From: a virus
Virus record (IMG/VR): IMGVR_UViG_3300027763_000123
Span: 1 to 37,112 of that record
Length of the DNA: 37,112 nucleotides
Direction: 5' to 3' (one strand)
A program made the position numbers and the translations under genes. Numbering within the stretch: position 1 is the stretch's first letter; every line of letters starts with the position of its first letter. Below are positions 1 to 37,112 of this stretch, piece by piece. The notes below the pieces were generated by a model. That model saw only the letters and a program-made list of their open reading frames with translations, ran no database searches and was not told the DNA's origin.

Positions 1-117
1 GCATTGTCCTTGCAACCAGCGCCAACCAGCGCCAACCAGCGCCAACCAGCGCCAACCAGCGCCAACCAGCGCCAACCAGCGCCAACCAGCGCCAACCAGC
101 CCGATAGGCACTATTAG
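1..117. repeat. Left copy of 117-bp terminal direct repeat, containing a decamer tandem array
   Basis: These bases are identical to 36996-37112. Inside, positions 21-100 are eight perfect head-to-tail copies of GCCAACCAGC, preceded by a partial copy (TGCAACCAGC, 11-20) and followed by CCGATAGGCACTATTAG. The identity means the molecule is circular or circularly permuted in the assembly, or that it has short true terminal repeats. A 10-bp period is close to one DNA helical turn, so each copy would face the same side of the helix, as in protein-binding arrays. The array lies between two divergent transcription units and beside terS, so a packaging (pac-like) or replication-origin role is possible but unproven. 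Confidence 0.9.
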
Positions 118-384
118 CCATTTTTGACCCCGGTAAAAGTCACGGCCACAGAAATCCGGGTACCTACTACTACTACCTAAAAATAATGAATAGTAGTTTT
201 GAGAAGTACTGAAATATAGCCTATTACTGATATTTCACGAGGTTGGCGCTGTCGCGCGTCAAATAAAAACGCAAAGTTTGCACGTCAAAATATATTTGCA
301 TGGGAAGTACTTGCAAATCAGAATTAGGTATGCTGTAATGCCTTTGCTGGTCCGAAAATACACTAAACTAAACGAGGCGACAAA
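118..384. promoter_or_regulatory. Intergenic control region upstream of the rightward early operon
   Basis: No gene is visible here. The stretch is AT-richer than its surroundings and full of short symmetries: a CTA triplet run at about 164-176; TGAAATAT-N12-ATATTTCA at 210-237; the palindrome GCAAAGTTTGC at 271-281; and ATTTGCA-N11-TGCAAAT at 294-318, which overlaps the -35 element of the promoter below. The repeated TTTGCA/TGCAAA half-sites suggest binding of a regulator, or origin-like elements. No regulator gene was recognised that would explain them. Confidence 0.55.
311..339 (+). promoter_or_regulatory. Sigma-70-type early promoter with extended -10
   Basis: TTGCAA (311-316) and TGTAAT (334-339) are separated by exactly 17 bases, and TGC directly precedes the -10 hexamer, making an extended -10. 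Transcription would start near 346, about 40 bases ahead of the GP88-family gene. The -35 hexamer lies inside the right half of the inverted repeat at 294-318, so a protein bound there would block polymerase. The assignment rests on consensus matching only. Confidence 0.65.
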
Positions 385-1032
385 ATGCAAAATATGACCA
401 AAGCGCAAGCGCATTCAATTCATGGTGGTCTGACGCAAACTACCAAAATGCCTTGCAAGAGTTACTCACTGCCAACCATCGCATGCATAACTGGTTTCAA
501 AATGCGCGCGATCGCGGGCTCTATATGCGCCGATTGCTATGCCGAAAAAGGCAATTACAGAAAATACGCCAATAACATTGAGCCCGCACAGCATGCGCGC
601 CTAGTATCTATTGATGATCCGCTGTGGGTCGACGCCATGGTCGTCTCGATCGGCGACGATGGATACTTCCGCTGGCATGACTCGGGCGATATCCAGAGTA
701 TCGAGCATCTTGAGAAAATTGCAGAGGTTGCAAAGCGTACGCCCAATTGCATGCACTGGATACCCACACGCGAATACGGAATCGTGAGCGCGTTTACCGC
801 GCAATACGATATCCCACCGAATCTGATAATCCGATTGTCCGCCATGTTTATCGATAAACCGGTAATCGTTCCTGCCAGTCTCAAAAATATCGCTGGAATC
901 GCGGTATCAAACGTGCACAGCACAGCGCCGATAGGCACGGCATGCAATGCACCAAAACAAAACGGTGAATGCGGCAGCTGCCGTGCATGCTGGAATCGCG
1001 GTGTTGCTGCGGTATCGTATTCGGTACATTAG
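385..1032 (+). CDS. GP88-family phage protein
   Basis: This 215-residue protein resembles the phage 'gene product 88' family, whose biochemical role is unknown. The N-terminal part has the family pattern: a 'K-S-Y-S-L-P' stretch at about 25-30, then Cys34, Cys48 and Cys51 in 'C-A-D-C-Y-A-E-K-G-N-Y'. A central 'F-R-W-H-D-S-G-D' follows at 95-102, and the end is cysteine-rich (Cys187, 196, 199, 202) with CxxC spacing. The nine cysteines suggest a bound metal or iron-sulphur cluster, which is an inference. It is the first gene behind the strong promoter at 311-339 and has a GAGG ribosome site just upstream, so it is probably expressed early. The family assignment is from remembered motif pattern and not from a search. 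Confidence 0.8.
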   Translation: MQNMTKAQAHSIHGGLTQTTKMPCKSYSLPTIACITGFKMRAIAGSICADCYAEKGNYRKYANNIEPAQHARLVSIDDPLWVDAMVVSIGDDGYFRWHDSGDIQSIEHLEKIAEVAKRTPNCMHWIPTREYGIVSAFTAQYDIPPNLIIRLSAMFIDKPVIVPASLKNIAGIAVSNVHSTAPIGTACNAPKQNGECGSCRACWNRGVAAVSYSVH

Positions 1033-1041
1033 TGTCCGGCC

Positions 1042-1061
1042 CTATGCCCTAACGGGCATAG
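1042..1061 (+). other. Perfect hairpin between the first two early genes
   Basis: CTATGCCC-TAAC-GGGCATAG forms an 8-bp perfect stem with a 4-base loop, ten bases after the GP88-family stop codon. No T-run follows, so it is not a standard intrinsic terminator. It may protect the 3' end of the first message or act as a processing or weak attenuation site. Confidence 0.5.
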
Positions 1062-1100
1062 AGGCGCGCATTGACGCCATAATAAACTGGAGTAAACGAT

Positions 1101-1394
1101 ATGAGATTGACAATGGAACAGCGGGATTCGAATCTAGTCACGGGCGGAAATTACAGTCCGTTCGTTTTTGTCGACCGCGACGGCGTCCACGTCGGGGACC
1201 AAGACAACCATCGGATTTTTGAATCCGTGCGTTTTGCGATTGAACATGCCCGGTTTCAAATTTTGCCTGCTCGGCAGCTGGCAAAAGCGCGTCGCGCGGA
1301 TCCTCATGGGATTGAATTCGCGCGCGCGCTGTGGCACGACGACGCATCACTGCAGCTGGATGCGCTGTATACCCTTGCACGGGCGGCAGCATGA
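1101..1394 (+). CDS. Hypothetical phage protein (97 aa)
   Basis: I do not recognise this protein. It is soluble-looking, begins 'M-R-L-T-M-E-Q-R-D', and has a glycine/aspartate-rich segment near residues 23-35 ('F-V-D-R-D-G-V-H-V-G-D') suggesting a beta-hairpin, followed by a mainly helical, alanine- and arginine-rich C-terminal half. The ATG at 1101 has a GGAG ribosome site 12 bases upstream. Its TGA overlaps the ATG of the next gene in an ATGA junction (1391-1394), so the two are probably translationally coupled. This regular coupling supports it as a real gene of the early operon. Confidence 0.65.
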   Translation: MRLTMEQRDSNLVTGGNYSPFVFVDRDGVHVGDQDNHRIFESVRFAIEHARFQILPARQLAKARRADPHGIEFARALWHDDASLQLDALYTLARAAA

Positions 1395-1612
1395 TCACCT
1401 TAGGCTGGAATAGTATCCGTAACATCGGCAAAGCCGACAGCGCAAACCGCTGGTATCCAGCGCCGGAAGTTGCGCCATATTTCGCCCACATCCGAAGCCC
1501 GTCGCGCGCTTGGCCATATTCGTACGCCAAGGCGGCGCAAACGCGTAAGTTCGCAACCTGGTTGCTGGTTAATCGTCCGGAATTGGCCAATCGTTTGGGG
1601 GTAACGGTATGA
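1391..1612 (+). CDS. Hypothetical phage protein (73 aa)
   Basis: An unrecognised small basic protein beginning 'M-I-T-L-G-W-N-S-I-R-N-I'. It has an aromatic middle (W-Y-P-A-P-E, Y-F-A-H) and a helical C-terminal half rich in Ala, Arg and Lys. The frame is open further upstream to 1331, but the ATG at 1391 is favoured because it makes a 4-base ATGA overlap with the preceding gene. Its own stop also forms an ATGA overlap with the next small gene. No function is proposed. Confidence 0.6.
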   Translation: MITLGWNSIRNIGKADSANRWYPAPEVAPYFAHIRSPSRAWPYSYAKAAQTRKFATWLLVNRPELANRLGVTV

Positions 1613-1701
1613 GAGAGGAAACAGTAGGTGAGGCGATCGCGGCGCTCGTATGCTGCGGTATAGGTATTGCGCTGATCTTGGCGCTTGGTATATTAATCTA
1701 A
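1609..1701 (+). CDS. Small predicted membrane peptide (30 aa)
   Basis: The 30-residue product has an acidic N-terminus (M-R-E-E-T-V-G-E) followed by one continuous hydrophobic segment, about residues 9-30, with two adjacent cysteines (14-15) and Gly/Ile/Leu repeats, so a single membrane span is expected. The gene is supported by the ATGA overlap with the upstream stop at 1609-1612 and by the position of the next gene, whose ribosome site starts right after its TAA. Function is unknown; small early membrane peptides of phages sometimes act on host membrane processes, which is only a possibility here. Confidence 0.5.
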   Translation: MREETVGEAIAALVCCGIGIALILALGILI

Positions 1702-1716
1702 TCAAGAGGATACATT

Positions 1717-1941
1717 ATGAGCCGTACACTAGAGGAGCAAGAACGGGCGGCGTTCGCAGATGGCGATTACGCGCTCGCGCACATGATCGCGCACGTGATC
1801 GAATTGGAGGACGACGCGTGCGAGCTGCGCGCGGCGGCCACGGACGACGCGCGCACAATCGAGCATATTAAGCGGATCCTGCGTGATGCGCTGGCGGACG
1901 ACTGCTGGCGTGAGCGCGCTGCGGCGGCGATCGCCGAGTAG
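1717..1941 (+). CDS. Hypothetical acidic helical protein (74 aa)
   Basis: Unrecognised. The protein is almost entirely helix-forming residues, with many Ala, Glu, Asp and Arg, and no aromatic core apart from one Tyr and one Trp, which suggests a short helical bundle or a coiled coil. The ATG has a clear AGAGGA ribosome site 8 bases upstream (about 1704-1709). It lies in the early operon between a membrane peptide gene and another small gene. Confidence 0.65.
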   Translation: MSRTLEEQERAAFADGDYALAHMIAHVIELEDDACELRAAATDDARTIEHIKRILRDALADDCWRERAAAAIAE

Positions 1942-1966
1942 TATTTTTCAAACTGAGGAGAAAATC

Positions 1967-2227
1967 ATGCGCAGTAGACTGATGAAAACACTGGCACGGC
2001 AGGGCTCGCGCTATCAGGCGCGGATAGCTTTCCAAAATTGGGAGCATTACGGCATATCGTGGGCCGATGCTGGCCGGCGCGCGGCAGCGGAAACGCTGGT
2101 ATGCGTGGTATCACCCGCGCTCACCAGCCGGCACACCAGCGCCACACGCCGGCGCGCGCGTGCGGCGGCGCTACGGTTCACCGGTTGGATGCCGGGAGCC
2201 GGGGACTATGGGGTTGTGCCGGCATAG
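1967..2227 (+). CDS. Hypothetical basic protein (86 aa)
   Basis: Unrecognised. The product is strongly basic, with an N-terminal 'M-R-S-R-L-M-K-T-L-A-R-Q' and a run of arginines around residues 60-68, so nucleic-acid binding is possible. The ATG at 1967 is chosen over open sequence upstream because a near-consensus ribosome site, TGAGGAG, sits 6 to 7 bases before it. A Trp/Gly-rich tail ends the protein. Codon use is as GC-rich as in its neighbours. Confidence 0.55.
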   Translation: MRSRLMKTLARQGSRYQARIAFQNWEHYGISWADAGRRAAAETLVCVVSPALTSRHTSATRRRARAAALRFTGWMPGAGDYGVVPA

Positions 2228-2239
2228 TACTCGACTGGC

Positions 2240-2261
2240 GGCGCCTGGTAACCCGGGCGCC
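2240..2261 (+). other. GC-rich hairpin in a 76-bp intergenic gap
   Basis: GGCGCC (2240-2245) pairs with GGCGCC (2256-2261) across a 10-base loop. No T-run follows, so it is not a convincing terminator. It stands between the 86-residue gene and the membrane peptide gene at 2304 and could slow or process the transcript. Confidence 0.3.
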
Positions 2262-2303
2262 ACCGGGCGCGCACTGCGTCAATAACCTAAAGGACACTAA
2301 AAT

Positions 2304-2384
2304 ATGGACGCTGAAAATATCACGCTGTTTATCGGGGGGTTCCTGATTGTTGGGTACGTGTTTTTCTCGGTATTTTTTAATTGA
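2304..2384 (+). CDS. Very small predicted membrane peptide (26 aa)
   Basis: The product reads as a short acidic head (M-D-A-E-N) followed by about 20 hydrophobic residues rich in Phe, Gly, Val and Ile, consistent with one membrane-spanning helix. An AAAGGA ribosome site lies at 2289-2294, 9 bases before the ATG. Its stop overlaps a possible TTG start for a second hydrophobic peptide. It is the second membrane peptide of this operon. The short length means it could be chance, but the ribosome site and composition argue for a gene. Confidence 0.45.
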   Translation: MDAENITLFIGGFLIVGYVFFSVFFN

Positions 2385-2440
2385 TCGCGCTCGGCGTTTT
2401 TCTGCTGCTGGCGTTGCTAGCAATCGTTTTTGATCTGTAA
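2381..2440 (+). CDS. Possible hydrophobic micropeptide (19 aa, TTG start)
   Basis: A TTG at 2381 overlaps the TGA of the preceding peptide gene and opens a 19-codon frame of nearly pure Leu/Ala/Val/Ile/Phe ending in Asp-Leu. Its stop codon runs directly into the terminator at 2443. There is no independent ribosome site, so expression would need coupling to the upstream gene. The evidence is thin. Confidence 0.22.
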   Translation: MIALGVFLLLALLAIVFDL

Positions 2441-2442
2441 AA

Positions 2443-2466
2443 AAAACGGGCCTTTCGGCCCGTTTT
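2443..2466. terminator. Bidirectional intrinsic terminator between convergent operons
   Basis: AAAACGGGCC-TTTC-GGCCCGTTTT is a perfect 10-bp inverted repeat with a 4-base loop and a GC core. It has a T-run on the right for rightward transcripts and, through the A-run at 2439-2446, a U-run for leftward transcripts. It separates the end of the + strand early operon (2440) from the end of the - strand replication operon (stop at 2467). Confidence 0.93.
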
Positions 2467-4752
2467 CTATTTCACCAGCCGCAGTGCATCGGCCAGCGGC
2501 GAGCTTCCCGGCGATTCTACCAGGCGCCTAAGCTCTGATTTCGTCGCGCGCGCGAGTTCCGGCGCGCAATACACATGGCGGCGCGTGGAATACTCGGCGC
2601 TCGTGACGCGCCCACAGTCTAGCCATTGACACTCTAGCAGGGCATGGTGCAGGGCGGCGGCGGGGATCCGCTGTCCCGGCGCCAAGCCCGCGCGCAGGGT
2701 GAGATCGGCGCACAGGACATGAAACGGGGCGGTGATGGCGCCAGCCTCGAACGGGCCTTCACGGCCCCGTATCATATCGCACAGGATCGACTCGGCGGGC
2801 GATTGGCCATTGGATATCAGGCTGAGCTTGTACTCCGTCACTGGCGGCGCTGCGGCGGGGTTGAACGCCGATACATCGCGCCGGTAAAGCCATGCGGCGA
2901 TCGCTTCAAAACCACCCGATTCAAACCAGCGCCACATCCGCTGGCCGCGCTCCGGTGGATCCATGCGCGGCAGGTCAGACCACACACAGAACCAGCGCCT
3001 ATCCTGCGTATCCAGCACGATCGGCACCCGGTCGTTGGACGATGCGATGACCAGGCACCGGTTCACGACGTTGTAAGGGTGCTGCATTTTTTTATTAACC
3101 AGGATGGTTTCCGGCGGCGCGGCGATGATCGGTTTCAGGTGGTTCGCCAGCGCGCGGCGGTCTTTCGCTTCGCTTTCCCGCAGTTCGTGGAGGATTATCA
3201 CTTCACTCTCGTAGGCGTAACCCCATTGCGAGTTTATGGTGTTGTTGTTGAGTTCACCCTTGTTGCGCCCCTGACCGCACAACGCCCATAAAAACGGCGC
3301 CCAAAACGTGTCTTTTCCGCTACCTTGATACCCGGCGATCAGGACGGCGTGGTTTATCTTAACGCGCGGCTGTTGCAGCTTGCAGGCCATGACGTCGAAG
3401 ATATGCTCGCGGTCGGCGCGCTCGGGGATCAGGGCGGCGCAGTGGTCGAGCCAGAGTGAGATGTCAGCCTTCAGTTCGCGGTTGACCGGCGGGCGGGCGT
3501 CGCGCCACATGTTGCCAAACACGTCACCGTCACGCGTCACCAGCACGTCGTCGCCGGCGCTGTAGGTAATGCCGACCAAGGCGGGCGCGCCCATCGACTG
3601 GCGGTTTTCATCAAAGCAAATCGACGCCTCGACACGGCGGGACTTGCCCTTGGCGTCGGTGTGTATCGAGTGGCATGGGATGTGTCGGAATAGCGCGTTG
3701 AATACCGTGCGCGGGATGTGGTGGCGCTCCTGCATATCGAAAAACGCCTCGTCGGACAGCAAGTAGGCAAACCGGGTATACCACCCGGCCTTCTCAACCC
3801 GTCCGATCTCTTTGCGCTCGACGGCGGCGATCAACGCCCCGGCCTCGGTGCCGGCGCTGAACAGGTCACCGGGCTTGAGTTTAGCCAGCGTCGTGGCCAT
3901 CACGGCGGCGAGCAGTTCGTCGCGCAAACCCGTGGTGTGCTGCGGCCCACCCTGCTCGGCCACCCAGGCAAGGAAGCGGGCGCTGTTCCACTCGGCGCAA
4001 TGGGCATGAAGGCAGGTGTAGGCCCGGTTGACGGGCATGTAACGGCCTTCGATCTCGCCGGTGGTGTGCGCCTCGGCGTTAGGGCAGACCACGCCCCACC
4101 AGCCCGCTGCGTTGCCTTGGGCGGTCAGGTGACCGGCCTCGGAGAGCCACGCCAGCACGTCGTCGGTGCCGTCGTCGTCGAGCGCCACCCGGCGCAGGGC
4201 GGCGGTGTCGGACGGGTCAGGCGTCACGCCCAAGGCGGCGCAGACATGCTCGACGGTGAACTCGCGGTGCGGGTTAAACTCGGTCAGGACAGACACGAAG
4301 CGGTCGCGGCCCGGTTTGATGTTGATCGAGCCGGGGATGCGCCAGTTCCGCACGGCGTTGATGGCGCCCCCGTCGGTGTAACCGGCTTCGGCGAAGGCAC
4401 GCTCGGCAGCGGTAGCCACGGCCACCAAAACCTGCACGCTCAGCACCCAGGCCCACTGAAAATTACCCGGCGAGGTTTCGATCTTCCATGTCGGCTCCAG
4501 CGGTGGCACCTTGGACTTGGTGCCCACGTCGTCCACGGCAAGGAAGGTGACGTGTGTGCAGTTGCTGGTGCTGGCCGATATACCGCCGGTCATCCGGTCG
4601 AGGATAAACGAACCACTGCTGACATACCACGCCTTGCCCTCGGCGCGGGGCGCGTCGGGCAGTTGCGGTATCCACGCCTTGGTTTTCTGCTGGACAAAAA
4701 GAACAGTTTCGCCCTCGGGGGCCAAGCTGGTTACAAATTCAATAAAATCCAT
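2467..4752 (-). CDS. Bifunctional DNA primase-helicase
   Basis: A 761-residue replication protein. The N-terminal part looks like a RepB-type primase: 'L-A-V-D-D-V-G-T-K' at 71-79 supplies acidic residues, and 'T-W-K-I-E-T-S-P-G-N-F-Q-W' at 88-100 is the family signature. A Cys/His cluster at about 223-252 (Cys223, Cys247, His249, Cys252) suggests a zinc element. The C-terminal half is an SF3/D5-like helicase (DUF5906-type) with Walker A 'G-Y-Q-G-S-G-K-D-T' at 474-482, a Walker B-like 'E-V-I-I-L-H-E-L' near 517-524 and a sensor stretch near 565-588. It would unwind the fork and prime synthesis for the polymerase encoded just upstream. The frame is open to 4884, but the ATG at 4752 has an AGGAGA ribosome site. 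It is the last gene of the operon. Confidence 0.9.
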   Translation of the reverse strand: MDFIEFVTSLAPEGETVLFVQQKTKAWIPQLPDAPRAEGKAWYVSSGSFILDRMTGGISASTSNCTHVTFLAVDDVGTKSKVPPLEPTWKIETSPGNFQWAWVLSVQVLVAVATAAERAFAEAGYTDGGAINAVRNWRIPGSINIKPGRDRFVSVLTEFNPHREFTVEHVCAALGVTPDPSDTAALRRVALDDDGTDDVLAWLSEAGHLTAQGNAAGWWGVVCPNAEAHTTGEIEGRYMPVNRAYTCLHAHCAEWNSARFLAWVAEQGGPQHTTGLRDELLAAVMATTLAKLKPGDLFSAGTEAGALIAAVERKEIGRVEKAGWYTRFAYLLSDEAFFDMQERHHIPRTVFNALFRHIPCHSIHTDAKGKSRRVEASICFDENRQSMGAPALVGITYSAGDDVLVTRDGDVFGNMWRDARPPVNRELKADISLWLDHCAALIPERADREHIFDVMACKLQQPRVKINHAVLIAGYQGSGKDTFWAPFLWALCGQGRNKGELNNNTINSQWGYAYESEVIILHELRESEAKDRRALANHLKPIIAAPPETILVNKKMQHPYNVVNRCLVIASSNDRVPIVLDTQDRRWFCVWSDLPRMDPPERGQRMWRWFESGGFEAIAAWLYRRDVSAFNPAAAPPVTEYKLSLISNGQSPAESILCDMIRGREGPFEAGAITAPFHVLCADLTLRAGLAPGQRIPAAALHHALLECQWLDCGRVTSAEYSTRRHVYCAPELARATKSELRRLVESPGSSPLADALRLVK

Positions 4753-4823
4753 GTTATAGTCTCTCCTGTTGTGGTGGTTGTTTTGGCGGCTCACGGTCAC
4801 TCCCCCGTGGGCCGTCCCTTTAT

Positions 4824-6755
4824 CTACTTGCCGTATCGAGTCATAATCTTGATCTCGACGCCCAACGGCAGACCAGCGGCCCACTCATCCGGCGTACACA
4901 TCACACTACGCATCCGCGCTACTGTTGCCTCGGCCATGCGCTCGGGACACTCAACAACAATTTCATCGTGGATATGCAGAATCACGTCCTCTAGTTGGCG
5001 CAGCGCGCCGCGCAATATATCGTTCGCGGTTGCTTGGGTAGCGTTTTCAACGGCCAGACCGCGCCATAGACGGGCGCGCGGCCACTCGGTCGCATCGGCG
5101 GCGGGCTTCCAGGATGCCTTTAGGTAGGACACCCCGTCGTTGTCGAGCTTGGCGAACGGGTAGCATAGCACTCGACCCGACGGCAGGGAATACCAAAGGT
5201 GCTGACCATCATATAAATAACACACCCGGCCAGCATGGCACTCATGCCCCTTGTGGCGCAAGGCGCGAGTGTAGGCGGCTTCCAGGTCTTGACCGTGCTT
5301 CATCGCCCAAGGATTAGCACGGCGCCAGGTCGAAATAGCGCGGGCGATCTCACCTTCGGTCATCTGCACACCGTAGACGCGCCCGAAAGTCTCGAACGAG
5401 CCAGGCCCACCGAGGAAACCTAGCGCGAGTTCCTGCACCTTGCCGACCTGCCGCTGCATGTCGGTCACGTCGTTGTAGGCCACGCCGAACGTCGAGGTCG
5501 CGTTGACCTTGTAGGGGTCGAGGCCGGAACGGAACACGTCCAGCTTGGCCTCGCCGGCGGGGCAGTTGGACAACCACGGGTTCACACGGCCTTCAATCGC
5601 CGCCCAGTCGGCCACGACCAGCACGTTACCCGGCGCCGGGATGAGCGCCGGGCGTAGCATCCCCTTTAGAACGTCCGTCACGCGCTTACCGTATTCTGGC
5701 ACAATTTGATGCCCGCGCACTATCGCTTGGCGCACGGCGAAGGGGTCTTTTGCGGTCTTGCGCGTCAGGTTGTGGATCTGCGCGCCATAACTGGCAGCTC
5801 TACCTGTGGCGCTGCCGCCAGCAAACACGAACGCACCACGCACCCGGTCGTCCTCAATGTCAGCAAGCGCGGCCAGCCGCTTGAACTTGGCAACACTGGA
5901 CGCCCACAGGTCATCGGCGCATTGGACGACCTCGGCCACGTCGGGCGGCACCTCGTCGGGGCCGAGCGTGAGCAGGTTGGCGCGCACCGATTTGTCGATC
6001 GAATACTTCTCACCTGTCCACATCAGCTTGACGGCCTCGGGGCCGACGCGAGCTTGCACCCACTGCCGCATTCGGGGCGAGCGCACACTGGTGATCTCAC
6101 CCTTGGACACCTCGCGCACGATATCTTGTATCTCGATTAACTCGGCCTCGGCGTAGCCTATCGCAGCGCCGCAAAGATCGGTATCGACCATCACGCCACG
6201 GTCGTTGATGCGCTCGCTGACGTGGTAGTCGGCCAGTTCTTGACCGGACAACGGGCGCAGGGACTGGCTGATGGCGCGCATAGCGCGCACGTCCTGCTCG
6301 CAGTAGGCCACCATCTCGGCCATCAGCGTCGGATCGTCGTTGAAGGTGCCGTCCTTGCGCGGGATGCAGAGCAACCGGATCAATGCCGAGCCACGGTGAT
6401 CCTTCTTCATCTTGCTGCTGACGGCGCGGCCTACATCCTCCAAGCTGCCGGGCAGGCAGTTAGCGCGGGCCTGCGCGGCGGTGCAGTAGAACTGCTCTAA
6501 TGGCGGCTCAACTAAGCCAAGGGTAGGACACACGACATACCAAAAGACAAGCCGCTCGAAAGCGGCGTTGTGGGCCATGATCGTATGGCCAGCAATGTCA
6601 GGGAACGGCATACCCGGCAACCAGGTAGCCACCTCGCCATCATCGAAGGCGTAGGACATGCACAGCACCTCGGTGCTGGCATCCTGCGCGTAGTTATAAA
6701 CGCCGCGACTAAGTAAGTCGCAGCGTGATCGTGTCTCAAAATCGAGCCAGATCAC
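4824..6755 (-). CDS. Phage family A DNA polymerase with 3'-5' exonuclease
   Basis: A 643-residue replicative polymerase of the PolA type. The exonuclease domain begins at the N-terminus: Exo I 'L-D-F-E-T' with Asp5 and Glu7, Exo II 'A-H-N-A-A-F-E' near 61-67, and Exo III 'Y-C-E-Q-D' at 151-155. The polymerase domain shows motif A 'V-A-D-W-A-A-I-E-G-R-V' at 381-391 (metal ligand Asp383), the O-helix 'R-Q-V-G-K-V-Q-E-L-A-L-G-F' at about 435-447, and motif C 'H-I-H-D-E-I-V' at 594-600 (Asp597). All key residues are present, so it should be active. The start is GTG at 6755, placed 8 bases after an AGGAG that overlaps the stop codon of the upstream gene. Length is close to T7-like polymerases. Confidence 0.95.
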   Translation of the reverse strand: MIWLDFETRSRCDLLSRGVYNYAQDASTEVLCMSYAFDDGEVATWLPGMPFPDIAGHTIMAHNAAFERLVFWYVVCPTLGLVEPPLEQFYCTAAQARANCLPGSLEDVGRAVSSKMKKDHRGSALIRLLCIPRKDGTFNDDPTLMAEMVAYCEQDVRAMRAISQSLRPLSGQELADYHVSERINDRGVMVDTDLCGAAIGYAEAELIEIQDIVREVSKGEITSVRSPRMRQWVQARVGPEAVKLMWTGEKYSIDKSVRANLLTLGPDEVPPDVAEVVQCADDLWASSVAKFKRLAALADIEDDRVRGAFVFAGGSATGRAASYGAQIHNLTRKTAKDPFAVRQAIVRGHQIVPEYGKRVTDVLKGMLRPALIPAPGNVLVVADWAAIEGRVNPWLSNCPAGEAKLDVFRSGLDPYKVNATSTFGVAYNDVTDMQRQVGKVQELALGFLGGPGSFETFGRVYGVQMTEGEIARAISTWRRANPWAMKHGQDLEAAYTRALRHKGHECHAGRVCYLYDGQHLWYSLPSGRVLCYPFAKLDNDGVSYLKASWKPAADATEWPRARLWRGLAVENATQATANDILRGALRQLEDVILHIHDEIVVECPERMAEATVARMRSVMCTPDEWAAGLPLGVEIKIMTRYGK

Positions 6756-6765
6756 GCTGCTGCTC

Positions 6766-7410
6766 CTACGCTACTACCCGACGGCGGCGGCTAGGGGCCG
6801 GAGCCTCTGCCGGCGCTTCCACCACCGGCGCTGGCTCGTCAGCGGTCAGGCTGACCCACTCCTCCACGCCGAACGTCGGCGTGTAGATGCGGCCATAGCT
6901 CTTGTGTTGGTAATGCTCCTTGCCCAACGTGATGATCGGCACCGGCGTGGACTGATCCTTTTCCACCTGCACCGCGATTGCTACGGCCAGCTCCTGCACA
7001 CCTCGCTTTCCACCCACACTGGTGGTGGTGAACCGCGCTTCCATACCGGCGTCCTCACCGCTGATGCACTTGAGCGACATACCAACCTGCGTTTCCCAGC
7101 CCTTCTTGGCGCCGGAAGGCGCTGCGTCCAACTCCGGCAGCGGATCGCTAACCGAGGCCATCTTCTCGCCTAACACCTCACCATCGCCCCAGGCGATGTA
7201 GCCGTGGACGAATGAGAACGGGTTAACGGCCCACTGCGAACCGTCCTCGACTTCGGTCTGGTCTGCACCGAATACCCAGTGCCCCGTTTTATCCATTTTC
7301 AGGATGACCATACCACTGGGGCCAGCAGCGGCCTCCAGCTTACGAAGCGATTGCGAAAGGCTTGCTACTGCCGGGAGTCCTGCACCTGCAAACGTGACTA
7401 GATTTGACAT
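6766..7410 (-). CDS. Conserved phage replication-associated protein (possible ssDNA-binding)
   Basis: A 214-residue protein that I recall as a common conserved hypothetical beside phage polymerase and nuclease genes. The middle contains a Gly/Trp/Phe-rich beta-type region ('H-W-V-F-G-A-D' about residues 46-52 and 'W-A-V-N-P-F-S-F-V-H-G-Y-I-A-W-G-D-G' about 60-77), and the tail is Pro/Ala/Glu-rich, ending in four arginines. Its place between the nuclease and the polymerase, and this beta-rich core with a flexible tail, fit a single-strand DNA-binding or recombination accessory protein, but the typical acidic SSB tip is absent. Function is therefore inferred. The ATG has a TAGGAG ribosome site at short distance. 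Confidence 0.75.
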   Translation of the reverse strand: MSNLVTFAGAGLPAVASLSQSLRKLEAAAGPSGMVILKMDKTGHWVFGADQTEVEDGSQWAVNPFSFVHGYIAWGDGEVLGEKMASVSDPLPELDAAPSGAKKGWETQVGMSLKCISGEDAGMEARFTTTSVGGKRGVQELAVAIAVQVEKDQSTPVPIITLGKEHYQHKSYGRIYTPTFGVEEWVSLTADEPAPVVEAPAEAPAPSRRRRVVA

Positions 7411-7420
7411 TACTTTACTC

Positions 7421-8539
7421 CTAGATGATTTTAGAAAGAGCAGCGGTCAACTGCTGCCCGATTTGCAAAACCGCTGGCCTCGGATCTGACTCCGGGGCCA
7501 ACGTATCGCCCGATGACACTGACACCGTCAGTCCTTCAGGCAGATTCTGTTTTTTAGCCTTCAGCAGTTTTTCTGCTTGGGCCGGGGAAACGATTGCCAA
7601 TTTCATAGGGTCAACGCCCAAATCGCGCAGCGCGGTAACGGCCTTCTGCTCATCGGCCCACTTGCGTGTGCCACGCTTTGCGACCAGTTTCCAACCGGGT
7701 ATTTTATAACCCTTCTCGATCTTGGTCTGCACCAGCGCGTTCAGGTCGTCGATCCAGCCCTGCAACAGCACGGCGTTGGACGCATACGCGCCGAGCATCG
7801 TGTCGTCGATGGCGTCGAGCTTGACCTTTAGTGCCCGGTCTACCGCGCCGGTCATGGCGGGGCAGGTCGGTTTCGCGGGGCAAAACTTGCAATGCGACCC
7901 CGGCTTCAGCGCCGCGTCAGGCAGACTGGCAACCTTCACCGCCCGTTTGAGATCCTTCTCGAACGCCTTGATGCGCGCCGGTGTGGTCGTCCAGCGCCGT
8001 ATCACTGGCGGCTGAATGATAACGCACTCAATGGTGGTGGCACCCTCAAACACCCACGCTGCCTCGGGTGTTCGCATGGCCGCAGCGGCGTAATACATCA
8101 ACTGCTCGTTTTCTTCTGCACCAACGGCAATGCCATCGCCGAACTTCCAGTCGATGACATACGCCGTGTCACCCAAGCGGCCCAGCACGTCACAGCTACC
8201 GAACGCACCAGGCAGGTAAGCACCAAAACCTACGCGTGTCTCGATGGCAAGTTTCATCGCTTGATCGGGGTCGAGCGTGTCCAGCAGATCCAGCGCGGGC
8301 TGGAGCTTCTGGTCGATCATGTCCTGATCCAGAATCTGCCCTTCGTAGGTAGTCCCGATCAGATCCGCAGGTGTCTTATCTGCAAGCAACACCTCGCTGA
8401 TGGCGGTGTGCAGCAGTGTGCCCTTGTCGGCGTAGGTGCTGGATGGCGACGGTGGGGCCAGTTTTACCAGTGCCACGCTGCCGGGGCAGTTCATCACGCG
8501 CTTGGCGGTGCTACCGCCTACAACTGTAGAGTGTTGCAT
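7421..8539 (-). CDS. PD-(D/E)XK nuclease, RecB/Cas4-like (DUF2800 type)
   Basis: A 372-residue nuclease. The motifs run in the expected order: 'N-C-P-G-S' at 17-21, His44 in 'G-T-L-L-H', Asp117, the catalytic 'V-I-D-W-K-F-G' with Asp130 and Lys132, and 'Q-L-M-Y-Y' at 146-150. Cys217, Cys220 and Cys226 form a C-terminal cysteine cluster. With Cys18 these could hold the iron-sulphur cluster known from Cas4 and AddB nucleases. It probably processes DNA ends during replication or recombination, working with the protein encoded next. Its ATG shares one base with the stop codon of the upstream gene (TAATG), implying translational coupling. Confidence 0.88.
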   Translation of the reverse strand: MQHSTVVGGSTAKRVMNCPGSVALVKLAPPSPSSTYADKGTLLHTAISEVLLADKTPADLIGTTYEGQILDQDMIDQKLQPALDLLDTLDPDQAMKLAIETRVGFGAYLPGAFGSCDVLGRLGDTAYVIDWKFGDGIAVGAEENEQLMYYAAAAMRTPEAAWVFEGATTIECVIIQPPVIRRWTTTPARIKAFEKDLKRAVKVASLPDAALKPGSHCKFCPAKPTCPAMTGAVDRALKVKLDAIDDTMLGAYASNAVLLQGWIDDLNALVQTKIEKGYKIPGWKLVAKRGTRKWADEQKAVTALRDLGVDPMKLAIVSPAQAEKLLKAKKQNLPEGLTVSVSSGDTLAPESDPRPAVLQIGQQLTAALSKII

Positions 8540-8868
8540 TATTTGATCTCCTCGGCGTATTCAGCCGCCAGATCGGCCACCAGATCGGAGCCGGTCAGGT
8601 GCTTGACCAGCATCTTCTCGACCGTTTCGCCTTCGCGGTAAATACGGTCTTTAAACGCCTGAGTGTTGGATGATAGGCTGGCAACATATATTTCCATGGC
8701 ATAACTGGGGTCGCGGTTCTCAAGCAAGAAATCGTACAGGTCAAACTTGGCCCGACCCTTGGCGGGATACTGGCCGTAGTCAAGGATAGTTGCAACTACG
8801 ACCTCCAGCGCCAGTTCCATATCACGCTTCGTTATTTCCATAATGTCCTCATCTCCGTGGTATTCCAT
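8539..8868 (-). CDS. Hypothetical acidic protein, first gene of the replication operon (109 aa)
   Basis: Unrecognised. The protein is acidic and helical, beginning 'M-E-Y-H-G-D-E-D-I-M-E-I-T-K-R-D-M-E-L-A', with a middle segment 'F-D-L-Y-D-F-L-L-E-N' and a C-terminal 'A-D-L-A-A-E-Y-A-E-E-I-K'. The start at 8868 has a strong AAAGGAG site 6 bases upstream; an in-frame GTG further upstream (8904) falls inside the operator-like repeat and is unlikely. As first gene behind the divergent control region it could have a regulatory role, but no helix-turn-helix is evident. Confidence 0.7.
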   Translation of the reverse strand: MEYHGDEDIMEITKRDMELALEVVVATILDYGQYPAKGRAKFDLYDFLLENRDPSYAMEIYVASLSSNTQAFKDRIYREGETVEKMLVKHLTGSDLVADLAAEYAEEIK

Positions 8869-8892
8869 TTGACTCTCCTTTAGTGAGAAATA

Positions 8893-8922
8893 ATAGTAGC
8901 ACACTTTTATTTTATGTGCTAA
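8893..8922 (-). promoter_or_regulatory. Candidate leftward promoter for the replication operon
   Basis: On the minus strand TTAGCA (8922-8917) and TACTAT (8898-8893) are 18 bases apart, and TGC precedes the -10, making it extended. Start of transcription would be near 8886, 18 bases before the ATG at 8868. The elements coincide with the inverted repeat at 8897-8921, so binding there would shut off this promoter. The match is moderate. Confidence 0.45.
8897..8921. promoter_or_regulatory. Operator-like inverted repeat between divergent operons
   Basis: TAGCACA (8897-8903) and TGTGCTA (8915-8921) form a perfect 7-bp inverted repeat with an 11-base AT-rich spacer, in the 64-bp gap between the leftward replication operon and the rightward operon starting at 8933. 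The geometry (7-11-7) equals that of the repeat at 294-318. Such a site could bind a dimeric regulator and control both directions. Confidence 0.6.
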
Positions 8923-8932
8923 AGTTTTTTAC

Positions 8933-9217
8933 ATGATACTAGAACGTGACATTGAACGCTACCTTGTGCGCCGCACCATTGAGCACGGTGGCGTGGCGTA
9001 CAAGTGGGTGTCACCGGGGCGTGTCGGTGTGGCCGACCGCATCGTGCTGCTGCCTGGTGGCGTGGTGTGGTTCGTGGAACTCAAGACCGCAACGGGCAGA
9101 CTCTCGCCGTGGCAGAAGCTGTTCGCGGCGGAAATGGCGCGGCTGGAATTGAATTACATTGTAATTAGATCAAAGGAGGAAGTTGATGGATTCATTAAAA
9201 AAGCAAGTGGACGGTGA
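8933..9217 (+). CDS. VRR-NUC domain nuclease
   Basis: The 94 residues form a minimal VRR-NUC domain, a PD-(D/E)XK fold found in Holliday-junction resolvase-like and FAN1-type nucleases. Visible residues are Glu4, 'V-A-D-R-I' with Asp35, 'F-V-E-L-K' with Glu49 and Lys51, and the downstream 'G-R-L-S-P-W-Q' with Gln61. All catalytic positions are kept. In phages, stand-alone VRR-NUC proteins probably resolve branched DNA before packaging; that role here is an inference. It is the first gene of the second rightward operon, beginning right behind the operator-like repeat at 8897-8921, and its end overlaps the start of the next gene. Confidence 0.93.
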   Translation: MILERDIERYLVRRTIEHGGVAYKWVSPGRVGVADRIVLLPGGVVWFVELKTATGRLSPWQKLFAAEMARLELNYIVIRSKEEVDGFIKKASGR

Positions 9218-9392
9218 CCACTATAAAGACATGCCGATCCAGCCTGTGCAGTATATCCACAGCAACGGCATTGGATATTTTGAAGGAAACGTAATCAAAT
9301 ACGTTAGCCGTTGGCGCGCTAAGAACGGCATAGCCGATCTGGAGAAGGCCAAGCACTACATCGAGCTGCTGATTGAGCTGGAGTCACAGTGA
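9186..9392 (+). CDS. DUF3310 family protein
   Basis: A 68-residue protein with the full DUF3310 signature: 'V-D-G-D-H-Y' at about 8-13, 'P-I-Q-P-V-Q-Y' at 17-23, and 'N-V-I-K-Y-V-S-R-W' plus 'K-N-G-I-A-D-L-E-K-A-K-H-Y-I' in the second half. The family is common in phages, often beside nucleotide or DNA-modification genes, and has no firm function. The ATG at 9186 is preferred over an adjacent upstream TTG because GGAGG lies about 7 bases before it. It overlaps the VRR-NUC gene by 32 bases and ends in a GTGA overlap with the methyltransferase. Confidence 0.9.
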   Translation: MDSLKKQVDGDHYKDMPIQPVQYIHSNGIGYFEGNVIKYVSRWRAKNGIADLEKAKHYIELLIELESQ

Positions 9393-10403
9393 ACTATTAC
9401 AACGAGTTTGACCCGTATGCCGCGCAGTGGCTACGCAATCTGATTGAAGCGGGGCATATTCCCCAAGGTGAAGTAGACACAAGGAGCGTCAAGGATGTTA
9501 GAGCCAGTGACCTTACCGGATTTGTTCAATGCCATTTCTTTGCCGGTCTTGGTGGTTGGAGCCACGCCCTGCGCCTTGCCGGATGGCCCGACGACCGACC
9601 TGTTTGGACGGGCAGTTGCCCCTGCCAACCCTTCAGCGCAGCCGGTGCAGGGGGGGGGCGTTACAGACGAGCGCCATCTCTGGCCTGTCTGGTTCAATCT
9701 TATCCGCGAGTGCCGCCCTGGAGTCGTCTTTGGTGAGCAAGTTGAAGCAGCGGTTAAGCACGGATGGCTCGATCTTGTTCAATCTGATTTGGAAAGTGAA
9801 GGCTATGCCTGCGGGGCGGCAGGTATACCGGCTGCGGGCGTAGGCGCGCCGCACATTAGACAACGACTGTGGTTCGTGGCCGACGCCAATAGTGGGCGAC
9901 ACGACGGGTGGGCCACGGCCACCGGACGACAAGCGGGGGCCAGCGCCAGGGTTGCAAGCAGCAGCGCATCTGACCAGTTGGCCGACAGCCAGCGCGAGGG
10001 ATTGGAAGGATACGTCAGGGATGAGCGAAACCGGGACGAACCCAGACGGCTCAACGCGCAGCAGGCTGGATCAGTTGCCCCGAGTAGTGGGGTTGGTAGC
10101 TTGGGCAACACCACAAGCATCGGACGAAAAATGGCGGTATTCGACGGCAGCAGCAGCAACGCGTCGGCAGGAGTCGGGCAAACAGATGTGCGTGGAGGCC
10201 GAGGCGCTTCTAGTCCAAGCAACGGATTCTGGTCTGACTGCGATTGGCTCCCCTGCCGCGACGGAAAAGCCCGGCCAGTTGAACCCGGCACATTCCCGCT
10301 GGCTCATGGGGTATCCGCCAGAGTGGGACGCCTGCGCGCCTACGGCAATGCCATCGTCCCGCAAGTCGCGCAAGCCTTCATAGAGGCGTATCTTGAAACT
10401 TAG
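9389..10403 (+). CDS. DNA (cytosine-5)-methyltransferase, frameshifted at a G9 tract
   Basis: Starting at GTG 9389, the first frame gives motif I 'F-A-G-L-G-G' (51-56) and motif IV 'S-C-P-C-Q-P-F' with catalytic Cys79. At the run of nine Gs (9650-9658) this frame goes wrong and stops at 9736. The frame one base on continues exactly where expected: 'T-D-E-R-H-L-W-P-V-W', motif VI-like 'F-G-E-Q-V', motif VIII 'R-Q-R-L-W-F-V-A', and motif X 'Y-G-N-A-I-V-P-Q' ending at 10403. Removing one G restores a single protein of about 337 residues with all motifs. As written it is split; sequencing error, true mutation, slippage or phase variation are all possible. It would modify phage DNA, perhaps against host restriction. 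A GGAG precedes the GTG. Confidence 0.88.
9495..10383 (+). pseudogene. Second overlapping frame inside the methyltransferase gene, broken by the same G9 tract and a TAG
   Basis: An ATG at 9495 begins 'M-L-E-P-V-T-L-P-D-L-F-N-A-I-S-L-P', in a different frame from the methyltransferase. At the G9 tract it needs the same one-base correction. It then reads 'L-V-S-K-L-K-Q-R-L-S-T-D-G-S', a TAG at 9841-9843, then 'D-N-D-C-G-S-W-P-T-P', 'A-R-D-W-K-D' and 'L-N-P-A-H-S-R-W-L-M-G-Y-P-P-E-W-D', ending at 10383. From memory these strings match a widespread phage protein family often annotated as methyltransferase or hypothetical, and not noise. I read it as an overprinted gene, damaged here. The GC-rich region also opens other shadow frames, so openness alone is not proof. 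Confidence 0.5.
9650..9658 (+). repeat. Homopolymer of nine Gs at the methyltransferase frameshift
   Basis: Nine consecutive Gs are the only place where the methyltransferase frame can switch with all conserved sequence retained on both sides. Poly-G tracts of this length are prone to slippage in replication and to assembly error. A tract of eight Gs would restore both overlapping frames together. Confidence 0.9.
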
Positions 10404-11739
10404 ACCTTACCAAGAGACAGCCGCCGACTTCCTCTACGAGCGGGACAGGGCGATGATCCTCGCACCCGTCGGCGCGGGCAAGACCGCCATCACGCTCACC
10501 GCGATGCGCGACATGCTGGCAGCGGGCGTGGTGCAGCGGTTCCTGGTCATCGCCCCCAAGCGTGTGGCCGTCAGTGTCTGGCCGGCAGAGGCCAAGCTGT
10601 GGGCGCCGGGGCTGTCCTTGTCGGTTGTCATCGGCACACCGACGCAGCGGGTCAAGGCGCTACAGGCCAACGTGCAGGTGGTGGTCGCTACCTACGACAA
10701 CCTGCAATGGCTGGCAGAGCAGCAGCTACGCTTTGACGGCGTGGTGTTCGACGAGCTAACGCGGCTCAAGAACCCCGCTGGACGGGCCAAACGCAAGGGG
10801 CTAAAGCCTGGCGAAAAAGCAAAACCAAAAAAAGGCGCGCGGGCGTTTGCGTTGGACAGCATTTTACCAATGATGAAAATCCGGTGGGGGCTGACCGGCA
10901 GCTTCACCAGCAACGGGCTGGAGGACGTATTTGGCCAGTGCAAGGTGATCGACCAGACGCTGCTAGGCCGCGCCAAGGGCGCGTTCCTGCAACAGTATTT
11001 CCATTGCATCAACCGGGATTTTGGTGATTGGACGCCCGCTGCCGGCGCGCTGGAGCAGGTGATGGCGCGCATTAAACCGGCCACCTTCGTCTTGGACGCT
11101 GGCGATTACAAGGACAAGCTGCCGCCGCTGCATACGGTGGCGATGCAGTGCAGCATGGAAATGACGGAATACAAGACCATGAAAAAGCACTTTGTAGTGC
11201 AGTTCCCCGACGCTCAAGCCGTTGCGGCCAACGCGGGTGTGGTGACCAGCAAATTGCAACAGATGGCGTCGGGCTTTGTCTACGCCGAGGGCAAGGCAAC
11301 GAAGTGGCTGTCAGACCACAAATTCGAGGTGCTGGACGATCTGCTGGCCGAGAACCAGCACGCCAACACGATCGTCGCTTACCAGTATCAGGCCGAGCTG
11401 GCCGAGTTGCAGCGCCGCTATCCCGGCGCCGTGACGCTGGACGAGCCGAACGCCATCGACCGCTGGAACGCCGGTAAGGTCAAGCTGCTGCTGGCGCACC
11501 CCAAATCCGCTGGCCACGGTCTGAACCTGCAACACGGTGGCTGTCACATGGTGTTCCTGTCGCTACCGTGGTCGCTGGAACTCTACGAACAGACCATCGG
11601 ACGGTTGCACCGCAGCGGCCAGCGGCATGACGTGTGGGTCTACGTCCTGCTGACCAAGGACACGGTAGATGAGAAGATTTACGCAGCACTGCACGAGAAG
11701 AAGTCCGTATCACAACTAGCCATGGAGGCTTTGCAATGA
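10393..11739 (+). CDS. SNF2-family DNA-dependent ATPase / helicase-like protein
   Basis: A 448-residue superfamily 2 protein. Motifs in order: a Q-like start 'L-R-P-Y-Q' (3-7), Walker A 'A-P-V-G-A-G-K-T' (24-31), motif Ia 'L-V-I-A-P-K-R-V', Walker B 'V-F-D-E-L-T' with Asp120 and Glu121, motif III-like 'L-T-G-S-F', then motif V 'S-A-G-H-G-L-N-L-Q' and motif VI 'Q-T-I-G-R-L-H-R-S-G-Q'. Snf2 proteins move along double-stranded DNA instead of unwinding it fully; phage members probably remodel protein-DNA complexes or assist recombination. The start is a TTG at 10393 overlapping the methyltransferase end, with GAGG just upstream; the first ATG (10453) would remove the Q-like motif. It ends in an ATGA overlap with the next gene. 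Confidence 0.93.
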   Translation: MKLRPYQETAADFLYERDRAMILAPVGAGKTAITLTAMRDMLAAGVVQRFLVIAPKRVAVSVWPAEAKLWAPGLSLSVVIGTPTQRVKALQANVQVVVATYDNLQWLAEQQLRFDGVVFDELTRLKNPAGRAKRKGLKPGEKAKPKKGARAFALDSILPMMKIRWGLTGSFTSNGLEDVFGQCKVIDQTLLGRAKGAFLQQYFHCINRDFGDWTPAAGALEQVMARIKPATFVLDAGDYKDKLPPLHTVAMQCSMEMTEYKTMKKHFVVQFPDAQAVAANAGVVTSKLQQMASGFVYAEGKATKWLSDHKFEVLDDLLAENQHANTIVAYQYQAELAELQRRYPGAVTLDEPNAIDRWNAGKVKLLLAHPKSAGHGLNLQHGGCHMVFLSLPWSLELYEQTIGRLHRSGQRHDVWVYVLLTKDTVDEKIYAALHEKKSVSQLAMEALQ

Positions 11740-11894
11740 AAAGGATCGACGCATTGAAAAGTAAGTTGAAGGCAGCAGAAGCCGAATTGACTATTCGCTC
11801 CCGGCAGTATAACGCCGCCGAACGTGGGCTGGCGCGGGTGAGGCATAACATTAACGAACTGGAGAAGAAAATTGAAAAGACTAACCTGGCGTGA
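11736..11894 (+). CDS. Small coiled-coil protein (52 aa)
   Basis: Starts at an ATG overlapping the stop of the SNF2 gene (ATGA, 11736-11739). The product is basic and almost entirely helical, with heptad-like Leu/Ile spacing ('L-K-S-K-L-K-A-A-E-A-E-L' and 'I-N-E-L-E-K-K-I-E-K'), so a coiled coil is likely. It overlaps the next gene by 23 bases. No function is recognised. Confidence 0.55.
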   Translation: MKRIDALKSKLKAAEAELTIRSRQYNAAERGLARVRHNINELEKKIEKTNLA

Positions 11895-12075
11895 GCTAAA
11901 CCATACCCTTGGCACCAAGACCGAAGCCGAGGTGCTGGATATGCTCAACGAAGAACGAGTTAACCTGCGCCGTGTCGTGGTGCTGGAGCGACTGCATCAG
12001 CGGTATAACAGCTTGCGGATAACGCGGGAACGTATTGAACTTCTTAAGGAGGCCACATCAAAATGGAAAAGATGA
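11872..12075 (+). CDS. Hypothetical basic helical protein (67 aa, TTG start)
   Basis: Begins at TTG 11872 with GGAG about 8 bases upstream and reads 'M-K-R-L-T-W-R-E-L-N-H-T-L-G-T-K-T', followed by a long charged helix ending in 'S-K-W-K-R'. The segment 'T-E-A-E-V-L-D-M-L-N-E-E-R' resembles a short helical turn seen in DNA-binding proteins, but no clear helix-turn-helix can be called. It overlaps the genes on both sides, which fits the compact operon. Confidence 0.6.
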   Translation: MKRLTWRELNHTLGTKTEAEVLDMLNEERVNLRRVVVLERLHQRYNSLRITRERIELLKEATSKWKR

Positions 12076-12230
12076 CGTTAACGAAATTTAAAGTTGTGCT
12101 GGAGAAATTCATGCTTGCTCGCGCACGATACCTGGACAAGCACACGAGTCTCTCGGCAACGGAATGGAAAGCTGCCGATCTAGAACTGGCGCTAGCTTAT
12201 AACCGATATATGGCGGAGGGACGGAAATGA
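12063..12230 (+). CDS. Hypothetical small protein (55 aa)
   Basis: The ATG at 12063 follows a consensus AAGGAGG ribosome site (about 12047-12053). The product is helical and basic at its N-terminus ('M-E-K-M-T-L-T-K-F-K-V-V-L') with a later 'L-S-A-T-E-W-K-A-A-D-L-E-L-A' segment. Its stop makes an ATGA overlap with the next gene. Not recognised. Confidence 0.6.
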   Translation: MEKMTLTKFKVVLEKFMLARARYLDKHTSLSATEWKAADLELALAYNRYMAEGRK

Positions 12231-12418
12231 ACATCATCGCGTGGGTAAAAAGGTTGTATGCGTTGCCACCGGTCGAGGAAATGATGAAGTCAGAGTTGGA
12301 GGAAGCGCGAAGGGATTTGCTGATAGCAGAAACCGCAAGCGACTACGCGGAGTCGGCGGTGATCTACAACCGCCAGCGCATCGAGCGCCTGACTGCCTCG
12401 CTGAAGGAGATAGGATGA
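12227..12418 (+). CDS. Small helical protein, paralogue of the 13511 gene product (63 aa)
   Basis: Residues 12-61 match residues 41-90 of the protein at 13511-13786 with only about five differences, including the shared string 'A-R-R-D-L-L-I-A-E-T-A-S-D-Y-A-E'. The preceding N-terminus differs: a hydrophobic 'M-N-I-I-A-W-V-K-R-L-Y' here, a Cys-containing module there. The conserved part is a predicted amphipathic helix pair. Both ends are ATGA junctions with the neighbours. Function unknown; the kept protein sequence despite many silent DNA differences suggests selection. Confidence 0.7.
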   Translation: MNIIAWVKRLYALPPVEEMMKSELEEARRDLLIAETASDYAESAVIYNRQRIERLTASLKEIG

Positions 12419-12648
12419 GCGTAACGGTAGTAGCGTTAGGCGACGAAGGAAACCGCGCATGGGGGCGGTTCCGGCTAATCACTAATAAAAAAAGAGGCGT
12501 GAAAATAGGTGATGCAGTCCGCACAAAAAGAGGGATGCGGTGTGTGATTGAGAGTTGGGACAACAATAAAGTGCATGTCCGTAGCGCAGAAGGACGACCG
12601 CACTCGTTTTACCCTGCGTCGCTGCGTTTAAAAATTATGGAGGTGTGA
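12415..12648 (+). CDS. Hypothetical beta-rich protein (77 aa)
   Basis: Starts in an ATGA overlap, with AAGGAGA upstream. Alternating hydrophobic segments ('M-S-V-T-V-V-A-L', 'W-G-R-F-R-L-I', 'G-D-A-V-R-T', 'M-R-C-V-I-E-S-W', 'K-V-H-V-R') suggest a small beta-barrel of the SH3/KOW sort, and 'K-I-G-D-A-V-R-T-K-R-G-M-R-C-V-I' resembles the first strands of such folds. That is a visual impression only. A basic surface would allow nucleic-acid contact. Confidence 0.6.
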   Translation: MSVTVVALGDEGNRAWGRFRLITNKKRGVKIGDAVRTKRGMRCVIESWDNNKVHVRSAEGRPHSFYPASLRLKIMEV

Positions 12649-12649
12649 G

Positions 12650-12877
12650 ATGAATGATACGCCGAGAGTGGATGAATTTTGCAAAACGAGTGGGGGGCAA
12701 TACACATATGATTTATCAGGACTTGCTCGACATCTGGAACGCGAACTTTCCGCCGCAATAGCGCAGCGGGACACGGCAATTGAGGCGTTGAAAGAAATAC
12801 GCGAGGAGTTGGCTGGCGCTGAACGGCGGGGGCGTACGCCATCAATTTATGCAAGCAAATGGGAGTACGGGAAATGA
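12650..12877 (+). CDS. Hypothetical 'MNDTPR' phage protein (75 aa)
   Basis: The start 'M-N-D-T-P-R-V-D-E-F' followed by 'A-R-H-L-E-R-E-L-S-A-A-I-A-Q-R-D-T-A-I-E-A-L' is the layout of many small phage proteins that begin with M-(S/N)-D-T-P-R and then a helix; function is unknown. A TGGAGG ribosome site precedes the ATG. The C-terminal DNA (12831-12846) has a degenerate second copy at 13811-13826. Its stop overlaps the ATG of the next gene. Confidence 0.65.
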   Translation: MNDTPRVDEFCKTSGGQYTYDLSGLARHLERELSAAIAQRDTAIEALKEIREELAGAERRGRTPSIYASKWEYGK

Positions 12878-13245
12878 GTGATACGCCGGAAAAAGAACAC
12901 ATTGTAGCGTTGAAAAAAGCCCTGCAAAGGATGTACGAAAATGGATACGACGCAACATGCGATGCGATTGAAGATACGTTGTCTGAACGTGAGGATTTGC
13001 AAAAACGTGTTGCAGAACTTGAAGAACTTTACAAATGCCGCGACGGTGAATTGGCGGAGTTTGTATCGTTAAACCAAGCGCAATTTCTTGAGCTTGAATA
13101 CCTGCGCCCTATCTTTGCCGCAGTTGAGAAAATTTTGTTTGTGGCTGAAGAATATGATTTTGATGATGGGCTAGGTCGTGGCGCATCGCAAGAATATTGG
13201 GATGCACTTGAAGACGCCTTTGAACCAAAGGAGCGCGGGAAATGA
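12874..13245 (+). CDS. Hypothetical acidic coiled-coil protein (123 aa)
   Basis: The ATG at 12874 overlaps the preceding stop (ATGA) and gives 'M-S-D-T-P-E-K-E-H-I-V-A-L'. An upstream ATG at 12859 is less likely. Residues of about 30-65 form a coiled-coil-like stretch ('L-S-E-R-E-D-L-Q-K-R-V-A-E-L-E-E-L'), and the C-terminal third is acidic and aromatic ('E-E-Y-D-F-D-D-G-L'). It shares the M-(S/N)-D-T-P opening with the genes at 12650 and 13511. Confidence 0.65.
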   Translation: MSDTPEKEHIVALKKALQRMYENGYDATCDAIEDTLSEREDLQKRVAELEELYKCRDGELAEFVSLNQAQFLELEYLRPIFAAVEKILFVAEEYDFDDGLGRGASQEYWDALEDAFEPKERGK

Positions 13246-13514
13246 TATGCCCTGATTGTAAAAACGAATTCGTGCAGCAGTTTGTATGCACGACCTGCGG
13301 CGCTGAAAAGTTGTATGACGCGACTGTAGAGACACTCCGGAATCAACTCGCCGCCGCACAGAAGGATGCAAAGAGGTATCGGTGGTTGCGGGAACAAACA
13401 ACAGGAGGTAACTTTTGGGTAGCGCATGGACACTTACACGGCGGCTTGAGTCAGTGGAATGGTGAACCGCTTGACGCTGCCGTTGACGCGGCGATGAAGG
13501 AGTGCGGGAAATGA
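13242..13514 (+). CDS. Zinc-ribbon phage protein (90 aa)
   Basis: Cys3 and Cys6 (C-P-D-C) pair with Cys16 and Cys19 (C-T-T-C) to make a small zinc ribbon at the N-terminus. A coiled-coil-like linker and then 'D-A-K-R-Y-R-W-L-R-E' follow, a motif I recall from many small phage proteins whose C-terminus contains 'L-D-A-A-V-D-A-A-M', which is also present. It may bind nucleic acid or protein through the ribbon. Both ends are ATGA overlaps. Confidence 0.7.
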   Translation: MICPDCKNEFVQQFVCTTCGAEKLYDATVETLRNQLAAAQKDAKRYRWLREQTTGGNFWVAHGHLHGGLSQWNGEPLDAAVDAAMKECGK

Positions 13515-13786
13515 ATGATACGCCGGAGGAGAATAAAGCGGCACAACACATCGAAGAAATGCATGAGTTTATAGCGGAGAACCAGCGTTTGATTGAGTCT
13601 TGTGAAGCACAATGCCCTTATTGCATTGATGCGCTACCGCCTGTCGAGGAGATGATGACCTCAGAACTGAAGGAGGCTCGTCGTGATCTGCTGATAGCAG
13701 AAACCGCGTCTGACTATGCAGAATGGGTAGTGATCTACAACCGCCAGCGGGTCGAGAGGTTGACCGCATCGCTGAAAGAAAGTTAA
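13511..13786 (+). CDS. Chimeric small protein: MNDTP start plus duplicated helical module (91 aa)
   Basis: Residues 1-40 contain 'M-N-D-T-P-E-E-N-K' and a Cys-rich segment (Cys31, Cys35, Cys38) after 'N-Q-R-L-I-E', a string also found in the next gene. Residues 41-90 are a near copy of the helical module of the protein at 12227. The gene therefore looks assembled from pieces of its neighbours. The ATG at 13511 overlaps the previous stop; a GTG nine bases upstream is in frame but less likely. Confidence 0.7.
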   Translation: MNDTPEENKAAQHIEEMHEFIAENQRLIESCEAQCPYCIDALPPVEEMMTSELKEARRDLLIAETASDYAEWVVIYNRQRVERLTASLKES

Positions 13787-13896
13787 GTGGCAGCCTCACT
13801 TCGCTTAAGAGGCGTACGCCATCAATAATGGGTACGGGGAACATTGGGAACTGCACATCTCAAAGAGATGGATAAATATATAGCGGAGGACAAATA
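13787..13896 (+). other. 110-bp gap holding a degenerate copy of upstream gene sequence
   Basis: GGCGTACGCCATCAAT at 13811-13826 is identical to 12831-12846 near the end of the 12650 gene, and the following ATGGG-GTACGGG segment also matches with a short deletion. No open gene of credible length fills the gap. It is best read as a remnant of duplicated early-gene sequence, ending in the ribosome site GGAGG of the next gene. Confidence 0.55.
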
Positions 13897-14115
13897 ATGG
13901 CTGACTTCATAACCTTACAACTGGCGAACGAGGAAGTTGATTGGTTGAGAGCGGAGAACAAGAATTTGCGGGATGATTACGCAGAGCTTTGCGAACGTGA
14001 GCATTGTTTTAAAGATGAGAACGCGCATCTTCGGGCAATGAACCAGCGTTTGATTGAGGCGCTATCAGAAATGGCACCCCTAACTCCGCGTATCATTACT
14101 GGAGAAAAACTATGA
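13897..14115 (+). CDS. Small coiled-coil protein (72 aa)
   Basis: The product is a charged helix throughout its first 55 residues ('L-A-N-E-E-V-D-W-L-R-A-E-N-K-N-L-R-D-D-Y-A-E-L'), typical of a coiled coil, then a Pro-containing tail. 'N-Q-R-L-I-E' at about residues 49-54 repeats the same string in the preceding gene, and the DNA there is nearly identical. GGAGG lies 7 to 8 bases before the ATG. Its end is an ATGA overlap. Confidence 0.65.
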   Translation: MADFITLQLANEEVDWLRAENKNLRDDYAELCEREHCFKDENAHLRAMNQRLIEALSEMAPLTPRIITGEKL

Positions 14116-14396
14116 GCATTAGTATTTGGACTAACCAAAACCCGTTGGATGCGGTGGTGTTGAGCCACGACCACATGGCGATGCTGGTGATGAAGCATGA
14201 GCAGCAGATAAAAGATATAGCCACGCAACTTCTGGAGCTTAAGCAGTCGATAACGCCGACGATGGAGTTTAAACGGCGTGAGTGGGTAGGGCTTACGGAT
14301 GCTGAGGCTACCGAGTTATGGGAAAAAATAGACGACCGCGACAGTTGGGAACTGATTAAGCAGGTTGAGAAAAAACTCAAGGAGAAAAATTCATGA
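14112..14396 (+). CDS. Hypothetical phage protein (94 aa)
   Basis: Starts in an ATGA overlap. The N-terminal half is helical with several Met and His; the C-terminal half contains 'R-E-W-V-G-L-T-D-A-E-A-T-E-L', a 'W-x-G-L-T-D-E' type motif I recall from many small phage proteins, and ends with a lysine-rich helix 'K-K-L-K-E-K-N'. Function unknown. A transmembrane segment is not evident. Confidence 0.65.
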   Translation: MSISIWTNQNPLDAVVLSHDHMAMLVMKHEQQIKDIATQLLELKQSITPTMEFKRREWVGLTDAEATELWEKIDDRDSWELIKQVEKKLKEKNS

Positions 14397-14941
14397 CACT
14401 GCTAGGAGAAACGCCGTACACGCCGTGTTACATCAGAAATGAATTTCTGTTTAATGAGCAGAAGGGATACGGGCAATATACGCCAGCGATTGTTTTTGCG
14501 TTTCGTGCTGAACCTGCGCGAGTGCCGATGTTTCAGGTTATGCTTGATTCCGGCGCACAGTGGGCACGAGTGCCAATCCACATGATTTGCAGTAAACCTT
14601 GCGAGCCGTTGCCGATAGAACAGGCTTGCTGGTGGGATAGCTACGGGTATGAGTTCTCGGTGGTTGCACTGCCATTTTTAAAAAACCATTCCGTTACTGC
14701 CTTAGGCAGGGACAAGGTTATCCGTAAAGGAAATTATTTGTTTACCGTTGACTGGATGAAAACCGGCTGGAGTGAGGTAGCTCATCAACACAAAAATCAT
14801 CACATCATCGCGCTGGAGTCAGGGCCGTGGATTGCTTACCCTAATAACCGATTGGTCTGGCACGACGAATCATGGATTACGCCAAACCCGAACAAAGAAT
14901 GGCAAACACCAACAAAAAACTATTTTGTTGAAGGAAGTTAA
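14393..14941 (+). CDS. Conserved hypothetical phage protein (182 aa), last gene of the rightward operon
   Basis: A tryptophan- and tyrosine-rich, probably beta-structured protein ('G-Q-Y-T-P-A-I-V-F-A-F', 'Q-W-A-R-V-P-I-H-M-I', 'W-W-D-S-Y-G-Y-E-F'). It has an Asn/His-rich middle ('H-Q-H-K-N-H-H') that could bind metal. I recall similar conserved hypotheticals in environmental phages but no function. The ATG overlaps the previous stop. Its TAA at 14939-14941 overlaps the stop codon of the minus-strand endolysin, so the two operons meet tail to tail. Confidence 0.7.
   Translation: MTLLGETPYTPCYIRNEFLFNEQKGYGQYTPAIVFAFRAEPARVPMFQVMLDSGAQWARVPIHMICSKPCEPLPIEQACWWDSYGYEFSVVALPFLKNHSVTALGRDKVIRKGNYLFTVDWMKTGWSEVAHQHKNHHIIALESGPWIAYPNNRLVWHDESWITPNPNKEWQTPTKNYFVEGS
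14910..14930. terminator. Possible weak bidirectional terminator at the convergent junction
   Basis: CAACAAAA-AACTA-TTTTGTTG is a perfect 8-bp inverted repeat at the end of the last rightward gene, 8 bases before the overlapping stop codons. The stem is AT-rich with only two G:C pairs, so termination would be weak, but it is the only symmetric element at this convergent junction. Confidence 0.3.
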
Positions 14942-15450
14942 ACCATCATCTTGCCCGCAGCATCCTGAACCCGCGCCACCCGGTTAAACCAGCCCCTGCC
15001 AAAAGTATCGAACGTCGGCAGAGACTGGTAAAACGCTTCTTTTTCGTAGCTGAAAATTTCTATCAGATCCGCAGGGTCGGCAGCGGTCGCAGCAGCTATC
15101 GTGGCCCTGCCGATACTGCCATCAGCAGTTACACCTAGCGCAGCTTGTAGGAGCTTCGCAGCGCGTCCTGGGCCCATGTTTACAGCAGCATCGAATACCG
15201 CATAGTCAACGCCTCGCGGCAGGTCGTCGCACTGGCAAGCGTCCCAGTATTTGGATTTGTACATCGGCGCTACTAGCTCCGGTGTTAGTGCCCGCATCTC
15301 GGCCTCATCCACGCCGCGATTAACCCAGTCTCGCCATGCTTTCTGAGTCACACCCAGGTTGGTCATGCCGCCGGGATCTGACGGATGGTTGACGAAACCA
15401 CCTTCTGCTTCCAAAACCAGCGCCAGTGATGACGGAAAATTACTTAGCAT
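14938..15450 (-). CDS. Endolysin, GH108-type peptidoglycan hydrolase
   Basis: A 170-residue lysozyme-like enzyme. The catalytic motif is near the N-terminus: 'L-E-A-E-G-G-F-V-N-H-P-S-D-P-G-G' with candidate catalytic Glu16, followed by 'T-N-L-G-V-T', the family pattern. The C-terminal part ('F-D-A-A-V-N-M-G-P-G-R-A-A-K-L-L-Q-A-A-L-G') matches the peptidoglycan-binding domain that accompanies this family. It would cleave the cell wall at the end of infection. No signal peptide is seen, so it needs a holin. The frame extends to 15492, but the ATG at 15450 places the motif correctly. It overlaps the holin-like gene by 11 bases. Confidence 0.93.
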   Translation of the reverse strand: MLSNFPSSLALVLEAEGGFVNHPSDPGGMTNLGVTQKAWRDWVNRGVDEAEMRALTPELVAPMYKSKYWDACQCDDLPRGVDYAVFDAAVNMGPGRAAKLLQAALGVTADGSIGRATIAAATAADPADLIEIFSYEKEAFYQSLPTFDTFGRGWFNRVARVQDAAGKMMV

Positions 15451-15607
15451 ATTCCGGTCGCACCACACCACCAATGCCCAACGCAGCAGCAATGCCTTGC
15501 GCCAGCAGTTGATACTGTGGCGGCACTAGCGGCATTAATACTACCGCAAGCACACCCAAGCCGGCCATCGTGCTTGCTTCGCCAAACCTTGCTTTTAACC
15601 AGCCCAT
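15440..15607 (-). CDS. Holin-like small membrane protein (55 aa)
   Basis: Short amphipathic N-terminus ('M-G-W-L-K-A-R-F-G-E') followed by a hydrophobic segment of about 18 residues, a 'P-P-Q-Y' turn, and a second hydrophobic Ala/Gly stretch ending in 'R-P-E-Y-A-K'. One or two membrane spans, its size and its position directly upstream of the endolysin fit a holin. The ATG at 15607 has an AAGGAG site. The family is not certain. Confidence 0.72.
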   Translation of the reverse strand: MGWLKARFGEASTMAGLGVLAVVLMPLVPPQYQLLAQGIAAALGIGGVVRPEYAK

Positions 15608-15617
15608 AATAAGCTCC

Positions 15618-16160
15618 TTATTTACCCGGCACATTGCCGCCGACAGGGTTTGCTGCCCCAACGGGCGCAGCGGTGAACGACATAGTGCCTGGGGGCACAT
15701 GCCCGTTATTCCATGGCGATTCGTTGATAGGGCCGTAGCAGTTGGCGAGTTGCACTCCGTTAACCTTTTTAACCTGCTTGGCGCACAAGAACGACCATTG
15801 GTTACTCATGCCGCCACCGGCCTCGGTCGTGGTGGTAAACGTCCTGGGAGTCATGGTGACCACCGTCCAGCTAGGCGCTTGCGGATAAGCGGTTACGGTC
15901 GAGAAAAGCGACCAGACTTTACCCGGCGGTGCTTTGCAACTGCCTTTCATCAGATCCGCGTTGGCAACGGCTTTGCCGGTCAGCACCGGACACACCGCCA
16001 TGCCTTCCTGAAACTCTTTACCGTCCACGCGTATTGTCTTGCCGGTAGGATTGCTGGCCGAGGCAGCACACAAGGCAAACTCGCCATCGCACATCATCAG
16101 TTTAACGCCACCCGCAAGCGCGTTGGTGGATAGCAGGGCCAGCAGCAATAGCGTTTTCAT
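15618..16160 (-). CDS. Secreted/periplasmic protein of the lysis region (180 aa)
   Basis: Starts 'M-K-T-L-L-L-L-A-L-L-S-T-N-A-L-A-G-G', a clear Sec signal peptide with a likely cut after Ala-Leu-Ala at about residue 16. The mature part has six cysteines, which could form three disulphides in the periplasm. I do not recognise the fold; it does not look like a typical spanin because no coiled coil is visible. It lies between a membrane protein and the holin-like gene, so a role in lysis or cell-envelope change is inferred. An AAAGG site precedes the ATG. Confidence 0.7.
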   Translation of the reverse strand: MKTLLLLALLSTNALAGGVKLMMCDGEFALCAASASNPTGKTIRVDGKEFQEGMAVCPVLTGKAVANADLMKGSCKAPPGKVWSLFSTVTAYPQAPSWTVVTMTPRTFTTTTEAGGGMSNQWSFLCAKQVKKVNGVQLANCYGPINESPWNNGHVPPGTMSFTAAPVGAANPVGGNVPGK

Positions 16161-16162
16161 GG

Positions 16163-16327
16163 TCAACCTTTCAATGCGATGTGAAGAAGTAAGGCGATGA
16201 TAAACCCGGCAACGCTAATGCCTATCTGTTCAATGCGTTTAAGCCTTGCTGTGATGCTGTCGTAGCGCAGCTCGCACACCGCTTCGTGCGAGGTAAGACG
16301 AACGTCTAATTCTGGAGCGGTTGCCAT
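16163..16327 (-). CDS. Small membrane protein with cytoplasmic helix (54 aa)
   Basis: Soluble helical N-terminus ('L-T-S-H-E-A-V-C-E-L-R-Y-D-S-I-T-A-R-L-K-R-I-E') followed by one C-terminal membrane span ('G-I-S-V-A-G-F-I-I-A-L-L-L-H-I-A-L'). This layout is that of XhlA-like (haemolysin XhlA) proteins of lysis cassettes. The ATG shares one base with the stop codon of the ejection protein upstream (TAATG), and its stop lies just before the secreted protein's start. Role in lysis is inferred. Confidence 0.7.
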   Translation of the reverse strand: MATAPELDVRLTSHEAVCELRYDSITARLKRIEQIGISVAGFIIALLLHIALKG

Positions 16328-18636
16328 TATTGAGGCGCCAATCTGTTTTGGTTTTTGTTGTCCCCGCGCAATGCGTTTATTGCGGCCCCCATACCTGGAC
16401 GGGATGCGGCGATTACTTGCTCTGACGTTGCGCGTAAAGCACCACCCGGCGGGGGTTGAATTCTACCTATAGCTTTTTCAATCATCTGCGCTGTCAAAGC
16501 AGGGTTGGATAACTCTCGCCCTATCTCGGCGGCTATTTTGTCATCCATTTTGCCAGCAAGTTTTTTAACTACGGTGTTAAATATTGTTATAGGCACAGAC
16601 AACAGCGACGGCGCAGGGATACCAACACTTTTTAATTCTTTTGTTGCTAAATTTGCGCCGCCTTTGGGGGCGCCTCCGGCTGTTGCTAACGTGTTGTAGT
16701 ATTGTTCACGCGCAACATCGCGCGCAACCGCAGACACGTCGTTTAACTGTTGCGGGGATAAACCCTTCGTCAGATCTTGCACCCGTCGCAGCACCGCATC
16801 AGCGTTGGCGCCAGCGGGTAGCGGCGGGTCTAGTTTGATATTATTTGCCGCAGCCATGTCATTTATTTTGACTAACCGCGTGGCGTCTTTGTTTATGACG
16901 TCAAGCCGCGTTTTAAGGTTCATCCCCGCTGCATCCATAATGTCTAACGGGCGGGCATAGTCGCGCATAAATGCAGCGTGTTTGGCGGGCGATACTTCCC
17001 CCGTTACCGCATCAACAACCTTTTGCCGGTATAAATCTTCTATGCCCGTTCGTTGCAATTGCAAGGCTTTAGGATTTTTTCCAAACAGAGTTATAAATTG
17101 CGACGCTTCGCGCTCGCCTTTAGGTTGAAAAAATTTGCTCACTACATCGTCAGGGTTTAGCTTTGGCTCGTTTAACGCGGTCTGTTTGAATAGGTTGGCG
17201 TTAATGCCCGTCTTAAAACGAGGAACATATTCGGTGCGGTATTTAGTCAACGCATCCGCGTAAAGTTGTTTTGCTTGCGCGGGCAGTGTAGTGCTGCTGG
17301 TCACCGCTGCGTCGATTGCGTCATGTAATTTATACAGGTTACGCAACGTCATATCGGACGTCGGCGCGGTTGAATTTTTTGCTGCCGCAATATCGGCGTT
17401 TATAGCTTTTCGTACGTCATCCAGTTGCCTTAACGTTGCTTGCGCGGGTAATACTTCCGGTGTTGTCAGTGGCTTACCCTGCGCGCTTAAGATTACCGGG
17501 CCTGTGGGTTGCTCTTTAGGCGCAAAACCTAAAAGTTGACGAACGGTATTAGGCGCCGTTTCAGGTGCAAAATCTGACAGCTTGCGCTCCAGTATTTTTT
17601 CCGCATCAGCAACTACGTTGCTTACGTCAATTTTAGCGTTACCCGCAGCGGTAAAAGCCTTGTCATACGCTGGTTGTATCACTTGTTTTTTTACAACTTT
17701 TTGTTCCGCTTTTGCGGTATCAATAATTGCTTCCCCAATCTGTCGAGGACTTACGTCGGTCAACCCCGCTTCGACTTTAGCTTGAACTTTGTTAGCAACG
17801 GTCGTAAAGCGATCTACGTCACGCGCTTGTTGTGCTATCCGCGCCGCGTTTGTTTGCGCTTCCATAGCCGCAAATTCAGTTGCGTTGGTAGGTTTGTATC
17901 TTTCCGCAAACGCGGAAAACTTAGCTGAGCCTATTGGCGCCGCAATTTCCCCCGGCGTAGGCGCGCTTCCAGGCACAATAACAGCTGTTGGCGAACGCAA
18001 CGCATTAACTATATCTCTACCTTTACCTTCTACCGCGTCGAATACCGCCGCCGACTTAGGGTCACGCAAACGATTAACCATTGCTCTACCGCCAGCTACT
18101 ACGCCGGGGACAGCCGCAATTACTGGGGCTATTATTCGCCCACCGGTTTCCATCGTAGCGCCTTCAATCAAGTTACTTGCCGCGCGGGTAACCGCCGGCT
18201 TAAGCCCCGGCGCTTGCGGCGGCACATTACCCAAAGCAATGTCAGCTAAACGATTAATTTCTTTGGCTCCACTGTAGCCCAAACTTGCACCAGTGATGCC
18301 ACCCGCAGCGGTACCTACTGGGCCAGCGCCAAAAGTCCCCGCCGTAGCGCCTGTTAACCCACCACCAATCATCCCACCCATTTCGAGCAGTGGCCCGAGC
18401 GTTTCCCGCGCTGCGCCAGCAACACCGTATAGCCGTGGGTATTGCCTTGCCCATGCCGGCACTTCGGCGCGCGGCTCGGGTATCTCGCTAGGCGTTTCTC
18501 GCGTTGCAGTAACTACGGTTTCGGCTAATTTAGTTACATCGTAACCGTTGTTTTTTAGCTTGGCAGTTAAGTCGGCTTTGCTTATGCCGTCAGGCACGTT
18601 TTGTATAACCGTTCCGTCGGGAAGGCGAACATCCAT
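16327..18636 (-). CDS. Internal virion / ejection protein (769 aa)
   Basis: Begins 'M-D-V-R-L-P-D-G-T-V-I-Q-N-V-P-D-G-I-S', a short beta-hairpin module common at the start of phage internal virion proteins. A Gly/Ala-rich region at about 85-140 could insert in membranes, and the long remainder is helical and rich in Ala, Lys and Asn. Position, size and composition agree with the large ejection protein of P22-like podoviruses, which leaves the head with the DNA and helps it cross the envelope. Its ATG shares one base with the preceding stop (TAATG), so production is probably coupled to the partner protein. Confidence 0.78.
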   Translation of the reverse strand: MDVRLPDGTVIQNVPDGISKADLTAKLKNNGYDVTKLAETVVTATRETPSEIPEPRAEVPAWARQYPRLYGVAGAARETLGPLLEMGGMIGGGLTGATAGTFGAGPVGTAAGGITGASLGYSGAKEINRLADIALGNVPPQAPGLKPAVTRAASNLIEGATMETGGRIIAPVIAAVPGVVAGGRAMVNRLRDPKSAAVFDAVEGKGRDIVNALRSPTAVIVPGSAPTPGEIAAPIGSAKFSAFAERYKPTNATEFAAMEAQTNAARIAQQARDVDRFTTVANKVQAKVEAGLTDVSPRQIGEAIIDTAKAEQKVVKKQVIQPAYDKAFTAAGNAKIDVSNVVADAEKILERKLSDFAPETAPNTVRQLLGFAPKEQPTGPVILSAQGKPLTTPEVLPAQATLRQLDDVRKAINADIAAAKNSTAPTSDMTLRNLYKLHDAIDAAVTSSTTLPAQAKQLYADALTKYRTEYVPRFKTGINANLFKQTALNEPKLNPDDVVSKFFQPKGEREASQFITLFGKNPKALQLQRTGIEDLYRQKVVDAVTGEVSPAKHAAFMRDYARPLDIMDAAGMNLKTRLDVINKDATRLVKINDMAAANNIKLDPPLPAGANADAVLRRVQDLTKGLSPQQLNDVSAVARDVAREQYYNTLATAGGAPKGGANLATKELKSVGIPAPSLLSVPITIFNTVVKKLAGKMDDKIAAEIGRELSNPALTAQMIEKAIGRIQPPPGGALRATSEQVIAASRPGMGAAINALRGDNKNQNRLAPQ

Positions 18637-20027
18637 TATCGTAGGCTCCCAAAGTCAACGACACCGGTCTTAGCCGCCGGCGCGCCTTCGGTAGCCATAT
18701 CGGCAGTTACAAATTGGTTTTTGCGCTCTTTCATTATGCGAAGAACAACTTTACCCGCTTCTTTTCTGATTTCTGTTGGCAGCGTAGGATCGGCCAATTG
18801 ACCCGCCGCTTCTTTGTACGATGCGGTGTCTTTGTTTGACTGCGGCCCTTCAAACCGGGGAACCATTTTTAATGCTAAGTCTGCGACGGGTGCAATTTTT
18901 CCTATGGCAATTGCCCCCGGTGTTGCCTTGCCAAAAAATCCCGCGCTAATATCCGTTAGGCGACCCGCGCCGCTACCCGTAGACTGGTCAATCAAACCGC
19001 CGTCCTTCGTAATGTCAGCTAACTGCGTAATCGCAAACCCAAGGTCTTTGCCCATTTGCGTGCGTTGCAATGCCGTCTTTTCCGCAAACGCTGAAGGTTT
19101 ACCTTTAACTGGCGCGCCGCCCAAAGTACTAGGCGTAATCGCGCCAGTATCCATGTTTACAATACCAAGTGAGCCATCGGCAAGAGTTACTTGCTGCGTG
19201 CGAGGCAACGCTTCGGCGCGCGGTGTGCGCCCCGCCGCTGCCAATTTCCCTTTTACGCTAATAAGCTCCGTATTAGGCACCAGCTTACCGTCTGGGCCGG
19301 GAATTAACAGATCCGCTGCTGGGTTAGGCTGGCGCGGTTGTTGCGGCGCCGTGCCAATAATGTTGCCTTCGCCGCCCATAAGGGTATTACCAACGGAATA
19401 ACGCCTAGTTAAATCATCAACTTGTTTTCGCAACTGCTCGGCTTGCTTATAACCCTGCGCTGTACCCAAAGCCACATTTGCGTCAATTCGACTATTTAGG
19501 TTGGCTATCAAGTTATTACCGTCTGCGGGCGCAGCGGCAGCGCTAGGCAGCATGTTAGTGCGGTCTTGCACGGGCGCAAACGGTAACGCCGCTTTGCGAT
19601 CAGCAACGTCTGCACTAAACGACCCCGGCGCAGGCGCAACTGCGGGCGCCATAGGCGCGGCAACGTTGGTTGGATTTGCCGCTGTAAACCGCGCCAACGT
19701 TTGCTCGTTTTGCAATCTTAGCAATTGTGCTCTTGCGCCCGCTTCTTGTATATGTGCAACTCCAGAACCCATCATCGCTTTTTCAGCTTCTTCCGCCGTT
19801 TTGGGGCCACCGTTTGCTGCAATATCTGCGTAGTACTTGTTTAACCTTGATTCGGTGTCTAGGGCTTTCCGGTACGTTAGCTCAGCCATCTGGCCCTGCC
19901 GCATGGACTGCTGCATCTGCAAGTCGCGCGCGCGCGACTCCTGCGCTTGATCCATGCCCTGCACAAACGCATTGCCAATGCTCTGCGAGCCGGGTGGGTT
20001 CAATAATCCGAAGTTAAGTTCAGCCAT
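18636..20027 (-). CDS. Internal virion / ejection protein (463 aa)
   Basis: The N-terminal 70 residues are helical, Gln- and Met-rich ('D-L-Q-M-Q-Q-S-M-R-Q-G-Q-M-A-E-L-T-Y'), as in structural proteins assembled around the portal. The middle is Ala/Pro-rich and probably unstructured; the C-terminal third ('G-L-I-D-Q-S-T-G-S-G-A-G-R-L-T-D-I') is a recurrent motif of phage ejection proteins. It sits between the DNA-transfer protein and the 769-residue ejection protein, matching the three-protein ejection set of P22 (gp7, gp20, gp16). The exact counterpart cannot be told by eye. Confidence 0.75.
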   Translation of the reverse strand: MAELNFGLLNPPGSQSIGNAFVQGMDQAQESRARDLQMQQSMRQGQMAELTYRKALDTESRLNKYYADIAANGGPKTAEEAEKAMMGSGVAHIQEAGARAQLLRLQNEQTLARFTAANPTNVAAPMAPAVAPAPGSFSADVADRKAALPFAPVQDRTNMLPSAAAAPADGNNLIANLNSRIDANVALGTAQGYKQAEQLRKQVDDLTRRYSVGNTLMGGEGNIIGTAPQQPRQPNPAADLLIPGPDGKLVPNTELISVKGKLAAAGRTPRAEALPRTQQVTLADGSLGIVNMDTGAITPSTLGGAPVKGKPSAFAEKTALQRTQMGKDLGFAITQLADITKDGGLIDQSTGSGAGRLTDISAGFFGKATPGAIAIGKIAPVADLALKMVPRFEGPQSNKDTASYKEAAGQLADPTLPTEIRKEAGKVVLRIMKERKNQFVTADMATEGAPAAKTGVVDFGSLR

Positions 20028-20041
20028 GATTTACCCCAAAG

Positions 20042-20827
20042 TTACGGCGAATAGCCGGGACCATAATAATTAAAATTATCGGTTTGATTGTAACCAAAAC
20101 TAGGATCGTAGAATCCACCACCACCGCCACCCGCAGCCGGTTGTTGTTGCCGCCCATACATGCGACCTAACGCATTAGCCGCGCCACCAAACGCCGAATT
20201 ACGTTGCCCCGCTGCCGCCATTGCTGCGTTGCCGGTGTTAGCTGCACTGGTCATGTAAGCGTTTCCGATGTTACCCGCCATGTTTGCGCCTTGTGCCGTA
20301 ACGCTACCGACAGCATTTTGCCCAGTTCCAGCTACACCAGCGAAACGGTTGTAGAGTTGGTTACGTTCGCTTGTGTCGGCATTAAAGCCGGTCGTGTAAC
20401 GATTAAACGCGTTCTGGAATTCTTGGCTACCCAAGTCTTGACCGTAGCGTTGGATGCCCTTAAGCGTTGCTCCGGACAGCAACCCACCTCTGGAGGCAGC
20501 GCTTCTGTCCAATGCCTTTACGCCTTCTGACAAACGAAAAGCAGTTCCAGGATCAGTGTTTTGATCGTATTTAAAATCAAACGGCGTGGTAGATGCAAAC
20601 CGTCCGCCGGGCCTTAAATCTGCGGCAAGCTGGTTTACCGCTCCAGTGCCAGCAGCAACATACGGCGCATAGTCGGCTCGGCTTGTGTCGTACTGTCTAC
20701 GCTGTTCTGCAACGGAAGCGGCAGATGCTTCCCTAGACGCTTGTGCTGCGGTATCGGCAGCGTTTTCCGAAGATCTTGAGCCAAATAACGCGCTTCCTAT
20801 AGTTGCAGCTATGTCCATCCAACCCAT
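20042..20827 (-). CDS. DNA-transfer / ejection protein (261 aa)
   Basis: Begins with a short hydrophobic helix ('I-A-A-T-I-G-S-A-L-F-G'). Then follow an Ala/Glu-rich segment, 'Y-A-P-Y-V-A-A-G-T-G-A-V-N-Q-L', and 'A-S-R-G-G-L-L-S-G-A-T-L-K-G-I-Q-R-Y-G', the motif series of the phage family commonly annotated as DNA-transfer protein. The C-terminus is Gly/Tyr-rich. It is probably the gp7-like member of the ejection set. The ATG at 20827 has an AAGGAG site; open frame upstream is ignored. Confidence 0.8.
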   Translation of the reverse strand: MGWMDIAATIGSALFGSRSSENAADTAAQASREASAASVAEQRRQYDTSRADYAPYVAAGTGAVNQLAADLRPGGRFASTTPFDFKYDQNTDPGTAFRLSEGVKALDRSAASRGGLLSGATLKGIQRYGQDLGSQEFQNAFNRYTTGFNADTSERNQLYNRFAGVAGTGQNAVGSVTAQGANMAGNIGNAYMTSAANTGNAAMAAAGQRNSAFGGAANALGRMYGRQQQPAAGGGGGGFYDPSFGYNQTDNFNYYGPGYSP

Positions 20828-20828
20828 A

Positions 20829-20900
20829 CTATTTCTCCTTACGCAACATTGGCGCAATAGTTACTATCTGGTGTTTTAGCTCAGGATCTATAAAGCTCAC
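20829..20900 (-). CDS. Possible micro-ORF coupled to neighbours (23 aa)
   Basis: A GTG at 20900 overlaps the stop of the 111-residue protein (GTGA) after an AGAGG site, and opens 23 codons ending two bases before the DNA-transfer protein start. The product is short and mixed in composition ('M-S-F-I-D-P-E-L-K-H-Q-I-V'). It also covers the ribosome site of the next gene, so its translation could couple the two. The evidence is positional only. Confidence 0.35.
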   Translation of the reverse strand: MSFIDPELKHQIVTIAPMLRKEK

Positions 20901-21232
20901 GAAACCTCTCGCCCTGAAGCGCGAATGTTGATGGCCGTGGCCGTTCCCGCAATCGTGGATATAAACCCGCTGGCCATTAGAACCTGGCCGACGATCTCTG
21001 GAAACGTGTATACCTCGCTTGCCGCCAGCGTCTTGGTCTTGGTAATCAAGTTCTGATTGCCCGCCGTGTCTCCCGATGTGACCAGATTCACACTAAGTGT
21101 TGCCGCTATTGCGCTGTAGTTGGTCGCGGTGAACTTGTCGATAATTGTCGTAACGTTGGTCGCTGTGTATTGCGTGGTCTGGCTAGACTCAGCGGTCTTG
21201 GCAGGGATAAGGACTTTTACGGTTACAGTCAT
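20897..21232 (-). CDS. Small beta-rich structural protein (111 aa)
   Basis: A Thr/Ala/Ile-rich protein of alternating polar and hydrophobic residues, with almost no charged residues in its centre, as in virion decoration or tail proteins. 'M-T-V-T-V-K-V-L-I-P' begins it, and a GGAG site precedes the ATG. It stands between tail genes and the ejection genes. It is not recognised as a named family. Confidence 0.6.
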   Translation of the reverse strand: MTVTVKVLIPAKTAESSQTTQYTATNVTTIIDKFTATNYSAIAATLSVNLVTSGDTAGNQNLITKTKTLAASEVYTFPEIVGQVLMASGFISTIAGTATAINIRASGREVS

Positions 21233-21243
21233 GGTAACTCCGG

Positions 21244-21753
21244 TTATTGAGTAAATTCAATCAAATCGCCAACATTTAACCCAGTAAGGAATGTCACCGT
21301 TGACACGCTAGTCTCGGTGTAATTTACAACAACAATCTGTTTGCTGCCGTTGACATACACCTTAAGCGCATTGACTCCCACAGTATAACTAAATGGCGTT
21401 GTTACAATCGTTTGGCCTTGTGTCGCGGTAGCGTAGCCTTGTTGCCCAGAGGATGAGTTGATACCGGAAATGTTGTCTGACGTAGATATTAAAACGCTAA
21501 CTTGGTCTTTCAGAATAAACTTATAGTTAACGCCATCCGTTAACCAAATTTCACCGCTATCAGGCACACGACCGGCGGCGTTAAGAACAATGGGGTTGGG
21601 TTGGGCAGTAAGTCCATCGGATTGCGTATAGGTAACAGCAGGTGTTGTTGTGCCAGCAACGTAGGTGTATAGAAAGCCACCAGTCAATACCTGTCCATCG
21701 TCGTCGAAGAATTGCGCGGCAGCACCGCCTACGGGAGAAAGATTAACGGCCAT
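21244..21753 (-). CDS. Tail fibre/spike-type virion protein (169 aa)
   Basis: Residues 1-90 follow a widespread phage pattern: 'G-G-A-A-A-Q-F-F-D-D-D-G', 'L-T-G-G-F-L-Y-T-Y-V-A-G-T-T-T-P', 'N-P-I-V-L-N-A-A-G-R-V-P', 'G-E-I-W-L-T' and 'Y-K-F-I-L-K', which I know as the head-binding part of P22-like tailspikes and fibres. The C-terminal part is a Thr/Val-rich beta domain. The protein is short for a fibre, so it may be an adaptor or a separated anchor domain. Confidence 0.8.
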   Translation of the reverse strand: MAVNLSPVGGAAAQFFDDDGQVLTGGFLYTYVAGTTTPAVTYTQSDGLTAQPNPIVLNAAGRVPDSGEIWLTDGVNYKFILKDQVSVLISTSDNISGINSSSGQQGYATATQGQTIVTTPFSYTVGVNALKVYVNGSKQIVVVNYTETSVSTVTFLTGLNVGDLIEFTQ

Positions 21754-21776
21754 AATAGCTCCGAGTTATAGGTCAA

Positions 21777-23336
21777 TTAACCGGCGGGGCGGGTTCTTGT
21801 AAACGCGCAGAATAGAACTTGATCACTACCAGAACCAACATAGATTGCGTAAGTAGTGCCGTTCCAAAAAACTCCTATGCTACCTGCTCCTGGCGTACTT
21901 GAAACAACAAACTGAGTAGAAGTCTGGCTAACCAGCACAACCGTTGTGCCGCTTATCAAATACAGACCTGTTTGGCCGGTAGTTCCCGAAGTGATAATAA
22001 GTTGTCCAGAGCCTAACAATAGAGGATAGTTTGCGGAAGCGGCAACCGTAAAACTGTGTTGCGATACATCGACCGCAGCAGATCTATTTGGCTCGTCAAT
22101 TGGGCCGCCGCAGATAAAGGTTCCAGTGCTACCTAAACGTGTGCCAGTACCGCCAGCGCCCCATAAAACATTTGAATACAGCACTACAGAGTTGGAATCT
22201 ATGTCGAATCCAGTGGCGGTTGTTGTAAATTCAGCCCAGTTTCGTACATAAATATTAGAAAGTCTAAATCCAGTAGATGTCGAATTACACAATATTGCTT
22301 CTGCGCCGCTATTAGTAAATTCAACATTTGATAAATCTAAAGTACAAGACGCTGCTGAAGAATCAATTAAAATGCCGTTACTAGCAACGGTATTATTAGC
22401 AGCAAAATAACCGTTTTGCATTAACAACCTAGTATTTACACCAGTAATATAAACGCCAGCTTTTTTAACATTATCAAAACCAAAGTTAGAAAAACAACCC
22501 AAACTTAACGATCCTGCTGGAGTTACCGCTGCGCTGTATTCGCATTGAATTCCTACGTTTGCGCCAAATATAAATATATTACTAAACTGCGGATTATCAA
22601 CGCGGCCGAGCTTTATGAAAATAAGATTAGCTTGTATGTAATCGGTAACGCTTGCGGTTGTGTTCCACCAAGAGGCATTAGCCATAACATTGCTGATCTG
22701 GCATACGTCGTAACAACCATCTAAATCAATCATGGTGTTAAAACAAATACCCGTCAACCCGTCAATGTGAATCCAAGCCCCATCTGCTTTTATGCCGTGG
22801 CTAACGCCATAGACTGAGCAATTTTTAATCTTCAGTCCATCGCCGCCAATATCCGCATAAGGTGCCCGGTAAGCGTAAATAGACCACGGCGTTGTTGTCG
22901 GAGTCCATGCGCCCGTTGGCGTTGGTTGATTGCCGTAAAATTGCAATCCTTCAATTTGAACCCCGTTGTAAGTTACATAGAAACAACTTGTCGCAACCGA
23001 GGTTAAAAAGTTAATGTAAATTCTTGATCCGAAATGGTCTTGTGCGGCGTTTGTTGCGAGAAAAGTTGTTCCGTATAATTTAACAGCGCCGGTTATAGTA
23101 ATTTGCTGCGTTACGTTGTAGTTACCTGCGGGGAAATGAACAGCCTTTCCGTTCGTAATACCAAAATTAACAGCGTTTTGAATAGCCGTTGTGTCATCCG
23201 TTGTTCCGTTTCCTGCCGCACCAAAATCTTTGACTGATATGTAGTCTTGCGCTTTTTCGTTAACCGTTCTATTGGTAGCGCCTGTTGGCGTGGAGCCACC
23301 ATTTTTAAAGTCAATTTTCGGTATTAAAGTAGCCAT
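21777..23336 (-). CDS. Tailspike with pectate-lyase-like beta-helix (519 aa)
   Basis: After a short N-terminus comes 'S-V-K-D-F-G-A-A-G-N-G-T-T-D-D-T-T-A-I-Q-N-A', the signature that opens the pectate-lyase-3 (right-handed beta-helix) fold. It continues as repeated short beta-strands rich in Asn, Ile and Gly ('I-E-G-L-Q-F-Y-G-N', 'L-K-I-K-N-C-S-V-Y-G'), ending in a Thr/Gly-rich domain. Such tailspikes bind and often cut host surface polysaccharide. There is no P22-type head-binding domain in front, so attachment may run through the adjacent 169-residue or 632-residue protein. Confidence 0.88.
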   Translation of the reverse strand: MATLIPKIDFKNGGSTPTGATNRTVNEKAQDYISVKDFGAAGNGTTDDTTAIQNAVNFGITNGKAVHFPAGNYNVTQQITITGAVKLYGTTFLATNAAQDHFGSRIYINFLTSVATSCFYVTYNGVQIEGLQFYGNQPTPTGAWTPTTTPWSIYAYRAPYADIGGDGLKIKNCSVYGVSHGIKADGAWIHIDGLTGICFNTMIDLDGCYDVCQISNVMANASWWNTTASVTDYIQANLIFIKLGRVDNPQFSNIFIFGANVGIQCEYSAAVTPAGSLSLGCFSNFGFDNVKKAGVYITGVNTRLLMQNGYFAANNTVASNGILIDSSAASCTLDLSNVEFTNSGAEAILCNSTSTGFRLSNIYVRNWAEFTTTATGFDIDSNSVVLYSNVLWGAGGTGTRLGSTGTFICGGPIDEPNRSAAVDVSQHSFTVAASANYPLLLGSGQLIITSGTTGQTGLYLISGTTVVLVSQTSTQFVVSSTPGAGSIGVFWNGTTYAIYVGSGSDQVLFCAFTRTRPAG

Positions 23337-23346
23337 TTTATGTTTC

Positions 23347-25245
23347 CTAAGCTGTAGTTCTTGTTCTTATAATAACAAAGCCAAATGTTGCACTTGCCAC
23401 ATACGTACTAGTAAAAGTGTAGCCACCAATACCAGCATTATAAGTAAGAGTACCGCCTCCACCAGCGCCATTTGATCCTATTGAAGTTGTTGCACCGCCA
23501 CCTGCTAAAAAAACTTGATTTCCGCCCGTAGCAGTATTATTTACCATAACCATACCAGAAAAGTTTGAAATGTTTACGGTTCCGCCTGTAGCTAAAGTAA
23601 TAGATGCAGGTGTTGTGTCTAAATGATAAGTAGATGAGTAAGTGCCCGAATTTGTCAGAGTGCCGTTAGCTGCCACCGTAGTAAACGCGCCTGTTGTGGC
23701 TGTAGTAGCGCCCACTGTGCCGTTGATGTTGATACTGGCAGTGCCGGTGAGGTTGGTTACTGTGCCGCTGGTTGGCGTTCCAAGCGCCCCACCGTTGACC
23801 ACAAACGCGCCAGCCGTTCCGGTATTGACTCCTAGCGCAGTGACAACGCCCGTTCCAGTTGTGGTAGTGGCTGGAGCTGCTCCAGCACCGCCGCCCAGGA
23901 CTAACGCGCTGGCAGTAAGCGCGGCAGAGGTTGCCCAGGTAGACGAGCTAGAAAAGTAAGGTACACCACCGCTGGTTCCTGCTACGGTCAACGCCAGCGT
24001 TCCCGAACTTGTAATCGGTGATCCAGCAACCGAAATCAAGCCTCCGGTAAACGATTGAGCTACGCTGGTAACGGTTCCAACCGTTGTGTCGGTTGCCCAG
24101 CTTGGCAGACCTGCTGCAACCACGAGCCGCTGCCCATTGGTTCCTATTGCAAGTTTGGCCACCGTGTTAGCGGCGCTGGCGTAGATTATGTCGCCTGCGG
24201 TATACGAGGTCAGGCCAGTGCCGCCGTAGGCGTAAGTAATTGTGCCTAAATCTCCAGAGCCAAGCAGCGTTGTACCGTTGACCGTCTTGATGTTGGTGCC
24301 GCTGACCAGCGCGGCCTGCTTGCTGTTAAAGGTCGTCCAATCGGTGCTGGTCAGGTAGCCGTTTACCGACGTTGTAGCGGCTGGCATCGAGATCGCTGGC
24401 GTTGTGCCGCCCGAACTGACAACTGGAGCAGTGCCGGTTACGCTTGTTACTGTGCCGCCCGAACCAGTTGCTGACAGAGTGCCGCCGGCAAAGGCAACGC
24501 CAGTTCCGATAGTGACGTTGCTGAACCCGCCCGCACCGTTGCCATACAAGATCGAGGTGCCACTGGTCGCGGGTGCGTAATCTGTGCCGCTGGCGGCTGC
24601 GCTAATAGCAGTGCCGTTGCCTTTAAGCAGTCCGGTGATGGTCGTAGACATCGTGATCGCCGGGGTTGTTGTTGCGGTTGCCACCGTTCCTGCCAACCCG
24701 TTAGCTGACACCACAGACACGCTGGTTACAGTTCCACCGCCATCTGTGGCCCACGTAGGCGCACCAGCACCACCACTGGTCAGCACCTGGCCTAGTGTCC
24801 CTGCTGCACTGACCGCAAGCGCGGGGCCGGTTCCATAAGCCACGCCGCCTGCAGTTGGACTGCTGTCGAGGTTGTAGTTGGCAATGGTTCCGGTCTGCAC
24901 GACAGGCTGAAGGTAAGCCCCTTGGATGGCAGCTTCGGCGTTCTCGAACCGCGACATCATCGACATCAGTTGCGCGGTGTCTAGGGTCTTTAGGAAGTCT
25001 CCAGATTGATCCTCGTATTGAGGAGCAATGTCCTTGTTGATCTGGATCAGCAGCTCGGTAAAGTCGGGTTGATTAGGTGGCCCAATCTGCAATTCATCAA
25101 GTGTTGTCGGATTGCTGCCGCTGCCGGTCAGGATAAACAGGTTAAGAAAGAACCGATACCATTCCCGCGACATAAGTCCGGTGCGATCGTCAATGAACGG
25201 CACACGAGGCGCGGGAATGTTAGTAATGTTCAGGCTGGTAGCCAT
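23347..25245 (-). CDS. Tail fibre protein with conserved anchor and repetitive shaft (632 aa)
   Basis: The N-terminal 45 residues ('P-A-P-R-V-P-F-I-D-D-R-T-G-L-M-S-R-E-W-Y-R-F-F') are a conserved anchor module I recall from podovirus fibres. From about 125 on the protein is Thr/Gly/Ser/Ala-rich with recurring 'G-T-V-T-S-V' and 'V-A-G-T-L-G-Q-V-L-T' units typical of a trimeric shaft. The C-terminal 90 residues end in 'I-I-R-T-R-T-T-A'. No chaperone or peptidase domain is visible. The ATG shares one base with the stop of the stabilisation protein gene. Confidence 0.87.
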   Translation of the reverse strand: MATSLNITNIPAPRVPFIDDRTGLMSREWYRFFLNLFILTGSGSNPTTLDELQIGPPNQPDFTELLIQINKDIAPQYEDQSGDFLKTLDTAQLMSMMSRFENAEAAIQGAYLQPVVQTGTIANYNLDSSPTAGGVAYGTGPALAVSAAGTLGQVLTSGGAGAPTWATDGGGTVTSVSVVSANGLAGTVATATTTPAITMSTTITGLLKGNGTAISAAASGTDYAPATSGTSILYGNGAGGFSNVTIGTGVAFAGGTLSATGSGGTVTSVTGTAPVVSSGGTTPAISMPAATTSVNGYLTSTDWTTFNSKQAALVSGTNIKTVNGTTLLGSGDLGTITYAYGGTGLTSYTAGDIIYASAANTVAKLAIGTNGQRLVVAAGLPSWATDTTVGTVTSVAQSFTGGLISVAGSPITSSGTLALTVAGTSGGVPYFSSSSTWATSAALTASALVLGGGAGAAPATTTTGTGVVTALGVNTGTAGAFVVNGGALGTPTSGTVTNLTGTASININGTVGATTATTGAFTTVAANGTLTNSGTYSSTYHLDTTPASITLATGGTVNISNFSGMVMVNNTATGGNQVFLAGGGATTSIGSNGAGGGGTLTYNAGIGGYTFTSTYVASATFGFVIIRTRTTA

Positions 25246-26882
25246 TAACTACTCGTCGGTGTAATAAACAATTCAGCGCCCATAATTGCAATTTTTACTG
25301 GATCTGTTCCCGATACTTCATAAACTCGATCGCGGATCTTCGTGGTCATACCAAGTCTGCGCCATATGGTTCTGGAACCGTAAGCGCCAATCTTGCCCAT
25401 CGAGTTCCAATGCTCGTTAGACCATGTATGTCCTGCGTCGTCCGACCAGCGCAGCATAACCTGAGGGTTGTAACCCGGAGCTTCAGGATAAGCGTTAGTT
25501 TCTAACGCATAGCCGTTATAGTCATTGATAGGCTGAACCTGGGTTACCAGCGGCTCGTTTGCATCATTTGTTTCCGTAACTAACTGGTTACCGCTTTGCG
25601 TAATCAAATAGCCTTGCACAAACTCAGCTACGATTATGCTACCGGACTCTGTGGCCAAATCCTCAGAGTCATAAGCCGGGTATAAATTAAGTCCTACGCC
25701 TGTTTCAGCATCAAGCTGTAGGCTGTGATGTGCGGTGCGCTTGAGGCTATTCTGGCCTGTCGGTAACGCCCTCCACGACCGTAACCATTTTTGCGTTTTA
25801 CCATCATCGGCGTACACATCGAGATCAAAAGCGTAAACACGCCCATCCTCGTAGTCTCCAACCACAATTTCATCATTGAACGACATTTGGCAATTGCTGC
25901 GGTGTCGGACAAATTTACCATTATTAAACCCTGCGCGTTCGTGCCAAAGTTGGGTAGATACGTCGTAAACCCATGTTGCGCCAGCTAATGGAAAGATCAG
26001 CACGTAGAACGGATGTCCGTCCTGCTGGTAGGTGTAACCAATTGCGTCTGTGATGTTGCCGTAGCTTTGAAAAGCATACTCAACGGCGTTGGTTGAGATC
26101 CGCGCTGGCGTGTAGCCGTTAGCCCGGTAAACAATTCCCCTACCGCGAGCATCTGAACCAAGCCAGAACACGCTGTTATCCAGTTTGGCAACCGAGTAAG
26201 CTGCCTCGCACCCCACTTCCATGAACGCGCCTTGAATACGCGCCAGTGGAAAGTCAGGCGTTCCCGCGTCATACCAGACTTCCACGCTGGTGTTGCCAAA
26301 CAGGAATATCTCGCGGTGGTCTACGATTAAAGCAACTACGTTATCCGGGTAACCTTCCGCGCTGGCAAAATCCAACGGATCTATTGAGTTGCCATCCAAT
26401 AAACTGGTAACCCAAAACTTTTGCGTGTCTGGCTCGTTGAATACAAAGTAACCATCCAGGTATCCAACCGAACCTGCGCCGGGAAAGTCAGCATCTGCAA
26501 TTTGCCCAAACGCTGCCGTGAATACGTTGTAAATGAAACCGTCAGGATTACACGCAATAAATATCTGTGTGCCATTGTCAGCCATGCTGACCGGGCCGCT
26601 CCCTGACACAGTACCGATTAGAGTAGAAGTCCAGCTTGTAGTCAGGCTGTAAAACTCATTCCCCGATACCACATAGGCCACGCCATTCGTAACCCACAAA
26701 CCACGAATAGGCCCAGTGCCAACGGTTGCAAGCAAACGTAAGCCAGGACAGCGCAGCAAAAATCCCCCTTCTTTCCCGCCGCTGCCTTCAGGCACAACTT
26801 CGGGAAACAGGTTGACCATGCGGTTATCAGCCGCATTAGTTGACCGAGCGACATAACTGCCGCCAAGGATCGGCGTTTTCAA
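25245..26882 (-). CDS. P22 gp10-like packaged-DNA stabilisation / tail hub protein (545 aa)
   Basis: The opening 'R-S-T-N-A-A-D-N-R-M-V-N-L-F-P-E-V-V-P-E-G' followed by 'R-C-P-G-L' is characteristic of the phage stabilisation family (P22 gp10), which plugs the portal channel after packaging. The following 450 residues are repeated beta-strands with 'G-Y-L-D-G-Y-F-V-F-N' and 'V-S-G-N-E-F-Y-S-L' like blades of a beta-propeller. Length is near P22 gp10. Its position between the gp4-like gene region and the fibre genes fits. Confidence 0.88.
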   Translation of the reverse strand: MKTPILGGSYVARSTNAADNRMVNLFPEVVPEGSGGKEGGFLLRCPGLRLLATVGTGPIRGLWVTNGVAYVVSGNEFYSLTTSWTSTLIGTVSGSGPVSMADNGTQIFIACNPDGFIYNVFTAAFGQIADADFPGAGSVGYLDGYFVFNEPDTQKFWVTSLLDGNSIDPLDFASAEGYPDNVVALIVDHREIFLFGNTSVEVWYDAGTPDFPLARIQGAFMEVGCEAAYSVAKLDNSVFWLGSDARGRGIVYRANGYTPARISTNAVEYAFQSYGNITDAIGYTYQQDGHPFYVLIFPLAGATWVYDVSTQLWHERAGFNNGKFVRHRSNCQMSFNDEIVVGDYEDGRVYAFDLDVYADDGKTQKWLRSWRALPTGQNSLKRTAHHSLQLDAETGVGLNLYPAYDSEDLATESGSIIVAEFVQGYLITQSGNQLVTETNDANEPLVTQVQPINDYNGYALETNAYPEAPGYNPQVMLRWSDDAGHTWSNEHWNSMGKIGAYGSRTIWRRLGMTTKIRDRVYEVSGTDPVKIAIMGAELFITPTSS

Positions 26883-27704
26883 TTACGCGATGACCGCTTT
26901 GATAACCGCAAAAGCAATCACAATCGCTTCACTCAATGAACCGGCGGTAATGTTACGCACGTTAATGCTGGCCGAACCAGCCGCAGATTGAGCGTTGAGC
27001 AGGTAAGAACCCGCAGTTCCTCCGCTGATGTGGTTCATTATCAGAATGTCGTTAGCCTCAATTACCGTATTGGTTAACGTAAAACTGACCGTTGTATCAA
27101 GGTTAAGCGCGGCGTTGTTTAGCGTGATCTGGCCGGTTGATTTGCTCAACGTCACGCCCGTGGCTTTACTGGTTGCCTGAGTAACAGTGCCGCCCGATCC
27201 GGTTGCGTAACCTTGCTTGCCGGTGCTGCTGATTACCTGATTGCCAGTAGTGCTAAGACTTGTTCCAGTTGCCGCGCCGATTACAGGCGTGGTCAACACC
27301 ATTGAGGTGCTGGTGCAATTTGAAAGATTGCCGCTAGTTGGCGTTCCTAATACCGGCGTAGTAAGCACCATCGAGGTGCTGGTGCAGTTGGAAATATTGC
27401 CACTTGTCGGAGTGCCCAATACCGGAGTAACCATTACCATGCTTGTGCTGGTACATGCACTGATGTTGCCGCTGGCAACTGTTCCAAGAACCGGCGCTAC
27501 CATCACCAGCCCTGTGCTAGTACAGGCGCTAATAACGCCACTGGCAACCGTTCCCAGTGCTGGCGTAACGAACGTTGGGCTGGTAAACAGATTGGTGACG
27601 GACAGTTGTTTTGTAGTGCTGGTCGTTGCTTGAACGATTGGCAACACATCAGCGCCAGCTTGCGAAGCGGCAACGGGTAGAGCAGAAATTGCAATATTAG
27701 GCAT
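26883..27704 (-). CDS. Repeat-containing virion protein, fibre or decoration (273 aa)
   Basis: Starts 'M-P-N-I-A-I-S-A-L-P-V-A', a frequent opening of phage fibre proteins. Four perfect-length 23-residue repeats (consensus 'T-P-V-L-G-T-P-T-S-G-N' then 'S-N-C-T-S-T-S-M-V') lie at 27291-27566, followed by 'K-Q-G-Y-A-T-G-S-G-G-T-V-T-Q' and a beta-rich C-terminal domain. Each repeat has one Cys. It lies between the gp4-like and gp10-like genes. The ATG at 27704 has a weak GGGA site; a GTG at 27719 is less likely. Confidence 0.72.
   Translation of the reverse strand: MPNIAISALPVAASQAGADVLPIVQATTSTTKQLSVTNLFTSPTFVTPALGTVASGVISACTSTGLVMVAPVLGTVASGNISACTSTSMVMVTPVLGTPTSGNISNCTSTSMVLTTPVLGTPTSGNLSNCTSTSMVLTTPVIGAATGTSLSTTGNQVISSTGKQGYATGSGGTVTQATSKATGVTLSKSTGQITLNNAALNLDTTVSFTLTNTVIEANDILIMNHISGGTAGSYLLNAQSAAGSASINVRNITAGSLSEAIVIAFAVIKAVIA
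27291..27566 (-). repeat. Four tandem 69-bp coding repeats
   Basis: Four in-frame units of exactly 69 bp encode 23-residue repeats; the two central-to-last units are nearly identical in protein ('L-G-T-P-T-S-G-N-I/L-S-N-C-T-S-T-S-M-V-L'), while the first two differ more (A-S-G-V-I-S-A-C). Such arrays can change copy number by recombination and so alter shaft length. Confidence 0.85.
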
Positions 27705-27705
27705 G

Positions 27706-28419
27706 TTAGTAATTCCCACTAAAAATATTAAATCGTTGGCGAGTTGCCACGATGCTATACGGCAAGCTCATAACGTCGTCGGGGTTGTTGATGCGCTTAA
27801 TGTTTCGCTTGCTGCTCATTGCAATCCGCTGCACTTGCGGTGACGGTTCAACGCCAAACTCGGCAGCAATTTCAGATGCTAGGTTGAACCTAAACGCACG
27901 AAGGTAACCCGGTGGGATTACTAAAACAGTTCCTAACGTAGCTGGTTCAACTAGTTCAGTAACGCTAACAAAGTGCCATTGCAACGCTTTAGTGGGCACT
28001 GGGTAGATATACATAGACACATTCGGCATGTCCATGTTAATCCACAGCACTTGCGGGTATGTAGATGTAACGGTCTTAACCGCAATACCGTTATATTGCT
28101 GCTGATTGATAATTTTAATGCCAAAGCTAATGTTATTTGACGGGTCACGAAAATACGTTGAATCGTCTAGCAGCACTGGACGGTTGCCTACAAAATCGCC
28201 GGTTGGCCCTAGAGTTCTAGATGCAATAGATGCTGGCCACGTAAATACTTGGTCTTGCGTTGAAAACACAGACAGACGTTCAGACGACCAGCTATCCAAC
28301 ATCTGGTTCATCGCAAGCAAAGCGTCTTGCGAAGTTGCCGCAGATGGCGTTTCACCTTCAGCCAATTGACCAATCAGCCGTAAAGCTCCATTGATCTGAT
28401 CGCCAGCCGTAGTCGTCAT
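27706..28419 (-). CDS. P22 gp4-like tail accessory factor / head completion protein (237 aa)
   Basis: N-terminus 'A-G-D-Q-I-N-G-A-L-R-L-I-G-Q-L-A-E-G-E-T-P-S' followed by 'A-L-L-A-M-N-Q-M-L-D-S-W' is the diagnostic opening of the P22 gp4 tail accessory family, which closes the portal and begins tail assembly. The helical C-terminal region ('P-P-G-Y-L-R-A-F-R-F-N-L-A-S-E-I-A-A-E-F-G') also matches. An AAGGAGC site precedes the ATG. Its ATG overlaps the stop of the small AT-hook-like gene (ATGA). Confidence 0.9.
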   Translation of the reverse strand: MTTTAGDQINGALRLIGQLAEGETPSAATSQDALLAMNQMLDSWSSERLSVFSTQDQVFTWPASIASRTLGPTGDFVGNRPVLLDDSTYFRDPSNNISFGIKIINQQQYNGIAVKTVTSTYPQVLWINMDMPNVSMYIYPVPTKALQWHFVSVTELVEPATLGTVLVIPPGYLRAFRFNLASEIAAEFGVEPSPQVQRIAMSSKRNIKRINNPDDVMSLPYSIVATRQRFNIFSGNY

Positions 28420-28589
28420 GCAGCAAGCTCCTTACGTGGTCTGCCGCGAGGTTTTGCCAATTCGTTAACGGGTTCGTCAGGATCGCCTAATTCATACCGT
28501 TCCCAACCGTTCTTTTCATCGTACACCGCTTCAGCTTCTGCAATAGCGACCTTGTTACCGTGTAGCGGATGCCGCATGTAAATTACCAT
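28416..28589 (-). CDS. Small protein with AT-hook-like tail (57 aa)
   Basis: Starts 'M-V-I-Y-M-R-H-P-L-H-G-N-K' and has an acidic middle, then ends 'K-P-R-G-R-P-R-K-E-L-A-A', matching the AT-hook core Arg-Gly-Arg-Pro flanked by basic residues, which binds AT-rich DNA minor groove. Similar short phage proteins with such a tail occur in structural gene clusters. AAGGAA precedes the ATG, directly behind a hairpin (28605-28628). The gene lies in an ATGA overlap with the gp4-like gene. Confidence 0.7.
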   Translation of the reverse strand: MVIYMRHPLHGNKVAIAEAEAVYDEKNGWERYELGDPDEPVNELAKPRGRPRKELAA

Positions 28590-28604
28590 GATATTCCTTA
28601 AAGA

Positions 28605-28628
28605 CCGCCCCCTATTTCTAAGGGGCGG
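28605..28628 (-). terminator. Hairpin between the decoration-like protein gene and the AT-hook gene
   Basis: CCGCCCC (28605-28611) pairs with GGGGCGG (28622-28628) across a 10-base loop. On the minus strand it is followed by TCTTTAA, a weak U-rich tract that also holds the ribosome site of the next gene. It could lower read-through from capsid genes into tail genes. Confidence 0.45.
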
Positions 28629-28635
28629 GTGTTGC

Positions 28636-29058
28636 TTAAGCTATCCGATAGACCGAATAAGCCGCCGTGCCGGTTTTGCGGAACAGGAACTGCGCCGCAC
28701 CACCAACGCCAGCCGCACTGCCGGTGATAGCAACCAAAAGGTTACCAACCGAAGTAATGCCCGTGCCAACAACAAACGTAAGAATGCCAGACGAAGTGCC
28801 AAGGTTAACCACGTTTAACAGAAAACAACTGTTGGTTTTAAGGTTGGTCATTGTTGCGTCGATCAAAGTCGCCGTAGGCAGCGTGTAAGACGCTGCGGTA
28901 GCGGTCGGATCGCACACCAAAAGCCCACCCGTAACTTGAGCAACAGACAGCGTTGCGGTTGCGGTTGCCGTTTGCGGCGCTGCTTGAGTTTCCATTACCT
29001 GTTCGCTTTGGTTGCCATCGGTATACTGATAGCCGCCACCAACTGAAGGAAGTGCCAT
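28636..29058 (-). CDS. Probable head decoration or capsid-associated protein (140 aa)
   Basis: A Thr/Ala/Gly-rich beta protein lying directly downstream of the coat gene. 'A-T-A-T-A-T-L-S-V-A-Q-V-T-G-G-L-L-V' and 'S-Y-T-L-P-T-A-T-L-I-D-A' resemble beta-barrel domains that trimerise on capsids or fibres; family not identified. The AGGAGA site is strong, suggesting high expression, as expected for a decoration protein. Confidence 0.6.
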   Translation of the reverse strand: MALPSVGGGYQYTDGNQSEQVMETQAAPQTATATATLSVAQVTGGLLVCDPTATAASYTLPTATLIDATMTNLKTNSCFLLNVVNLGTSSGILTFVVGTGITSVGNLLVAITGSAAGVGGAAQFLFRKTGTAAYSVYRIA

Positions 29059-29086
29059 GATTATTTCTCCTAAAAATTAAGATGCC

Positions 29087-29101
29087 CCCGCGCTAGGCGG
29101 G
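29087..29101 (-). terminator. Possible weak terminator behind the coat gene
   Basis: CCCGC-GCTAG-GCGGG is a 5-bp GC stem in the short gap after the coat stop codon. On the minus strand it is followed, after 9 bases, by TTAATTTTTA. It may be a partial terminator or 3' stabiliser that sets the coat message apart from downstream genes. Confidence 0.4.
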
Positions 29102-29111
29102 AGCGGTTTTG

Positions 29112-30323
29112 TTAGCCCCAGATCCGGCAAGCCATCGGTGCGCGTATGGTGTTGAAGCCATACAGCACATCGACACGGCAGGGCATACGGTCGTTGTTAA
29201 TATCGTACTGACGCACGATACGCATCGAGATACCGTTATGCACCTGACGCGATGCCATATCAACGCCTTGCGGGAGCAAGAGGTCAGCCGTGGCCAGCGT
29301 AATCGCGTTCTTGTGATACACCAAGTTTTGCGGATACACCGTTGACGCAGTCCCAACAAACGTAATGACAGCCGACGCTGCCGGGAAAGCATCCACAGTC
29401 GCCAGGGCATTTGTCGCGGTGTAAAGCGCGGGCGAAATGTTGATGGTGGCCGAGGTGCTGGTCAAGGTTTGGTCAGCAGTCACAACGAACTGTTGCAGGC
29501 TACCAGTGCTAAGACGGGTCTGCGGGTTAACCGCGTACACGGCAGCAATGGTAAACACATCGCCCTGCTTGATGGTTTTGGTTGCGCTGCTGTACGTAAT
29601 GTCCAGCGTTGCTACACCTTGCGTCGTGGGCGGTGTGCTGCTTGACACGACAGGCGAACCAGGCAGACTGCCGACGGTGTGGTTAACAATCGACTGCGAC
29701 ATATTCATTTCGTCGTAGCCAAGAACACCCTCACCCATCATGCCGGTCTTGAACTGGCGAGAAATCGTGCCTGCTGGGTTGAAGAAACCACTCAAGCCGT
29801 TTACCAGGCCAGCGTTAGCGGCAGGGTTTACGGTTGCGTAGCGCGGCGACATAGGCGTAGCCGATTCGTTCAGCTTCTGTTGCGCTTGCAGCAAGACCAG
29901 CGCGGTCGCTGGCGTGGTGCCGGGAGTGCCTACGGTGTTGTAAATAGATTTGTAGGCGTTGGCAACGTCAGCATCAACACTTGATGCCAATTGGCTTATA
30001 CGCGGCTTAAGAACACGTTCCGCGAAGTCATCCAACTGCATCGTCAGTTCGGCGCTGGTGAAGTTGATGCCGATGTGCTTCTGACTGGAAACGGTCAGCG
30101 TGGTGTATTGCTCGTTGTCGTCCTGAACTTGCAGTGCTGCACCATCTGTTACCAAGGCACGATCAGGCAGACGAATCCGCAGGGTAGATCCGATCTTCGC
30201 GCCTTCAACGGCGAAACTGTCGTCGTACTCTTTGTTGATGTTACGGGAAATAACCATGTTGTTCTCCAGAATTTCTAGAGACTTCCTAGTTATCATATCA
30301 ATCGTAAGTAGGCTGTTAGCCAT
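29112..30323 (-). CDS. Major capsid protein, P22 coat family (403 aa)
   Basis: 'N-N-M-V-I-S-R-N-I-N-K-E-Y-D-D-S-F-A' and 'G-A-K-I-G-S-T-L-R-I-R-L-P' near the start are the signature of P22-type coat proteins (HK97 fold with an inserted domain). 'F-T-S-A-E-L-T-M-Q-L-D-D-F' and the C-terminal 'R-V-D-V-L-Y-G-F' also match. At 403 residues it is similar to P22 gp5 (430). A TAGGAG site precedes the ATG. It follows the scaffold gene, as in P22. Confidence 0.95.
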   Translation of the reverse strand: MANSLLTIDMITRKSLEILENNMVISRNINKEYDDSFAVEGAKIGSTLRIRLPDRALVTDGAALQVQDDNEQYTTLTVSSQKHIGINFTSAELTMQLDDFAERVLKPRISQLASSVDADVANAYKSIYNTVGTPGTTPATALVLLQAQQKLNESATPMSPRYATVNPAANAGLVNGLSGFFNPAGTISRQFKTGMMGEGVLGYDEMNMSQSIVNHTVGSLPGSPVVSSSTPPTTQGVATLDITYSSATKTIKQGDVFTIAAVYAVNPQTRLSTGSLQQFVVTADQTLTSTSATINISPALYTATNALATVDAFPAASAVITFVGTASTVYPQNLVYHKNAITLATADLLLPQGVDMASRQVHNGISMRIVRQYDINNDRMPCRVDVLYGFNTIRAPMACRIWG

Positions 30324-30341
30324 GAAAACTCCTAAAAGTAG

Positions 30342-31115
30342 TTAGCGGTGCCTCGCTTCCTGCTTTTTCACTTGTCTTGCTCTTTCGGCTTCAATCCACT
30401 GGCTTGTGGTCATACTTTTAATCGACCGTGAGTCTGTGGTATCAAAACTGCCGGATTGACTTCCGCGAGCTGTAACAGGTGAAATCGGCGCAGGTGCGCT
30501 TGACGTTCGTTTTGTAAATGGTTCAGAAGCAACTTTCGCTTCCAGTTTTCCAATCTCTTTAGCTTGCAAAAATGGTTCAAGTCGAGCTATGCGGTCAGCT
30601 TCCTTTGGATTCGTGCCAAGATAATATGCAATATCGGGGCCGTTATCCGAGGACTGAATTGTTTGGGCCATCACATTGGTAATCGGTAGCTTGGGGTTAT
30701 ACGCGACTTGTTCAAAGTCCTCGTATTTGCTCCGCGCATCTTCTTCCTTTTCGTGATAGTTACCTAACAAGTCTTGTTGCTGTTTCGCAAACTGTTGCTG
30801 CTGGACAAGTTGTTGCGCTTTGGAAGTCGTCAATGCTTCAACGTATTCTTCGGTCGTCGTAAACTGTTCCGGCTTTACATGCTCCACAGGTACAGGCTTT
30901 GGTGCTTCGGTCTGTCTTGCTTCGCGCTCCCACTTTCTCTGCTCTCTTGCAAGCCGTTTACCAATGGCGGCATCCAGATCGTCCTGGCTGAATAGCTTCG
31001 GAGTCTCTTTCTGTTCACCTTCGGGTGCTGCTTCCGGCGCTACTATCTCAGGTTCAGGCGCTGCCGTAGCGACCTGTTCCGGCGCGGATTGTTCCGCTAA
31101 AACTTCTTCAGACAT
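30342..31115 (-). CDS. Capsid scaffolding protein (257 aa)
   Basis: Acidic, Pro/Glu-rich N-terminus, a central charged helix rich in Gln, Lys and Glu (about 105-135, with 'Q-Q-L-V-Q-Q-Q-Q-F-A-K-Q-Q-Q-D-L-L'), and a short basic C-terminal helix ('S-M-T-T-S-Q-W-I-E-A-E-R-A-R-Q-V-K-K-Q'), the layout of P22 gp8-type scaffolds, whose C-terminal helix-turn-helix contacts coat protein. It lies just before the coat gene. Its ribosome site sits in a hairpin (31121-31134), which may limit its synthesis. Confidence 0.88.
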   Translation of the reverse strand: MSEEVLAEQSAPEQVATAAPEPEIVAPEAAPEGEQKETPKLFSQDDLDAAIGKRLAREQRKWEREARQTEAPKPVPVEHVKPEQFTTTEEYVEALTTSKAQQLVQQQQFAKQQQDLLGNYHEKEEDARSKYEDFEQVAYNPKLPITNVMAQTIQSSDNGPDIAYYLGTNPKEADRIARLEPFLQAKEIGKLEAKVASEPFTKRTSSAPAPISPVTARGSQSGSFDTTDSRSIKSMTTSQWIEAERARQVKKQEARHR

Positions 31116-31120
31116 GGCTT

Positions 31121-31152
31121 GATTCCTTGGAATCCCTGGCGTTCCGCGCCAG
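31121..31152 (-). promoter_or_regulatory. Two RNA hairpins overlapping the scaffold ribosome binding site
   Basis: GATTC-CTTG-GAATC (31121-31134, with one further palindromic pair) contains the AAGGA ribosome site of the scaffold gene, and CTGGCG-TTCCG-CGCCAG (31136-31152) is a perfect 6-bp stem just upstream on the message. Neither has a U-run, so they are not terminators. They could hide the ribosome site; P22 scaffold synthesis is known to be regulated after transcription, but the link here is inference. Confidence 0.5.
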
Positions 31153-31157
31153 TGCGG

Positions 31158-31451
31158 TTATTCATAAACAAAAGTCAATTCCATCGTGCCTGTAGCCAGA
31201 ACATACAGGCCACGGCTGAATCCGATACCGCTATCAGCCCCACTCAACGGATAGTTCTCGCTGGCTTGTGGGGTCAGAAGGCTGATGATTGTGGGATCTG
31301 TTGCCGATTGCGTTGCAGAGTCATGCACCGTCACGCGAGGCGTGGCTGATGCAGAGCTGCAAAATATGCCCTTAAGTTTTCCAAATCCCACCTTAATAGT
31401 GGTCTTGTTTGGCACACTGGCAATCACGCTCAACCGATAATAATGGGCCAT
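31158..31451 (-). CDS. Small beta-rich virion-associated protein, copy 1 (97 aa)
   Basis: Clearly related to the next gene upstream (31460-31738): both share 'K-V-G-x-G-K-L-K-G-I', 'S-A-S-A/S-P', 'V-x-D-S-A-T', 'Y-x-L-(S/T)-G-x-D-x-G-I' and 'S-(R/K)-G-L-Y-V' and end in 'T-F-(V/I)-Y-E'. Alternating hydrophobic residues suggest a beta-sandwich. Their place between portal and scaffold genes suggests a capsid-surface or head-assembly role, not established. AGGAA precedes the ATG. Confidence 0.7.
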   Translation of the reverse strand: MAHYYRLSVIASVPNKTTIKVGFGKLKGIFCSSASATPRVTVHDSATQSATDPTIISLLTPQASENYPLSGADSGIGFSRGLYVLATGTMELTFVYE

Positions 31452-31459
31452 GTTTGTTC

Positions 31460-31738
31460 CTATTCGTAAATGAACGTGACACCAACGGTGCCGCCGATCA
31501 CTACATACAAGCCTTTGCTGAACCAGATCCCACCGTCATCCCCAGTTAGTGAATACATTGTATGTGCGCCGGGAACAAATTCAGCCAAGATCGTGACCGC
31601 GCCCGTAGCCGCCGTTGCGGAGTCGTAGACCGCAATGGTCGGCGAGGCCGACGCGGTGCTGCACATGATGCCCTTCAGCTTGCCAGCGCCAACCTTGATT
31701 TGCGTAGTTGCGCTGATGTTTAGGTAGTTAGATGCCAT
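31460..31738 (-). CDS. Small beta-rich virion-associated protein, copy 2 (92 aa)
   Basis: Tandem paralogue of the 31158-31451 product. Its order of conserved blocks is the same, but it is a few residues shorter in the loop after 'D-S-A-T'. The two genes are separated by 8 bases, and divergence at many positions indicates an old duplication. Function unknown; decoration or fibre-like attachment is a reasonable guess. Confidence 0.7.
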   Translation of the reverse strand: MASNYLNISATTQIKVGAGKLKGIMCSTASASPTIAVYDSATAATGAVTILAEFVPGAHTMYSLTGDDGGIWFSKGLYVVIGGTVGVTFIYE

Positions 31739-31746
31739 AATTTGTC

Positions 31747-32109
31747 CTATGCCAAGAAGCGCAATTTGTACAGAGTTCTTAAATATATCTCAATGATGTT
31801 GTCTATGAGCTGCTGCAACGAGGTATCAGACTGCTCCACAATATCATACCGAGCCGCTTCAATTTCTTTCAACTGATCTTCCAGAAACTCAATAATGTTA
31901 GCTGTTTTCTTGGCCGACATGAGCGAGATCGGGCCGATCAGTCCATGCCGACCTTGGTAGGATTCTGCAAAGTCGTCAGCAGCGCCTACTATGAGGTCGT
32001 AAAAAATATTCAACGCTACATGCTTGGAATAGCTGCGGGTGTTGAGGTGTACGCTGTGCGATACGTCCCGCGCTAGAAACAGCATCCCCATAAAGTCGGC
32101 GCATTTCAC
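31747..32109 (-). CDS. DUF5856-like / ferritin-like helical phage protein (120 aa)
   Basis: Starts at GTG 32109 in a GTGA overlap with the portal stop, with AAGGA upstream. Helical throughout, with 'H-S-V-H-L-N-T-R-S-Y-S-K-H-V-A-L-N-I-F-Y-D' followed by 'D-D-F-A-E-S-Y-Q-G', a pattern of His/Asp/Glu reminiscent of Dps/ferritin-like helical bundles and of the phage family DUF5856. Metal binding is possible. It follows the portal gene directly, but no packaging role is known. Confidence 0.68.
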   Translation of the reverse strand: MKCADFMGMLFLARDVSHSVHLNTRSYSKHVALNIFYDLIVGAADDFAESYQGRHGLIGPISLMSAKKTANIIEFLEDQLKEIEAARYDIVEQSDTSLQQLIDNIIEIYLRTLYKLRFLA

Positions 32110-34295
32110 TGTGGTAGTCCTTGTTGTAGCATTTCAGGCGGCATCTGTTCCTGCATCATAGGCATGGATTCTTCGCGCATCTCTGGCATCTGGTTCATCA
32201 TGCTTTGCGACTCCATCGCCGCAGCAACCACACCCATTGCAATATCTTGAATCTGTTCTTCACTCATGCCAGCTTGCACTGCCGAGATCCGTTTAGTCTC
32301 TGCTTCGTAGGCTTTTACATCTGCCTCAAACTCTTTAACCTTCAGCGTCTGCGCTTCCATTGACTTGTTGACGTTTTGCAGCATCTGGTGCATCTGCTCC
32401 ATTTCCTGCCCCATAGCTTGCATCTGCTGGTTAGCCGCTTGCAGTGCCGGATCGTCCTCGTCGGTTAACAGTTTAGGATCAATAGTCTTGGCAAACCGTG
32501 CGGCCATCTCTTGAGCACCCGGCCAGTCCATGTGCTTGATAAACAAGTCGCCGGCCACGGCCCACAGTTGCGGGTTGCCTTGCAGCAGTTGGCTCATAGC
32601 ATCGAGCGACTCTTGCCGTTTGGTCATATAACTTGGGCCAACAGTCACCGCAACGTCGTATTTGCCAACATTGGGGTTGTAAATTTTCTTAATGACAATG
32701 CCTTGCTCGTTTTGGATTTTTTTGACCGGCATCGGTTGCGTTGGGTCAATCATGGCTTGGTCTGTCTCGCCGTCCAAGCCAATAATCCGCGCAATACGTT
32801 GCGTATCGTAAATCTTTGGGATCAGATCGACCAGTTGCCGTGTGGCGTAACGAATGGCGCGCGCCAGGTTGTCAACGTAGTGGTATGTGCCGGTGTCGGA
32901 CTGCTTTTCCCGCGCCAGAATAGCCCGCCCAGAACGCTCGTTGCTGGTGGCGCCGAGGCTTGAGTCATACTGGCCTGTTGCGCTTTTAATGTCGTCTGCC
33001 GCCCCCGCTTTGGCTTGCAGCAGGCCACTGGAGGCCATCGGCGGCTGTGACCGCGCCGGCAGCGGCAACGGCCCGCCTTGGCCATCTGTTACATCGGGAT
33101 TGACTTCCAAATACGGCCAGTTGTTGATGTTGGCCGTTTTCCACTGCTGTTCGTAGCCTTCAAACTGACCGCCGTAGCCGATAAACGGTGCTTTTGGAGC
33201 CAGCGCCAGCATCTCGGCCTCTTGGCTAACCCAATAGTTATACATGCGTTGCGCGTCCTTGGCGTTCCGCACCAGCCCGCTGACGTACATCCGGCCGTCT
33301 ATCTCAAATTCGTTGCCAATAACGCGGATAACAGGAATGTATTTACCCGCCCAGTCGCGTTCTTCCAGCACTTCAAAGCCGTTGGTTTTGCACCATTTGA
33401 CTGTCCGAACATCCACATCACGCGTCTTTGTGGGCTTTAGCCCCATCGCTTCCGCTTGCTTGGCTTCTGGCGAGCCAGCCATAGCAGTAATGCCGCCATA
33501 GTATTGATGCAGTTTTTTAGCTTCGTGCTTGATGTAAAAATACTCTGCAATCCGCACTGTGTCTTGATTGATCCACGCGTTCAGTTGTCCGTCGCCCACG
33601 CCGTAGGCTAGGCTAGACAGGGTTGCTGCATTTGGAAATTCACGCTCGTAAACGTCCTTGGTCATTTCTTGGTTTATGAAACACCATTCGGCATCAGATC
33701 CGCAAGGGTCTTGAATCGTCGGATCCATGTATACGCTGAACGAGTCTCTAATGCGCCCAATCCGCAGATCTTGCTCGAAACTCTTGTCGTCGCAGTATTC
33801 GGTCAAGATTCGGAAATACCCTTCGCCAAAGGTGACCTGGTTGTCGCAAGCGGTGTCGTAGGCCACGTCAGCATCAGAAATATACTCAATGTGCCGCACC
33901 AAACCGTTGAATATCTCAGCCACCTCAATGTCGGCCTTGTCGTCAGCCGGTATGACCTTGCCACTGGGCCTGTTCTGCCGCTGGTCATTGGTGACTTGCA
34001 GCACATGCTGCGGCAGCTTGTTGATGGTCAGGCATGGCCTAGCATTGATTGTCTGCCCTTGCACCGAGCCGCGAGTCGCCAACACGTCAGCCGGCCATTG
34101 CCATTGATTGTCTGGTGATGCAGCTCGGAAGCGCAGGTCGTCCAGCTCATCCTCGCGGCTGTCGGAATAGGCAGAGATCGCCATCGTAAGGCGCGTACGC
34201 ATGGTTGCCAGCATCTCGCCGTTGTCACGATCGGACTTAGTGCCGCCAGAGGCTACAGCCCCGGCTTCGTTAATGCCTGTATCTTGATATGCCAC
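32106..34295 (-). CDS. Portal protein, P22 type (729 aa)
   Basis: Size equals the P22 portal (about 725). Recognisable segments: 'W-P-A-D-V-L-A-T-R' near 67-75, 'L-T-I-N-K-L-P-Q-H-V-L-Q-V-T-N-D-Q-R-Q-N-R-P' near 88-109, 'G-E-G-Y-F-R-I' and 'D-P-T-I-Q-D-P-C-G-S-D-A-E-W' around 190-205. The C-terminal 120 residues are helical, Gln/Met-rich, like the P22 barrel. It forms the dodecameric DNA gate. The start is a GTG that shares one base with the preceding stop (TAGTG). Confidence 0.96.
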   Translation of the reverse strand: MAYQDTGINEAGAVASGGTKSDRDNGEMLATMRTRLTMAISAYSDSREDELDDLRFRAASPDNQWQWPADVLATRGSVQGQTINARPCLTINKLPQHVLQVTNDQRQNRPSGKVIPADDKADIEVAEIFNGLVRHIEYISDADVAYDTACDNQVTFGEGYFRILTEYCDDKSFEQDLRIGRIRDSFSVYMDPTIQDPCGSDAEWCFINQEMTKDVYEREFPNAATLSSLAYGVGDGQLNAWINQDTVRIAEYFYIKHEAKKLHQYYGGITAMAGSPEAKQAEAMGLKPTKTRDVDVRTVKWCKTNGFEVLEERDWAGKYIPVIRVIGNEFEIDGRMYVSGLVRNAKDAQRMYNYWVSQEAEMLALAPKAPFIGYGGQFEGYEQQWKTANINNWPYLEVNPDVTDGQGGPLPLPARSQPPMASSGLLQAKAGAADDIKSATGQYDSSLGATSNERSGRAILAREKQSDTGTYHYVDNLARAIRYATRQLVDLIPKIYDTQRIARIIGLDGETDQAMIDPTQPMPVKKIQNEQGIVIKKIYNPNVGKYDVAVTVGPSYMTKRQESLDAMSQLLQGNPQLWAVAGDLFIKHMDWPGAQEMAARFAKTIDPKLLTDEDDPALQAANQQMQAMGQEMEQMHQMLQNVNKSMEAQTLKVKEFEADVKAYEAETKRISAVQAGMSEEQIQDIAMGVVAAAMESQSMMNQMPEMREESMPMMQEQMPPEMLQQGLPQ

Positions 34296-34432
34296 TATTT
34301 TTTCTTTTTACCCGCAGCGCGTTTGACCGAATATGCTATTGCCACGGCTTGTTTTATAGGTTTACCAGCTTTAACTTCGGCTTTAATGTTCTTGCGAAAG
34401 GCCGTCGGACTGGGTGACTTGACCAGTGGCAT
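34295..34432 (-). CDS. Small lysine-rich phage protein, DUF6496-like (45 aa)
   Basis: Reads 'M-P-L-V-K-S-P-S-P-T-A-F-R-K-N-I-K-A-E' then 'G-K-P-I-K-Q-A-V-A-I-A-Y-S-V-K-R-A-A-G-K-K-K-K', a pattern I recall from short basic phage proteins beside terminase and portal genes. It is highly basic, so DNA binding during packaging is possible. AGAGG precedes the ATG; its stop touches the portal start. Confidence 0.75.
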   Translation of the reverse strand: MPLVKSPSPTAFRKNIKAEVKAGKPIKQAVAIAYSVKRAAGKKKK

Positions 34433-34434
34433 AG

Positions 34435-34581
34435 CTACCTCTTCTTCGCAGTTTTGGCAGACTGCTTAAACGCCTTGGCCGTCGGTGCGCCGGGCGCGCC
34501 GGGCTTACGCATCTTCTCTTTGCTGCCCGCAGCGATGCGGTCACGTTTGGCATTAATATTGGCGTAGAGTCCTGGCTTCAT
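34435..34581 (-). CDS. Small basic phage protein ('MKPGLYANI' family, 48 aa)
   Basis: The sequence 'M-K-P-G-L-Y-A-N-I-N-A-K-R-D-R-I-A-A-G-S' followed by 'K-M-R-K-P-G-A-P-G-A-P-T-A-K-A-F-K' matches a conserved short phage protein I recall from many head gene clusters. The ATG at 34581 is preferred to an in-frame ATG at 34596, because the conserved part begins there and the preceding gene ends just before it. Function unknown; about one third of residues are Lys/Arg. Confidence 0.75.
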   Translation of the reverse strand: MKPGLYANINAKRDRIAAGSKEKMRKPGAPGAPTAKAFKQSAKTAKKR

Positions 34582-34583
34582 AG

Positions 34584-34853
34584 TTAGCACTTCCATCGTC
34601 TAAGGGATGCTTTTGCACGTTCAGCGGGGCCGCTGGCGTTCCTGACTACCCCCGACATTCGGGCACAAAATGACGCTTTGCGCCCTTTTGCAGCGGGTGT
34701 TTTAGGGTTAGGCGCCGGTGCCTTCAAATTGCTGCCGGTAGCGGCGTTATACTTAGCGCGACCCTTGGCGGTCAGGCCAGCGCCCTTACTAACCGGAAGT
34801 TTCTCACCACGGCCCACCGATAACGATACGCTTTTTTTCACGATCCCATCCAT
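34584..34853 (-). CDS. Basic phage protein, DUF6321-like (89 aa)
   Basis: Contains 'S-L-S-V-G-R-G-E-K-L-P-V-S-K-G-A-G-L-T-A-K-G', 'Y-N-A-A-T-G-S-N-L-K-A-P' and 'K-A-S-F-C-A-R-M-S-G-V' and ends 'L-R-R-W-K-C', the hallmarks of a conserved phage family (DUF6321-like) next to terminase genes. Its two cysteines are the family ones. The start may be ATG 34853, overlapping terL by 16 bases, or GTG 34841, which forms a GTGA overlap with the terL stop. Role unknown, perhaps in packaging. Confidence 0.8.
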   Translation of the reverse strand: MDGIVKKSVSLSVGRGEKLPVSKGAGLTAKGRAKYNAATGSNLKAPAPNPKTPAAKGRKASFCARMSGVVRNASGPAERAKASLRRWKC

Positions 34854-36361
34854 GAGTTGGTTACGCTGGCGTGAGATGACGCTGCGCGCCGGGTTGTTTC
34901 CCGATACTCGCGGTGCGCGACGGGAAAGGCAAAGGTAACCGCCAGCGCGTCGGCGGCGTCGGGTGAAGCTAACCCTCTACTACGCATTTCCTTCTTTCCT
35001 TCAAGGAAAATCGTACCGCTGCTGTTAGGCTTCTTCATGGGGCCGACCAGATCAGCTTTTAACTGCCGGTCGGTTGGAATGGACGCTGTTTTCAGCCAAT
35101 CCTTCATGGTGCCCCACATTTCAGCCCGCTTGTTGCCCCACATAATAGAGTTTTTAGCTTTCCAGCCAAAGTTTACCCCGCGTACCTTATAACGCTGTTC
35201 TGTTAATCTGTCAAGTATTCCATAACCAAGGCCACCTTCGTCAATAACTGACAAAATTGGCTTATATTCCTCAATTGCGTCGATTACCCGCCCGACTATG
35301 GTCATGGTGTCCTCGCCTGAGTAGCGTTTGATGGCCACAATGTCCCGCCCCTGGCGCACCACCAGCACTGTAGAGTCAGCGCCGCCTCTGGCCGGGTCGA
35401 TACCTAATACTATAGGCGCGGTTATGTCCTTCCACCGCTCTCGCTGCATGGCGTCCTCGACCAGCATGGGCTTGATGAACTGATCCTCGCCCGCGTCGGG
35501 GAACTCACCGTACACCTCGACCTTGGCCTGCGGGCTGTCCTCGCCATACTCAGCAATAATTTGCTCGTAGACCTGCTTGTCGGTGTCCTCCACCGTCCTT
35601 GCGTCCACGCTGCGGGTGTTCCAGAACGCCCGTTTGGCGTGGAAACACTCAAAGAAATAGCCTTCGTTGCGGCGCGGGTTGCTAAAGGCAAACCAATATC
35701 TGTCCGGCGTGTTCTCGGTGAAGAACCCGGCGCCGACCTCCCATATGGGGTTGGGGATGCCGCTGGACTCGTCGAAGATCAGCATCATGCCGTCTTGGTT
35801 ATGCACGCCGGCGTAGCTGTCGGGGTTCTCTGCCGACCACAGCTTGCCCTCTGCGGCCCAGTAACGTGTGCCTTTCTTCAGATCCCGCTCAACCAGCTCG
35901 CACAGCCACGCCGCCGGCACCAGCTTGGTTGCGCTGATCTCAAACCAGTGGTTGTTGATGGTCATCGCCGCCCACTTGGTCAGCTCGGCCCAGGTCACCG
36001 ACCTTAATTGAGACTCCGAGTTGGCGCTGATGATGACGCTGCCGCCAATGCGGGTGGTCAGCATCCACAGCACCAGCCAAGATACTAAGGCTGACTTGCC
36101 AATACCCCGGCCAGATGAGACCGCCTCCCGCAGGGTGTCCATCTGCACCTTGCCCTTGTTGCCTGCAATGTGCGCCTTGATGTCCCGCAAGACCTGCCGT
36201 TGCCACGCGCGTGGGCCTTTGAACTTGTGCAGCGGTGTGTTCTTCTGGCCCCAAGGGAACGCAAAGAGGACAAACGCCTCGGGGTCGTCGGCCAGCGCGG
36301 GCGACCACAGCTCGACCATCAGCCGCTGTTCTTCCTCAGACTGATAGATCGGTAATTGCAC
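34838..36361 (-). CDS. terL: Terminase large subunit
   Basis: ATPase and nuclease of the DNA packaging motor, 507 residues from GTG 36361. Walker A-like 'S-S-G-R-G-I-G-K-S' at 82-90 (a variant with R-G-I-G-K-S), Walker B 'M-M-L-I-F-D-E' at 192-198, and nuclease acidic residues in 'G-I-D-P-A-R-G-G' (Asp322), 'V-I-D-E-G-G' (Asp374) and 'S-P-D-A-A-D-A-L' (Asp468). All needed residues are present. The frame extends to a TTG at 36376; GTG 36361 is preferred for its AAGGGA site at good distance. It overlaps the end of terS, typical of coupled expression. Confidence 0.95.
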   Translation of the reverse strand: MQLPIYQSEEEQRLMVELWSPALADDPEAFVLFAFPWGQKNTPLHKFKGPRAWQRQVLRDIKAHIAGNKGKVQMDTLREAVSSGRGIGKSALVSWLVLWMLTTRIGGSVIISANSESQLRSVTWAELTKWAAMTINNHWFEISATKLVPAAWLCELVERDLKKGTRYWAAEGKLWSAENPDSYAGVHNQDGMMLIFDESSGIPNPIWEVGAGFFTENTPDRYWFAFSNPRRNEGYFFECFHAKRAFWNTRSVDARTVEDTDKQVYEQIIAEYGEDSPQAKVEVYGEFPDAGEDQFIKPMLVEDAMQRERWKDITAPIVLGIDPARGGADSTVLVVRQGRDIVAIKRYSGEDTMTIVGRVIDAIEEYKPILSVIDEGGLGYGILDRLTEQRYKVRGVNFGWKAKNSIMWGNKRAEMWGTMKDWLKTASIPTDRQLKADLVGPMKKPNSSGTIFLEGKKEMRSRGLASPDAADALAVTFAFPVAHREYRETTRRAASSHASVTNSWMGS

Positions 36362-36752
36362 TCGCCGTCCCTTCAATCACTCTTGCGCGGGCTTGTTCAA
36401 GCGCCGTGATGACGCTGATCTTCTGATAGACGTCCACGCTGATCTCGGTCTTGGATGTCCAACCATGCACATGTTGGAGTATGGCCAGGCTCGCCTTAGC
36501 GTCGCCCTGATCTGACGCGTCGTTCAGACGTTGCGCTGCGCGCAGTTCGTTGTCGGCCTTGCCCTTCTGCGCTGCCAGTTCGGCCAATGGGTCAAATTGG
36601 CACAATTGCCGATACTCTAAAGGCAGCATCCCTGACGCCAGTGCCAGTGAATCCCCTTTTAACCCCATAGATGCTGCTTTATATATGGCATCCAGACGCG
36701 CCTCTGTCGCCTGAATCTTAGGTCGTATAGCCAGTGGTAGGGACTGGAACAT
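36336..36752 (-). CDS. terS: Terminase small subunit
   Basis: A 138-residue helical protein: 'I-Q-A-T-E-A-R-L-D-A-I-Y-K-A-A-S-M-G-L-K-G-D-S-L-A-L-A-S-G-M' is an N-terminal helix-turn-helix-like DNA-binding region, 'K-G-K-A-D-N-E-L' begins the oligomerisation helix, and 'G-D-A-K-A-S-L-A-I-L-Q-H-V-H-G-W' is a common small-terminase motif. It selects phage DNA for packaging with terL, which it overlaps. The frame is open to 36917, but the ATG at 36752 starts the conserved part. No ribosome site is seen; an extended -10 (36760-36768) would place transcription start almost at the ATG, so it may be leaderless. Confidence 0.85.
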   Translation of the reverse strand: MFQSLPLAIRPKIQATEARLDAIYKAASMGLKGDSLALASGMLPLEYRQLCQFDPLAELAAQKGKADNELRAAQRLNDASDQGDAKASLAILQHVHGWTSKTEISVDVYQKISVITALEQARARVIEGTASAITDLSV

Positions 36753-36755
36753 GGC

Positions 36756-36770
36756 TGTGGTTATACCACA
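36756..36770 (-). promoter_or_regulatory. Palindrome over an extended -10 promoter at the terS start
   Basis: TGTGGTTATACCACA is a perfect 6-3-6 palindrome. On the minus strand it contains TGG followed by TATAAC (36768-36760), an extended -10. No good -35 is present. The palindrome would let a dimeric protein cover the promoter of the late operon. Two ATGCAAG direct repeats lie at 36789-36795 and 36804-36810, 15 bases apart. Confidence 0.5.
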
Positions 36771-36933
36771 ATTTAGCCTATTTGGCCTATGCAAGTCTTT
36801 TACATGCAAGATGTTTTTAAAAATAAAAATTGTTCGTGGACGCTGCCCTGACCGACACGGCCAGCGCAAGGCCCAGGCCCCCGCCATGCTGCACTGCAAC
36901 ATATTGCATTGCAGCAAAATACCCGATGCCTGG
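36771..36933. other. Noncoding part of the divergent control region
   Basis: No gene is supported here. The stretch holds an A/T-run (about 36811-36830), the ATGCAAG direct repeats, and an inverted repeat CTGCAA-N9-TTGCAG at 36894-36914. Its edges join the octamer array. It is probably part of the origin or packaging control region. Confidence 0.4.
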
Positions 36934-36989
36934 CAGCGGGCCAGCGGGCCAGCGGGCCAGCGGGCCAGCGGGCCAGCGGGCCAGCGGGC
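36934..36989. repeat. Octamer tandem array, seven copies of CAGCGGGC
   Basis: Seven perfect 8-bp units follow each other without a break. The unit shares the core CCAGCG with the decamer (GCCAACCAGC-G) of the adjacent array at 37006-37095, but has a different length. Only 6 bases plus the short unique start separate it from the decamer array. It translates to apparent Gly/Ala/Trp repeats in several frames, which are artefacts of the array. Confidence 0.93.
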
Positions 36990-36995
36990 CTAAAT

Positions 36996-37112
36996 GCATT
37001 GTCCTTGCAACCAGCGCCAACCAGCGCCAACCAGCGCCAACCAGCGCCAACCAGCGCCAACCAGCGCCAACCAGCGCCAACCAGCGCCAACCAGCCCGAT
37101 AGGCACTATTAG
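36996..37112. repeat. Right copy of the 117-bp terminal direct repeat
   Basis: Identical to 1-117, including eight perfect GCCAACCAGC units at 37016-37095. Its exact identity marks the point where the sequence closes on itself, so the unique genome is 36,995 bases. Whether the virion DNA really carries this as a terminal repeat cannot be seen from one assembly. Confidence 0.92.

Follow-up and report, generated by a model that had tools for sequence, protein, structure and literature searches.

The viral contig analyzed here (IMG/VR record IMGVR_UViG_3300027763_000123; 37,112 bases, referred to below as the window) carries a C5-methyltransferase gene, frame A, whose DNA is also read in a second frame, frame B, as another protein. 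This overlap is real and widespread, and both A and B are maintained under purifying selection. The comparisons described below make it probable that the locus specifies a two-subunit C5-methyltransferase resembling M.EcoHK31I, with B as the subunit contributing motif IX and target recognition. In the arrangement that we propose, the large catalytic domain, bearing motifs I-VIII and X, would come from A. B lies +1 to A, and its translation would begin within A at a ribosome-binding site and ATG of its own. The product, a second protein, would combine a conserved core with a motif IX-like segment and WPTP modules in varying number. Folding with A in trans, it would form the small domain that recognizes the target, similar to the way in which M.EcoHK31I obtains motif IX from its small polypeptide. 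The two products would be expected to associate physically, and both would be needed for methylation.

Frame A (phrog_363) spans 9389-10403, and frame B (phrog_1008/31772) begins at an ATG at 9495; both shift reading frame where nine G residues follow one another (9650-9658), and B additionally contains a TAG (Table 1). The ORF at 9389-9736 carries the methyltransferase strings AGLGGW and PCQPFS. A PF00145-type catalytic domain with motifs I, IV (PCQ), VI, VIII, and X is present in frame A, which also gave a profile match to M.HhaI; in the window, this domain is obtained only across the shift at the G-run. Beyond the run, A matches PF00145 (2.7e-5) and phrog_363 (2.8e-44), and the last part of B matches phrog_31772 (1.3e-20) and phrog_1008 (7e-14). 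Because both frames shift at the nine-G run, the ORF at 9495-10403 is a chimera that joins the N-terminus of B to the C-terminus of A. At the edges of the locus, the 3′ end of a DUF3310 gene (9183-9392) overlaps the methyltransferase start, and a SNF2/DEAD helicase ORF (10393-11739) overlaps the final 11 bases.

Table 1. Features of the overlapping genes in the window
Feature	Position	Strand	Remarks
Frame A part 1, C5-methyltransferase N-terminus (AGLGGW, PCQPFS)	9389..9649	+	frame 2, GTG start; phrog_363 6e-36
AAGGAG, Shine-Dalgarno-like site of B	9481..9486	+	8 nt 5′ of the B ATG; kept in relatives
Frame B part 1, ATG and N-terminus (LPDLFNAISLP)	9495..9649	+	frame 3; B profile 20 bits
Nine-G run	9650..9658	+	eight G would leave both frames unbroken
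Frame A part 2, GEQV, APHIRQR, and motif X RLRAYGNAIVP (~10329-10361)	9659..10403	+	frame 3
Frame B part 2, TSAISGL...STDGSILFNLIWK	9659..9840	+	frame 1; phrog_1008 0.00045, B profile 59 bits
TAG stop breaking frame B	9841..9843	+	read in the window sequence
Frame B part 3, WPTP modules (CGSWPTP 9868-9888) and motif IX-like segment	9844..10383	+	frame 1
Motif IX-like segment of B, QLNPAHSRWLMGYPPEWD; A reads the same bases as PVEPGTFPLAHGVSARVG	10276..10329	+	

The first-pass annotation had read the strings of the second family from the single frame that starts at 9495 and had placed the methyltransferase motifs in the next frame. Every quoted string is present, but they are spread over two frames: LPDLFNAISLP does belong to the ORF that opens at ATG 9495 (position mod 3 = 0), whereas CGSWPTP (9868-9888), ARDWKD, and HSRWLMGYPPEWD (within 10276-10329) are read in the mod 3 = 1 frame, in the open stretch 9844-10383 past the TAG. 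The methyltransferase strings GEQV, APHIRQR, and RLRAYGNAIVP sit in the ORF 9495-10403, the very frame that had been credited to the second family. The two genes had also been implied to be intact, and both are broken in the window copy. The central proposal of that annotation, that two real families are dual-coded over nearly the whole gene, is upheld far beyond chance by stop counts, start signals, and dN/dS.

We counted stops in the second frame and obtained the expected number by shuffling synonymous codons within each gene. A first set of loci was retrieved with a profile of A only, from which the best 80 of 569 matches were kept, giving 74 nonredundant loci. Across these A-selected loci, the +1 frame contained 0 stops versus 185 expected when counted from codon 61 of A to 20 codons before the end of A; the +2 frame contained 872, and each antisense frame between 243 and 495. 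A second set of 73 loci was found with a DNA pattern for EWLMGFP, and hence selected for the B motif; it contained 10 stops versus 181 expected, with 561 in the +2 frame. In a distant clade of A (70 loci, 40-64% G+C), there were 6 stops versus 314 expected, and 952 in the +2 frame. At the 3839 A codons that had a synonymous option stopping B, this option was used 8 times versus 488 expected. Stops in frame B are therefore not scattered through the homologs, as might be supposed if the second frame were free to change, but fall far below expectation. When we individually read 18 loci missed by the strict motif pattern, the +1 frame was still open and the motif IX-like segments had diverged. Since the A profile itself came from loci with an open B, and only the best 80 of 569 matches were kept, retrieval bias was a possible source of this openness; the distant clade, with its 6 versus 314 stops, argues against it. 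The synonymous shuffles and loci at 40-50% G+C likewise argue against an artifact of G+C content.

Start signals within A were similarly enriched over the synonymous expectation. A Shine-Dalgarno-like site followed by an ATG in frame B was present at 108 of 157 loci, compared to 18.5 under shuffling, and strong sites of this kind numbered 58 versus 2.7 expected, with none in the +2 frame. At the level of single codons, AGG at a conserved arginine was enriched about five times (p = 2e-25), as was GAT, which creates the B ATG (p = 2e-24). For loci of the distant clade, the ORF of B opens 4 nt past the start of A.

Third-position diversity in A was 0.58 before B, dropped to 0.20-0.37 over the B cores, and was 0.56 past the end of B; early in the linker, the third position of B was more variable than that of A. 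Overlap-aware dN/dS on 29 disjoint pairs gave a dSN/dSS of 0.33 (0.27-0.41) and a dNN/dNS of 0.72 (0.58-0.85) for B, and a dNS/dSS of 0.28 (0.22-0.35) and a dNN/dSN of 0.62 (0.52-0.70) for A, where the dSS ratios are rough because the dSS class is small (146 sites). Purifying selection is thus seen in each frame, and conservation of the methyltransferase frame does not explain that of the second. By region, dSN/dSS for B was 2.2 ahead of the B start, which serves as a negative control, and 0.30, 0.27, and 0.42 along B; constraint on B was strongest in the motif IX-like segment (0.09). Within the linker, A was near neutral (dNN/dSN 0.98, 0.88-1.08) and B was constrained, suggesting that B may be the main determinant of specificity.

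In two loci (L282 and L369), the C-terminus of B is fused in frame behind A, so that B-like sequence is found there as an ordinary protein outside any overlap. Over the A regions of these two loci, the +1 frame contained 17 and 14 stops, compared to 17.4 and 15.5 by shuffling, while in the overlapping relatives BUCT711, PS-1, and Marin (L370-L372) B is open across almost all of A. In these cases, then, the second frame is open where B is not supplied elsewhere. Overprinted genes seldom come with an internal control such as these in-frame fusions: among the cases seen, relaxation of the overlap coincides exactly with B being encoded elsewhere. Another layout was found in L321, where an A-like gene (4131-4694) stops after motif VIII and an overlapping B (4348-5601) holds, in one frame and in the usual order, the WPTP modules, the motif IX-like segment, and RLRCLGNAVVPQ (motif X). 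We also noted a locus whose A frame continues without a break into B at its motif IX-like segment, as though a single indel had merged the frames (L417:1501-2397), a B ORF of 472 codons in Edwardsiella phage eiAU that stays open in one frame into a downstream N6-adenine methyltransferase gene (L002:1614-3032), and a tandem pair of overprinted A/B units (L283:133-1952).

Several observations bear on what B might do. The protein carries LNPxxxEWLMGFPxGW, which matches the motif IX consensus and has no counterpart in A, together with WPTP modules that vary in number; in the distant clade, A has almost no linker between motifs VIII and X. When the modeled A part of L282 was compared to M.HhaI (residues 12-327), 204 residues aligned (Z 18.8, rmsd 3.9), which leaves about a hundred HhaI residues without a partner. 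By sequence order, the small domain of M.HhaI, with its target recognition domain (TRD) and motif IX, falls in the stretch unmatched by A. The B-like C-terminus of the same model is unreliable, being a region without alignment rows. A profile of the motif IX-like segment found no match among PDB sequences, so its identity with motif IX is argued from the consensus pattern and from position. Similarly, a profile of B returned nothing useful from PDB, Pfam, or NCBIfam. A model of B alone (alignment A4, 147 sequences) was poor, with a pLDDT of 63 and a pTM of 0.31; a hairpin and two helices, one of them the motif IX helix, were all that stood out, and a fold search of PDB with this model gave nothing usable. 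Taken together, the gap in A relative to HhaI, the motif IX-like segment, the WPTP modules, and the order of elements in L321 make B look like the small domain of the enzyme. We also noticed that the codons for WPTP (window 9877-9888 and other modules) contain TGGCC, which is close to the M.EcoHK31I target YGGCCR, possibly by coincidence.

We considered whether B could be a real protein that is no part of a methyltransferase, such as a regulator or an anti-restriction factor overprinted on A. This would suit the lack of a Pfam or NCBIfam family and of a fold match for B, and nothing in the fusions L282 and L369 corresponds to the N-terminal half of B. We nevertheless judge it unlikely, given that every intact A recovered with the A profile (best 80 of 569) came with B, that the C-terminus of B is fused to A in those same two loci, and that B and motif X share one frame in L321. 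It is still harder to maintain that B lacks its own start and is reached from A by programmed frameshifting or slippage, yielding an A-B transframe protein. The G-tracts of the window and its freshwater relatives, and the A frame of L417 leading directly to the motif IX-like segment of B, might point that way; however, the Shine-Dalgarno site and ATG in frame B are under selection, the B ORF of the distant clade opens just past the start of A, and most loci have no G-tract at this site, which together make a frameshift origin very improbable.

That B is noncoding, with its openness a by-product of the composition and codon use of A, can almost be dismissed. The high G+C of the window family and the length of some antisense ORFs would be compatible with it, but it is contradicted by the synonymous shuffles, the +2 and antisense counts, the loci at 40-50% G+C, the selection on the start site, the regional dN/dS, and the fusion controls. 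We therefore retain the two-subunit methyltransferase as the preferred reading. A bolder form of it would place the entire TRD, as tandem WPTP modules, in B, so that B alone would set specificity in a large group of phages, the A linker would be a passive by-product, and a single G-tract slip would switch both subunits in some freshwater phages; we put this forward tentatively, as something that may well prove to claim too much.

As read in this virus, both subunits are off, owing to one extra G that affects both frames and to the TAG that affects B only. In the relatives L166 and L191, which have eight G, each family occupies one unbroken frame. The tract at this site is 7 long in L167, 8 in L166, L191, L200, L218, and L231, and 9 in the window, L165, L193, L195, and L198, while most loci have no G-tract here. 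Among these, L165 is a near-identical contig (99.84% over 3645 nt, no gaps) that has nine G too. The pattern of tract lengths fits a length-variable switch, and it also fits homopolymer error or decay. For the window copy, simultaneous shutdown of both subunits by such a switch (phase variation), as opposed to assembly error or decay, is favored by the occurrence of lengths 7, 8, and 9 at one site with conserved flanks, by the recurrence of nine G in L165, L193, L195, and L198, and by the absence of any other indel between the window and L165 across the 3645 nt. Nevertheless, homopolymer error or shared sampling may account for the tract; the switch also leaves the TAG in B unexplained, and some relatives have two tracts simultaneously off. 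We consider it doubtful that the window represents such a switch. In the freshwater relatives, a second G-tract is present in the linker and is out of phase in several, with both frames affected together.

Both frames were found in phages of Burkholderia, Edwardsiella, Pseudomonas, Salmonella (epsilon15), Klebsiella, Paenibacillus, and Lacticaseibacillus, and also on Enterobacter and Leptospira plasmids; genes of this kind are common in phages, tblastn with the C-terminus of the window B returning 195 phage records. In the PHROG library, A corresponds to 363 and B to 1008, 31772, 26627, 27243, and 35493, and the library is silent on 363 and the B families being two frames of the same DNA. PHROGs 1008 and 31772 are labeled "DNA methyltransferase," the label of phrog_363 and thus of the other frame, which agrees with an early suspicion that databases hold mislabeled proteins here; 26627, 27243, and 35493 are labeled unknown. 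Escherichia phage K1ind2 annotates both frames, as a C-specific methylase and an Mte8-like protein. Elsewhere, such loci are usually annotated as a single protein, and frame B is unannotated or called "Mte8-like." Judging from these sequence relationships, a phage family that has been left unannotated or mislabeled is probably the missing DNA-recognition subunit of the enzyme. If B proves essential, a methyltransferase produced from only the annotated frame, or from a gene recoded for synthesis, would lack activity. Predictions of specificity would then draw on the wrong frame, and a function would become available for several PHROG families.

Among known systems, M.EcoHK31I appears closest to the locus. 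In the 1995 paper on this enzyme, the small polypeptide is reportedly read in another frame within the large gene, a feature that would be shared by B, which is read from a different frame inside A. As described in PMC3404938, M.EcoHK31I is a two-polypeptide C5-methyltransferase with the target YGGCCR (Lee, Kam and Shaw 1995), in which the large polypeptide has motifs I-VIII and X and the small polypeptide has motif IX. By that description, A, with motifs I-VIII and X, is like the large polypeptide, and B, with the motif IX-like segment, would be like the small one. In the same account, the TRD predicted for M.EcoHK31I belongs to the large subunit and not the small one, which speaks against our reading; here, B bears the variable WPTP modules and the constraint on the linker favors B over A as the recognition part. 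Unlike M.EcoHK31I, moreover, the present arrangement is phage-wide, and the overlap takes in approximately the whole gene, from 4 nt past the A start in the distant clade.

M.AquI, a split C5-methyltransferase described in that source as one enzyme made of two polypeptides (PMC3404938), has motifs I-VIII and IX-X on separate genes, a layout shared here by L321 only; the window differs in retaining motif X within A and in the nearly full overlap of its two genes. The ShiLan element, an out-of-frame HNH endonuclease within an actinophage methylase (PMC11855218), is a mobile insertion, whereas B spans conserved motifs of the methyltransferase itself. Our literature search, in a library with few subscription journals, turned up M.EcoHK31I and M.AquI as precedents and no description of a phage-wide overlap. 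The two-subunit architecture was already known, while the phage-wide spread, the near-total overlap, and the signs of recognition in B look new.
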